A DNA stretch of 64,000 bases, from the NCBI GenBank assembly GCA_020091685.1, contig CM034607.1, positions 6,631,465 through 6,695,464 of the forward strand, in the 5' to 3' direction. The DNA comes from Lutjanus erythropterus (Eukaryota > Chordata > Actinopteri > Lutjaniformes > Lutjanidae). Position 1 is the first letter of the stretch. Every line of letters begins with the position of its first letter. The notes beneath the pieces are model-generated. The model made no database searches. It saw only the letters and a program-made list of their open reading frames with translations, and was not told the origin of the DNA. Below, piece by piece: positions 1 to 64,000 of this stretch. The translations under genes and the position numbers were made by a program.

Positions 1-345
1 AAAAGATGTTTTGAGATGTAAAAAGTCAAAAATGACATAAAAGATGTAACAAGAAGAATATGATGTGAGAAGACAAAAATTACATAAAAGATGTAAACAA
101 GACAAAAATTATGTAAAAGACGAAATGAGACAAAAATGATTTAACAAGACGTAACATAAGAAAAACGACTAAAAGAGGTAACAAGACAAAAATGACTAAA
201 AGACTAGTTGAATATGACGTGACAAAAATTAGAAAACAAAACAAGATGAAAATGACATGACACTATGAAGAAGACATAATAGTACATGGCAAGACAAAAA
301 TTATGTAAAAGATGTAAACAAGAAAAATTACTTCAAATATAGAAC
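1..345 (+). repeat. Degenerate A-rich satellite array, cut by the window edge
   Basis: Irregular repetition of gacaaaaatga, cataaaagatgtaac and aagacaaaaat from the first base to about 345. C occurs almost only in GAC and AAC, so the plus strand is strongly A/G-rich. The same vocabulary fills the arrays at 57.6-58.4 kb, 59.5-60.2 kb and, on the other strand, 27.0-27.3 kb. The left part lies outside the window. The right flank seen in the other copies (cttttacttgagtaaag) is not present, so this is a truncated or rearranged copy. Non-coding. Confidence 0.75.
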
Positions 346-558
346 AGGACTCAACATAACACAAAATGGAAATAGAACAATACAGTGAAAATCAAGGACA
401 ACAAAGCTGACAAAGACAGGTAAACATAAACACAGAAAATGTATGTACATATGGGAGGTGAAAATAGATGCTTTTATAAATACAAAAAACAAAAATGAGC
501 AATGTAGAATGTATGTATATGGTGTACAAATCACTGTAAAGTGCCTTAAGTCCAACTG
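346..558. other. AT-rich sequence, nothing recognised
   Basis: Low-complexity A-rich DNA that may be a decayed continuation of the array to its left (scattered gacaaag and aacataaacac). No open frame with protein-like composition was found. Confidence 0.5.
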
Positions 559-559
559 G

Positions 560-695
560 TAGGAGACTCTGAGGTAGACCCAGAACATGCTGGACAGTTA
601 TATGTCTCATCTGACTTGGCAACGCCTCAGGATCCTCCAGGATAAGCAGGGAAAGATTGCTGATGAGAGGGACGTCTGTGCGATGGCATGTCAAG
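560..695 (+). mobile_element. LINE 3' coding fragment, same family as 16.8-17.1 kb
   Basis: The plus strand reads GRPRTCW in one frame and then DYMSHLTWQRLRILQDKQGK in another. This matches the C-terminal segment of a teleost non-LTR retrotransposon that I recall as containing RDYVSRLAWERLGI. A second fragment of the same family lies at 16,815-17,088 on the minus strand. The frame change shows it is dead. The usual short-repeat LINE tail is not recognisable downstream. The clade is uncertain (RTE-like suspected). Confidence 0.55.
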
Positions 696-3484
696 CCATG
701 TTAGAAACCCGGGTTGATGATGCACAAACCAGAATTGCTCTTTGGCTGCTCATAATAGCAAATTCTGCTGAAAGAGGGTCGAAATAATAAGAGGTCTGAC
801 TTGAGCTTCATGAACAGTCTCTGAATCAGATACCATGTAACATGCTATTATGGTCTGTAATTATTTATAGTTATCAGTGTCAGCCAGGATTTTCCACTCT
901 GTCCATCCCCACACGGTGCAAAATACAGAAAAAGCACCAAATTGGATTCCTGTGCAAGAAGTCTGGAGCCCATTGAGTGGCTACTTTTTTTCAATTAACT
1001 GGCTACAAAACTCAGAACATTACACCCCTGTTCCTCAGAACAAAGGTGGCCCGAAGGCTCAAGCTGCTGCCCCATTTGTAAGAGTTCAGGCATCTCTGTG
1101 CTCCTGGACTATCAGATTAACTCTATAGGTGGTGCACCTGAGGAGAATTGGTAAGAACTCCAGAAGCCAAATCGCAGAGGTTAGTTCAGCCTGTTAAAAA
1201 AAGAGCAAAAAGTTGACTTCAGACAGTGGAGCAAACAACAAACCAAAGCCAGTAGCTGGAGGGTGTAGTTATTTATTTCATATAGCATTTTCCAATACAT
1301 CTGCTGCTGTATGTGACATTTTCAAAGCACCGTGTGTGTTTATTGTAGTTATTCAAACCTATTCTATATTTTTTTCCCCATGCAAATTCACATGAAGTGT
1401 TCTTTCTCAGTTAATAAAGAAAAGATGAACATGATTACACCCACCTGGCCCACTTTCACTAATGTTCAAACAGAGCAATTTCAACAGATTATACACTCAA
1501 ATTGAGGTACAAGAGCAACCCAGTTTTTACAGATGTACCTTAACAGCCACATAATGAGCCCTCATGTGTTCATTCTGAAGGAATAAAGTAGTTGCTGATA
1601 GCTGAAAGCACAATTTTGTGCTAATGTGGCAACAACTACGGGTGCAGTAAGCCTTTTTTTCTGTATGCAGAAGGTTTGTGTTGACAATGATAGAGACAGT
1701 AATAACAGTCTTTACCACGCAATATTTTTTTTTAAAATACCTCCACCAGACATCCCATAAATTTATTGCAAACAAACAAAACTGAACATTCACAGCCAAT
1801 GTAGCCTAAAGAAAATCAACACTGACCTTTATTATGTCTTCCTATTTCCTTCTTTTCTACAGAATCACATTTTTAACTGTTTTTTTTTTTTTTTTGGGAG
1901 GTTGTGTTGTAACACGTGCAAAACCCTCATTTAAATACTGCTGTATCCACAGTGTTTGCACCTGTTGTCATTTATGCAACTGACCCTTTGCTAAGTCCCG
2001 CCCTCCTTAGATACTGTTGCTAAGCCTGCCAAACTTTCCAATCTTGCACTGCATTTATACAGTTTACAGCGACAATGGTGGCAGATTTAACATCGAAATT
2101 GGGAGTAATTGTTGAAATATAAGGTCTTTGATAACTTAAAGATGTAAACAAAAGCAGCTTCTCATTTCTAGCTGATGTCCGTGGATTTTGCCGGCTAAAT
2201 TAATTACTTACAAGCAGATTTCATAAGTGTAGGTGGCTAATGTAAGCTAATGCTAATGCAACTTGAGTCAGCCGAGAAGTCTCCAGCTGATGTTTTAATG
2301 TTTCCATCTGAGATGTTTTCAAAGATGAGCCCTGTAAAAGTGTTTATATAAAGTTACCTGACAGCTGCATGATATAATGTTAAGCCTAAAAGACTGAGGC
2401 TAAAGCTAGCTTACATCTTAGCATACATTGGTCAGATGGTGAAATATGGCAGGTATATCTACAAGCGCAGGGATTCGATTAGTGCGCAGACCTTGAGACA
2501 GGTCACCCAGCCAGACCAGCCAGACCAGCCACACCGCGATCGTGGAAGACAGCAGGGATAAGAGCTAAGCTAACCCGGCTTAGACTTGAGACAGTGAGCC
2601 AGAGAGAGATGCACTGTCGTCGGCCCACTCTGATTCTGCATCAGCCCACATCTTCCTCATGAAACCCCCACAGAACAAATGCAGATGTTGCGGTATCTAA
2701 CAAGTTTGGCTGCAGGTAAAGTTACTGCAGCTAGTAAGCTAGTGTTAGTTAGCTGGACATGCTAAAGTTTGCATATGGGAGACCACAAAGAAGACGCCAC
2801 CGTCTACACTCATGAAACGCTGATTTTTGCTCTTCTCAGAGCCTCCTGCACACCTTCAACATGTAGAAAAATAGAAAGTTTGACAGCTCTAGTTGTGGTT
2901 GCTAAGCTATGATTTGACATTTGCTGTTTGGGTGCAGTGTAACACATTTAAAAACCCAGGTCAGTTGTCTTTACACTTAGCAAGACTTTATTGGTTTCCT
3001 TCTGTTGAACTTTCTTGATTTATAGTTCAGAGTAAAAGAGCATTAACTGGAATCTTTATAGTTCTTTAGATGAATTCATTTTATTAGTCAGTCTTATTAT
3101 CTCTTATCTAAAACTGTGAATATTTGAGGATGGCTCTCACTGCTGACAGCTGTAGATCGTCTATAACATTTTATATACATTGTCAGCTTTTATAGACAGT
3201 ATTAGAGGCTTTGAAACCCCATAAAAGCTTCATTTTACAAAAGGCCATGCCAGCCTCCAGGGCTTTCTGTTTTCTAAAAAGAGCTGGGTTGTAATTCTCC
3301 CTTTGAATTAAAATCACATCTTCTCTTTTCAAATGCTGTTTTAAGGCAAAGTAAGGATGATCTGAGGGGAAATGGGATCTCTCTGAGTTTAATAGGTTTT
3401 CTGATTATTTAGTCATTCAAAGGTTTTAAGAAAAGGCTAAAATATATTTTCAGATATGCTGAAAAGTATGAAGTGCTGCATTAA
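696..3484. other. Unassigned non-coding stretch
   Basis: No exon, RNA gene or element with recognisable ends was found. Minor features are a poly-T run near 1881-1896, a short tandem of cagccagac near 2509-2535, and repeated gctaatg/gctagc words around 2230-2420 and 2700-2760. Such words are common in teleost repeats, so decayed transposon sequence is likely. Short open frames here have no recognisable protein motif. Confidence 0.5.
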
Positions 3485-4268
3485 GAGTGAATACTACTAA
3501 CTATCTCTGGCCCCAGATAGGATGCTGGGTGGTCCTCCAATCATTTTCTAATTCACATAAAAAAAGTTGATTAATATAATTTAGTTATACACTAGTAAAA
3601 TAAGCCACTATGTTGTCAAAATACCATTGTGATGACGGAGGTCCCCTCCAAGATCATACAGTTGCATAATGTTTACATGCTTAACTGAATCTGATTCCAA
3701 CCTGCATGGAGAAACCCCTATGGACTTTTGGCCAATCGAACATAACTGTCTCCCCTCAACACCACATGCTTGATTTGAACCCAGTGGAACATCTTTTCTT
3801 TTATATATAGTGATATATATCTGTCTGGCTCTAATAACATTAAGCATAGCTGTGACATCTTCCTTCGTGCAAACACTTAAATGTTGGATTTATAAAAAAT
3901 AAACCATAAACTGCTTCCACCAGGGACAGAAAAAGTAAGAATATTTAAGCTCTTTTAGGGTCTGTAAGGTAATATAATTGTTGTTGGGTGCAAACCTTGC
4001 ATCTCCACATTTTGTCATTATTTTTTTTATATATATATATTTATAAAACAGTGTTACAGTGTTTGGACATACAGGTTTCTGCCCAACAGCGATTATATGC
4101 AACTTCTCAAGTAACAGCCAAGGAGCATTATTGAACACAATGTTAATGTAAAAAAATCCTCATGTGGATCAACTTATTTTCATTGTGAATTAGAAAATGA
4201 TTGCAGGGCCACCCGGCACCCTATCGGGGGCCAGATTTGTCCCACAGGCCACAAGTTGAGTATCTCTG
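3485..4268. mobile_element. hAT-like foldback element with long inverted arms
   Basis: The left arm (about 3504-3575) and right arm (about 4176-4250) are inverted copies. tctggcccc, gggtggtcctccaatcattt and tctaattcacat on the left match the reverse complement of the right arm, with a few substitutions. The outer right end reads in reverse cagagatactcaac, the shape of hAT terminal repeats (CAG-G-TTC-CAA-type). The outermost left tip is partly deleted. The interior has a (TA)n run at 4028-4040 and no transposase. No clear 8 bp target duplication was found, so the superfamily is an inference. Confidence 0.65.
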
Positions 4269-5555
4269 TTGTGCTGTTTTGCATGATAACCAACATTTGA
4301 TTTGTTGGCTTCAGTTGTAATCATGCAGGGCACGCCAGGTCCTCAGAGTATTAGCATTAGCTTCCCACTGTTTGTGTCTCATGAATTTCAAATTTTCATC
4401 TACAAGTCATTTATCTTGCATAACCCTGTCAGGGGCAGAGCTGTATAAAAGCCTGCATTAAAGGATGTGACTGCACTGAGAGTTCATCTCATCTCACTTA
4501 AAAGTGTTCTTCAGGTCACTCCAGCAAGTCTCAGGAACATTTTTTTTTTTTACCGTATTTACCATAAAGCAAAGTGACAAATTTGCCCAGTGGCACCCTG
4601 CGTTTTCTTTTTGCTGTTAATTGAATTCTGGCAAGCTGATCAGAAACCATCTGCAGGCAGAGCAGCGAGAAGCCAGGGATCTTTTCTTCTGACAAATCCT
4701 CTTTCTCAGCCAGTCTGAATACATTTTTCTCTGCCGGTAAAATGAAAACGGTCCCAAACTGTCAGCGTGTTACCTTCATTTGCATGAACCTTTTTGACTG
4801 CGAGTTCAAATGTTCACGTGTGAGTCAAATCCAGTGTCTTACTACTACCATATGCCCTTTTTACTGTATGTGAGCACGGTGATGAGTGCAGCGCCGGTGA
4901 GGAGACCACAGTTCTCAGCGTGCTCTCACAGCCTGGTCGTATCAAAGTGAACGTTTGCTCACTGAGAACAAAGCTTCTGAGGAACATGAAGGAAACGTCC
5001 ATGTGAGTGAGTGTCCACGGCTTGCGTGATGCCAATTTTCAAAGCAAACAGAAATCTCTGGGGCCTTGTGGAAGTTTGTTTTTTGTTCTCTAAATGAATA
5101 TTTAAGATCAACTTACACCTCTGCCTATGCTCAAAGCTCTTTTCTAAGCTATGCACAGTCGTCATAGGGTAAAACAAAAGGGCTCCTATTTAGATGCACC
5201 AGCGCACAGGTTGCATAATAAAGAAATTAAGTTTGGAAAATGGCCTACTCTGGTCATGACACAGCAAACTGTGCCAGAAGTTAGGTGAGCATTCCAATGG
5301 AAGCACAGTATTAATATTAAATGATGTTTTGACCGAGCATGAGGCCCTGCAGTGGGTGTCATAAATCTAGTGAGCATGCCACCATTCTCCCAGGCCTGAT
5401 CTCTGCAAGCAGCAGAAATGTTTTACTAACCCAAAATGGAAACTTTCTTGTCCAAAATACAAAATGTAGGGCAGCTAAAAACTGTAGTAACTGTAGTATT
5501 TTCACAGAGAGCTTAATATAAATACTTTTGCTTAGAGGAGAAATATGTACGTCCA
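4269..5555. other. Unassigned non-coding stretch
   Basis: No open frame carries a recognisable domain and no inverted termini were found. A T run lies at about 4541-4550. A segment near 4620-4960 has mixed base composition and no repeat words that I recognise. Confidence 0.45.
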
Positions 5556-5564
5556 CAATTCCAA

Positions 5565-6240
5565 AAAAGTTGTGACACTGTATAAAAGACACTTCGGTGT
5601 CTCCGTTGTTGTATTTTTTGCTTCATAATGCACCACACATTTTGAATGAGAAACAGGTCTGGACTGCAGGCAGGTCAGTCTAGTGCCTTAACTTTTTTAC
5701 TACGAAGCCCTGCTGCTGGAACACACACACAATGTGTATTGGCATTGTCTTGCTGAAATAAACAGGGATGTCTCTGCAAAAGACGGCGTCTGGGTGACAG
5801 CACATGTCGCTCCAAAACCTGTACATACTTTTTAGCATTAATGGGGCCTTCACAGATGTGACAGCTACCCATGATGCCACTGGCACTAACACGCCCCCAT
5901 ACCATGACAGATGCTAGCTTTCTTTAGCCTGCAGGACATGACATCAATGACTTCTGAAAACGATCTGACTTGTCAGACCAACAGCACACCTTTTTGTTTT
6001 GTGTCAGTCCATCTGAGATGAGCTCGGGCTCAGAGAAGTCAGTGGCATTTCTGGATGTTGTTGAAATATAGCTTTCTCTTTGCATAGTAGAGTCTTAACT
6101 TGCATTTGTCGATGCAGCTAGAAAATGTGTGTACTGACAACAGTTTTCCAGTAGTACGTAGTATCCTTTGGACAATTATGTGGATTTTTAATGCAGTTTC
6201 TAAAGTGCTGCCTGAGGAGTCAAAAGTCATGGGAATTCTG
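5565..6240 (-). pseudogene. Tc1/mariner transposase pseudogene (DD34E type)
   Basis: Remnant of a Tc1-type transposase on the minus strand. The N-terminal part (6039-6230) contains KCKLRLYYAKRKLYFNN, the DNA-binding half. The catalytic half (5675-5905) contains MVWGRVSASGIMG and FQQDNANTH. The first catalytic Asp codon survives at 5972-5974 but in a shifted frame. The second Asp (QQDN) is at 5747-5749. The position of the third acidic residue, 35 codons downstream as expected for DD34E, is Gln (codon 5642-5644, IQN where the family has IEN). An in-frame TGA at 5675-5677 replaces Trp in the WPACSPDL block. The C-terminal region is deleted, although an end-like sequence (aaaaaagttgtgacac) remains near 5563-5578. 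Unable to make an active enzyme. Confidence 0.85.
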
Positions 6241-7462
6241 TTTAGTGTCCATGCAGCTACATGGCAACTATAGATTGTCCATTTAAAAGGGATTCAACCT
6301 ATTTAATATACCATCTATGGCTGCAATTCACTATTAGGACTTGAATGCTAGGTATTTACGTATTGTTCCTTTAGGTAAAGGACCTGAATGCTTCCACCTC
6401 TGGTTTGCACACACACAGCCTAAATGAACTTGGGTGTTTCTGGCCAAACCTTCCCCCTTTAAGGAACGTTGCCTTGTGGGTAGCTGAGTGAGTTTGTTGT
6501 TAAAGTGAGCTTTTCCCAGTGTGTGAGGGGTAGTTATGTTACTTTAGCCAGTCACAGAGTGTCCGGATAAGCATTATAATAGTCACTGACAAGCTGTGTG
6601 TTGTGTTTGCTGCCACAGAAAAGGAATAAAAAGTCTCTGTTTATGTAACGTTAAAACAGCGTCTTCCAGTGTTCTTCACAGCAGAGTTGGTTCAGACTAC
6701 GAGCAGCTAGTTAGCAACTCCACGTCTGGCTAAAGACAATTATAATAATCTAAAACCCAAGGTTGCGGAGCTGCAGAGCAGATGATTAATCACGTTTTCT
6801 TTTGATTTTTTTTTCTGCCATGGTGAATAATATATCAATGACTGGTAGTAGCTAACTAGCTAGCTTTGAGTTCAGTGGAGCTGAGCACGGTCATATAATT
6901 GCGCCTTCATGACATTTCATACTGTTCTGAAGCAGCGGTGGCAATAAATGTAATATTATACAGAAACACTTGCCAGTTTTTCATGGCTGGAAGAACACTG
7001 TAAACCAAAAACAAGATGGACGCTCATTATTGCACTGCACAGTATGTTTGGGAACAGAGCTGCCGCACAGTCAGAAACACAGGAAAGTAGATAAATGCAT
7101 CACATTTATTTTTTGCTTGCTGGGCAACCGTATGAGGCATTTCACATGCCAGAACACAGAGTTTTGCTCCTGGCAGAAAGGCAAGCATTAATGTGGAGCC
7201 CTGCCTGACCTGACCTGTCTTTTAACTCCCCTTGAATCCTATCATGATCAAGACAAAGAGCAGATACTCAGCTGCTTAATCTGACCTCAAACTGCATCTT
7301 TTGAGGTTACTGGCCCTGTTGGCTTGATAGGCATCTTAATCTGAATGGTAAGAGACACTCTTTCATACATGAATCATGAGCCTTGACTTGTCTGACCAAA
7401 GGAAAAATTCAAAGGTGGAGTCCGATTGAGTTGGACTCTTGACACAAAGAATGCTCAACCGT
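6241..7462. other. Unassigned non-coding stretch
   Basis: No domain-bearing frame or paired termini were found. gctaactagctagc words near 6850-6865 and a T run near 6808 are the only low-complexity signals. Confidence 0.45.
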
Positions 7463-7875
7463 GTGTTCCAGCGTCTGTAGGGTTTGATGGCATCTAGAGG
7501 TGAGCTTGTAGATTGTAATCAACTGAATATGGCTCGCCTCACCCTCCCCTTCCAAGCCACTAAATTGGTGAAAAACACAAAAAGGCCATATGTAGAGTGA
7601 GTGTTCGGTTTGTCCACTTCTGTAGAAACATGGCGATTCAATATGGCAGCCTCCATGGAAAAGGACCTGCACCCACTCTTGATAATTACAGCTTATTCTA
7701 AGCTAACAAAAACAATTTTTATTTTCAAGTCATTACACACTGATGAAAATATTCTTATGTGTATTACATTTAAGTTTAGTGGCTTGGAAAGGGAGGGTGA
7801 GGCGAGCCATATTCATTTGGTTGCAGCCTAGAAGCTCACCTCTGGATGCCACTAAATCTTACACACTGGACCTTT
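7463..7875. mobile_element. Foldback MITE, GTCCAGTGTG family, with about 100 bp arms
   Basis: The left arm (about 7463-7565) reads through gatggcatctagaggtgagc and atggctcgcctcaccctcc. The right arm (about 7771-7875) is its inverted copy, ending cttacacactggaccttt. The centre (7598-7760) keeps the internal block of the family (tctgtagaaacatgg, tccatggaaaaggacc) that is also at 26,673-26,788 and 29,785-29,830. Those copies have a different opposite end (gggatttattggcag type). This copy therefore seems to have had one arm replaced by a copy of the other. No transposase is encoded. Confidence 0.8.
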
Positions 7876-8043
7876 GAAATAATAGTTTGCTTTCTTGCTG
7901 AAAGTAAGATGAAAAAATTCTGTATGGTAAAGTTGAAGCTATATCCAGTAGCCAGTGATCTTAGCTTAGCACAAAGACCAGAAACAACTAGCCTGGCTTT
8001 GTCCAAACATCGGGCCAAAAACAGTCCACCTACCAACACCTCT

Positions 8044-8395
8044 TAAAGCTATAATATGTTACATTTCTGCAATAAAATGTTCTAAAAATGCTAGATATGT
8101 TATACATTTTGTTAAGTTTTGTACTTAGGTGATCCCAAATGTTTCAAACAATATTAAAATGCAGAGATATCCAAAATTTATTCAAGGTAACAGCGCATTT
8201 CTTGCTATAATTTCTGGGAAACCACAGGATATATTGGATATGTTGGATGCATCACAGAGTGTTGAAAGAAGTTGGTGAACATGACTAAACATAACATGAA
8301 TCAAACCTTAATATTACCTCCTTAATAAACATGATTTCTGCCTGACTCACATCGGACAGATGTGAAGCTTTAGTGGTGTTTAACCGTGAAGATCT
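8044..8395 (+). mobile_element. Interspersed repeat, AAGCTATA-start family, copy 1
   Basis: Starts taaagctataatatgttac and continues through tcccaaatgtttc and ttctgggaaaccacaggata. The same order of words occurs at 47,229-47,555 (taaagctatagtatctaac, tcccaaatgtttcc, ttctgggaaaacacaggata) and, less well, at 25.8-26.0 kb. Three related copies show it is a dispersed repeat. It has no coding capacity and the type is unknown, probably a non-autonomous DNA transposon. Confidence 0.7.
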
Positions 8396-9334
8396 CATGA
8401 TCCCACGCTACATCACAATGACGACTTAACATATTGTACATTTAAGCTTGCTAATTAACACTTTGTTTATTTAATTCACTTCACAAATCTAAAACCCTTC
8501 ATTGTGTTTTTATGGGGGGTATTTTGCTGGAATTTCTTGGCCAGGCGCATTAACTTTCTGGTGCCTTGTCATTGTGAGGATGACATTTTAAATGTCTGTT
8601 TCTTATGAATTAAACAGACAAAATATAATGTATTCATTTGTGAGGCAGGTAAGCAATTATTTCTCCCTATCCAGTCTTTTTGCTAAGCTAAGCTAGCTGG
8701 CTGCAAGATGTAGCACATATTAGAAGTTGGCCTTCGGGACTTTCAACTGGAAGGCATTTTTTGGCAGACATCTGTCTATCAGAAAACCCACAAAACATTC
8801 TGGCAGAAGCAGAACCAAGGGCAGCTTGTGGTGGATGAATGGGATTCGAGTCCCATATGGAGCTTCTTGCTGACTTATTTTTAGACTTACTTGGCTTATT
8901 GTCTACTTACATCTATTTTTTTTTCCAGTTGTCTATCACAGTTTGATTAGGTTTAATAGGCCATGAACCATGAACTTCCTACTTGTGCCCAGATGGAGCT
9001 TAATGTGGGTTGTACAGATATCAAGGTTTCAGTCTGATATCATGTAATTCTCTGCAAAAAAAAAGCTAATAACAATTTTTCTGTAAATGTCAAACTACTC
9101 CATTACAAAGGGTATTATTAGGACAAGAAATGTAATTTTCTTTTCTGGATGCTAATAATATTCGCTTCTGTAAATCTGATCAGTCATTTTGCCGAGCAAT
9201 ATGCTGTGACAGCTGACAGGTCAGCTTTGTGCGATGTTGCTGAAAGAAGATGTCTGCAGTTCCAGTAAATCAGGTGCAAAATATAGCCCACTCATCCATC
9301 AATCTTCCATACTGCGTGTCTTTTCAAGGCCGAG
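8396..9334. other. Unassigned non-coding stretch
   Basis: Nothing with recognisable termini or coding potential. A string near 8848-8861 (gggattcgagtccc) resembles a tRNA T-arm, but no matching A box or acceptor stem could be found. Confidence 0.4.
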
Positions 9335-9500
9335 GTGCCTCGGACAGCACATCACCAGTCAATCACAGCGCAAATACAAATAGGCATACATCCTGCACAT
9401 ATATCAGGAGGAAGCACAAACACCACATAGAACAGAACAGCCAGCACTCGGGTTTGAACCCAGAGCTTCTTCCTCATATGAGCAAGTAAAGCTGCAGAGC
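9335..9500 (-). mobile_element. Decayed tRNA-derived SINE-like remnant
   Basis: The plus strand reads ccagtcaatcacagcgcaa, then caggaggaagc, then gggtttgaacccagagcttc. This is the order of a common teleost repeat seen in reverse, in which gggtttgaaccc corresponds to the B box/T-arm of a tRNA-derived head on the minus strand. It is heavily diverged. The upstream promoter A box is not convincing. Confidence 0.45.
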
Positions 9501-10449
9501 TATAAATAGGTAGTTTTCAGAAATATTTATTATTTCCACTGTACTCATTAAAAAGTGAGTGAGGTGTGATATGCATTGTAAAAACCATTAAATTACTTTC
9601 TCTGTCTTATTGCAGCCAGTATAATTAGTTTCTCAGTTTTATTACAGACAGTGTGTGACTGGCTGACCTTTCTGCATAACCTGCCAATGATTCACACATG
9701 CAGGAGCACACAAGAAATGTCAGAGATTTTCACACTTTCTGTACAGGTACTGCAGGGTGTTTTGATTTAGATCAGCACATCTATTTCCTAATTGTTGCCT
9801 TGAATTAGGTAAAGCAAATATATGGAAAGAATGTAAAAAAAAAATAATTAATGTACCGCACCTAGCCAGTGGCGGATTTAGTCATTTTGGGGCCTGTGGC
9901 AAACACAGACATGGGACCCTTCCCATTCCTTTTTCAATTCTTGATTAAGAAGTCCTAAAAATGAACTTTTTATTATGGTTGGATCTGGAGGAAGCCTGGT
10001 GGTACTCCAGCAGATACTTCTGTATCTCTTGCCAGAAGGTAGCACAGTGAACAGGGTGTGGCTGGGATGGGTATTACCCTTTTCTCAGCACCTTTGGGGT
10101 AGCTCTGCTTCGTTTATATGCACCACGGTGGGCCGTTTGTTTACACAAGTTGGCTTTTGTCTCCCTGAATAATTCCTACTAACGCACAGTAAGATCACTG
10201 AACAGTTAGCAGTGAGTCCCTGTGACACTCTGACACTGAATTGAGCGTTCTGATGCCATTTTAGCATTAAGACTTTGAGAAAAATGTAATTAATTAGCAA
10301 CAACAACAACAAAAAAAGCCTTTCTTAACCATAAGATTATGAGCTGTTTTATGGGGTCCTTGGTAGGTTGGGGCCTGAGGCAACTAATGGTGAGTGCACC
10401 TCTTTTACCTCCAATGTACGTGAGGATGAGGTGGATTATACCATTAGGA
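9501..10449. other. Unassigned stretch with a possible decayed repeat at 9860-10400
   Basis: ggggcctgtggca (9889-9901) and ggggcctgaggcaact (10,371-10,386) are near-identical direct words about 480 bp apart and may be parts of an old duplicated element. Nothing else was recognised. Frames here have no protein-like motif. Confidence 0.35.
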
Positions 10450-10560
10450 TTCAATATCAAGGAAATTTATGTCATTATACAGGGATGTACAACAAAATTA
10501 GATTTGTAGTACCTTCATAATACATGCACAGTACAACATATATACATAAAGGAAATAATT
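10450..10560 (-). mobile_element. LINE/SINE 3' tail fragment (minus strand)
   Basis: The reverse complement contains ttttgttgtacatccctg followed by tataatgacataaa. This resembles the 3' tail of teleost L2/Rex1-type LINEs and the SINEs that borrow it (TTGTAC..GTACAATGACAATAAAG). A related tail in plus orientation lies at 22,090-22,165. Only the tail remains. Confidence 0.5.
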
Positions 10561-13500
10561 TGTGCACCTTTTCAATTTGTGTCAGGTTGAATGTAAACAG
10601 CAGCAACAAGATTATGATGATAAGATCGACATCTTCACGTTAAAAGTTCAATATTTGGGAAAATTTGTCCATCAACTTCGACTGTGTTTGAGCACAAAGC
10701 ATCATTGGTGTAAAGTGTAAAGTGTGATCAACTCCTCAGGTGCAACAGTCTGATCCAGGATGCTGTGGCAAAAGGTCAATGTTTTTTTTTCTTTTTTGCA
10801 CGTTTCATTTTCCTGGCCGGACATTATCCAGGAGCAGCACTAAGTCCCAGCTGTCGCATGGCTCTTATCTGCTCACCTCCTCTCCCTCTGAGGTGGTCAC
10901 ACAGCTCTTAAATCCAAACCCCACATCTTTACTTTCCAATACAAGTGTACATCTGTCATAGGCGATGCATGTTTCAACAATAATGGCAAAAAGTGACGGA
11001 TGAAAGGAGAAAAGTAAGAGAAAGATGAAAAGTTTGCAGGCACAACCTGCTGCTGCATCTACATGCACAGCATAGCAATTTAAAGCAATTGAAAAGAACA
11101 TGTATTTACATAATGGTTAAGTCGCGAACTGTCACATGCTTGAGTTGTAAACCCTGCTGAGGTGAGACCCTTCCCTGTTGCTGAGTCAGCAGGTGAGTAT
11201 TGCTAGCAGTTAGCACCTTTACTTTAGTATACAACCGCCTCAGATGTTTGGATCCACAGTAAACAGATCAGCCATATGCATGACAAGGGGTGTCACAATA
11301 GTAAAATGAAAAGTGGTCTTTTCACCTGACTTGAAAAAATGTTTTCTTCCTATCTGTCCTATTCTGGAGTTGGTTCTCCTTTGAATAGCATTTCCCTTAC
11401 ATTTAAATTGAAGCAACTAAATTTTAACTGTATGGGTTATATAGCTATAACGCCTTACCACCTATACAACAAACCCTCTATACTTACACCCTTGGTTCAG
11501 ATAAGATGCTTGCAAAAGTGTAGAAAACACATATTCATGTAATATTCAGTAAAAGCTGTGTAGGATTAACTGATGTTAGATACCAATATGTTGCATCCAC
11601 TGAGAGTAATTCACAGATATTGAATAACTATTGTCTTCCAATTGTTCTGCAGAAATACTCCTGTAAAAGTTAACAGCTTTACCCTTGTATGTCATTAAAA
11701 TCTTGTGCAGACAGAACTGTATTCACAGCAGCGTGCAAACTCATGAGAGGCTGTGGATGTATAAAGCCTCAGTATGGCAGCTTTAGTTGTGTAAATGCTC
11801 CTGTCATATCAGCCTAAATCACTCGGCGGAGCTGAGCATCCCGTTTCTCTATTCCACAGTCTGGGACTCAGTGGATTTCCGCTCTTGGCTAAAATTAAAT
11901 TCTGGTGTCAGGTATGTAATGCTGCTCCACAGGAAATAAGGATTTAAAAAACAGGAGTGAAACTGAATCCTGGAAAAAAATAAGCAAACACTTTGTACAG
12001 AGAAAACTGGAGAGTTATTCTTCTGACGGCAGCAAGAAAAGCCATGAATGTGTTAAACCAGCATCACATTGCAGGAATTCTCCTGGTTGCAGTTGAGGAC
12101 CTTCGGGACTTCGCCATGTTTACTACAGCTCATGCATTAATGCTTATCTTGTCCCTCTGTTGAACTATCGACCACTTCTTTGTATGTATCTATTTGAGGA
12201 GAGTTATTCTGTTTGTGTGCCTGAATTTCAAGGCAAAACGTTACAAAGGCTCCGGCCATGACCTCATTCTCCAGCACAACCTCGCTGCAGTCGAAAAGCA
12301 CTTAGGATTGAGTGGAGTGGCAAATGGCAGCACCCGCCATTTGTCTCCTCGGCACAGCCTTGATTTTGCAAATGAAGGGATTAGGCAGCTTGAGTACAAC
12401 ATCCCTGAGCAATATGAGTCATACGGTTTATTTAATAGGTGAGCTGCCGTCTGGTGAGGGAGAATTGGTGGGCAAGAACACAGTGTTCATTGAAATTACT
12501 TTGAAAATATCGACTCCTCAGTGGTAAATAAAAGGCAAGTAAACCCTGGCGCTTCTGAGCTACTGAGTCATGGTGTTTTCTGTAATTTGGGTGGACATGG
12601 CCATCATTTAGCCCTGGAGGGTTGCATATTTTAAACAGGTTCATTGGTTATTGAAATATTCTGGTAAAATAATGTGAGTTCCCTGTTGTGAATTCCATTG
12701 AACTCTTCAGAGTAGAACTCAAAAGCACCAGTGTCCAAATGGCCAGCTTTAACACTCACTCTTGGACAAGTTACCTTCAAACTGTAATATATTACATATT
12801 ACTAGTTTATTTAATTTGAAAGTAACTTACTTTACAATATTACTGTCTGAATAAAGGCTCACTGATGCCCCCTCATATGATCTATGAAAACAGATCAGTC
12901 TGTTTCAAATAACGTAACCATCCACATACTTCTGTGCATCCATTATGTTGGCATGAGTGTTAAGCAATGCATCCAGCCCAAAGAGAGGAGGGGCCAAAAA
13001 TTCCTGACGGCAACAAGCATGACAACTGTAAAGGAGACTATAACAACATACCCCTTGGGAAAAGTGGTTGCAGCACCGTAGACAACAGTAGCCTGTGCAG
13101 CCATTAGATACATGAGTATCTTTTCATTTGTAATTGACAACAAACATCATTTGCAGTACTTGACCTTGTTGGGTACACGGCTACACTTCCCCCTCGACTA
13201 CTGAAGGTGCACCTCCATTTCATTCTGATCTGTAAGCTTTCGGAAAACGTGCAGAAATATGGACAAAACGAACACAGAGTACAGACGGAACGCTCTTTCC
13301 ATAACTGTATGCATATCTAATGTTTAGCATACTGAGCCTTGCACTAATTTTGTGATACTTTCCCTAAAATTACTGCAGAAGTATGACTGGGCATTATAAA
13401 ATCTAAGACGGTAATGTTTCATAGCGGTGTCCCCACAAATGCCCCTGTATAGCAATCCTTGTGGTAAAAAGTTATTTCAATCATACCCATTCACCTGTGT

Positions 13501-13639
13501 TTGCACTGGATCTGAGCAGCTCAGTTGTGTCTCACAGACTCGAAGCATTCATGTACGTTTGAAGACTATTTTTTCAATAAAATGCATGTAAATCTTTATT
13601 TTTGTTTTGATATGAAACCTTTTCCAGACCATGGTGTGG
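10561..13639. other. Unassigned non-coding stretch
   Basis: About 3 kb with no recognisable element or exon. 12,190-12,540 has more balanced base composition (for example tccggccatgacctcattct) and could hold conserved non-coding sequence. Short frames there contain no domain motif and no convincing splice junctions. Confidence 0.4.
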
Positions 13640-13945
13640 AAAAAAGAGTTAGTCTCAGTCTGTATCAAATTTGGTTTGTTTCTCATGTGAAAAGATTTTT
13701 TGTGATAGTTTGGACTTTCAGACCAATTACAGGAAGATCTGGCATGACAAGGACAATCATTAGACAAATTCAGACCAGGTTGGTACTACTGGTAGTAATT
13801 CATCCCTTCATTCAAACTACAATAGAAGGTTGTCTGCCAAACAGACAACATGACATCATACGCATGCTTGTCTGCAAACCAATCAGTTGCAAGTATAGAG
13901 ACACAGCTCATGTAGGTGATGACAACAAGATGTTGGCAGATGCAG
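13640..13945 (+). mobile_element. Partial copy of the 21 kb inverted-repeat transposon
   Basis: Shares gtttggactttcagaccaat, ttacaggaagatctggca and agttgcaagtatagagacac with 21,165-21,400, in the same order and orientation. The terminal inverted repeats seen in the 21 kb copy are absent. A 199-codon open frame (13,525-14,124) reads through this fragment into the adjacent minisatellite and is a chance frame. Confidence 0.65.
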
Positions 13946-14039
13946 GCTGGGGGAAAAAAAGAACATTAACTGTATGTAGTGGGACACAAATGGACCGAAA
14001 GTCTTGCAATTCTGTCCACCAAAAGGGCGCTGTTCACAG

Positions 14040-14850
14040 CATATCATATTTGTATCATTTGCCACCCTGGTGGGCACATTACCACATTGTCTCTACTGCA
14101 AGAGCACCCTTGAGGGCACTTTAACATGTTGTCTTGGACATTGTGCCATACTAGACAACCTTTTATTACATATTCTCCAGTGGAAGGACACCCTTGATGG
14201 CGCTTCATCATGTGCCTTGGATGTTTTCGTCCACCCTTGATGGCAGCTGACCACATTTTCTTCTCTGGAAGGGCACCCTTGAGGAAACTTTATCACATTT
14301 TGTCCCCTGGAAGTTTACCACATTGTCTTGGACTTTGAGCCACTCTAGAGGGCTTTTATCATATTTTATCTACCACAGGGGCATCCGAGAGGGCAGTGCT
14401 TTTTCAAACATAGAGACATCAGGGAGGCCAATCGGCTGACGTAGGTATTTCATGTGTAGTTCTTCAGCATATTTACATAATCATGGGTCTTGGACATTGA
14501 GCCATGCTGAAGAGTACATGATCACATTTTCTCCACTGGAAGGACATCCTAGAGGGGACTTTAGGATGTTGTTTTAGACACTGGGCCCATTTTATCATGT
14601 TTTGTCCATGTTACAGGTACCCTTAATGACACTTATCACGTGTCTTGGACATTGAGACACCCTTAATGGCAGCTGACCACATTTTCCTCACTGGAAGAGC
14701 ACCCTAGAGGTCACTTTATCACATTGTCTTAGACAGTGGGCCACTCTTGAGTGCATTCAAAAGAACACTTTTGCGCTTTTCCGAACATGGGGGCCTTGGG
14801 GAGCAATTGGTGGACGTAGACATGTCATGCATAGCTCTTTAGTGCACTTG
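14040..14850. repeat. Degenerate minisatellite with two higher-order units
   Basis: Recurrent words ctggaaggacaccctt, cacccttgatggc, tttatcacattttgt and cttggacattgagcca, spaced roughly 60-75 bp. A larger period is also visible: each block ends with a similar segment (aacatagagacatcaggga at about 14,407 and aacatgggggccttgggga at about 14,784), followed by ..aat.ggtggacgtag-like sequence and a tcat gca/tgt tag ctct segment. The offset is near 380 bp. Non-coding. Confidence 0.75.
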
Positions 14851-15399
14851 TGTAATTGCAATCAGGAGCTAAAACTATTTGCGTATACACTGTAACAAAA
14901 ATGTGAACGTTGGTCCAGACTGCTGTTAAGTCTAACTTCACAGTTCATATATTTCATGTTGATATTCATTCTACTTTTCAAAGTTTTAGGTTACTTTGAA
15001 CGTCCTGGTTAATGTATTATGTGCATAATCAAATGCTGTGGTTCTGCTTTCTTCAGAAGGCCGACTATCATTCTATAGTTAATGAGATATCTGCTGAGGA
15101 CACACTCAACACTGAAATCTCGCCAAACGTCTGTAATAAAGTTGGTTAATAAAAATGATTTTTTTTTTCACTCCTTCTAGAAACACGTTCTATCTTTAGC
15201 TGAGCTCACACTGAGGGCAGAGGTCAGGATCCTGCAGGTCTCACAGTCCTGGAGCTCATTGCAGCGGCAGGGTGGTCTACTCCTCTACTGTAGCAGCAGC
15301 GCTGCAGATTTATGTGAGAAATGAATTATACAGTGCAGTACACCTTGTGAAGGGTGAATCTTGCATTGGTGGTTGTTCAATATTTAATAGGAAACAAAG
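14851..15399. other. Unassigned non-coding stretch
   Basis: AT-rich with a T run near 15,161. Nothing with recognisable ends. Confidence 0.4.
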
Positions 15400-16010
15400 A
15401 AAACATGTAGGACCAGAGGATGTCTGTCTCCTCACACTGGCACAGTCGGTGTGATCAAACTAAATCAGCACATCGGGGCCCAGCTAGCAGAGAGAGAGGT
15501 GTGGGCATGGAGGTGTTCTCAAAATCCAGAGCCATGTTTAATTGGTGTCCTCGCGTTTGCCAAAAAAGCAATCTAGCACACAGCTGCAGTTTGTTATGTG
15601 GGCCTGCGCTGATTGCCTGGAGCAGACAGTAGAGATGCATACAGCACAGCAAGGAGCCCATTCTAAAAGGCGAAATACAACTCCAACGCAAGAGAGCTGG
15701 AGAAAATTTACGGTGGCAACAAAATGAGTCTTATTGGATCGTTTTCCACCTGAGGGTCGTCCTAAATCTGGCTGATAAACTAGACTTGTGCCACAGGTGA
15801 AACAACAAAAAGACAATGCAATTTCCTCCCCGTCCCTCTGTTAATCCTCACGTTATTTTTATCAGCGTAATACTTGGAAAAAACTGCCATGATTCAGAAA
15901 TGATTTCTTATTGTCATAGTTGAGGATTATAATTGTTTCTGGCTGCCATCCTTTGGGTTTGTACTTACTCCAAGCAGTGGAATTACTTACAGAAAGAAAG
16001 ATAAACAGTG
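15400..16010. other. Complex, repeat-poor stretch, candidate conserved non-coding element
   Basis: This stretch lacks the low-complexity and repeat words seen around it and has mixed composition. It includes E-box-like cagctg (15,581-15,586) and AT-rich homeodomain-style words (ttatttttatcagcg, ttattgtcatag). No continuous frame has domain motifs or good splice context. Conservation is a hypothesis from sequence texture only. Confidence 0.25.
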
Positions 16011-16244
16011 TGTGCTGTTACTGTCATTGCCAACGGAGCTGAGGGAGCAGCAAACATAAAACACAGCTTGTCTCTTCAACTTATCGGCTGCAGCCATAAA
16101 ACTGTTTTCACTGTCTGTGAATACACAAACTAAATAAAAATGAAAATCTAGTAATGATTTGGAGAAACTGGGTGCGAGGCATCATTCCACTGAGCCATCA
16201 CCAGCAGGGTTCAGAATAACAGAAGTTTATGTGAGTAAACTTCT

Positions 16245-16327
16245 GGGACCAGTGTGTGGGATTTAGTTGCATATAGTTGTGAACTTGTGCATTGCAACCA
16301 ACTCACCTCACCCTCATCTTCCAAGCT
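16245..16327 (-). mobile_element. Arm fragment of the GTCCAGTGTG MITE family
   Basis: Begins gggaccagtgtgtgggattt and runs into ttgcaaccaactcacctcac and cctcatcttccaagc. This is the same arm as at 7463-7565 and, inverted, 7771-7875. The rest of the element is missing and is replaced by the sequence at 16,328-16,800. Confidence 0.65.
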
Positions 16328-16812
16328 TGCGGAGCCCAGTTCAGACCAAAGATTTAAGATGAGACGAAACCATTTTAGAATGTTGTGGGGAAAAGTTGCA
16401 GCAGTTTGAACTTTACCTTGCGAGGCAGCTGGATTTGCGAGAATCCATCTTGCCATGCTCCAAGCTATCTGCTTGTGTCTACGCCAGAGGTGGCGCGGAC
16501 CAGTCAGCGCTCTCTGAGGAACTACTGGCAGCTGGGAGCAAGGTTTTAGGTGCGCCAACAGCACAAATTGTCCATGGAAACGATTCGTCTTGAACAAACA
16601 ATGGCGCCTCCTGAGGATGTCAATGGAGATACTGGGATAGCATCAGTTATATCAGAAAAGAACGGCACTGAAGGCTTTTGTCGATGGAAAAGATATTTTT
16701 GCTCTTCTTCTGGCCAGCTTCTGCTCAGTGCTTTGGTCTGATTGGTTGAAGTTAGCCTGTGTTAGACATGGCAGATGATCCGTCCAATCACCTGCCAGGG
16801 GTTTTCTTGAAA
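16328..16812. other. Possible unclassified repeat segment
   Basis: GC-richer than its surroundings. It contains gttcagaccaaagattt, gcgaggcagctggatttgcg and gggagcaaggttttaggtgc. The phrase order is one I associate with a multi-copy teleost sequence, but there is no second copy in the window to prove it. Wedged between a MITE arm and a LINE end, so an old insertion is likely. Confidence 0.35.
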
Positions 16813-16814
16813 GT

Positions 16815-17088
16815 CCATCCATCCATCCATTGTCTTCTGCTCATCCGGGGCTGGGTCGCAGGGGCAGCAGTCTTCCCTCTCCCTGGACACTTCCTCCTGG
16901 TCTTCCGGGAGGATCCCAAGGTGTTCCCAGGCCAGCTGAGTGTCACTCCACTCCCCAGGGAGGCATCCAGGAGGCATCCGATATAGATGCCCGAGCCGCC
17001 TCAGCTGGGTCCTCTTGACGTGGAGGAGCAGCTGCTCTACTCCAAGCTCCTCCCAGGTGACAGAGCTCCTCACCCTATCTCTAAGTGC
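16815..17088 (-). mobile_element. LINE 3' end with ATGG tail, reverse transcriptase C-terminal region
   Basis: The minus strand reads SVTWEELGVEQLLLHVKR, then TQLRRLGHLYRMPPGCLPGE, then LAWEHLGILPEDQEEVSRER, and ends in a ggatggatggatgg-type short tandem repeat at 16,815-16,830. Ending in a short tandem repeat and the (Q/S)QLRWFGH-like block fit the 3' end of an RTE-like or related teleost LINE. About 60 residues between the GCLPGE block and the LAWEHLG block appear deleted relative to my memory of the family. It is 5'-truncated, as is usual for LINE copies. Confidence 0.7.
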
Positions 17089-20000
17089 TTACCCTTTTCC
17101 AAACAGTATCTATTGATGGCTTCCCAGATGGTTCTGTGTAACAAACCATCTGACTTGTCAGGTTAATGTAAACTGCCGTGTCTCAGCTGAAGTAAAAGCC
17201 AGCTGATAGCGTCACCTGTGACTCAGCTTGTCAAGTTGCCAATGGCAGGTTTTTGAACGTAAGGCATGTCGCTACTTGCAACAGCCAGTCAACTTTGTAT
17301 GGAAGAAGGAAGATCATCTAATCAGTTTTTTTGAGAAACATTCATGTCTGTGTAACGCAGGGCTTTAAGCCAAAGTCAGACAGAATCATATATTGTAGTG
17401 AGTAGTTAAAAGGTAGTCTGACTCACCAGATTCACTCTGCAGGTATAAGTCCTGTCATTGGTTGCTTACTTCAAGCGGCATTGCAGTGTCCACTATCTAT
17501 GTTTTCAAAGTCCCCGGGAAACAAGAACAACCTCTGAACTTCTACAGGCAGCAAATTAGCACCTGGGACGCTAATGTACAAATGTAAACAAGCTAACGGC
17601 TGTTACTTTTTCTTTTGCAGTGACGAAGGCTTTTTAATGCTACAGCTCACCTCTTGACTTGAAAAACAAGTTACCTCTCGACACCGTTTTGCAGTAGCAC
17701 TGTTAATGCATCCTGGGCTTAGCTCCGCCCAAGACGTTGGTTTGAAGAAATGCAAACAAGCCAGATATATATACATATAGCAGGATATATATGTGTGGTG
17801 CTGAGCGCTGTGGAGAGAGGTCTGGCTATGTGAGTGTAGCTGCAGGGTTGTGCAGCAGTCTTGGGTTTGTGCAGGGGTGTTTACTGATGCTGAGAATGTA
17901 TAAAATCAGAAAATAATTCATCAGCTTTCCCGCTACTATTCCCTCATCTTATTCATTCTCTACCTTAATAACCATGTAAGGCTGGCTTCCAAATCCCCAG
18001 AGACCTCCTTATTAAAATGCCCAACTTTACAGCAGAAATGTTCAAAACAGTGCTGGTCTACTTTCCCCGCTCACTACAACTGTACGACAGATTAATTATT
18101 ATGTAATTCACCTGTTTAATTTATAGTAAGTCTTAAAGTTATGTATAATTCAAAATGTGCCTGCATTGAGTGACAGATGGATGTCGTCACAGGTGGCTAG
18201 CTGTTAGGTAGCCACTTTATTCAGCCCATCTCAGCTCCACCGAAATAACACGTCTTTATCCAGAACTAGCCACTGCCAAGATAGCAATGGTCAGGGCCAC
18301 CACACTCTGAGCCTGACATCATGGACACTTCGTCCATGTTTTATTCTGTCCAGGACGAGCACTGCCCTCTTGGATGCCCCTGTGGTAGAGCTCATTGTAA
18401 AGCATCAAAAGAACCAACAATTCCTCTTTTCGGGTGATTATACACATCTAATGAAATAATGAACCTTTAACCAGCTTGTTTGGCCTTTCAGTGGAATAAG
18501 GTTAAGTACATGAGTAGTCAGTCCAGAGAGACACAAAGGTGTCCAAATAACAATAGGCTGAAGCTGTGCTGAGTATACAGAAAGTAGGTCAAATCCACGA
18601 AGAAAACACAAGAAATAAAGGCTTGAACTTAACACTCAAAAAAGTAAGACGATCTGGCAACAAACAGACAAGAGAGACAAAGGTGAGTATTGAAATAAAA
18701 CAGGAAATACTGACAGAAAGCTGGAAAAAAGAAAACATGACCTTAACTATAAAATCAGGATGAAACATTAGGTCCACCATAGGGGAGGCGTTGACATACC
18801 TCCACATAATTATTAACCTCTGTCACTGAACATCTATTTTTATTGTTTTAAAACAGTTAGTACTGGTCAAAAACAAGTCTATTTTTCTCTGTTTATGTAG
18901 AAAAATATTTTTGTGCCTAAATGATAAATGTTGGCGCTATGCTACAGACAGCTTTCACCATGCCAGCCGTGCACAGACCAACACTTTGTACATTGTGAAA
19001 AACATGATGAGGTTCACAATGTTAGCTTTACAATTGGTAGTTGTTGCCAAGCCACTAAAAAAGTTGCTTTGAGGACATTCAGGTAGGGTTTTTTTTTTTT
19101 TTTTTGCATGGAAGAATTCGGGAAAGAGGGCCAAAAATGTCTTTTCAACAAAAACGCTTTCTGTGGCCTGTTCTGTCAGTCCTGCAGAGGAAGGCAGACA
19201 TAAATAGAATCCAGAAGTGTGTTTTCAAACCCTGAGCACTGGAGCACTGCGACATCTTCTAAAAAGATAATAACCAGTGAGCCGATGGACCCAGGTGAAG
19301 CACATTATAAAAATTCTGTAATCTGGAGGGGAAAAATAAATAAACTTAAATGAATCAACCAGTTCCAGACCTGCTGTCCTGCCTTGACCCCATTCTCCTC
19401 ACTTCACACGCAGCTGTATATCACAGGATGGCATAAAAATGTGACAAGATTTCTAATTGAAGTCTGAATGAAATCAATGAAAGCAATAATGAAAGCAAAC
19501 ACCAAAAAGAGACAGACAAGCACCTGGACGACGGACATGAGATATCCAATTAAGCCCCAAAGATCTGCAAAAAATGGCATCCAGCTCTCAGCTGCTCTGC
19601 CCGCTGTGGAACAAAATCTGCTCCGACTGCCTGCTGCAGGAAAAGCACAAAGGTGGCTGAAAGGAAAAAATAAGATTTCTAATTGCACTTTGTAAATTGC
19701 GTTTTCCTTCAGTCGGCTGTGACTGTGTCCTGGTTAGCTGATGGGCTCTGCTTCTCATTATGGAGATTTTTTTTTCTTATATATTAGTATTTATTCTTTT
19801 TTTTCAATTTGGTAAAACCAACACTGCTGTTTCCATAAAACTACTGTTGATTTTAGCAAGACAAATAGGAATCAGTACACATTTCTATCGCTTACCTTCA
19901 CTTAATGTAAGGGGGGTGAAAAGATTTCATAATTTATGGAGCAGCAGTAACTCCCCTGTCATATATATCACAGCATTTTATTACTGGTTGACACCTCAGG

Positions 20001-20136
20001 TGACATTTGTGTTGTAAATGAATAAATTTACTGCTGCTGATCCTCATGTATCCTGTGCTGTTATCATGATGAAGAGGGCTGCGACAGTGAGCTCGTCTTG
20101 TTTGTTGGCTTTCTGTTTCCGTTCTGCCATGATTGT
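17089..20136. other. Unassigned non-coding stretch
   Basis: No element termini or exons were recognised. tatatata words occur near 17,764-17,790, T runs at about 19,090-19,105 and 19,769-19,774. The segment 17,560-17,640 has gctaacggctgtt-like words typical of decayed teleost repeats. Confidence 0.4.
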
Positions 20137-20290
20137 AGAGCTGCAACAATTTGTTCTTCAAACAATTAGTCACTGAAAAGAAAACCTATTTGATCATTTC
20201 AAGTCATTTTTCATACATAAATGCTTAATATTTGTTGCTTCCAGCTTCTGAAATATGAGCATCTGCTCCTTCTTTGGAACATATGTGAAC
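20137..20290 (+). mobile_element. Fragment of the GGGCTGCAAC-type teleost repeat
   Basis: Reads gtagagctgcaacaattt, aacaattagtcactgaaaag and tgcttccagcttctgaaata. This is related to the full-length copy at 55,976-56,290, which begins agggctgcaac on the minus strand and shares a ttccagctt segment. Partial and diverged. Confidence 0.5.
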
Positions 20291-20988
20291 ACGTTCTCTT
20301 TTCAACCCATCGCATACTGACGATTTGTAGCACAAGGCACTCTGTTGTGGTTGCATCTGAGGCAGCTAGAAAGCCATATTAACATGTGATTGATGCTGTG
20401 AAATGGCCTTTTAACATGTGATTAATATGAGAAATGGGGGCAGTTTGGTTAGATTAAGAACAAGACCATGTCTGGGGTTACTATAATGATGTTAGGTGCA
20501 TCATGTCAGGTCACTGAAGCGACTTGTCCCACGACAAAACACATCATGTGATGCACATAGCGTACAACTTTTAATGACGTTTTGGTTTTCATGTGGAAAA
20601 TGGACAGCGGTCTCCTGGGTGACCGTCGTGATGTTTCTTTGAACCGTCCATCCACTCCTCCTCGTCCATGTGTGGATGTTCTCACTCTTTATATCACGTC
20701 AACAGGCTGGGGTTGCTTATACAGCTGCAGATGGGTTTAAATCGAAGTCACTTGAAAAGCGAATGGGTACCAGCCACGTGGGGTGACAGATCTTCAGTAT
20801 GTGATGAGCTGGGAGGGAGACCAGAGAACTATTGGTCCGATAAAAGAAGCAATTAAAGGTCTTTTTAGCAGTTTAGCAGTTAAGGCTTTGGGAAGTTGTC
20901 ATGTTGGCATTTCCCATGTTTCATACAAGTAGATTAAACAATTAATTGATTAATAATGTTAAGTATTTTGGTTTTGTTTAAGGGTGCC
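20291..20988. other. Unassigned non-coding stretch
   Basis: Contains aacatgtgattgatgctgtg and aacatgtgattaatatgaga near 20,383 and 20,413, a short imperfect direct repeat about 30 bp apart. Otherwise nothing was recognised. Confidence 0.4.
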
Positions 20989-20990
20989 CT

Positions 20991-21533
20991 CACACGTACC
21001 TTGTTTGGTCCGGACTTTCGAACTTTCCTGCTTGAGCCGATCCAGAATTGCAGGTCTGAAACCTCCTTCAGACCACAGTCCAACCGAAAGAAGTGGTCTC
21101 AGTCAAACTGAACCAGGGTTGGGTTCAATTTGTTTTTAGAGGGAAAACTATTTTGGAGGGGGTGGTTTGGACTTTCAAACCAATTATAGGAAGTTCTGGC
21201 AGGCTATTGTGAGAACCAACGCAACAAAACAAATGAGCCACAGTAGCATGTGGGACAAGTCCAAATGTTTAATGAGCATGTTTAATGTCTGGTGACTTTA
21301 TACAGAGTCAGCTGGAAAAAAAAACCTCACAAAATCCAAAGCTGAATTAAAGTGACTCAGTTGCAAGTACAGGAAGACACAGCTGACATGGGTGAGGACA
21401 ACAGGTTGGTCTGTCATGAGTTCTTTAGTTTGCTCACTGAAGTGCAATGTGAAACCAAAACTAACCAACAGTCTAACAAACACATGAACCTTGGCTCAGA
21501 CTTTCAGATGTGAAGCGCCCTGACATAAAATCA
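20991..21533. mobile_element. Non-autonomous inverted-repeat DNA transposon
   Basis: Left end agggtgccctcacacgtacc. The right end reads in reverse tcagggcgcttcacatctga, an imperfect terminal inverted repeat of about 20 bp. Next to the left end is ttggtccggactttcg and next to the right end cttggctcagactttcag. The interior has no transposase. A second partial copy lies at 13,640-13,945. The target duplication is not clear, so the superfamily is unassigned. Confidence 0.7.
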
Positions 21534-21985
21534 TTTGCAATCAGGTTTATTTATGCTGAAATTAAGAAATGTGGGTGGAAATGTACCCACTGCACTGTTT
21601 ATTTCATGATTGGACAATGATGATTGCAACTATTTTGTTCTTCACTGATTGCACCACCCTGTAAACTGTATATTGCTCTTCACCTTGTATCAGGTCAGAC
21701 ACAACACTAATCAGATTGTGTCAAGTCATCAACCTGCTCAAACATATCGTTGATTATCTACAAATGTAGATTTATATATAGAAAAACAATTAACAGTAGG
21801 AAAATACAATAAAAACACAAGTATATTGTACTACAGGTATTTACTTGTGTTTTTTGTCACAGTTTTCTGCTGTTAATTGTATTTCTATACTTTATTGCTT
21901 ATTTTGTACTGTCACTTTAATTGCTATTGTCCTTTATTATACTGTTATTAACTGAATCTTTATTCTCTATTGCCAGTTTTTTTAA
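21534..21985. other. AT-rich stretch, nothing recognised
   Basis: Low-GC sequence. Its right part may be the start of the LINE 3' untranslated region described next. Confidence 0.4.
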
Positions 21986-22165
21986 TTTCTGCAACTTCTA
22001 TCATTAAGATCTTTTATTTCTCTATCTATTCATTCTTCGTAAATATGTGTGAATCTTAATTTGTAAATATGTGTTACTACAAGCACCATTTGAGGATGAC
22101 CCAACCGCAATTTCATTGTCCCAGCACAATGACAATAAAGTTCTTGAATCTTGAATATCAAGTCA
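21986..22165 (+). mobile_element. LINE/SINE 3' tail (L2/Rex1-like)
   Basis: Ends ccgcaatttcattgtcccag, cacaatgacaataaagttct, tgaatcttgaat. caatgacaataaag followed by a short repeated tail is characteristic of 3' ends of teleost L2/Rex1-type LINEs and their partner SINEs. There is no reverse transcriptase upstream, so it is strongly 5'-truncated. Confidence 0.6.
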
Positions 22166-22970
22166 GCCACACTTCTGTAACTATCCTACAGTCCAGAAAA
22201 GTGCAAGTGATTGAGAATACCTTCCACACTTAACTTATACATATTTAAACAGCTTGTTTTTTATTGTGGGAATGTCAAAAATAACTTTACAGATTACAAA
22301 GAAACAAAAGCAAACCTCTTGATTTTTTGTTATGTTGTCCCCCCATATACAGTCACTGTGTTCTCATGCAGGGTGTATGGAAACACCAAGGTAAACTGAT
22401 GCCAGTGAAGAAAGAGTCATAGAAAGATTGACCAATTACTGTCACACTTTTAATTTTCAATCAGGAATAATTATGAACAAATAAAGAGGAAAGTGAAACC
22501 CATCGGCTATCGTCTGACATTGGTTTACGGCCAATGCTTCGGGGCTCCCTGAGTGAGCAGCAGATATTCTGATAACAGATAACAGACATCCAGGTCAAGA
22601 CTTCCTCCTCCATTTGATCATCCATTTTTTACCATCCAATTAGCAACTCGAGGCACGAGCATGGAGTGGTGGCTGAGTGACAATGTCTGCTGATAACTGC
22701 ATATGAATATAGATGCATTTTTAGAAAGCTAATAATGAGTGAAATCATCATTAGACAATAGCTGATGGGTTCTGAGATTACATTTGGGCCGGTGGATTCT
22801 GCCTCTGTTTACTTGCATGTAAATAAAGCCTCCTCAAATGTGATCAGTCAGTACTGCTGGTTCTGTTACTAAAATTACCTTCAGATTCTGAATTGATGTA
22901 CCGATATCTGTTCATAGAGATTAATGTAACTTTCTGTGTGATCGCAGGTTGAGACATTATACACCTCCAA
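22166..22970. other. Unassigned stretch with homeodomain-like AT words
   Basis: 22,620-22,760 contains ccaattagcaactcg, gctaataatgag and aaatcatcattag in non-repetitive context. This could be regulatory sequence but nothing proves it. No exon was found. Confidence 0.3.
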
Positions 22971-22972
22971 AC

Positions 22973-23110
22973 CAGAGTTCTTCAAAAGGGGGTGTGTGAC
23001 CCCTAGGGGGGTCCTAAAAGTTACTGCAGGAGGTCCCAAAATTATTGTTTGACAATTTTTTAAATTAAAATATCTTAAAATACACATATACATGAATCCA
23101 ACATATTATT
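22973..23110. mobile_element. hAT-type repeat end fragment
   Basis: Starts ccagagttcttcaaaag, followed by gtgtgacccctagggggg and ggaggtcccaaaattatt. The start resembles hAT ends (CAGxGTTCTTCAAA). Only one end is seen. Confidence 0.45.
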
Positions 23111-25263
23111 AGGAAAGCGAAGTCAGCCTATTCATAAAAAACGAACAAACATTTAATTGCATAACATTGGTAAAAAGCTGCCCGTGTATCAATGTAATCA
23201 TGTGAGCTAGCTAACCTGCTAAATCACTGTGTGGCGCCTACTAGTTAGCTACATGTTTTCAAAACATATTGGCCAGTGATTATCCCAAGTGTACAGATAC
23301 TTTTGTGAGACATAAGGGATCATTTCGTAACTTCACTCTCCACCTCAGCAACCACAAGTGACGATGAAGAGGGTGAAGCTAATGCGGCTAACGTTAGCCA
23401 TGCTGCAGCTGCTGCTGACTTAGAAGCTACACATGTAGTAGGGGGTTCCTGCTCCTTCTCTACATCCATGGCCTGAAAAACGCTGCAGCCCCCTGCTCTA
23501 AACCAAAAGCTGGATTGTTGTGACGGTGGTTTGTGCTGCAGGAGGCTGTTCAGTCCTGTTATGTAGAGTTTCAGTCGGCGTTATCAGACCTGCAGGAAAC
23601 ACTGCTGCGGCTACAGCAGCACGTGAAGCTCATCAACCTAATAGTCATGTGCTGATTTTATCACATCAATGAAATTAATTGGTGAATCCATCCATTTTCT
23701 TTCTGATACATATCTTGGTCCAGGTCATGTTAATTTAATTAATGATGTCATTAGGACTGATGCCATATTGTCCTGACTGGTTTTCCATCATACTTAGATA
23801 CTTTATGGGGCCTTCATGACTTTGAGACAGGTATTAAATTACATTTTATGCGGCAGGCTATTAAAAAGGTCTTAAAAAGTCTTACATTTAACTTGGTGAA
23901 CTCTGCAGAAACCTGGGTTCGTGAGTGGACCTTTGAGCTTAAATCATTCTGATACTTTTCCCAAAGGGTCAAGAATTAACTTCCATGCTCAGGCCTAGAT
24001 TAATGCCCTCACAAGCAATCTGTTGGTGGCCATGCAATAATTTGTACTGGAAGCAGCGGAAGACATTTGAGAGTCCTTCTTTGGTTATATTTATTTCTTT
24101 GATTCTTTGATTTGAACTAGTTTATTTGGCTCCCCTTTTCCCCCATGAGCTAGGGGTCGTAACAACATATTAAATGGCACACTGCTCTGCCCTACATGAA
24201 AGACATAAACTGCCCTCCCCTGCAAAGAAAAAATGGAACGAAAAGTGCAGGAAACCATGGGAAAGAGGAGTTCCAGAGCACTGATTTCAGGGTGCTTTCG
24301 ATGCTGGGATCAAACAACAAAATTTGAGGTTTGAAACACAAGAAGAAACAAGCAATAACAAAACTTCACTCACTTCTCTCCCGGAGTGATTTGGGAATCA
24401 AATCTATTTCATGGAGGTAAATGTACCTGCCAGCCACTGTAATCACTCTGTTTCTGGTCTGATGATGCCGCCTTCTGTTTTCTGTATTAAAATGATAGCA
24501 GCTGCAGACGGTGCTGATGGGCTGTTATTGCTTTCTCACAGTCACCGGCAAAGTAGTTTTCTGTCTTCTGCGGCGCTCGTGTGAGTGAATGAGAGACAGC
24601 CGGTCTGTCTGCCTGCCTGCCGAGGCACCATCAGCCTTCCATCACCTCAAGGTCACTTGATTGAAACAACTGTGACCTCCTTTTTAATAGTATCTGACCA
24701 GAGAGCAGAAAAAACAACTCTGAGCTCCAGTTATATCACCAACGTATGATCCAACAAGGCTCTTTATAGAAGCATGAATTATATATGCTTTTGATTTCTT
24801 TGAGTGTATTCAAAAGCTGCATGTGCATATTTAATAATTAAGTTTCACAAAGGAAATGAACAAATAGATTATTGGATTAGCATTTGTAAAGGAGCATCAC
24901 TGAACTTGCAATTCAAAGAATATTATGGGAAACTTTTGATAGATGAAATAGAAGAAAGCCGAGCTCCACGTGCCAATCTATAACCACGGCTGGAGCTGCA
25001 GAGTCGTCAAGTGTCATAAAACTGTACTAGTTTCATCATCAGTACAAAACATTGAGAACTGGGTTAGGAAATATCTGGTTCTTTGAAAAAAAGTCAAAGG
25101 TTCTCCTCGCAGCCTCAAGATAGACATTAAATAGCAATACTTCCATAAGGTTTTGGCAAGAAACATCCAGTCAGCATTCTGTTACCTGCTTCTCTAACAG
25201 CAGATTGAAGCTGGCTGCAGTCATGAGAAAACTGAAAACACAATCTGCAGCTTCTATCAGCTG
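23111..25263. other. Unassigned non-coding stretch
   Basis: gctaacgttagcc and gctgctgct words at 23,380-23,420 suggest decayed repeat sequence. 24,640-24,960 is non-repetitive and AT-rich with a complex word structure (gcatgtgcatatttaataat). No exon or element ends were identified. Confidence 0.4.
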
Positions 25264-25375
25264 ACTTCAATGTAGTGGTGGAAAGAGTACTGAAAACCTG
25301 TACTCAAGTACAAGTACTATTATACTGCTAAAATATTACTCAATTACGAGTATTAGTATTAGTTACTTTTAGCCG
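25264..25375 (+). mobile_element. End fragment of the AAGTAC/TACTTGAGTA repeat family
   Basis: Reads gtggtggaaagagtactgaa, tgtactcaagtacaagtact and ttactcaattacgagt. It resembles the terminal block of the satellite-bearing elements at 26.8, 57.2 and 59.2 kb, without an internal array. Confidence 0.55.
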
Positions 25376-25777
25376 TTGATGTCACAGTCAACTCTCCAAA
25401 CTAGGGTTGCAAATTTTGTGTGCTTTCCTTATCCAGTAGTTGAAAACCTTAACAATCAATTAACCATTCATAATTTAAAAAGATACAAAACACACTTTTT
25501 TTTGTCATTTTTCTCTAATTTTAAGTCTAAGTCTAATTTTCCATGTTCAACAAAAGGCTCCACCAGACAAAACAATGTCACATGATGTGCAATTACTGAA
25601 ATGACTACTGATTAAATTTTCATGAATACATTTATTTTTTATTAGATACATTCTTAACAGCGATTAATTGATTAGTTATGAATCACTAACATCCTTACTC
25701 CAAATGTTTGTATGTCATCGTTCTCATTGGCCAGTTTGTGATCAGATCACGTTATTGGCTGCTAAAATGTAGATCAA

Positions 25778-26045
25778 AGGTTTGGATATTAATTCCATTA
25801 ATTAATATATAACATATTTTAGGTGTTTTTATACATTAAAATGTCTAAAAACCACCTAAAATATGTTCTACACTTTGTTGAGTTGTGTTCATATAATATC
25901 ATTGATATTCAAACCATTTTCAAATGCAGAGAAATCCATAATTTAACTGCATCTGAGAAATCATGAACATGATTTCTGTCATTTCATGTCAGATAGATTT
26001 TCATTGGTAATAGTGGTAGTTTACTATACAACATCATCAAACTAA
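25778..26045 (+). mobile_element. Interspersed repeat, AAGCTATA family, diverged copy
   Basis: Shares attaaaatgtctaaaa, ttgttgagttgtgt and tcagatagattttcat with the copy at 47,229-47,555. The first part contains a strong hairpin at 25,811-25,867: aacatattttaggtg is perfectly complementary to cacctaaaatatgtt, with six further pairs and a small inner stem. The start of the element is not clear. Confidence 0.5.
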
Positions 26046-26075
26046 ATCTTTTGTAATTAATTATTTGTGAGAAAA

Positions 26076-26790
26076 GGTCCAGTGTGCAAACTTTAGGGGG
26101 ATTTGCTGGCAGAATATGGAACAAATAGGATACAGTATGTTTTACTGTGTGTTTTAATTAGCTCATAATCACCTTTTTGAGTTGTGACACCCAGAATAAT
26201 TAAGTTTTTCTGAGTCTGCCTGAGAAACTCAAACATGAAAGCTTTTGTTTTGATTATTGTAATAAAAGGCAAATCATATCACTGGTGCAAACAATGTAAA
26301 GTAAAAACCATTACTCAGTCTAAAATGTGGCCTCATTTCCCATCATGCCTTGTGCTGGACTAAGTAGTTTTTTGTTAGTGTTTGTGTCTGTTCAGAACGT
26401 GATGGTTTATCTTGGTAATTTGATGGTAATATTTGTCGGTTTATAGTTTCAACCATTAACAAGGTGGCTGTTCCTTAAGGCCAGCTGTATTTTGCATATT
26501 TTTGAGTGCTTGTCTCTTATATTAAATATTTTAAGGGGCTGATGTTGCTGAGATGTTGCTGCTTCCTGGCTCTCATTCAATGCTGCTTGCCACAATATTT
26601 TATTCATTCATTTTCTCCATAACCATCAAGGGACCCTCTTGGGTGCACCAACCCTCAGGTTGGGAATCACTGCCTTCGAATGAGCCCCTCATATCTACAG
26701 AGGTCACACATCCTCTTCCATGGAGTCTGTAATGTTGCACTACTAGTATCATGTTTCTACAGTAGCCCAGAATGGACAAACCAAACACCA
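26076..26790 (+). mobile_element. GTCCAGTGTG-family MITE, interrupted
   Basis: The left end aaaggtccagtgtgcaaac and ggggatttgctggcagaat occupy 26,076-26,195. The internal block (aatgagcccctcatatct, tccatggagtc, atgtttctacagtagcccag) resumes at 26,673-26,788. In the copy at 29.6 kb these two parts are almost contiguous, so about 480 bp (26,196-26,672) is a later insertion. The right half is missing where the satellite-bearing element begins at 26,791. Confidence 0.7.
26190..26672 (+). mobile_element. hAT-like remnant inserted in the MITE
   Basis: The left side reads tttttgagttgtgacaccca and the right side ccaaccctcaggttgggaat then cactg. The reverse of the latter, cagtgattcccaacctg, is a typical hAT terminus, and the left side fits the sub-terminal part of the opposite end. 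No transposase. Target duplications cannot be placed exactly because the left tip is lost. Confidence 0.5.
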
Positions 26791-27432
26791 GGGGTGGCAA
26801 AAGTACACACACTCTGTACTCGAGTAGATAGTACAGATACTAGGGTAAAAAAAAAGACTGGTAAAAGTACAAGTACTGTTAAAACGTCTTTACTCACTAA
26901 AGTGAAAAAGTACAGGCTATGAAGTGTATAAAAGTAAAAAATCGTCCTGTGAAGGACATTTCTACCAACTGTTTCTGTGCAAAACTAACTGAACCTCATC
27001 TTTTCTCCACAGACAAATCTCTGCTCTGTCTTGTTACATCGTTTACGTTGTTCTTATCTTGATACGTCCTGTTACATCTTTTGTCTTGTTTTTGTTTTGT
27101 TATGTCTTGTTACATTATTTTTGTCTAATGTTTTTTTTATGTAATTTTCATTTTGTTACATCTTGTGACACCTTTTACATCATTTTCAACTTGTTATGTT
27201 TTTTTATACCATTTTTGTCTTTGTTTGTTCCGTCTGTCAATGTTATTTTCATCCTGAAGTAACAAGTCTGCTTTGAAAATGTAAGTAGAAAGTACAGATA
27301 TTTGAGTTAAAATGTAAGGGTTAAGAGTAAAAAGTTGTCAGAAAAATAAATACTCTAGTAAAGTACAGACACCTGAAAAATCTTTACTTTCTTAAGTGTA
27401 GTAATGAACTATTCGTACTTAGTTACTTCTCA
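26791..27432 (-). mobile_element. Satellite-bearing dispersed element, copy C
   Basis: On the minus strand it starts agaagtaactaagtacgaat (27,432 downwards) and runs through tgtactttactagagtattt. It has a core array of degenerate gatgtaacaagac/aaaatgatgtaaaa units (about 26,995-27,260), then gcacagaaacagttggtaga, then actttttcactttagtgagt, and ends gtacttttgccacccc. The order of blocks is the same as in the copies at 57.2 and 59.2 kb, and this copy has the most complete right end. No coding capacity. Confidence 0.75.
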
Positions 27433-28103
27433 CTGTCTCATCATCCTGCTGTATATCCTAAAATGTGGTCCTTCAAATTCAATTTTGTCAGTTTTGGGAG
27501 TTCTGCAGCTACAGCACCAAGCTTTGTTTTCAACTCCACAGACAAAAAGCATTTGAATTTTCTCTGACTATACACTGTTCTCCATGGCAACAGTGCCCTA
27601 GGCTTGAGATGAATAAAGACGAAGGACATATAAGTCTATATGATGATAGGATGTTTCTGTGTTTTGTAGCATTGAGGATACTGTTTAAAGAAAAACTGAA
27701 TAAAAACAGAATACTGGAAAACACTCAAGAACCAGTGTCTTTCTCAGTTTACAACTAATTGCCCTGGCTGTGTATGCTGTGTGTGGCTAATGCTATGGCT
27801 ATAATGTGAGCTGCAGCTGTGACTGTGAGTGGCTGCCTGTTCTGTACAGCATCAAGGACAGTAACTCTGGCCAAGACAGCTTTTAAAGCCAGATGCTCCT
27901 GCCAGGATTTAAACCTGGTACTTCTATCAGCCTCATCTCTATGTTCCCAGGGTCCTGTGTTTCCAGGCGTGTGTCTCTTTACATAAACCACTGTTGTAAG
28001 AGTTTGATCAGGGATATTGCCACATTTCATGCAGTCTGAATGGTAAAAATCTGCTCAGCCACTGTGGAGATATCAGTGTCTGAAGCTCCAGAGCTGCAGG
28101 TTG
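27433..28103. other. Unassigned stretch with a tRNA-like T-arm at 27,893-27,909
   Basis: ccaggatttaaacctgg (27,893-27,909) forms a 5 bp stem around a seven-base loop, like a tRNA T-arm on the minus strand (loop tttaaat). No convincing A box or acceptor stem lies nearby, so a decayed SINE head is more likely than a tRNA gene. The rest shows nothing. Confidence 0.35.
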
Positions 28104-28172
28104 TAGTCCCTCTCCAGTCTTTAGTCCCTCTCCAGTCTTTAGTCCCTCTCCAGTCTTTAGTCCCTCTCCAGC
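28104..28172. repeat. 18 bp tandem repeat, 3.8 copies
   Basis: tagtccctctccagtctt is repeated at 28,104, 28,122, 28,140 and 28,158 (last copy partial). Copies are essentially identical, so the expansion is recent or under strong homogenisation. Reading it as protein gives WRGTKD repeats on the minus strand, but the frame has no other support. Confidence 0.95.
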
Positions 28173-28255
28173 GGCTCTTAGAAAAAGAATGCTGATGAAT
28201 GTTTGCTTTTACCATTTTAATATTCATTTATCATTGTTGTAGATCCACTGTAAAG

Positions 28256-28773
28256 ATGAAAAAGTTGAGAAAGCTCAAAATTTCAAGGCAACCTGCTGCA
28301 AGAGATTTTTGAGCTTTGAGCCCAACTCAAATTCTTAAATTTTGAGAAAGTTTTATCAACTACTAATCTTTTGTTGAGACAACTTACTTTTCTTCTTAAG
28401 ATAAACTTAAATCTTTGATTAAAAAAAAACAACAAAAACTGTAGTTAAAATTATTATGTAAATGCATTGAAGTGAAAGCGAATGATCTTTAAAAGCTTTA
28501 TTTTTTCAATTAAATTTCATTTTCAGACACCAAACAAATCAAGTTTACAGCTCACTGTGAATTGTATTTTAAAAATATTTTTTTTACTCAAAGATTCAAG
28601 TTTATCTAAAGAAGAAAAAGTAAATTATCGCAACCAAATCTCAACTAAAGATTATAGGTCGGCAAAACTTTTTGAAGTTTATTTCAAAAGTCAAAACGTT
28701 TGAGTTGGGCTCAAAACCAAAATCTATTGTCGTGCATTGCCTTGAAATTTTTTTTTTTTTTTTTTTTACAGTG
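28256..28773. mobile_element. CACTG-ended foldback element, copy 1
   Basis: Begins cactgtaaagatgaaaaag and ends ttttttttttacagtg. The arms are inverted copies over about 150 bp. Left arm words: atttcaaggcaac, ttgagcccaactca and tcttaagataaactta. Right arm words in reverse: atttcaaggcaatgc, tgagcccaactcaaac and ctttagataaacttga. CACTG termini suggest a CACTA/EnSpm-type non-autonomous element, but the 3 bp flanks (atc and taa) do not match. A partial second copy is at 44.6-44.9 kb. Confidence 0.75.
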
Positions 28774-29630
28774 TAAAGTAATTCTTACATTCTCCAACTG
28801 TAAAACTGTGTAGCCTAAAAACCAAAAACCAAATTGAAAAAAGTTTTAATATTTTTTCAACTAAAATGTGATTCATAGCCCATGTGTATGGCCTGATGCC
28901 TTTTCCTCTACATTTTGATGGTGTTTTTTTTTGTTTTTTTTTTTTTACCTTTTTTTGGCCATGATCGTAAGGGTTGCAGACTCTCAGTCTTGAGACAAGA
29001 AAAATCAACTTTCCAGGGTTTCCAGGGGTATATCATTGATAGAGTATAAGCTGTACATGTGTGGGTGATTTCAATATGTTGACACAGCACACATAGATTG
29101 AACATTTGACCTATTGAAAGAACATTTCAGAGATAATAATAACCTTTAAAAGGTCACCTCAGTGTGTTATATGAGGGAGATATTGAGCTGGGGAACAGAG
29201 GACACTGGGAACATGTATGCTTGTGACATCTCAGTTCAGAAATACACCACATCACTCAGCCAAATGAACCGTTTCAGTCCACTGCACCTGCACAAGCCGA
29301 GCATGTAATTAGTGTTACGCTCATTAAAAATGAATGTGACACATCCTTGCTAATCAGCCACATAACAGCCACAGCCATAGCAACACCAGCTGCAAAGATA
29401 CAGACTTCACTCTATCTACAGTGACCATGATAGATTCTCAGCCACCATGTCGGCACAAGCACTTTAGTTAAAACCGATGTTTGAGCATCACTTTCAGTAT
29501 AGAATGGAACCAAGCAAACTTTAACTTATAAAACTAATTTTACCGCATTACTATCAGCCTAACTTCAGAGCTTTACATAAAGAGTACATGAAATACTTTG
29601 GCTTGGTTGCCCCAAACTTTTACCTGATAC
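28774..29630. other. Unassigned non-coding stretch
   Basis: T runs at 28,925-28,930 and 28,938-28,946. No element termini or exons were identified. Confidence 0.4.
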
Positions 29631-29632
29631 AT

Positions 29633-30555
29633 ATTAGCTAGATTTGCAGGGATTTATTGGCAGGATGTGACAGAAAGAATATAATATTCATAAGTATGTT
29701 ATCATTGGTGTGTAATCACTTGAAAATAAGAAGCATTGTGTTGTCGTCAGCTTATAATGAGCCTTAAAATGACAAATATGGAGAGTCAACCACATTTCTA
29801 CAGTAGCCCAGAAGGGACTGGCTCTAGATACAAGAATCATGGCCACTGAGGGTTCTCCTGCCTGCGTGTGTCATGGTTTGGGACGTTAGTTAAGTTGTTT
29901 CCTGTTTTTGTTTTTTAAGTTGGAGTTCTAACAAACTCAGGACTTTCACCCAGGAGACTGGAATTCGCTTCCCGTGTTACACCAAAGCATTAAAAGTTGT
30001 GAGATATATAATGTTACGTGTGTCACATGACTTTTGTCACGTAACTTTCATGTCACAATTTGCTTCAGTGACACATGACTTTCATCATGTGAATTTTGTA
30101 GTTATGGTAAATCCAAACATCATCTTATCCTAAACCTAACCAAGTACTTTTTTTTGTTGTGCCTAAACCTAATTAAGTATTTTTTGTGCTTAAACCTAAC
30201 TGAGTATTTTTTGTGCCTAAAACTAACTTTTTTTTTTTGCTTTCCCCCACAGGATGGGTGTCAATTTCACTATTCATCACAGGACTGGGACCAGACAGGA
30301 AAAAAAGTCAACGGGAGTGAGCAGAAGTGAGAATCACAATGAAAACAGGTCAGTTTTTGCAGGTACTTTGTGCCTTATGAGTGTGGACTGGATTGAGAGG
30401 AACAGAATGGGAAGGAAGCAATTCTGCTGGGACTGGGACGGGACAGGAGACTCCTGTGTCACACACCACTTGACACTAACATGACAGTGTGAGACAAAGT
30501 GTTAGAAATCTAAAAGCACTGTTAGATGCCACTAGATCTTACACACTGGTCCTTT
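29633..30555 (+). mobile_element. GTCCAGTGTG-family MITE, split by an insertion
   Basis: The left half (29,633-29,860) has gggatttattggcagga, tataatattcataagtatgt, gtgtaatcacttgaaaataa, then catttctacagtagcccag. The right tip (30,522-30,555) reads tagatgccactagatct then tacacactggtccttt. About 600 bp between them is foreign to the family and includes the tRNA-like/minisatellite segment at 29,890-30,240. The outermost left tip (ggtccagtgtg) is degraded. Confidence 0.65.
29890..30240. mobile_element. SINE-like insertion with 27 bp minisatellite
   Basis: Includes acccaggagactggaattcg followed by cttcccgtgtt, resembling a tRNA-derived T-arm region, and ends in four units of cctaaacctaactaagtatt-like sequence with ttttttgtg linkers (30,129-30,239, period about 27 bp in the middle units). 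I recall this cctaaacctaa motif as a widespread teleost repeat. It sits between the two halves of a split MITE, so it arrived later. Confidence 0.5.
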
Positions 30556-30559
30556 AAAT

Positions 30560-31469
30560 CTTGTTTTCAAGAGCACCCAGTCTGCTGTTGCCACAGTCTG
30601 TGGCTATGGCAACAGCCGGAGCTTGGATATGCTGTAGAGATGATAGACAGAACCAAATGAACCCTGAGGATCAACCCTAAATTCAGCCTTTGCATTGAAA
30701 CTGACTCTCACCAACTTCAAAATAAAATCTTATGTATAATTAAACAAACAACCAAGCTGAAGAACCATTAAATGTCAGCTCAAATGTCACTAAAATGTCC
30801 CTTCTTGAAGTCTGACTAAAGTTTCAGACCTTGCACGCTTATTTCAGTAGTCCCCAGTCTGTAATAATAAAAACCTTTTAACGTCAAAGGCAGCTGAACA
30901 CAGAGCCAGCCTCAGCGACCGACAGCCCTGGGAGGTTCTCCATCATTTATCAGCAGGGACCATATCGCCATCAGGAGGTCGCCCCGTCCATCCAGAGTGT
31001 CGGTGGAACAAAGCAGAGACCTGGCAGTTAGATGACAGTTAATCACATCCAGTAAGGCGGCTGTCAGGGATCTCGCCCGGCTGCCTGCCTTCAACAGTTT
31101 TTTTTCATGTCAGGACCTGAACAGTTCCCAGTATTTGTGCTGCGGGACACTTCGTAGGGCTCAAACTCGACCGCTGAGTAATTAAGCAGAAAACCATAGG
31201 TCTCAGCCGTGGCCTGAGAGCTGCTGTATGCTTCAATTACTAAAATTAATTGATTTCAAACAAAAGCACAACATGTCACTGGCAGAAGTGGACGCCATAT
31301 GTCTTATGGTTTCTGGTCAGCTAATAAACATGGATTAATTAAAACTGCCCTGACATAATGTCAGTGAGACTGGCTCTCAGGATACAAATCTATGTTAAAG
31401 GGGATGGATCATGCTCACTTCCAGCTCTGCATTTTCATTCTGGGACTCCAGTAGATTAGCTTAGCATGA
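30560..31469. other. Unassigned, complex stretch, candidate regulatory DNA
   Basis: 30,860-31,340 has balanced composition, no repeat words that I recognise, and AT-rich homeodomain-like sites (gagtaattaagc, caattactaaaattaattg, catggattaattaaaac). No frame has domain motifs. Conservation would have to be tested. Confidence 0.25.
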
Positions 31470-32600
31470 TTCTTAGTTTGAAAACATACTTATTTATTGT
31501 GTAGTGGCCCTTTATGCACCTTCTCTATGCTCCCTTTATCTGTTTCAACTCCTGTCACTTTAAGGCCCGCCTCTCTAAAAGCCCACTTTCTGCTACTTGG
31601 CCTTAACTTCCCAGAAGCACCAAAGCAACAGACTGCACGAAACACGTTGGTCTCACAGAATACTGAACAAAAACACAACTTTATTCACTAATTTTGGTGA
31701 AACTGGAGTATATTTCATGGAGAAAATATTTTCTGATCTTCCCTGTGATGTTCTCCGGCTGCTCTGCCTCAACATTTGGCAATTTACGTTGTTTTCTGAT
31801 GGACAGACAGTTTACTTGTTAGCGGTTAGTGACTTTAGTTAGTCGCTAGTTAGCTCAGAGATTGGTTTGACTATACAAGACTACAGCACCCTAAGTGCTT
31901 CTGAGCACCATCTTAGCATAGAAAATAGCGATATGGTACAATGAAGGTGATTAACTTGCTGTTAATATACTGCAGTAAGACAAGAATTAGGTTGAGAAAA
32001 TGATGGAGGCAACTGGGAGTGTTATTTTGGGAAGTGATTACTGTACACAAGCACACAACTTTACAACTTAATTCATTTATTTTGATGAAAACTGATCATG
32101 GAGGAAATATTTTCTGGTCTTCTCTCTTATGTCCTCCGGCTGCTCTGCCTCAACTTTCAGTGATTTTCATTGTTTTGTGATGGACAGTGGTTAGGTACTT
32201 CAGCCACTAGCTGGCTAGTTAATTCAGTGTTAGGTCTGGCTAATTAATTTACCGTTTATCAGACCACAAAAGAGACAAGAAACAGGTTGGTAAAACAACT
32301 GAGGCAGCCAGAGCATAGTGCTACTTTACATAAGCACACAACTTTATAACTGATAACTTCACTGATTTAGGTGAAAATGGATAATATTTTAGGAAGAAAA
32401 CATTTTCGGGTTTTCTCTCTTATTTCCTCCAGCTTGTCTGCTGCCGTTTATGGAGTTCCCTGAAGGACAGTGGTTTACTTGTTAACAGTACTTTAGCCAC
32501 TAATTGCTAGTTAGCTCAGTTAGCCTATATGCAGCTGACTCTGCCCAGGCTGGGAGCTCAGACACCAGAGAGCGCTCAGCTAACTAGCAATAGGAGTTAG
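31470..32600. repeat. Three diverged tandem units (about 280-380 bp period)
   Basis: Units start near 31,674, 32,054 and 32,336, each at cacaacttt. Each contains a block like ttcactaattttggtgaaa, then gaaaatattttctgatctt or variants, then ctccggctgctctgcctcaa (third unit ctccagcttgtctgctgc), then gatggacag with tttacttgtta and gctagttagctcag. The first period is about 100 bp longer, so unit 1 carries extra sequence at its 3' side. Not coding; it may be a dispersed repeat that duplicated locally. Confidence 0.75.
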
Positions 32601-32619
32601 CTACATTAGCAACAAGTTC

Positions 32620-33480
32620 AGATATCTTTCAATCAGAGCGACAGGGTCTTAGCAAAGGAAGGTCACTCTTGGTTGGATCTTGGAATCTCTTAAAGGGACC
32701 CACCAAATAATCTCAGGGTACACTCAGAAGACTCAGAAGGAGTTAAAAAGTGATATACTCAGGGACCAGTCCCATCTGTGTCTTGAAAGGGACTATTAAA
32801 ATTTTAAAATCAATTCTAAAACACACAGGCAGCCAGTGTAATGAAGCTAAAATTGGGGTTATGTGTGCTCTTTTATGGGAATTTGTGAGGAGTCTGGCAG
32901 GAGAATTTTGAATTAACTGAAGTCTGGATAGACTGTGTTTACTTAAGCATGAATAGAGTGAATTACAGCAATCTAAGCAGGATGTGATGAAAGCATGAAT
33001 TGACAGTTTGGGGGACAGAAAGAATCTGATCTTGGAGATTCTGTTTAACTGTACGAAGCAAGACTGGTCAACTGTTTTAACATCCTGATTGAAATTAAGA
33101 TTACTGAATGATGCCAAGATTTCTACAGGTAGGTGTGACACTGGTGGAGAATAAACCAAGTTGCGATGAGAAGAGAAATAAAGCTGCATGTCATCTGCAT
33201 AAAAATGTAAACTGATATGTTTGCAGATATTGTGTGCTAGTGGAAGCATGTAAACAGAGAAAAGCAGGGGGCCAAGGACTGTTCCCCGAGGTACCCCATA
33301 AAACATTCTGCAGAAGATCTGCAATCACTAATAAGTCCTATTTTTTTAGATATGAATAAGACCAGTCTAAAACACTAACAGAGATGCCAACTCATTCTTT
33401 AAGAGGTTCCATTAAAACAGAATGATCCACAGCATCAAAAGCACCACTGAGATTTAACAGAGTCTACGTTCACTGACCTC
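32620..33480 (-). pseudogene. LINE reverse transcriptase pseudogene (L2/CR1-like)
   Basis: The minus strand encodes the fingers-palm part of a non-LTR reverse transcriptase. NLSGAFDAVDH is near 33,425-33,460 and [13 protein letters not shown] has its GVPRG at 33,283-33,297. The catalytic FYADDMQLY box follows (YADD at 33,190-33,201), then [13 protein letters not shown] and [21 protein letters not shown] similar tail (LRLFGGSLKRF) continues past a stop near 32,743. Frame breaks near 33,325 and stops in the upstream part make it non-functional. The endonuclease domain and 3' tail are missing. The order and spelling of the boxes fit L2/CR1-type teleost LINEs. Confidence 0.9.
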
Positions 33481-34792
33481 ATTATTTGACACTTTGGCCG
33501 TGTTTAATATGAAAATCCAACACTGTAATGTTTTATGTATGACAGAAAGCAAGGTGGGTTTTAATATAAAAACATGCTGAATTATTATTTTTTTCTTAAA
33601 GGAGAGAAAAAGAGACAGACCTTCTATTCAGAGGTGCAGCGAGAGCAATAAGGCATCTAAAATCGGTGAATCCTTGTGAAACCTTTGTTGCAGAGCAGCA
33701 GAAAATGCCGCTGAGCTGAAGACCTTCCAAATCCCTCTGAGCTCTGCACCGTGGGCTTTTGTTCCCCCAGCCCCCTGAGTCCCGGGGGTTATGCCCTCAT
33801 CCTTCATCCCTTATCCCTCATCCCTCTCTCCCATCCTTTATCCATCCTGCCTGTGGAGTGGAGCTTGAAAAATCTTGGAGGTGCTACAGTATTGTTGTGT
33901 CACTTTGGAGCAACAGAGCCACATGCCTTCCTCTTTTTCTAATCTCAAATCGCCTCTCCGCTAAATCATTTTCCTTCTCCTCTGTTTATCTGAGGAGATG
34001 AAAACAACAAGAACTCTTTTATTTCTTTTCCAATTCTCTCTTGCATTAACGGATAAGGCTGCTCATATTCTCTGTTTGTCTTACCGACAACACATCCCTC
34101 GAAAAAAGACCAAAACAAAAATGAAGTGGTTCTGCTTACAAGTATTGTTTGTGTACCCAAGCCAAAGCCTGAGCTGTAGCTTTATTTTCTATTAAAACCA
34201 CATCAGTAATCTTCACCATTTCACTGGGTTTTATCTTCCATCATGATACTGAGCGTGCACTGTAGTAATTATCCTTATCCTGTTAGTGCAAATACACACC
34301 AAATGTGACTTAATCTGCGTCTGAAAGAACGTGTCTTATGAACTCCTGTTGCAGTAACGTGTGTTCAAAGGCGAAGTAGATTTACCACAAGAACTTCTGC
34401 TTTTAGTAAGGCAATAATGCTTTGTATTACCTCTGGTGGATAAGAATGCCATATCTGTAAAAAACATGTTTTTGAGCATTAATTTACCTCAGAAATCCAC
34501 AATCTTTCAGAGCAAAGAGAAAGTTTAGAACAACATAAATGACATGCAGATACATAAATGACCATATAAATGTTGCAATAAGTTTGAATTGCAGTGTAGA
34601 GGGTTTTCACCTTAACGTTGATGGTGTGTGACAAAAAAAGATTTACGCAATGTGTCTCTTGTAGTCTCATTTGGAAATTGTGAAGTTCTTTCATGAATGT
34701 ATTTTGACTAAGATTTATGTCTTTGAGGGAATGAACAGGTGAACAGGAGCTGAGTGCCACAGGTAGACCAAGGAATCAGAAAGTATCTACCA
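33481..34792. other. Unassigned stretch with a short ATCCCTC simple repeat
   Basis: 33,795-33,848 is a degenerate pyrimidine-rich simple repeat (cttatccctcatccctctct). The rest is AT-rich sequence without recognisable element ends or exons. Confidence 0.4.
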
Positions 34793-35060
34793 CGGATGCA
34801 TGATATTGTTTTTTTTTGCAGATCTCCAATATGCTGTTATTTTCCAACTCATTTTGGTCCAGTTGCTTGATGCCGATATGCACAGATTTTTTTTCACTTA
34901 GAGGTGGAAAGAACATTAAGTCTCTCCTGTAGTGGAATGAACATATCATTATTCCTGCTCTTATTATGAACATTCAATGGAAGATGCAGACATAAAATAT
35001 AAGGTTTTTCAAGATGCACATATACATATGGAAGAAATATGAAAACTATTGCTGTTTTTT
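34793..35060 (+). mobile_element. Interspersed repeat, GCATGATATTG family
   Basis: Reads cggatgcatgatattg, gatctccaatatgctgttat, tttccaactcattttggtcc and gatgccgatatgcacagatt. This is close to a teleost repeat I recall as beginning GGATGCACGATATTGG and CCGATATCC. The right boundary is uncertain. Non-coding. Confidence 0.5.
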
Positions 35061-35544
35061 CCTGGTGTCCGTTTCTCTTTACAAATATGTCATAATGGTT
35101 AGGATGACGGCTCTGAAGTTGGGCAGTTGAATTTGTGGTTTTGAAGGCATGTGATTTTGCTCCTCCAATCATTGCAAATAGCAATGATTGCCATCCATTT
35201 CGTGCAATTCAAAAAACCACAACACAGCAGATGTACTGACATTGCGTGCAGATGATGAAACCTCAGGCAAACCCTACTGAACATTACCTGTCCGGGACCA
35301 AATAGTAGATAGACACAGTTTGTGGATGCTCAGACAGAGACGCATCACTACAGGCATGCTGGGCACGCAGAACCATACGATAATGGTGGGTTTTGCTGGC
35401 AATGTGTTTAAAGTGAGTGAGTGATCGCCCCTTTAGACTAAATGGTAACAAAACCAGGGAGAGTCAGTGTTGGGCTTACATTTCTCAGGTGGTCAGAAAC
35501 ACGACTATGAATGCAAATGAATTCAGTGTTGGTTTGTGATTACT
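35061..35544. other. Unassigned non-coding stretch
   Basis: Nothing with recognisable ends. Short frames have no domain motif. Confidence 0.4.
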
Positions 35545-36137
35545 AGATGTGTTGTTGCCTTTGTTTGACAGTTGTTATGTCCCGGTCTAGGGGAACCCTG
35601 GACACAACAGATAATGTGCTCCCTCCGTCGTCCCACACCAAAGAAGGCCAGCAACCACGTTTCCAGGTTCAAAAAGGAGCAGTTTTTATTTTGCTTCAGG
35701 GGGAAACACAGGCCAAAACAATAAACAAAACAATCTAAGAAGAACCCTAAACTTACCTAACGAAAACAAAAGGGAAAAGAACGACAAAACACTAACCTGA
35801 TCTCCTAACAAAAACATAAACAGGAGAAAACAGGTTCACCAAAATAAAGGCTGCTTCCCCCCTACTAAACTGCCCTGCTATTTACACGTATTTACAAAAG
35901 GTTTCAAAGGTTCGAGGCTTACTCGAAAAATGCTCGGAGTGCTATCAACAAGTTATTCGAAGCTACTACAGTCATCTACTGATCTACAAAGATTACAACA
36001 ACCAAACAACTCGTAACACCGTGCTGGCGATTCTTTGCGGTGGGAAGGCTGGGGAGAGAGAGAGAATGCAGGCCGTCGGCGCTCATGTAGGCCTAGGGCT
36101 CCGCCCCCTGACCAATCGCGCGGCAGCAATCGTCGTC

Positions 36138-36154
36138 ATCATCATCATCATCAG
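36138..36154. repeat. ATC simple repeat
   Basis: atcatcatcatcatca-type run inside the solo LTR, upstream (in LTR orientation) of the CCAAT/GC-box words. Confidence 0.85.
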
Positions 36155-36191
36155 CCAGCGCCACCTGTTCCCAATTCACGCTGGAGCAGCA

Positions 36192-36211
36192 ACACACACA
36201 CACACACACAC
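36192..36211. repeat. CA microsatellite
   Basis: Ten AC dinucleotides inside the solo LTR. Confidence 0.95.
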
Positions 36212-36405
36212 TAGGGAGAGGAGACACTATAGCAAAAGGAAAAACAAAAACACATTCACAAATGACCCACAGGGTCATAACACAGTTGACAGTAAAAAAG
36301 CAGAGAAGGGAGTAGCCTATGTCATGAAATGAGAGTCCCTGACTGGATTTAAACGTTGCAGTTTTGTGGCATGAACTGTATCCATTAGGTTGTCCATTCA
36401 CCAAA

Positions 36406-37988
36406 CTTTTTAAGGTGATAGTACGTCTTTACTTGGCAATGGGCTTGGGACTGTGGGTGGAGGACTGACACATTGATGGTTTTGGTCTTTATTAACAAAA
36501 AAGCATATCTATTTACAGGAAAGATTGTATGATAGTGTTATAAACTAGGCCATCTGACGTATGGTCCTTCCACATCTAAAGGCAGAAGAGATTATCTGTT
36601 CTAAATGGCCTCTCTTTAAAGCAAGCAGAGAAGTCTACCATTCTCCCTGATCTCTCTCCCAGAACTCTATCTTTTGCATGTTTTTGTAGTCTCTACGGGA
36701 TGAAGCTTAGAGATGGGGATAAAGGAAAACTTTTGGGAAGTCTCCTGGGCACATGAAGTAATTGCGTGTAAGGGTGCAGATCTCATTGCAACTTAGGGAG
36801 GACAGAAGTTCAGCCCTGAAACCGCTTTCTCTACTTTGATTGCATTTGTGTTTATTATGCAACCTTTTACCACGAGCCAAGAAAAAGGGTTGTTTTAGTG
36901 ACACTTAAACCCCCATTGCTTTAGGGTGTTTACAAGGTTCATTATTAAAAAGTAGGTCAACTCAATTTATGTGAATTATTAATGTTATAATATCCTCTGC
37001 TGCTGGCGGTGTTTTATAGTTGGACCATATTTTTCCACAGTAAAAAACTTAAGTTCCACCATCACTATGATTTTTCTGATTTGCTTCGATCGACGGACTC
37101 AGCCGGCACACACCATTTACTCAGTAACATCATTAGCTATCCCGTGATGGAGTGTTTGCCACAGACGTACGCGTATCGACTGTCGCAGTTTACCATCCAT
37201 CCTCTCTGCAGATGGCCCGAGGCCACACATCTCTTTGGCCTTTGGGGAAGTAAAGGCGTTTCAAAAGCTGTAAGATGATCTGTCAAGCACTTGGTCTGAA
37301 ATACTCTGAAGCACGCAATCAATATTCCTGGAATGAGACGTCAAACTCTCTCAAAGTGTCTGGAGAGTCCACCGACTTTGAGTCAAACTTCAATCAATGC
37401 GAAAGTGGTTGGATCAATTTGTGTTCAACAGCGAATACCTCTTCCTTCCCTTCCTTGCTGATAAAAATGGGGGATGAAATTTGGTCTTGCTGCACCTCTT
37501 TCCTGTAACATTTCAGTGACAGAAGTATAATCACGACCAAACAACTTCTCCACTGCTTGCTGCTGAATCATTTGTAACAGTGATCTAGACATAGTGACAC
37601 ATCCGTAAGGGGAGTGCACTGCAGTCTGCCAAGGACAAAGTGGGGAATAAACATGAATCTACTTAACATCTCTAATAGGAGTCTAAGTGCTGTGCTCTGA
37701 CACCATGATTGCGTTGACCCTTTGCAATGGTGTGTCAGCAGAGATAAGCCATTATTTGTTCTGGATAAGAAATCATCTGCCATTACTGTGTTCATTTTAG
37801 TAACGCTGCAGTGGGCTTTTATGATTTAAACCTGTCCGACCTGCTCCAATGCACTGACACCAGTAATTGCTATTGATGTCTGGTGGGTGTCTAAATGAGG
37901 CCAAATTGAAGGCAACACACTGCTCTTTATCCTAACCCACTGAGGACTCTCTGTCCTCTCACATCATTGCCTCAATCTGTCTGTTTCC
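36406..37988. other. Unassigned non-coding stretch
   Basis: 37,080-37,520 has higher complexity and CpG (cttcgatcgacggactcag, gacgtacgcgtatcgac) but no frame with domain motifs. This may be unique sequence. No element termini were identified. Confidence 0.4.
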
Positions 37989-37989
37989 A

Positions 37990-38550
37990 CTCTATGGAAC
38001 CTTAAAGTCCACATGACATGGAAAGCAGTGTCTATATTGACACATTTCCTGTAAAAACAGGAAGCAAGGGAGGGGCTTGTTACTGTACCCAATAGTGCTG
38101 AATGGGTGTAAACACTAAACACACCCCAGCCATGCAGCTGACTCCCGGATTCGGACTGAACACTGCCTCCAAGTTCGACAGACGTTTGAAGACAGGGAAT
38201 GCAGGCTTACTTTAGCTGCATGTTTAATCAAGCTAACATCAGTTGGCGGATAACTACTGCAGCAACAAATAAAGCTGTCTTTCTATCAAGAAACTTTTTA
38301 AATGGCCTCAGCACTTTATTCCCCGTCGGTCCCCAGGGCTGTGGTCAGTCCCAGTCTGGCTGTGTTCACTGGGAAGCTGTTGAACCCAAACCATTTCCAG
38401 TTAATGGCTGCTAATTTAAAAAGAAACTCTGACCCAGACATGAAGCTGAGCAACAGGAGGACATCAGACAGAAAACCAAAAAGCATTTTCTCCATAAAAT
38501 ATGATTATACTTTCACCATGGACTCCGACTTGCATTGTTACATGATGTGA
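37990..38550 (+). mobile_element. Possible interspersed repeat starting TTAAAGTCCACATGA
   Basis: Begins ccttaaagtccacatgacat, a start I associate with a multi-copy teleost repeat. It continues through gaagcaagggaggggcttgt and ttaatggctgctaatttaaa. There is no second copy in the window and no clear inverted end, so both family and right boundary are tentative. Confidence 0.35.
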
Positions 38551-40384
38551 TGAGGTGAGGAGCAGGGATTAATACTTTTCCCAAAAATGAGACATTTTTG
38601 TTTATTTCCAAACTTGACCACTTTAGTGTATTATCTGGTGGTATTAATAATTATTGAGGCAGAACGCCACTTCAACATTAATCAACATTATAATGAACAT
38701 AATATAAACTGAATTTGAACTTCGCTAGAGCTGCAAGGATGAAATGCCAAGTTTATTGGCTGTGATTTATCACTGTCTGAACAGCCTTGTAAAAGAAATT
38801 TGTTAAAAGCAAGTATTTTGGTATTTTTAAAGTCATGACATTATGCTGAGACAGTTTCCATATTCTGTTCACATTGATAGGTAACTGCTGCGCAATGCCA
38901 GCAGAATGCTCTCGCTGTGCATGCCATAATGTTAGATATAGTGATATATAGTGATCACTCAGGACTTTATCTTAACCAATCTAAAGTGAATGGTTCAAAG
39001 CACATGGTGCAAGGGTTTTAATTTATTCAAGCCGTGTCCAAATCCACCTTTGACATCTTGGGCGCACAGTGGGATACACCTTGTCAGCTGCACACAAGTG
39101 CCTTGATTAATTCATGGGTGTGTTTGTGCATAACATGCAATAAGCCAATCAGAAAGTCAGCTCTCATCGGAAGCAGATGCGCCTGGAGTGCAAGCGTTAG
39201 CAGCGCAACAGTGGAATTACTAGGAGGAGACAAAGAGAAAATATTTTCAAGCGAGGAGACAGATCTTCTGGTCATGTTCATTTTGTATGTTATAGATCAT
39301 AATTGTTTAATCCTTGTTTTTCTGGATCCAAATTGACATGCAGGCACAAACACTACAGCTGCTCAAGCTGTCATGCTGACTGATCTGTTAGAGATGACGT
39401 GACAGCTGTGATCCCGTCCTGTGCACACTTTGCATGTCTACTGAGATTTATTAGGCTGTATAATTCTAATAATAATTCCTTATTTGAGTGAGAATAATTT
39501 TAGACACACACTGTTTATTTCAACATTTACATTTTATTTCTGATAGAAAATGTTTTCAAAGGACACTTTCCTAATCCACACTACTATGTGAGAAAAAAAA
39601 GGCCAAATACGCTGTTTGCCATCTTGTGCAGATGAATCTACTGCACCACAGACTTTGCACTTTGACCAGGTTTTAGCAGGTCTGTGGGGCAAGTGGTTTC
39701 AACTACAATGAGCTGTGCACAAGATGCCAAATGCACCTGACCACACCTTTATTCCAGGATCTCCCACCCTTGAGTGCATTGACAGGCGTAAGTTCATTTG
39801 CTATCTTGCAAATGTGGGGAAAATGACAACTGTGCCAGTAGAACAGCAATGTCACCTTCATCACTGGAACCATCTACTGTGCGCCGGGTGTAAGACAGGG
39901 TTAAAGTAAAGTTAAAAAGTTAAAAAGCAAAACTCTCAAAAAGCTCTCACTCACTTGGTGTGAGATTTCAGACGGATTCTTTGGGAGACTTTGTCAGTCT
40001 TTGTTTGTAAATCCATCATATGACGCCATCTTTGCCAGTATTTCACCCAGAAGTGTTTTGGATAAAGTATGAATCCAGTGGTCCATGTAGTTGATGTGTC
40101 GGGCTTTCACTTGGAGTTTTGACTAAGATTCCAGATGTGGCAGCAAACCTCAATCCAGCATCCAGGTGGATGTCATGTTGGTTAAAAGTGGTTGGTTCTA
40201 GCTTACATAAGCACACATCATATTTTGTTTTACAGTCAGAAAGCATGAATGGATTTTCCATGATTTTGACCAAAAAATACAAAGAAACTGACTTTTTCTA
40301 TATTATTAGTCATACATTGACATACAGAGCTTTGCTTTTTGCTTTGTCAATTTGTTGTGTGTTTCAATAACCCTATGATAATTT
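38551..40384. other. Unassigned stretch, probably decayed repeats
   Basis: 38,990-39,260 and 39,590-39,900 both mix words such as gcacacaagtgcc and gtgcacaagatgcc with tttgacatcttggg/tttgccatcttgtg, suggesting old related segments, but the similarity is too weak to call. No exon was found. Confidence 0.35.
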
Positions 40385-40565
40385 TCTCACTCTTTGTTTG
40401 CACATGGGAATAGGATTGGTTGTGGAGAAACAACCACTCCGTATTTAAGATGGCTTCTCATGAACAAAAAACTGCCTGATGAAGGTCTAGTACCGAAACC
40501 TCACAAATAAATTATATATTGCGGGTTGGACAGTGTGCAGGAGTCCTTTTGCAACTTTTTGGTCA
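40385..40565 (+). mobile_element. Retroelement 3'-end-like segment with hammerhead-like core string
   Basis: ctgatga (40,476-40,482) is followed after twelve bases by gaaac (40,495-40,499), in a context (gaaggtctagtaccgaaac) that I recall from the ends of teleost retroelements, possibly Penelope-like. A 7 bp stem hairpin (tggttgt/acaacca, 40,417-40,436) lies upstream. Helices I and III of a hammerhead could not be built convincingly, so this is a sequence resemblance only. Confidence 0.35.
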
Positions 40566-43002
40566 TATATTGTGAAATAGATGCACAATATTACTGTGGA
40601 ACGTGATCAAAAAGGGTTTAAAAAAAGGCTTTTTTCATTTAATCTCAACCGTAAATTAAAATATAATTTGTTTGGATAAATCCAGTAAACTTTATTGCAA
40701 AGATCCTCTGCACTCCTTCTGGTTCCTCCAGTGTTGCTTCCTCTGATTTTACAGCCTGACAGGCAGCTGCTGCTGCTACAAAGATGTGAAGTTGAGAGAC
40801 AGAATCTTAACAGTTTCTTCCCCACAGGGGAATTTAATTTGCCATACCCGAGAGAGATTCTCAGTCCACTACAATGTCACTGCCCTCCTGCGAAAGACCA
40901 GAGTGGGCTCTCTGACATGATATCAAAGACTTCTCTGGGCTCTCGAGTCTGCCAACTAAAACCCTTCGTTTTCGAGCCAGTGCATGACATGAAAAGCATC
41001 GAACAGTCACATTTCAGATGGAGACTACAGAGAAGAAGCATGCGCTGCACATGAAAACCAGAAGCTTGGAGCATAGCGGGCAAGAAAAAGAAGACTGGAA
41101 TAACTGAAAATGCTATGTTTTTCTATTAACTTTGTCTCGGATTATGTCATTTACTGCACAGTACAGGCTTTAGTATCCTCAAAGCTTTTAAAGTGTTAAG
41201 TGTTTTTCCTATATTTCATGCTTCAGCTGTGACACAATTCCCAAATCAACTGATTTTGCACTGCCTACTTTAAGTTTCCATTTTAATAAATGTAACGCTT
41301 ATTGCTCTCACTCATGTAATTTATTTTCCTTTAAATTCCATACATGCTGATGAAGTGTATTTTATAGGGTCACACATGGTGACCATGAGCTAATCGGTAA
41401 TAACTTTTCAAAGAGTGACTTAGTAACTGTTGCCTTGACCTCAGAGGACTGCTACCAAGCAGCTTTGTAATATCACTGCTTTCATTACCATGATGGGCAG
41501 TGTGGGAGATGCCTGTGAGAGTTGCTGACAGACTTTAAAATAACTGCCGGTGCAATGGAGGATACACTATTTCAACGAGCCACATCTCGGGGGAGGGATT
41601 TACAGACACATGCTAGTAGCAGGGAAGCTAAGGCAAAAGTGCGGATGCCATCCAGGGCAATTTCTGAATCAAAACTGTATCATATGCACTATTGTGTGTG
41701 TCATCTAAGGTCAAAAGTCGTGTCCACAGTGGCAGTGTGTGAGGGCGCATTAGTTGCCTCTCTCCTGAAACACACTGATTGGATCAAAGGTTGGTTCACA
41801 CTATACCGTGTTCCACTAGGGTGGATAGAGTGGCTTATATTTTAGATGTTCACTGGATATTGAACCACGCAGCTTTGCCTTTAAATCTGTAGTTTCTCTT
41901 GTATCCTTTGGACCAGTGAGATTATGTGAAAAAACACAGATTCCTCATTTATTTCAGCAGCGTTGCGACTGTCACAGAGGATTTAAAAAAATGCAGCATT
42001 GTCTGTAAAACTGTAAGATTAAGGCTTCCATTTAATTACATGTTCCCATATGCACCCGTATGTATCTATACGCATCAATGCTGCCTTGCTTATCCTGCAT
42101 CCATTTTGCATATTTAAACCACAGAAACTTTGATTTGATGATGGTGTTGGAGGAAAAGTTAAAGTCTGTGTAAAGCAATAATAGTGTGTTTTGAGTTTGT
42201 CACTCCAGAGAAATCAGCCAGACAAATTTGAATGAATGAAAAGAAATCACAGTGTAGTGTAGCATATAAAATTAGGTCTCAAAATCATGAAAAAATGAGC
42301 AGTTTTCTGTCTAACTGTCAAACACCACTTCAACCTGAAAATTAAATTAATTAAAAACACTGATGATCTGTCTTACAGCTTTATTGGACATGTCCAGACA
42401 TGTTTGAGCCACCAGAACCAGAGGACGGTGACAGGATGGTATTATTTTTCTTCTGTGTCCAGTTGTTGAAGCTTAAGTGAACTGCTGAGGTGTGTTCGTA
42501 ACCGACTGTTACGGAGGATGAGGTGGTGTTGTTCTTGTCTGTTTGTGATGCTTATATCGTGTTGGGGGACCATGGCTCCGGCACATCACCGAGCCATGTT
42601 TCAGGTCCGCCTGAAAAATCCTGAACACAAATGCTGAATAACAGTTTAACGGTCTTAAGGTGAAAACGCCTCCTCTACACAGACTGTAAGACCAACTCAG
42701 TTGTCATTTTGTTCCCATGTTGAGTAAGTGGCAAATGAACTTTTGCTCATCTTTCAGCCTGTGGATGTGACTTCCTTCTCGCTCTGCGCTGTGTACATAA
42801 CGGTGCTTTTGCTCATATGCAGTCAAATGGAGACATGTTGACATGACAGAGGATTGGGAGGCAGATGGTCCACTGGCCAAGGACCACATACCCGTTCTTC
42901 TGCGAAGACGAATGCTGCTGTAAACTTTGCTCATGCACCAGGCTGCAACAGACATCTGTAATCTCTTGTCAGCTGATCTGGAGACTAATGCCAAGTGGTC
43001 AG
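40566..43002. other. Unassigned non-coding stretch
   Basis: No domain-bearing frame and no paired termini. Frames at 40,695-41,054, 41,522-41,845 and 42,704-42,994 (minus) are of about 100 codons but carry no recognisable motif and no splice context. Confidence 0.4.
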
Positions 43003-43140
43003 TGTTAGTTGTTGTTTAGTTTTAGTCCTAGTCTTTTGACTAAATGGCATTTAGTTGTAGTCATATTTTAGTCATCCTGAATAGTTTTAGTCAACTAAAT
43101 ATCATAAGATTTTAGTGGACTAAATGTACAGTAGATAGCT
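43003..43140. mobile_element. TTTTAGTC(A/G)ACTAAA-type teleost repeat
   Basis: Dense repetition of ttttagtc and gactaaat on both strands: gttttagtcctagtctttt, gttttagtcaactaaatatc and agattttagtggactaaatg. The near-palindromic gttttagtcaactaaa is typical of a short teleost repeat that I recognise. Ends are uncertain. Confidence 0.55.
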
Positions 43141-44590
43141 GATGAAATAATACAAACTCCACACTGTCACAAGATCATTACGAGTGTACTTTTAGTACAT
43201 CATAGAATTTTATTGCATTTATGTTCAGCATTAATCTGAACAAAATTGATTTTCTTTAAGATACAGTTTCTGTTCTATAATTACTGGATGTGTCTCCTCT
43301 GACCAGACTGGTGTTTTTTAACCTGAGCTTGGTTACCGACCAAGATATTGGTTGGTTTTTAGCTGTTTTGTTGTGCACAACTTGATGCTCAGGTTCAGTT
43401 CATGGTTATTTTTAAATGTAATTTATGCAGAAATTGCTCCTTTTCCCTTTCAATGTCTTTTTTTCAGTCAAATTCAATTTCAGAAACAATTTTGTGATTA
43501 CAGAAAATAGTATTGTGTACCTTTTCTCCCAGAGTTATGTTCACAGAGTGCACAGCCAGCGTGATTGTATGAACACACCGAGTACAACAATACAAGGGTC
43601 TGTGCTGGTGTGGTAATGTTGGCGCTAAATACCAAGAGAGCAGTTCATTTGACCCCAGACTGTACGACTCAATATGTTTTTTCTTCGTCTTGATGAGGCA
43701 ATTTAATCATTCATTTAATCTAACTTTTATGTTCTCTTGTTTGTGTTGCATGTAATTACCCAGCTTGTTGCTGGATGAAGTCAAGCCAGAAACAACATTT
43801 TTTTTTTTTTGCTGCACTGTCCTCCTTTTTCTTCCAGATCCACAAACACAGCTCTCTAACTCAAACGAGTGATGGCTGTGTTTCTTCTGCAGGCTGTTGT
43901 TGGTGTGAATAAACCCTTAGAAGTTGGCATGTTGTTTGAATTTACCAAAAGTAATCCCTGTGTTGGCAGAACATGAAATAGTGTGATAAAATTTCATAAT
44001 CCCTGTAATATTAACTTTTTTCTTTTGCCCCAGTATGTATTTTCATGTTTTGGCATCCGAGCAGCTGAGGTGAAATCTCAAAGAAAGTCGGTCTGACTGA
44101 GTCATCAAGCAGCAGAGTGATGTTAGCCACTGGCCATAGAATATTTAAAGCTGTTTATGTGGCATCCGTTACACTGAATGAACAATGTAGCTATCAATAA
44201 CATACAGATTTTTATTCCCACCAGGTATAGCCAGGAGGGGATTATGTGATTGCTTCATTGTGTGTATGCGTTAGTGTGTTTGTGCCTGTCTGTCACTACA
44301 ACACTTTGGTCAACAATAAAAATATATCAACAACTAGCCCAGAGACATACTTGGCTCCAAAAAAGGAAGAAAAATCTGTCTGGATCTGCAAAACTATTAA
44401 ATTCTCTCTTTTCCTTTAAGGCTTTTTTTTTAATTTGGCATCCATAGCCAGTTTATGGAGACTCAAGAACACAAGCCATTGTCAAAATTTATAGGAAAAG
44501 GCACAGAGCCATGGACATAGACTTTGATGCACATTTTGGTTGATAAAATATTAAATAAAATATTAAAGCTTTTTTGAAATTTGGTGTTAA
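43141..44590. other. Unassigned non-coding stretch
   Basis: T run at 43,798-43,810. No element ends or exons were recognised. Confidence 0.4.
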
Positions 44591-44594
44591 AGTT

Positions 44595-44880
44595 GGTGAA
44601 ATCACTCTGCAATGTAAAAAAAAAGTTTTGAGACAAACTATTCTATTCTTCATCAGATATACTTGAATCTGTAAAACTAAAAACAGAACCTGATTTGTCA
44701 TGATTTTGGTGCCTGTCTCTAAACTCAAATATTTAAGTTTATCTAAAGAAGAAAAGTAAAGATTAGTAGTTGGTAAAACTTCAGAACTTTAAGTTGGGCT
44801 CAAAACTTAAAAATCTATTGCAGTGCTTTACCTTGAAATTTAGAGTCATCTCAACTTTTTCATAGACCTACAATGAAAAA
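44595..44880. mobile_element. CACTG-ended foldback element, partial copy 2
   Basis: atttaagtttatctaaagaa, gaaaagtaaagattagtag, agttgggctcaaaact and cagtgctttaccttgaaatt match the right arm of the 28.3-28.8 kb element in order. The left arm is only weakly recognisable and the CACTG tips are degraded. Confidence 0.6.
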
Positions 44881-46904
44881 TGACAAGTAAAATGTTTTTA
44901 AAAAATAAGCATTAGGGATTTCCATGAAATTTTTTGTCAAAGTCGCAGTGATCTACTGGAGAGGTGCTAAAGGGCTGTATGTGGCGCCAGAGCCGCAGAT
45001 TGCAGACCCCTGATCTAGCCCATAACATTGACTGCCATGAAACATCGATGGTCCCCAAAATGATGAATCTTAATGACTCTCTTTTTTTACTTTTTATTAT
45101 ATATTTGTGGTTTTGAGGGAAATGTCTCGACTACTACCATGAAGTTTGTGGCACAAATTCATGTTTCCGTAAGGATGAATTGGAATAAGTTTGATGATCA
45201 TCTGACTTTTTATCTAGTGCCACCATACCATCAGATCAAATTTTTTTTAAATTTGTCAGATAGTGTATGACCAAAATACCTGCAAAAATCATAGACATAT
45301 ATACTCAGACACCACACTGGCCTTTGGATTGCACGTCAATGTCACCACCATTGTGGTCTGTTCAAGACTGGACAAATGTGGGCCAAGAGTTTGAGCAGCC
45401 GCCCTCACCCTAGTCAGTGCTGTCTGAAAACTGCGGCTGTAAGTCTTGAAGTCACAAGGTGGCACTGTTGCGCCGTTTATTCCACAGCAAATTTTGCAAT
45501 TCACTCTGTCACCTCCTGTCCACCACTGTTTTGAGATTTACTCCAGGTGGGATGCCATGTTTCTTATTTTTTTCTTTCACTTGCCCCACAAGGTTAGCAT
45601 CGTAACGGCGTCCTGCATTATGTTTAAAATGTCAGCACTAAAACCACCCATTCTGTTAACTTGTTCATGTGTGCTGTTTATTTACATGTCAGGTGAAAAT
45701 TAGCCTTGAGTGATAATTAACTGTTTTTTACCGTTTGTCAAGTTTAGTGTGGTGTAGCTATGTGCGTAGCTAGAATGCTGTATACAAGTAGACAATTGAT
45801 TCTGTGTAAACTGGACAAGATGGCACATTCACTTTTGTGTTTACTTGGTACTTTATTACTTTATTTTTTTAATGTTAATTATTTTATGAGTAAGAGAATT
45901 TTTATTTTTTGAGTAAAAGGTTTATTTCTAAAAGTTCACTTTCACTTGCCCCACAAGGTGATGAAGCCAGCAGCCACTGTGACAGCAGGCAGCTGAGATT
46001 AAGAGTGTCACTGTGAAATAAAGGGCAGCCAAGGTCTCAAATCAGGTCATAACAGTGTTTGACACTGAGACAGCGTAGCGGACACGCCCCCAGCGTTTCA
46101 GAGCAAGCCGCTTATTACTTCATGATTTTATATGCCCAAGGATTTTTTAAAAATTATTCAAATTTGGTTGGGTGGTTAATGGCACGTTTCTGTGGTGTGG
46201 CGGACTCAAAACACACATTTATTTCAGGAACCTAAACAAGACAATACATATTCATATAGAGAAAAAACAACCTCTAAATTTCTCACATGAGGCTTTCTGG
46301 GGAGCTCTTTTCTCTTTCAGGATTTCTATGTTGAGCAAACTACTCTGGAACACAAAAATGACAAATAACATGTTTTTTTTTCCTCTCAGCAGCAACAAAG
46401 CTCTTGTCAGATTAGGCTACTGTGTAGACATTAAACAGCGCTGGTGTTTGTGCCTCTGTAATGAAGCAGCAACTGAGGAGTGAAGGGTCCAAATGAGAGA
46501 AGTGGAATGGCAACATCAGGACGCTAATTAGGTAGCTTGTTTTGGCTGTAGAGTTTGGAAATGAGAATGCCGAAGGGGGTCTCCGCGGTCCAGAGTCAGC
46601 ACTGCTTTGACAAAACCGAGCCTCACATCCTGCCAGGACCTAATCAGCCTCTCCTCCATCTTCCCCCCCTCAGTGTTCTTTTACTACAAAGTCTGGATGG
46701 GAGAAGACAGCTAGAGATGTGATATAAAAGATTCAATTTATTGTGTTTTCTTTGTGCGGATATGGATTCAGCTGTGGTTCAGACGGAAACTGAAAAGACT
46801 AAATAATTGGAGTAGAGAGGATTGCATGTTTAAAGTTTCCACAGGATGGACTGTGCTCCTTCCCAGGAAAATAAATCACACAGGGTGGGTAGTAATGAGA
46901 TGTA
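44881..46904. other. Unassigned stretch containing a 21 bp direct repeat
   Basis: ctttcacttgccccacaagg plus one further T is present at 45,574-45,594 and again at 45,939-45,959. Nothing else was recognised. 46,540-46,690 is GC-richer (ggtctccgcggtccagag) and could be unique sequence. Confidence 0.4.
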
Positions 46905-47060
46905 AGTAATGCAAAGAGCACAAAAGTACATTTTTTTGGGGCTGAGCACTTTTCATGTTCCCCCCTTTTTTGTACTTTTACTCAAGTATATTTTTCAGCT
47001 AGTAATATTATTTGTCATATATATATTTTCGTTACAACTATTTCGCTCCGAACACGGAGC
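46905..47060. mobile_element. Fragment related to the TACTTTTACTCAAGTA repeat family
   Basis: tgtacttttactcaagtata with gcacaaaagtacatttt nearby, in the same style as the termini of the satellite-bearing elements. Short and diverged. Confidence 0.4.
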
Positions 47061-47228
47061 GCCTTTACAAATTGCTGCTGCCTCAAAGAAAAATAAGTCC
47101 CACCTGTCTTTTGACCATGATGATGATGGAGCCAAACACAGAACAAGAGGCAGCTTCTAGAGACAATCCTTGACCACATCTGTTCACAGTGCTGCTCTGC
47201 CTCCCAGAAAACACTGAGACCTCCACTT

Positions 47229-47555
47229 TTAAAGCTATAGTATCTAACATTTCTGTATTAACATGTCCAAAAATGTTACGTATTCTGTTGAGTTGTGTAC
47301 TTACATTATCCCAAATGTTTCCAACAATGTTCAAACAAAGAGAAAACCCTAATTTATTCACGGTAATGGAGTGTTTTCTAGTTGCTAGTTGTTACAACTT
47401 CTGGGAAAACACAGGATATTTTGGATACATCAGAGAGTGAGGAAGGACGTCGGCACACAACTAAACATAACACGAGTAAAACTTCAATATTACCTCGTCC
47501 ATGACAGGTGAGTCACGTCAGGTAGATTTTCATCAGATATGGCGGTTGTTTAAAA
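47229..47555 (+). mobile_element. Interspersed repeat, AAGCTATA-start family, copy 2
   Basis: Starts ttttaaagctatagtatc and runs through gttgagttgtgtacttaca, tcccaaatgtttccaacaat, ttctgggaaaacacaggata and actaaacataacacgagtaa. It matches the copy at 8044-8395 block for block. The 47,560-47,820 sequence may be its continuation but has no counterpart at 8.4 kb. Confidence 0.7.
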
Positions 47556-47939
47556 ATTAAAACTAGCAGAGGTCACTCAGGAGAGTGGAGATAGCGCCAG
47601 ACAAGAGATGGTGAAGCACCTACTGCAATGCCACCACAACTGCCAGATGCAACCAGCTGAGATTTGCAAAGGTCAGCCAACATTAACATGCCCCCTACAT
47701 AAGTTGTCCTTAGCTGAAACAAGATTTCAAACTGAGGCAGTTGTTGATCAGTTGCGGTGAAAATGTAGTTAGCTAGCTAACGTTAGCTATGTTAATTTGT
47801 CATGTATAATGGTAATCTTTGGTACAGACATTAACTTATCTTGTAGCTAGTGGCCTGTTGGGTTTGTAAACACCCAAAAAATATTAAAATTCAAAGTAAC
47901 TTGCACTTTGTGTAATTTATTAAGCAGGTACTATTTTAG

Positions 47940-48025
47940 AGCCACACAGATATATTGGTTGGCTGATATTATTAGACTATCACAGCTGTATCAGTCTATA
48001 CTGGTGTCTGAAATGTGCCAAAATG
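47940..48025. repeat. Short GATATATTGG/CTGATATTA-type repeat fragment
   Basis: gatatattggttggctgata, ttattagactatcac and gtatcagtctatactgg, a near-palindromic style seen in a common teleost repeat (TATCGGCCGATAT type). Weakly supported. Confidence 0.35.
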
Positions 48026-48184
48026 AAAAATGAAATGTTCTATTTATGTGTTTTAGTATTCACCAGATGTCATTTGGATGTCCACTACATATCTTTGTCA
48101 CAAGTGCATCATTGCAACATCTGCTTTTTTTCATCCTAATCTCATTATCTGTATCTGTCCAAGAAATCCACTATCAGTCTGGCC

Positions 48185-48315
48185 TCAACTTTTTCACTTT
48201 TACTCGAGTTGGTTTCTCTAAAAGGACTTTTCACTTTTACTGGAGGCATTTTTTTATGTTAGTAATTGTACTTTTAATTGAGTATAGATTTTCTGTACCC
48301 ACCTGTGAAAACACT
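48185..48315. mobile_element. Terminal fragment of the TTTTACTCGAGT repeat family
   Basis: tttttcacttttactcgagt, gacttttcacttttactgga and gtacttttaattgagtatag: three related words in a row, matching the right-end block of the satellite-bearing elements without the array. Confidence 0.5.
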
Positions 48316-48319
48316 TTAA

Positions 48320-51300
48320 TCTGCAGTCCTGCAGTAAATAATGTTTGATTTAGCCAAATGACAGCCAGCAAATATATTGAGTCATGATTCACAGTAGAGA
48401 AAACATCACCTAAATGCTGCTTTGTGAATTTCGTTGGCGCATGCTTCCCTCCCGTGCATCTATCTGCCGCTCTCACACAAGGTCGAAAGGCTACTTCACC
48501 ATTTGAATGTATGAATCTGAAGGAGGGAGTAGCCCCGGGCTCAGATCTCATCTCCCACTCACTTGCCAATCCAGACGTACACTTATCAGGCCTGTCACTC
48601 CAGTAATTGAAATGCATGACCAATTTCATTGCCCATATCTGTAATCTTTTTTCATTAGAGCAAATTGCTTTTTGATGGAACAGGCAATTTCATCATGTAA
48701 GCCCCGTCCCATGTGAACTGTAGGGGAAAAGTTAAAGAGGAAGAGGAAGAAAGACATCAATATGGATGCTGTATGCATTGTAAAGCTATTGGTAAAGTGG
48801 TCATGTGTGTGACCTCTTGACATGTAATAAACAGAGTCCAGAGGGACAGGCCTGAAGCTACAGACGAGTATATATAAAAAATACAGTAATGCTGTGTGCT
48901 GACTGCTCTTCTTTTTTATCGTTCGAGGAAATTTACTTGCTCACGCGCAGCAGTGGATCAGGCTGACAGCTCCTCAAACAAGCCATGAAAAGAAAATGTC
49001 ACATGTAGGTTAATACTGGCTGGAGGCACAGCAACGCCGCGTGATTTATATTTGTAGTTGTTTGGGCTCAGGGACAAACGTGAATCCTTTACTGTCACAA
49101 AGCCGACATGCATGTTGGTGATCCCTTTTTAAAGTCTTCAGTCCACCTGTCAGGACAATTGTATAGCCTACAGACGCTCTGAGAGGCAAGTGAGAAAAAA
49201 AAAAAATCAGGTGATACATTTTCTAAGTCTGATCTAAATGTTTTTCTTTCCTTTGTTTATGAAAAAAGCTGTGTCTAGCAGGCATTTTTTTTGCCAGGAT
49301 CATTCAAAGTGTTTGTTATTGTAATACTTGTTTTGGCCACAAGAGGCTGGAGTGTATGGAGCCGCTAAAGGGACATGAGGGAGAGGAAAAAATTAATAGA
49401 TGAAAATATATAGAAATAAATGGGTGGTAAAAAAAAATCAATGGGGGAAAAAAATCTTTTAAAAAAATCCTGCCTTGAACAGGTTGTATAAAGGAAAATT
49501 AAGTCAAATTAAAGCAACTGATACAGACGCAAATATTAGTTAATGTAAGCTAGTTAACATGCCATAAAAGACATAGCAAAAGTAAAGTTACCAAAGCTAA
49601 AAGTAGCTAAAGTATAGAACCTACCAAGCCTAGGTAGCCTCTTGGGGCTTCCATAGTTGTATGCTTTTAAATCAGAGACACAACATCTGCATCATTCATT
49701 AGAAAGATAAACAGATTGTTAGTGACACAGTTGTATAACGGACTATTAATAACTAAATTAACACATATTACTATACTAGTGTAAGCTAGTTAGCATGCTC
49801 AGCTCATAAAGGTTGCTAATAAAATAAACTCAGACTTACTAAAAGTAAAATTCAAGTAAAAGTAACATAAATGTAAAATTACCAAAGCTGTAACATTAAA
49901 GTGGTTAAATAACTTACATTTAATTACCTCTGTAATGTTGTAACATTATGAATTATGTGGTTTCTTCTTTCTTCTGCCTTCTGTTTTGTCCCGGAAGTGG
50001 AAGTTCACTTTCTTAGGAGAAAGCAAAAGTTGTTTTTTTTCCATCCATAGTATTTTTTCACCTGGTTATTTATTTGGGTGCTCTGTAGAAGTGCAATTCT
50101 ATTAAAACATGAATTATTTTAATCCTATTTAGAATGTGAGTTAGTGGTGCACTTAAAAATCCTTAAAAACAATCACCTGCCAAACTTTTTTCTCCTGTTC
50201 TCACAGACGTAAAAAAGGAAAAAAGTAGAAAACTTATCCTAACAAAACTTTTTTTTTTATCATCTATTCTTACGTCATAAACACAAGAGAGAAAGGAATT
50301 AGAAAATGGATCACTATCGTATGCTTTTAAATCAGACACATGACGTCTGAGTCATTCATCCATTAGACAAAGATAAACTGGAGGAAAACTAACAGATTGT
50401 TAATGAGCTGTCAGTTTGAGTGAACCCTATGAAATGACACTGTGCCGCTGCCACCTAGTGGTGCCTAAACATATCATCTTCCTTCCATCTTTTAATTTTT
50501 TGCAAGGCAGCTTGGGTGAGGAAAAATCCCTTATCCATCCATCATCTCTGCTTTGGAGGCATAAAATCCTAAATTAAATGAAGTGCAACTGAGCATCATA
50601 AAGAAATCCACATCATATAAAGCTTACGTGTAATATAAGCTGGACTGAGACTCTTAAATGTCTTACACTCTACAGCTACCAAATAAAAATGACTGGAAGA
50701 AATAAAAAGGGAATTAGATAATAAAAGGCAGTTGGAACAAACATTTATAAGCAGCACCAGCAGGGGGCAGTGATGCCACATCAGTGAATATTTGGCTGGG
50801 TCAGACAGCAGGAGGATGAAGGGGGATGGAAAACTCATACAGTATACTGTATAAGTCACATTTCTTCTCCTCTGCATTAGTCAGTTCTCAGGTAAATCTC
50901 ATTTCTGCCGCGGTCCAGAAAAGTGGCATCCTCCTACCCTGAGGAATGTGAAAATGAAGACTGTATCACACTTATTATGCCTCGGAGGTAAATCCAGGAC
51001 AGAAAAGGTTCCATCCCCTCCTGGACTGTCTTATTTAACAAGCCTCGGAGACAGATGGTTTCTATAACCTGCAGCCAGAAAAGAATTTCTTCTTATTTCA
51101 TTCAAGAACAAATTCAGTCATCTCAGGCAGATGTCTCTTTTGATGTCTAATTGAAAATGAATAATTGTTCTGTCCAAAATGAGAGGACAGGGGGAAGTTA
51201 TGGTTTATGGCTTCATCCGGAGGCAAGAGCCAGGGCTGGATTAACCCACTAAGAGGCCCTAAGACAAAAATGAGTTGATACCCTGCACCACTACTGCCAC

Positions 51301-51543
51301 CATCAACTTTCTGTGCATTATACTCTGTCACCTTCAAGTAAACAAATTTAATAGATTTAAATAAGAATGTGCACCATATGAGCATGGTGTACATTTAAAT
51401 GATGAAGGTATGGAGACTAGTTTTTTGGGTTAAAGCCTTTCATTTCATTTTCAATTGATATAGTCATAGTTGTGCATATTTGTAATTGACTGAATAAACA
51501 TTAAGCATACCTAGAGTGAACCTGGAGCTTCTGGGGACCCCGA
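48320..51543. other. Unassigned stretch, first 400 bp complex
   Basis: 48,330-48,720 is free of recognisable repeats and includes aattgaaatgcatgacc, tttttcattagagcaaattg and ggcaatttcatcatg, which makes it a candidate conserved non-coding element. A 130-codon minus-strand frame (48,237-48,629) overlaps it but has no domain motif. From 49,400 onward the DNA is A-rich with gctagttaacatgc/gctagttagcatgc words (49,549 and 49,785) and no recognised element. Confidence 0.35.
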
Positions 51544-51875
51544 GGGTTTAAAGGCCTGATTACACTCCCAAATGGGCGTGCACACAGACAGCTGTGGACA
51601 CCACGGGCACATAGTAGTTTTACTTTATACTTCTGTCTGGAGTCTGCACTGACAGTATTTCGTAGCATGTTGTAGTGAAGTGTCCTTGTGGATAACTGGG
51701 GGTCTAAAGGCCTGAGTATACTCCCAAATGGATGCGTACATACACACAGCTGCAGATATCAGGGACACATAGTAGTTCTGTTTATACTGCTTTCTGGAGT
51801 CTGCATAGATGGTATTCCATAGGGACAAGGAAGGGTCTAAAGGCCTGAGTATACTCCCAAATGGACTTGCACACA
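51544..51875. repeat. Tandem repeat, three units (about 123-166 bp)
   Basis: Units begin gggtttaaaggcctgat (51,544), ggggtctaaaggcctga (51,709) and gggtctaaaggcctga (51,833). Each continues with tactcccaaatgg, an acacacag stretch and, in the first two, gggcacatagtagtttt/gggacacatagtagttct and ctgtctggagtctgca/ctttctggagtctgca. Unit lengths differ because unit 1 carries extra sequence and unit 3 is truncated. Confidence 0.85.
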
Positions 51876-51988
51876 TAGTTAGATAGATACATGTGTTGCT
51901 GGTATGTTTACCTCTAGTGCCCCTGGCAGTTGCCCACTTGGTAATCCAGTTTTGTCCTGGGTCAGCAAACTAGGAAACGAGTTTGAAA

Positions 51989-52025
51989 ATTATTATTATT
52001 ATTATTATTATTGTTATTATTATTT
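51989..52025. repeat. ATT microsatellite
   Basis: About twelve units of tta/att with one ttg interruption. Confidence 0.95.
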
Positions 52026-53161
52026 TAAGTCTGGTAGTGTGGAGTTGGAAAAAAGTGAACTTAACAGAGTTCTGTGGCCCCGTCCTCATCTCTGCTTCAG
52101 GCTAGAGACTCCAGGCTACGTTAGCCGCTACTAGCAAAACACCCAATTTACCAACTGAACTGCTTGTAGATGCATTAATGTAGGTGCCAGGTTTGGAGGG
52201 AAAGGAAAAAGAACACATGAGACAAAAAAAAAAAAAAACATTATATCTTTGATTTTTAAACTTTTTTCATTACTTGTAAAGATTTTTTCAAACTGTCCAT
52301 TGTGTACGTCCATCAGGTAAGGGTTTCATATGCTCATATGTAATAGAAACTGAAGGGAGACTGGTTTGATTTCAGACTTATAAACAGCCACAGTACAAGA
52401 GATTGGGAGTTTTGAATGTGTTTTTGTAATGTTGGATATTGTTATGCAGCGACACGGCTGCTGTTAGCCTTCATGTATTTCTTTCTAACACCATCACATT
52501 TGTATTTTTAGATGTTTTTTATGTGTGTGAAACACTGCTTTATGTGTATTTGTTCTTGTATACTCGCTGGCCTCAAATTGCCCTTTGAGGAACAAATAAT
52601 GTGTTATAAATTGAATGGAAAATACAGAGCATCCAGCAGCGATTCATAGTGGAGGCACCTCACCTGAAACAAACAGCACCTCTGATAGTGTCAGAGGATG
52701 TTATTGCATTTTTATGAAATGGGAAAACCAGTGGGGCTACATAACATTCAAAGTGAGGTGATTGTTGAAACACTTCAGTATCATTTTGCATTTGTGTTTA
52801 CTTGTTCTAGTTGTATGTAATGCCAATGATGCAAGAGAAAATGACCAATTAAAATCAGTTTATGTATCATAATCAGGTATTTCCTGTTCACTTACAATTA
52901 CGTGACTACTACTAATTCTGAAACAAATATTTTTTTATGTATACACACAGAAATGAAACAAAGGAACAGCTACGTTTACCCTTCTACTACTATATTTACT
53001 GGGGATTAATAGTTCATATTAATACTAAAATTTATCCCCTTTCACATTATATATGGAACTGATGTAGAGTTTGTGATGCTACAGAAACTTCCAAGCAACA
53101 GACACGTAACTGGACTCATACAAATATCTAACTAAATAACTAGCAGTTACTATTAACTTTA
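52026..53161. other. Unassigned non-coding stretch
   Basis: A run at 52,225-52,238. AT-rich, nothing recognised. Confidence 0.4.
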
Positions 53162-54018
53162 GGTAACACTTTATTTGAAGATGTGTGCATAAGACTAAGA
53201 TGATCATAATTAACATGACACCTGTCATGAACATGAAGGAGTCTCAATGAATGTTTATGACTTGTCCTTAAGTTTCATTCTGTCAATTATGCCATTTCCA
53301 ATGTAAAGCTTGTACTGTTTGAGATGTTATGAGATGTTATGACAAGTTTATGAAAAGTTTATATTAATAAAACAAACAATGTCTTTTGTTATGACAATTT
53401 GACATCACTGAAGCTGACAATACCATTGTTATAACAACTTCAACAAGGCAAAATGACTGTTATGACAACTTGGCATTAACCAACACAAAATGTCTACTGA
53501 ATCAAGATAAAATGTCTGTTATGACAATTTGACATCACTGAAGCTGACAATACCATTGTTATAACAACTTCATGGCAAAATGACTGTTATGACAACTTGG
53601 CATTAACCAACACAAAATGTCTGTAATATCAACATGACTTTTGCCTAGACAGAATGTCTTTGTTACGACAATTTGACATTAATCAAGCCAACAATACCTT
53701 TGTTGTAACAACTTGACATTAAGAAATAAAAAATTACTTTGTTATGACTACTTGACATTGATCAATACAGCAATGTCTTTGCCATAACAAAAATGGCTCT
53801 ATTATAGCAAACTGACATCAACCGAGGCAGCATAAACTGTCATAAACATGCCATAGCAGGCCTAATTATCAAACTTAAAGAAACTATTAAGCTTTATGCA
53901 TGACATTACATTACATGAAACTGTCATATGTGGTTTCATGTTCATGGCAGGAGTCATGACATAGTTGGTGATGGTGTTATGTCAGTCTTATGCACACCCC
54001 TTCAGACAAATTGTTACC
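53162..54018. mobile_element. Inverted-repeat element with internal tandem repeats
   Basis: Left end ggtaacactttatttgaag then tgtgcataagactaagatg. The right end in reverse reads ggtaacaatttgtctgaag then gtgtgcataagactgacat, so the termini are inverted copies over at least 40 bp. The interior is built from gttatgacaacttgacatta-like units, each followed by an aaaatgtct-type word. No transposase. I recall this as a widespread teleost MITE. No matching target duplication was found. Confidence 0.8.
53385..53830. repeat. Internal minisatellite with a recent 130 bp duplication
   Basis: gttatgacaatttgacatca starts at 53,388 and again at 53,518, and the following sequence (ctgaagctgacaatacca, ttgttataacaacttca) is the same in both, giving a 130 bp period. 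Smaller units of about 35-40 bp lie within. The second block lacks a few bases (acaag) in the middle. Confidence 0.85.
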
Positions 54019-55045
54019 GAACGTTCCATTCAAACTCAATGACGGACTAAGGAACAGCTGGTGCGACCCAAAACTGAAGAGGTGAACATATTTAGTATTT
54101 CATGAGAAATGCTTCATTCCTTTTTTGTTCTCTTAATGAACAACTGACCCCTTAGATTTTTCTTTTGTCTCCTTTGATGTCCCAACCAATATATAATAAA
54201 CAATGAAGTTATCAGTGTTTTTTCATCAGCGTATAGTAAAAAAAAAAGCATCTTTTGTTGCAGAATGTTCCTGTTAACTGTGTTGTATCTAACCCCAGAC
54301 TGTTGCTCTCGATTTCATTGGTCGGCATGCAGACTGGGCTGTTGTTTTCTGTTGTGGCTGGCACCAGAGCTCTCTGCGGGCTGACAGCTGACGTGCACTG
54401 GAGTGACAGGCCCGGTCTGGGGTCAGCAGCGGGCCAGTCATCTGGGTCCGTGAGAGACTCTTGACCTCGCGGGTCGCTCTTTGTCAGAGACGGCCCCTCA
54501 CATGCCACGCACTCTGCATTTCATAACCTTCAATCTGTCCCTGTCCTTTGTTGCAGAGGAACTTCTGGTGGACCCCGTACCGTATACATTGAAGGACAGC
54601 TATGCGATGTTAAACAGAAGGAGCTGTGGCTCTTAATAACAGGTTGCAGAATGTGTTGTGGCAAGCCGTATAGCGTTTTATTTGGGCACCCCTGTGGATA
54701 TATTTGAGAAAGTAATTGAAGGCAATCATAGTAATTCTCTCTGAAGAAGGTCCAAATACAATGTACCATTCAATATTAACCCCCTCTACATTCAGTCACT
54801 TCACCAGCTCTTGACTATGGAGTCAAAATGGGCAGTTTATCCTAAAATGCTTTAATTGGTCTCTTCTGATCACGTAATAAGAACATTGTAGGGCAGAAAC
54901 AAGAGGGGTCAAGTTGCAGAGTCAAACCCCTCATGACTGAGTTACTTTTCCTTGTAACATCTAAAGCATGATCTCAGTTTCATGTGCCTTTGTCTTTTTT
55001 TCTAATTTAAACTATAGATCTTCCTGTTTGACGCTACCTCAAATT
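54019..55045. other. Unassigned stretch, 54.25-54.56 kb GC-richer
   Basis: 54,250-54,560 has higher GC than its surroundings and open frames on both strands (69 and 98 codons) without domain motifs. ttgttgcag|a strings resemble acceptor sites at 54,262 and 54,556, but no donor-delimited frame can be defended as an exon. Confidence 0.35.
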
Positions 55046-55049
55046 TGGG

Positions 55050-56500
55050 GAATTTAAGGATTTGAGACTTGCATTGAGAAAAGACTTGGTATTCGTGACT
55101 TGAGACTTGACTTAGATTGGAGACAAATGACTCAAATGTACGTTTTTTTTAATTAAATATTTGCATTTTTAAGATATTGATGTTATATTTTGTTTTAAAA
55201 GATGGAGGGGGCTAGTAACAAAATAAAATATAACCGGATTTAAGGATTTATGTTGTTAACTGGACTTGAGACACGAACATCTGTAAGCAAGGTCTGCATC
55301 TTAAAAATCAGCCACATGACCACCACGATGTGCAACTTCATTGGTCACGACAAAACCCACCAAAAGGTACGTGGATGTAAATTAACTATTGCTACCATAT
55401 TGGCTGGTCAAACCTTAGCTAGAAAGCTAATCTTAAGGGTTTTCTTTATTTAAAAAATATGTTATTAATGTAAAATTCATTTGGGGAACTGATTTGGTGC
55501 CATACTATAGAGGGTATGCACTGACGTTGCGTTCTCATTGGATCACAGCCCCTCAGGCAGACTGAGTGGCAAAACATCCTGCGACATGGCTGCCTTTAGA
55601 CAGGACACTGCCTTTAGAAGTAAAACAAATGATTAACTATGTAAATTAAAGCCAGTTGGACCAGGTGATCCTGATCCTGATCCACAACTTACCAAAGACA
55701 AGGAGACATGGTGGTCCATGGACATCGACATGTAGCCAGGAATCAGGTTTTCTGACATTTATATGTACCTGATTTCAATATTGGGTAAATTCACAAAGTA
55801 AAGACGGGAAACAAAAGCCTGGATGTTCAGTCGTAACTTTACTTCAAGGTGGAATTTGTTTGAAAAATTAAAGTGACAATCAACATCAAAAGATATGTTG
55901 TTTGCATGTGGAAAAGTCTGTACAGATATTATTATTGTATTACAGTCATTTATTTGTTAAGTGATAGGTAACTTTAGTAGAGCTGATGATTAATTAAATT
56001 AATCACCAACTATTTTGATAATCCATTAACGGATTACAGTATTTTGTTTAAAAAAATTCTCAGATTCCAGCTTGTAAAATGGGAATATTTTTTGGTTTCT
56101 TTACTCCTCTATGACATTAAATTAAATATATTTGGGTTGTGAGTAAAACAAGACAATTACAGATGTCATCTTAGAATTCTGAAAACACCAATTGACATTT
56201 TTCAGCATTTTCTGACAGTCTAAAACAAACAACTCAAGAAAACAATCAACCTATTAATCGACTATGAAAATAATCTTTTGTTGCAGCCCTGAACCCTAAG
56301 GTACTATACAGTTTTACCCAAAAATCAAAACTTGACTTGTGACTTGCTTGACCTGAGAAATGACTTGATTTGTCTTGAGTTATATCAGGGACTCAACTTG
56401 AATTATTCGCTTCTCACCACAATGATGTGGAACTTGCTCGAGACTTGAAGATTAAGACTTCAGACTTGCACATGTGTGACTTACTCTCACCTCCAAGTTG
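55050..56500. mobile_element. ACTTGAGACT-type teleost element, interrupted
   Basis: The left part (55,060-55,140) repeats gacttgagacttgactt-like words (gatttgagacttgcattg, gtgacttgagacttgactta). The right part (56,325-56,490) does so again (acttgacttgtgacttgctt, gctcgagacttgaag, cagacttgcaca) before gacttactctcacctcc. The interior contains acttcattggtcacgac and acccaccaaaaggtacg, which I associate with this family. No transposase frame survives. A second repeat sits inside at 55,976-56,290. Confidence 0.55.
55976..56290 (-). mobile_element. GGGCTGCAAC-type repeat, near full length
   Basis: On the minus strand it begins agggctgcaacaaaagatta then ttttcatagtcgattaat, contains ctgtcagaaaatgctg-like and aaagaaaccaaaaaatattc blocks with aagctggaatctgag, and ends tttgataatt-type sequence before taattaatcatcagctc. 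The two ends (agggctgcaac and the reverse of agagctgatgattaatt) are partly inverted. This is a very common teleost repeat by memory. It interrupts the ACTTGAGACT element, so it inserted later. Confidence 0.65.
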
Positions 56501-57204
56501 TACGTTTAAATTAACAAAATATTGAACGTTAGCACCAAAAATGAGGATACAGGATATTTATCCTACATGATGAAGCTATTAAACTAAGTTTTCATAACAT
56601 GAATTTATTTCCAAAAACCTAACAAGTCCCCGAACGAGCATCATGACCCGAACAGAATCACTAATAAGGAAAATTTAGATCCACTGGCAGAGAAACACAG
56701 CAGGTTTCATTTATTAGTAGCTTAAATTGGATTTCAGGAGTTATATTTTGAAAAAAGTCCAAATGATCAGTGAAGTCATCAGTTCCATTTACAGAGAGAG
56801 AGAGATTGACTTTAAAGAATGCCATATGTTCCTTCATCTCTCCCTGCCATCGGTCCTGCAGAAGTCACCGGGGCCAGATTGGACCGGCCGCTCCAATCAC
56901 AGAGCAGAAACGGGGCTGATTATAGGGCAATCACTTGGATGGTGGAGATGACATCAGCAACCAGAAATTGGCTGACTTTATTTGGTCTCGCGGGGACGGC
57001 AGTGAGAAAGGCCTGGCTCGGAGCACAATGACAGACCAGGGTAAATTGGGCTCAGAGAAGTTTTTGGTGATAGCAGATGTAATTTCAAACAGGGCTGGAG
57101 GAGTGCTTCAAATGAAAGGATGAAAATTGAAATTATGCACTGGCCATTTTGCAACTATTATAGTGTGAATCTCTTTCCATGGACATAAAAGCTCCATCTG
57201 ACAG
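56501..57204. other. Unassigned, 56.80-57.12 kb is a candidate conserved segment
   Basis: 56,800-57,120 is GC-richer and repeat-free (ctgcagaagtcaccggggcc, attggaccggccgctccaat). cattggtccg-like inverted words do not form a clear element. Open frames of 60-75 codons are present in all plus frames but have no shared motif. Confidence 0.3.
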
Positions 57205-58680
57205 TAGAAGCAGAGACGGGAAGTAACTAAGTACAAGTATCTGTACTTTACTTGACTATTTATTTTATTTTTCTGAGGCGGCTTTTTCTTTTTATATTTG
57301 CTCCCTACATTTTAGAGTAAATATCTGTACTTCCTACTCCTTATATTTTCAAAACAGCCTCACTACTTACAAAACGTCTTCAAGAACCTAAACAAGTCCA
57401 GTGGCCTACGATAAACCTTAGTGGAAGCGTTCTTACTTACTTTTAATGCATGGAGGGGAATTATTGATTATTTTAATTTTTATGTCATTGTCTGCTACCT
57501 TCCAAACATCAAGACTGATTTCAACCCAAACTGAGGGGACAATAACACAGAGAAAAGATGAACAAGATCAAAAGAATCTGAAAAGACAAAGACCCCCATA
57601 ACACACACAAGGCATATCAAAAAGAAAACAAAAGCATAAGATAATAGTGTTATACAAGACATAACGATGAAAATGACGTACAAGACAAAAATGATATAAC
57701 AAGACGTAACATGACAAAAACGATTTAAAATACTTAAGATGAAAATGACATAAAAGATGTAACAAGACAAGGACAACATGAGACAAAAACGAGACAAAAA
57801 AAACATAAACGACATAAGAAGATGTAAAATGATGAAAATGATGTAACAAGACGAAAGCAAGCTGCATGACATAACAAGACAAAAACAAAATAAAAGACAA
57901 AACAAAAGCTGCAAAAAGATGGAAAATATAACAATAAGCAACAAGACAAAAACAACGTTAAAGATGATACAAGATGAAAACATAAAAGACGTAACAAGAT
58001 GAAAATGATGAAACTGACGTAATGAGACAAAAACTATATATTAAGACAAACAAACAATGTAACAAGACGAAAATGGCGTACCAAGATGTAATAAGATGAG
58101 ATGAACACGACAAGATGAAAATAACATAACAATACAAATGATGCCGTAAAAACACAAAAACAATGTAACAATTTGCAACAAGATGAAAACATAAAAGATG
58201 ATGATGATGAAAACAATGAAACAAGACGTAATGAGACAAAATCTACATAATAAGACAAACAAACAACATAACGACGAAAATGACATAACAAGATGTAAAA
58301 TGAGAGAAGATGAAAACAACATAACAATACAAAAATGATGAAGAAGACATAACATGAAAAACATTGTTAAAAACTTAACAAGGCAATAATGTCATAAAAG
58401 ACGTAATAAGACAATAGACAGAGGGAGGGAGACTCAACCGTGGAGAAAAGGTGAGACGAGACGAGAAACTAACAAGATGAAGGAGACGTAACAACGCTAA
58501 AAACTACGTAAAGGACGTAAGAAGATGGGAGAGGGACATTAGGCCTCAGATTAATGGTAAGGCTCAGTTAGCTTTGCACAGAAACAGTCAGTAGAACTTT
58601 TCAGAACCTGTAGTTTTCACTTTTACTTGAGTAAAGAATTTGAATCAGTACTACTTGAACAAACAATGTGAGTTGTTTAT
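57205..58680 (+). mobile_element. Satellite-bearing dispersed element, copy A
   Basis: Left block gggaagtaactaagtacaag, ctgtactttacttgactatt, then caaacatcaagactgattt. Core array 57,590-58,420 of degenerate gacaaaaa, gatgtaacaa, gacgtaac and gatgaaaatgac units. Right block gtggagaaaaggtgag, agctttgcacagaaacagtc and cttttacttgagtaaagaat. Same block order as copy B and, inverted, copy C. Long open frames on the minus strand in several phases (up to 162 codons) result from the array's lack of stop codons on that strand and are not genes. Confidence 0.8.
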
Positions 58681-59200
58681 CCGTGGCCAGGGCTCTATTG
58701 TACTATATTTCTATACTTTTTGAAACTGAAATTATATAGGCTTCCTTCTTCTGGCTTGAACTCTTCACCTCATCTGTGTTTATGGCTTGTTAGGCTGAAA
58801 TACATCTTCCTCTCCTCCTCTTCTTTGTCCTGTCTCTCCTCCATCTCCATCTCTGTCCCCCTGCGCCGCCGCAACGCTGTCCTCCTCTCTCTTTCCTCGC
58901 CAAAACCACAAGCCTGTACTAGAGCTGCAGACAAAGACACAAACACAAATTGGCAACCTCTGGGTCAAGCCCGCATGATAGAGACAGTCTCAGTGGCTGG
59001 GAGGAGGAATTCAAGAAAACGGACAAATACAGTTTTATTGCTACCTACCTAAAACAGTTAATTACATATGGTCACTGATGTGGAATCTTTTCTGTAGGCT
59101 GTCTGTGAACAAACTCTGTGGTTCTTTGCAAGCTGCCTATTTGACCTTCTCTGTGCATTTTCCTCACACTGGTAGCACTACATTGACACGTGCTGTGAGC
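58681..59200. other. Unassigned spacer with pyrimidine-rich tract
   Basis: 58,800-58,900 is a C/T-rich run (cttcctctcctcctcttctt, ctctcctccatctccatctc). No exon evidence. It separates two same-orientation copies of the satellite-bearing element. Confidence 0.5.
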
Positions 59201-59201
59201 A

Positions 59202-60400
59202 AGAGGTGGGAAGTAACTATACTCTGTTACTGTACTTAAAGAGATTTTTCAGGCGTGTCTGCTTTACTTGAGTACCTATTTTCAAAACAGGCTTGTTACT
59301 TTGGTTTCAATACATCTCAATGAAATTACTGATTATTTTTATTTTGTGTCATTGCACACTGCCCAACATCAAAACTGATTTAAACCTAAGTGGAAGGGAC
59401 AATAACACACTGAGAAGATTATTTTTTGGTGTATCCATTGGTGCGTAGCATATTAATTAGACAGACGTAACACAGACGAAAAAGACATAAAATAAAAAGA
59501 CATAATGAAACCAAAAAATGCATAACAAGACAAAAAAGATGTATCTAGACAAACAAGACATAACAAGGTGAAAAATAACGTAACAGACATGACAAGACAA
59601 AAAGCGATGTAAAAGACATAACAAGACCAAAGAGATGTAACAATACAAAAAACAACATAAGACAAAAAAGATGTAACAAGACAAAAATATTTGTAACAAG
59701 ATTAAAACCAATCTAAAAGATCTAACAACACAAAACAAGACGAAAAAACATGTAACTAAAACAATGTTACTTTGTAAAAAAAAACATAACGACAAAAAAG
59801 ATGTAACAAGACAAAAAACAACATAAAAAGCAAAGAGACAAAAAAAAGACATAAGAAGAGAAAATATGTAACTAGACAAAAAAAGGCATAGACATAATTA
59901 GACAAAAGAACGACATAAAAGATGTACTAAGATGAAAAAGATGAAGATGGAAAGGATGTAACAAGACAAAAAAAACATAAAAGACATATGACAAAAAAGA
60001 CATAACAAGAAGAAAAAAGACAACTAGACAAATAAAGACATAATTAGACAAAAAAGTAAAAGACGTACAAGACAAAAAAGGAAAAAATGAGAAATAAGAC
60101 AAAAAAAGACATAACAAGAAGAATAAAGACACAACTAGACAAATTAAGATGTAATTAGATAACTAAATGGAAAACCACGTAACAAGACAAATAAGACATA
60201 ATAACACTTAAAATGTTAGAGGATGGGAGAAGGAGACATGACCACGGAGAAAAGGTGAGGTTTAGTTGGCTTTGCACAGATACAGCTGGTAGAAATGTCC
60301 TTTCGTGTACTGCTTTTTACTTTTATACTTGAAGTACATTTCAGGGCCTGTACTTTTTCACTTTTACTTGAGTAAAGAAGTTAAATTTGTCTTTTTCACA
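59202..60400 (+). mobile_element. Satellite-bearing dispersed element, copy B
   Basis: Left block gaggtgggaagtaactatac, ttttcaggcgtgtctgcttt, caacatcaaaactgattt and gaagggacaataacacact. Core array 59,455-60,220 of gacaaaaaagatgtaacaa and aagacataacaag units with longer A runs than copy A. Right block ggagaaaaggtgaggtttag, tttgcacagatacagctggt, aatgtcctttcgtgtac and cacttttacttgagtaaaga. Minus-strand open frames of up to 140 codons are by-products of the array. Confidence 0.8.
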
Positions 60401-60837
60401 CGAGCATCTGTAGAACGTGTGTGCTTTTGCCTCCTCAGCTGTGAGCTGAGGATATTCACAGGCGCAGGGACACAAGGAGCTTCCAGTTTAAGGCAACAAA
60501 AGACTCCTTGATCATATTCACAACAGCCCCCTCAAACGTTTAGTGTCAGCAGCTGGTGAAGAGCACCACTCTTCTTGATACCGTGCATGGCCCTCTTATG
60601 CTCCCTCTTCACTTCACATGCTGCATGAGCCGGTGCCAAACTAAAAATACCGTGTGTTTGTAGTTCCACTATACAGGGTGTCAAAACAGAGAGCTGCACA
60701 TAGGATCCATGTGTTTTCTGTTAAAGCACAAGACAACTCTACTGTGTGTGTGAGGAGCAGGGTATAAATGGAAAAGAGTACATCAACATAAACATCCACA
60801 CACATATATGCATGCAAATAGAAACAAGACTAAAGCC
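60401..60837. other. Unassigned non-coding stretch
   Basis: Nothing with recognisable ends. Short frames have no domain motif. Confidence 0.4.
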
Positions 60838-61220
60838 TCATTCGCACGGGACTAGTATTACCAGGACCTCATGTGATTTAGAAAGTACCCTCCCAGACTT
60901 CGTGCGGCGAGTTCGCACGGCATAAGCAAAGTCTGTATTTCACTCATAGTTACTGACATTATCCCCAGGATATGATGTCAAACCTGTTGAAAAATGTTCC
61001 TTACTGCATGCTGCCACACATGTCATCCATGTCATCATCTTTCAACATTTCACACCTCTGATGGATCTGAGGACGCTCCTCCTGTGAGCGGGTCTCCATG
61101 CTGAGTAAAGAGATGAGCTTCTAGAATTTGCACCCAAATCACTGTCAAAACTTTCATCTAAAATTATTAAAATTGCCGCAGTGCAAATGTGCATGGGATT
61201 AATGTCAGCACATGACCTCA
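60838..61220. mobile_element. Possible inverted-repeat element, CATTCGCACGGGACTA family
   Basis: The left side reads cctcattcgcacgggactag and the right side gtgcaaatgtgcatgggatt, which in reverse is aatcccatgcacatttgcac, an imperfect inverted match. gttcgcacggcataagc is repeated inside. I recall the left end from a teleost repeat. Boundaries are uncertain. Confidence 0.4.
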
Positions 61221-61442
61221 GCTAAATGTGGTGGAATTTTTTACCTTTCAAATTATGGGCATGGCTGATTCTCATGGGATTAAAGGGACAGTCAAAAACA
61301 CATATTTTCCCTCTTACCTGTACTGCTATTTTCCCATTTCCTCACTGTTTTGGTGTGAGTTGCAGAGATATCAGCTGTAGAGATGTCTGCTTTCTCTCCA
61401 ATATGACAGGACTAAATGGCACTTGGCTTGTGGAGCTCAAAA

Positions 61443-61495
61443 CACCAAAAAAAAAAAAAAAAAAGGGAAAAAAAAAGAAAAAGAAATAGAAAAAC
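61443..61495. repeat. A-rich simple repeat
   Basis: Long A run with short G interruptions inside the left arm of the palindrome. There is no matching T-rich run in the right arm, so it expanded after the arms formed. Confidence 0.9.
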
Positions 61496-61595
61496 TCAAC
61501 AGCAATGTGTCTTTCCAGAAATCATGACCCACTTACTTAAGATAATTCACAGACCAGTTTCATGTTGGGACTACTTTCTTTCCAGTAGAATAGAT

Positions 61596-61759
61596 CAGGG
61601 GTTCCCAACCTTTTTTCCTTGGAGCCCCCCCATACTTGAAAAACTAACCTCAGACAATTTTAATTAATTTTGACAACCTCAGAGCAGACAAAGCTTTAGG
61701 GAGCTGTAGTTTTTGTCATCGCCCTTAGGGGGCCCCGTACCCCTAGTTGGGAACCAATG
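61596..61759. mobile_element. 164 bp hAT-type MITE with 8 bp target duplication
   Basis: Starts caggggttcccaacc and in reverse ends cattggttcccaact, the inverted termini expected of hAT elements. It is flanked by gaatagat (61,588-61,595) and gaatagaa (61,760-61,767), an 8 bp target duplication with one mismatch. Interior aaactaacctcagacaat; no transposase. The insertion point is the centre of the larger palindrome. Confidence 0.85.
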
Positions 61760-62045
61760 GAATAGAAAGTAGTTTCAGTAAATTCTAGTACAGAAAGAAA
61801 CTAGTTCCTACTTTAAACTGCTCACAACAAGGTTTCTGGATTATTTTGAGTAACGGATTCATGATCTCCGTAAAGAGATATTGCTGTTGAGTTTTTCACA
61901 TAAATTTGACATTCAAGCACCACAAACTGAGTGCATTTTAAAATAAAAATCTGCAACTCACACCAAAACTATCTAGATGGATTAATAGCACAACAGGTAA
62001 GAAGAAAAACATGTGGTTTTGATTTTGGGGTGAACTGTCCCTTTA

Positions 62046-62334
62046 TCTCAGCATTTGTCTCTACATCCGGCTGCTTTTTCCTCTGTGGAACTCTGTCGAC
62101 TTTCTCCTGCTGCTATACATACATGCTATACATCTTAAGTCAGTTAATGTGAGCAAAACACTGGCTAAGTAGCTTTGCTAACATTGTCAATAGGCCTATA
62201 CAGCATGTCACTTATACAAGTCCCACAGCAACATCTTTTAATTATCTTAGAAATTTGGTTTTCTTTTGAATATGAGTCTTGCATATAGTCTAAGTATGGG
62301 AAACAGTGAAGTTGAAAGAGGTACCAAGCTCGCT
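62046..62334. other. Unassigned non-coding stretch
   Basis: Nothing recognised; AT-rich. Confidence 0.4.
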
Positions 62335-62620
62335 CATAAGGCTGGGTACTGGTACTCAACCCAGTAGTAGTATCAAAAATTCTCCAGTTAAAGGATACCT
62401 GCATTCAATCTTTTGGGTACTGTGTCCAGATCTAGAAAAAATTACTATTTATACTGCATGATTTGGCTCACAGCCAATCACAGCAAGCTGTCTTCTTAAA
62501 ATAAAACATTCGAAAAATCAAATGAAGTGCCCCCTTGATATTGGTAACACTTCAAGAGAAGTGGTATTGGTACTGATATAATTTTTTAATGATGCTGAGG
62601 CCTACTTGCTCAACTGTTGT
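62335..62620. mobile_element. GGCTGGGTA-start MITE, diverged copy
   Basis: Begins aaggctgggtactggtactc and ends around gtggtattggtactgatat. It shares gctgggta and ggtactg-style ends with the clean copy at 62,871-63,120. Termini are degraded and no target duplication is evident. Confidence 0.5.
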
Positions 62621-62754
62621 TGGAGGACGAAGCAAAAAGGGGTTGGTCTTAGGAAAGGTCAGGTCCGCAAGGTAGGCTAACACGTGTTCCATGCAAATAG
62701 GACTTAAGAATCAAGAGTGACACTAGCGGCTGTGTGAGGCTGTACTCAGGCAAA

Positions 62755-63230
62755 GCTATGCTTTGAGTTTTATAAATGGTAACATCAGCATGCTAACATG
62801 CTCACAAAGACAATGCTAATATGCTGATGTTTAGTGCGATGTTCACCATCTTAGTTTAGTGTGTTAGCATTAGGGCTGGGTATTTTTTAAACAATAACGA
62901 TACCTATACCAATACCCTTGAACTGATACCAGTACCACACTTTTCACAGGTTCTTCTTTATGAAGAACGCTGCAGTGATTGGCTGCAGGCAAAACCAAAC
63001 AAATAGTATTGTCTTTTTCTAATCTGGGTACAAGAGGGATTTATTGCAGGTATCATTTGACTGGAGACGTTTCAATACTATCAATACCTTAAAGGTATTG
63101 AGCACTGATACCCAAGTCTAGATAGCATGCTAACATTTGCTACTGTAGTTAGCTTAAACACAATGATCAGCTGAGGCTTATGGGAACATTTTTTGTTGTG
63201 CAGGTGTCTGATCATAAACCAAGTTTTGAA
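62755..63230 (+). mobile_element. ATGCTAACATGCTCACA-type repeat, interrupted
   Basis: The left part has catgctaacatgctcacaaa, gacaatgctaatatgctgat and gttcaccatcttagtttagt. It continues at 63,121 with tagcatgctaacatttgct and cagctgaggcttatgggaac and tgatcataaaccaag, the same order as a well-known teleost repeat. The 62,871-63,120 MITE splits it at a gttagcat site. Confidence 0.65.
62871..63120. mobile_element. 250 bp MITE with 8 bp target duplication
   Basis: Starts tagggctgggtatt and in reverse ends tagacttgggtatc, a terminal inverted repeat of about 14 bp with mismatches. Flanked by gttagcat (62,863-62,870) and gatagcat (63,121-63,128), seven of eight identical. An 8 bp duplication fits hAT-type transposition. 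Interior gtgattggctgcaggc; no coding sequence. Confidence 0.8.
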
Positions 63231-63508
63231 AAAAATAATATTTTAATCTGACAACTTCCTGAAACCAGCAATCCCACAAGCCTGCACTGTTAACACAATA
63301 CTCTGCTGGGTGCATGAGGAGACATTAGCAAGGTTCTCTCTCATGTTTCTGTATTTCTTTTCATTCTTTGCACTACTTCCCTCACTTTTGTGTGTAAAAT
63401 GTGTATAACAGCCTTTGAGGAGGGACTGTCAGGAGCAAGAATGATCCGTGTTCTCCCCCTGAATGATGGAAGGCTTTTTGTCACACGTCTGAGTGTGGTC
63501 ATTCAGTT
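63231..63508. other. Unassigned non-coding stretch
   Basis: Nothing recognised. Confidence 0.4.
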
Positions 63509-63844
63509 CTATTCAATTGCAACACTCCAACAAACTGTTGAAATCTGATTCTGATATAGTAGTAACATCTTAAGTTCCATCAATACAGTTACAAAAACAA
63601 GGATCATGCAGCCACAGCCACAATAGTTGCATTGATAAGGGGCAATTGATAGGTTCAAGGTCTGTATTGCAGAGGGGAAAAACGCTTTGTCCTGGATTGC
63701 AGCGACTGGAGCACAAGGTGATCTGGGTGAGTGGTTCCAGAATGGTTTTATTTGCTCTCTTACGTGTGTTTGGAACAGGTATAATCTCTTCTGCCTTTCA
63801 ATATCTTTAGATGAAAACAAACCTCTGTGACTTGAACACGGCAT
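63509..63844 (-). pseudogene. Possible LINE ORF C-terminal fragment
   Basis: A 111-codon minus-strand frame contains DKAFFPSAIQTLN, which resembles a C-terminal motif (F-P-AI-LN) of some teleost LINE proteins, after a basic stretch (SSKDIERQKRLY). No other domain is visible and no tail was recognised, so a chance frame cannot be excluded. Confidence 0.3.
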
Positions 63845-64000
63845 TTGATTGTGTGGTGACTAATCTCTAGAAATGAGAAGCATCTTTCTGTAATCAGAGC
63901 TCTGCTGGGAATTTGCCTCTGAACAGCCTCTGTTACCCTCTCATGTCAAAGTTGAATATCTTTTACCCTTTCAAAGAGCGGGGAAGGCCGTTTACTGGAA
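63845..64000. other. Unassigned right edge
   Basis: Nothing recognised in the last 156 bases. Confidence 0.4.

Follow-up and report, generated by a model that had tools for sequence, protein, structure and literature searches.

Transposons with internal tandem arrays are a known kind of mobile element. miDNA4, a Tc1/mariner MITE of Xenopus, holds an internal satellite whose monomers number from one to many, and its long arrays have been proposed to outlive their own flanks (excerpted from a review, PMC12628747). We analysed a stretch of 64,000 nucleotides from Lutjanus erythropterus (G000:C17:6631465–6695464; hereafter the window) together with the 938-Mb, 444-contig assembly of its own genome. 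The original prediction had described a single dispersed family whose blocks keep one order and whose internal array varies in length, and this description held. The family is very probably a non-autonomous hAT DNA transposon with Tol2-like ends and a passenger internal minisatellite that was already present at its spread. It is a clear further example of the known kind, likened here to published elements by their description.

Copy A of the window, used as the query, gave 102 matches in the genome, with 40 of 5009 candidates scored. Forty loci (L009–L048) served to build, by iterated nhmmer with copy C as the seed, models of the two ends (F5 for the 5′ end and F3 for the 3′ end), and models of the inner 5′ spacer (S5) and the inner 3′ block (S3) were then seeded from copy B. 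A same-strand F3 match lay within 3.5 kb for 31 of the 35 F5 matches, while ten F3 matches had no F5 partner. The block order was constant, with 5′ block, spacer, array and 3′ block. The two flank queries yielded 2,673 and 2,441 first-look candidates, 40 of which were scored for each, so these figures do not give the copy number.

The profile models gave the family consensus ends CAGAGGTGGGAAGTAACTAAGTAC at the 5′ side and CAGAGGTGGCAAAAGTACACACATTC, read inwards, at the 3′ side, with the short terminal inverted repeat CAGAGGTGG at both ends. The CAGAGGTG-type inverted ends were accompanied by subterminal ACTTGAGTA words. By hand comparison, the family 3′ end CAGAGGTGGCAAAAGTAC was identical to that of Tol2 (CAGAGGTGTAAAAAGTAC) at 16 of 18 positions, these being the first 18 bases of the published Tol2 3′ primer CAGAGGTGTAAAAAGTACTC (PMC4818426). 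Copies with both ends complete spanned 485–1876 bp (n = 29), part of them exceeding the usual range of MITEs; CAGAGG stood at the start in seven and CCTCTG at the end in 14, the others having diverged or misplaced ends. The copies are old. The mean distance from the consensus was 0.135 for F5 (50 of 65 rows used), 0.111 for S5 (59 of 60), 0.137 for F3 (58 of 69) and 0.153 for S3 (37 of 41), that is, block means of 11–15%, with single rows ranging from 0.05 to 0.35. Of the 16 ORFs listed between 57200 and 60450, four were tested and none of these matched Pfam, and no Rfam family matched positions 56800–60800. Viral contigs showed no trace of the 3′ end pattern or of the unit pattern, in a search from which records near the own genome were possibly excluded.

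Copy B is a complete element of 1238 bp (59201–60438, plus strand) that runs from AAGAGGTGGGAAGTAAC to TTTTGCCTCCTCAG, as delimited by the F5 and F3 models, its ends and its target-site duplication. The duplicated sequence CTGTGAGC occupies 59193–59200 on the left and 60439–60446 on the right, identical at 8/8 positions by duplication scoring. Within the copy, nhmmer placed the 5′ terminal block (F5) at 59208–59327, the S5 spacer with catcaaaactgattt at 59304–59429, the S3 block with ttgcacagatacag at 60228–60300 and the 3′ terminal block (F3) at 60264–60437, all on the plus strand, and the 5-mer array model and TRF located the internal minisatellite at 59455–60207 (plus). Copy A (57211–58655, plus) starts with the 5′ end CAGAGACGGGAAGTAAC and has lost its outer 3′ end, its F3 match reaching model position 124 of 203. 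It holds an S5 spacer with catcaagactgattt at 57441–57561 (plus, nhmmer) and a minisatellite at 57538–58528 (plus; 5-mer array model and TRF) in two parts, 57538–58420 and 58452–58528. Copy C is inverted (26789–27435, minus; flank models and duplication scoring) and about 650 bp long, with the terminal repeats CAGGGGTGGC and CAGTGAGAAGTAAC, an array at 27027–27253 (minus, 5-mer array model) and its target duplication gone. TRF periods were 17–29, 65 and 84 in copies A and B and 38 in copy C.

The three copies lie where the original prediction had placed them, the flank models matching A, B and C in the order that it gave, and the array sizes from the 5-mer model are close to its values of about 0.27, 0.83 and 0.77 kb. 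Its count was incomplete, as a fourth copy crosses the start of the window: the array part lies at 1–328 (plus; array at 12–328) and the 5′ block just outside (L009:2689–2832), and a 3′ block was not found for this copy. The catcaagactgattt spacer was detected in A and B but not in C, as had been stated. The block order was also correct, except that cttttacttgagtaaag, taken as the terminus, is not the end of the element, which continues for about 60 bp (copy B) to 100 bp (copy C and the family model) to a CCACCTCTG-type 3′ end that B (60438) and C (26789) retain in full and A has lost.

Target-site duplications were scored in copies with both ends complete, allowing offsets of up to 2. The flanking 8-mers matched at 7 or more of 8 positions in 10 of 29 copies, compared with 1.2% of 812 swapped left–right pairs, giving a binomial p of about 1e-12 that is approximate because swapped pairs share members. 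Perfect 8-bp duplications were present in four copies (copy B, L029 and two copies of L050), one of the L050 duplications being of low complexity and the other three of mixed sequence. The remaining 19, copy C included, fell short of 7 matching positions, unsurprisingly for old copies. Since 8-bp duplications are a hallmark of hAT elements, the count marks the unit as a hAT-type insertion, and its past mobility, which the original prediction had offered as inference, is now attested by terminal inverted repeats and target duplications together.

The array was already in the element when the element spread. Copies chosen by their flanks showed that array and flanks co-occur genome-wide, as predicted. 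The spacer query (57215–57590) ended at the array edge; 40 of 2673 candidates were scored, all 40 matched the spacer, and they comprised 10 from the earlier loci and 30 further ones (L049–L078). An array was detected in 36 of the 40 (exceptions: L044, L055, L071 and L077) and in all nine of the copies examined that had been selected by the 3′ end (of 40 scored candidates), where it measured 55–959 bp. Flank-selected copies that carry an array thus had lengths from 55 to 1,192 bp; 30 spacer-selected copies ranged from 0 to 1192 bp with a median of 240, and the longest single array, 1338 bp, was in L011, an array-selected locus. L055 and L077 retain a few units by eye, and the second copy of L036 has 14 bp between S5 and S3, so near-arrayless copies exist. 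The proposed check for copies with and without arrays, carried out in the own genome, returned an arrayed majority with near-arrayless copies beside it.

At the loci scanned by the array model, the orientation of the array was that of the adjoining flank blocks, with two oddities, a weak opposite S3 match at the array end in L039 and, in L024, an opposite array of 163 bp at the stretch edge with no flank within the stretch. Arrays without recognisable flanks were seen at 4 of 70 loci (L012, L013, L034 and L047) and as a second array in L074, and the surroundings of those four loci had no sequence common to each other at E 1e-4. L040 and L044 had copy interiors interrupted or replaced by other DNA. 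The 3′ surroundings of L034 matched the L040 insert (77% over 346 bp), which points to another repeat family there.

The repeat unit consists of the 10-mer GACGTAACAA and a 9-mer, GACRAAAAT or GACGTAAAA, which alternate to make 19 or 28 bp; the two unit words of the original prediction are variants of this one 9/10-bp unit. The main autocorrelation peaks fell at lags 9–10, 19, 28, 38 and 47 (computed over 30 of the 31 inner intervals with their spacer and other insert sequence), and GAY-to-GAY spacings of 9 (266), 10 (283) and 19 (121) were counted among 1420. In 1117 aligned 19-mers, the first CpG position read TG in 446, CA in 256, CG in 170 and TA in 53. C was replaced by T in 46.5% at this CpG versus 8.3% at a non-CpG C, and G by A in 31.0% versus 10.9% at one non-CpG G, these control values (8–11%) being underestimates, since the controls but not the CpG positions were subject to the mismatch limit. 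At unit position 1, where the G is preceded by C in only part of the units, A was read in 20.8%. The GACG, GACA and GATG forms fit CpG decay; some may be original variants of the unit. Derivation of the unit from the element's 5′ end was considered and not supported: the best match was GAcGTAAC-AAG-ACAAA (GAAGTAACTAAGTACAAA), and 471 of 1000 shuffled units scored equally.

With CpG states collapsed, the best match of a 40-mer had a mean identity of 0.722 within its own array (n = 965) and 0.677 between arrays (n = 2895), and 5.1% of 40-mers reached 95% identity within an array compared with 0.03% between arrays. An internal 40-mer repeat of at least 95% was present in 13 of the 40 arrays of at least 400 bp (11/28 array-selected, 2/10 flank-selected, 0/2 in the window); in the raw, uncollapsed comparison it was present in nine (9/28, 0/10 and 0/2, respectively). 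Four of the 13 were arrays without flanks (L012, L013, L034 and the second array of L074). Judged against the flank divergence, the internal repeats appear to postdate the insertions, and local homogenisation would give the same picture as later array growth. Repeats at 85% or more had lags of 40 to about 210 bp, or several units (search reach 160–200 bp either side). The claim that arrays grow and shrink within the element is borne out by the near-arrayless copies and, in some copies, by signs of growth after insertion. Anchored array starts and ends beat the shifted control in 57% (928 pairs) and 54% (418 pairs), barely above the control; the order of units is thus for the most part not kept, and a founder order conserved across arrays, tried as a candidate, gave a weak signal only. 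Array length tracking flank conservation was likewise rejected (Spearman rho −0.06, n = 30).

The original prediction had held that almost all C in the arrays lies in GAC or AAC context and that one strand consequently lacks stop codons. Most C did lie in that context (74/98, 76/95 and 24/28 in the three arrays, 76–86%), which falls short of almost all. The stop-free strand was overstated: the arrays of 761, 741 and 227 bp had longest minus-strand open runs of 133, 146 and 75 codons, lengths that 168, 85 and 125 of 200 dinucleotide shuffles reached, and in 13 of 40 arrays the run exceeded the mean of the shuffles. The minus strand is thus poor in stop codons by its dinucleotide composition. 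The words read as similar to CREB/ATF sites do recur above shuffles. TGACGTAA occurred once and TGACATAA three times in the three window arrays, and over 90 array segments the counts were 24 versus 1.4 in shuffles and 73 versus 6.7, respectively. The A-preceded forms were also in excess in these segments, with 89 versus 3.1 for AGACGTAA and 146 versus 9.8 for the counterpart of TGACATAA; TGACGTCA was absent from all 90, and T preceded GAYRTAA in only 172 of 728 cases. As every unit form exceeds its shuffles, the CRE-like words come with the unit, and a CREB/ATF site cluster was rejected because no excess remained beyond what the repeat gives.

Four other accounts of the array were weighed against a passenger minisatellite already present at the spread. 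Most of the array expansion might have taken place after insertion, separately in each copy and starting from a few seed units, which we consider unlikely. Internal 40-mer repeats of at least 95% in 13 of 40 arrays (9 of 40 raw), although flanks lie 11–15% from the consensus, and short copies that contain only a few units are in its favour, but 27 of the 40 arrays lack such a repeat, the positives are mostly array-selected and four of the 13 are arrays without flanks. Furthermore, array length is unrelated to flank conservation (rho −0.06, n = 30), and arrays of at least 200 bp are found in 19/30 and 7/9 flank-selected copies. Chance assembly, in which a satellite inserted independently into unrelated repeats, could explain the four loci with an array and no recognisable flank, yet it is contradicted by the constant order in the genome copies and by 8-bp duplications outside the whole unit; we count it as already refuted and give it next to no probability.

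The two further accounts ascribe a role to the array, past or present. If the array descended from a coding repeat such as hobo's TPE repeats, with the stop-poor strand as its trace, it would have a parallel in hobo itself, also a hAT element, which has a coding repeat of variable number (PMC4807377, excerpt), and 9-mers are common among the units; however, neither the dominant 19-bp period nor the 10-mers would keep a reading frame, minus-strand open runs do not exceed dinucleotide shuffles (above the shuffle mean in 13/40) and the four ORFs tested had no Pfam match, so this origin is highly improbable. It is also quite unlikely, if less so, that the array is a working module, offering the transposase or a host protein a series of sites, or acting as a CpG platform for methylation or silencing, with copies that lose it spreading less. 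Its retention in 36/40 and 9/9 flank-selected copies, oriented with the flanks, agrees with such a role, as do the CpG-dense ancestral unit that we infer and Galileo, reported with extra transposase sites in internal repeats (PMC4079207, excerpt). Against this, descent from a single founder would account for the retention just as well, copies share little of their unit order (anchored comparison better than the control in 57% and 54% of pairs), length varies about 20-fold with near-arrayless copies in existence, and the likeness of the unit to the 5′ end is not above shuffles (471/1000). On a selected-array reading, order and length would be free while composition and presence are kept, and the array may for that reason be tunable. 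We put little weight on the CpG-dense 19-bp array being a selected part of the element, a putative tunable binding or methylation module affecting transposition or silencing.

For the preferred reading, a non-autonomous element with a passenger array, a Tol2-group transposase supplied in trans would have bound the ends and then cut and pasted the unit, and the internal array would have travelled as passenger DNA. Its length changed by multi-unit duplication and deletion, presumably through unequal exchange, slippage or the repair of gaps, for the most part at about the time of the spread and in some copies apparently after insertion. The CpG-bearing unit has since decayed through transitions; the observed mutation pattern is that expected of methylated CpG, so that methylation is its presumed cause.

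The hAT dimerisation domain PF05699 had many matches in the genome (150 of 337 candidates scored). A search for an autonomous partner covered the 1.2 kb downstream of 20 of the 150 listed hAT transposase matches and found none; in these stretches F5 had no match and F3 two below threshold (E 0.063 and 0.074). One of these stretches, L081, ends in CAGAGGTGAAAGTACAG read inwards and has frames with a BED finger and the hAT dimerisation domain upstream, a 49-residue part of one frame matching Hermes (E about 1e-13). The family flanks are absent from L081, and no CAGAGGTG 5′ end was present in 3.5 kb upstream. These features indicate that a Tol2-type relative exists in the genome. At G000:C14:5889449–5918032, four hAT dimerisation-domain matches of equal score were spaced by exactly 9,447 bp, suggesting tandem duplication of a segment that bears a hAT transposase.

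Other repeats of the window were also recorded. Weak F3 matches at 25274–25361 (minus) and 48181–48306 (plus) have other hAT-type ends by eye, AGTGGTGGAAAGAGTACT and CCACCTGTG, and apparently belong to different element families; no array of the GAY-unit kind was detected there. An inverted-repeat element at 53155–54025, with 47-nt arms that are 81% complementary and GGTAACACTTTATTTGAAG near its end, holds its own internal minisatellite, which is TGTTATGACAACTTGACATTAA-like with TRF periods of 68, 130 and 39; it is apparently an unrelated family of the same architecture. An 18-bp tandem repeat at 28104–28171 (3.8 copies at 100%) shows much less degeneration than the arrays of the element.

Within a single genome, the family is a well-documented case of a hAT transposon that carries a minisatellite. 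The same copies record target duplications, the length of the array, the order of its units and the decay of CpG, which makes them usable as a natural series for the question of when internal arrays grow relative to transposition. A caution also follows, as A-rich "satellites" like these may be transposon interiors.

Six sequence words of the element had no match in open-access full text, and no title or abstract start names it among the matches listed from the open-access literature. The element is not described in the available part of a review of fish mobile elements (PMC7599744). It resembles the medaka hAT element Tol2 and its non-autonomous relatives in its CAGAGGTG ends, in its 3′ end (16/18 versus CAGAGGTGTAAAAAGTAC) and in the 8-bp duplication (PMC4818426, excerpt), but here no transposase was found and the interior consists of spacer and minisatellite. 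Tetris/TIR-220 of Drosophila virilis shares variable internal tandem repeats and array-only contigs, and differs as a Foldback element with repeats of about 220 bp inside its inverted repeats, whose arrays grew into satellite DNA (PMC4079207, excerpt). hobo is likewise a hAT element and contains short internal repeats that vary in number, the TPE repeats, although these sit in an open reading frame (PMC4807377, excerpt). miDNA4 is, like the present element, non-autonomous with an internal array of variable copy number (PMC12628747, excerpt), and belongs to Tc1/mariner, whereas the element described here is a hAT transposon.
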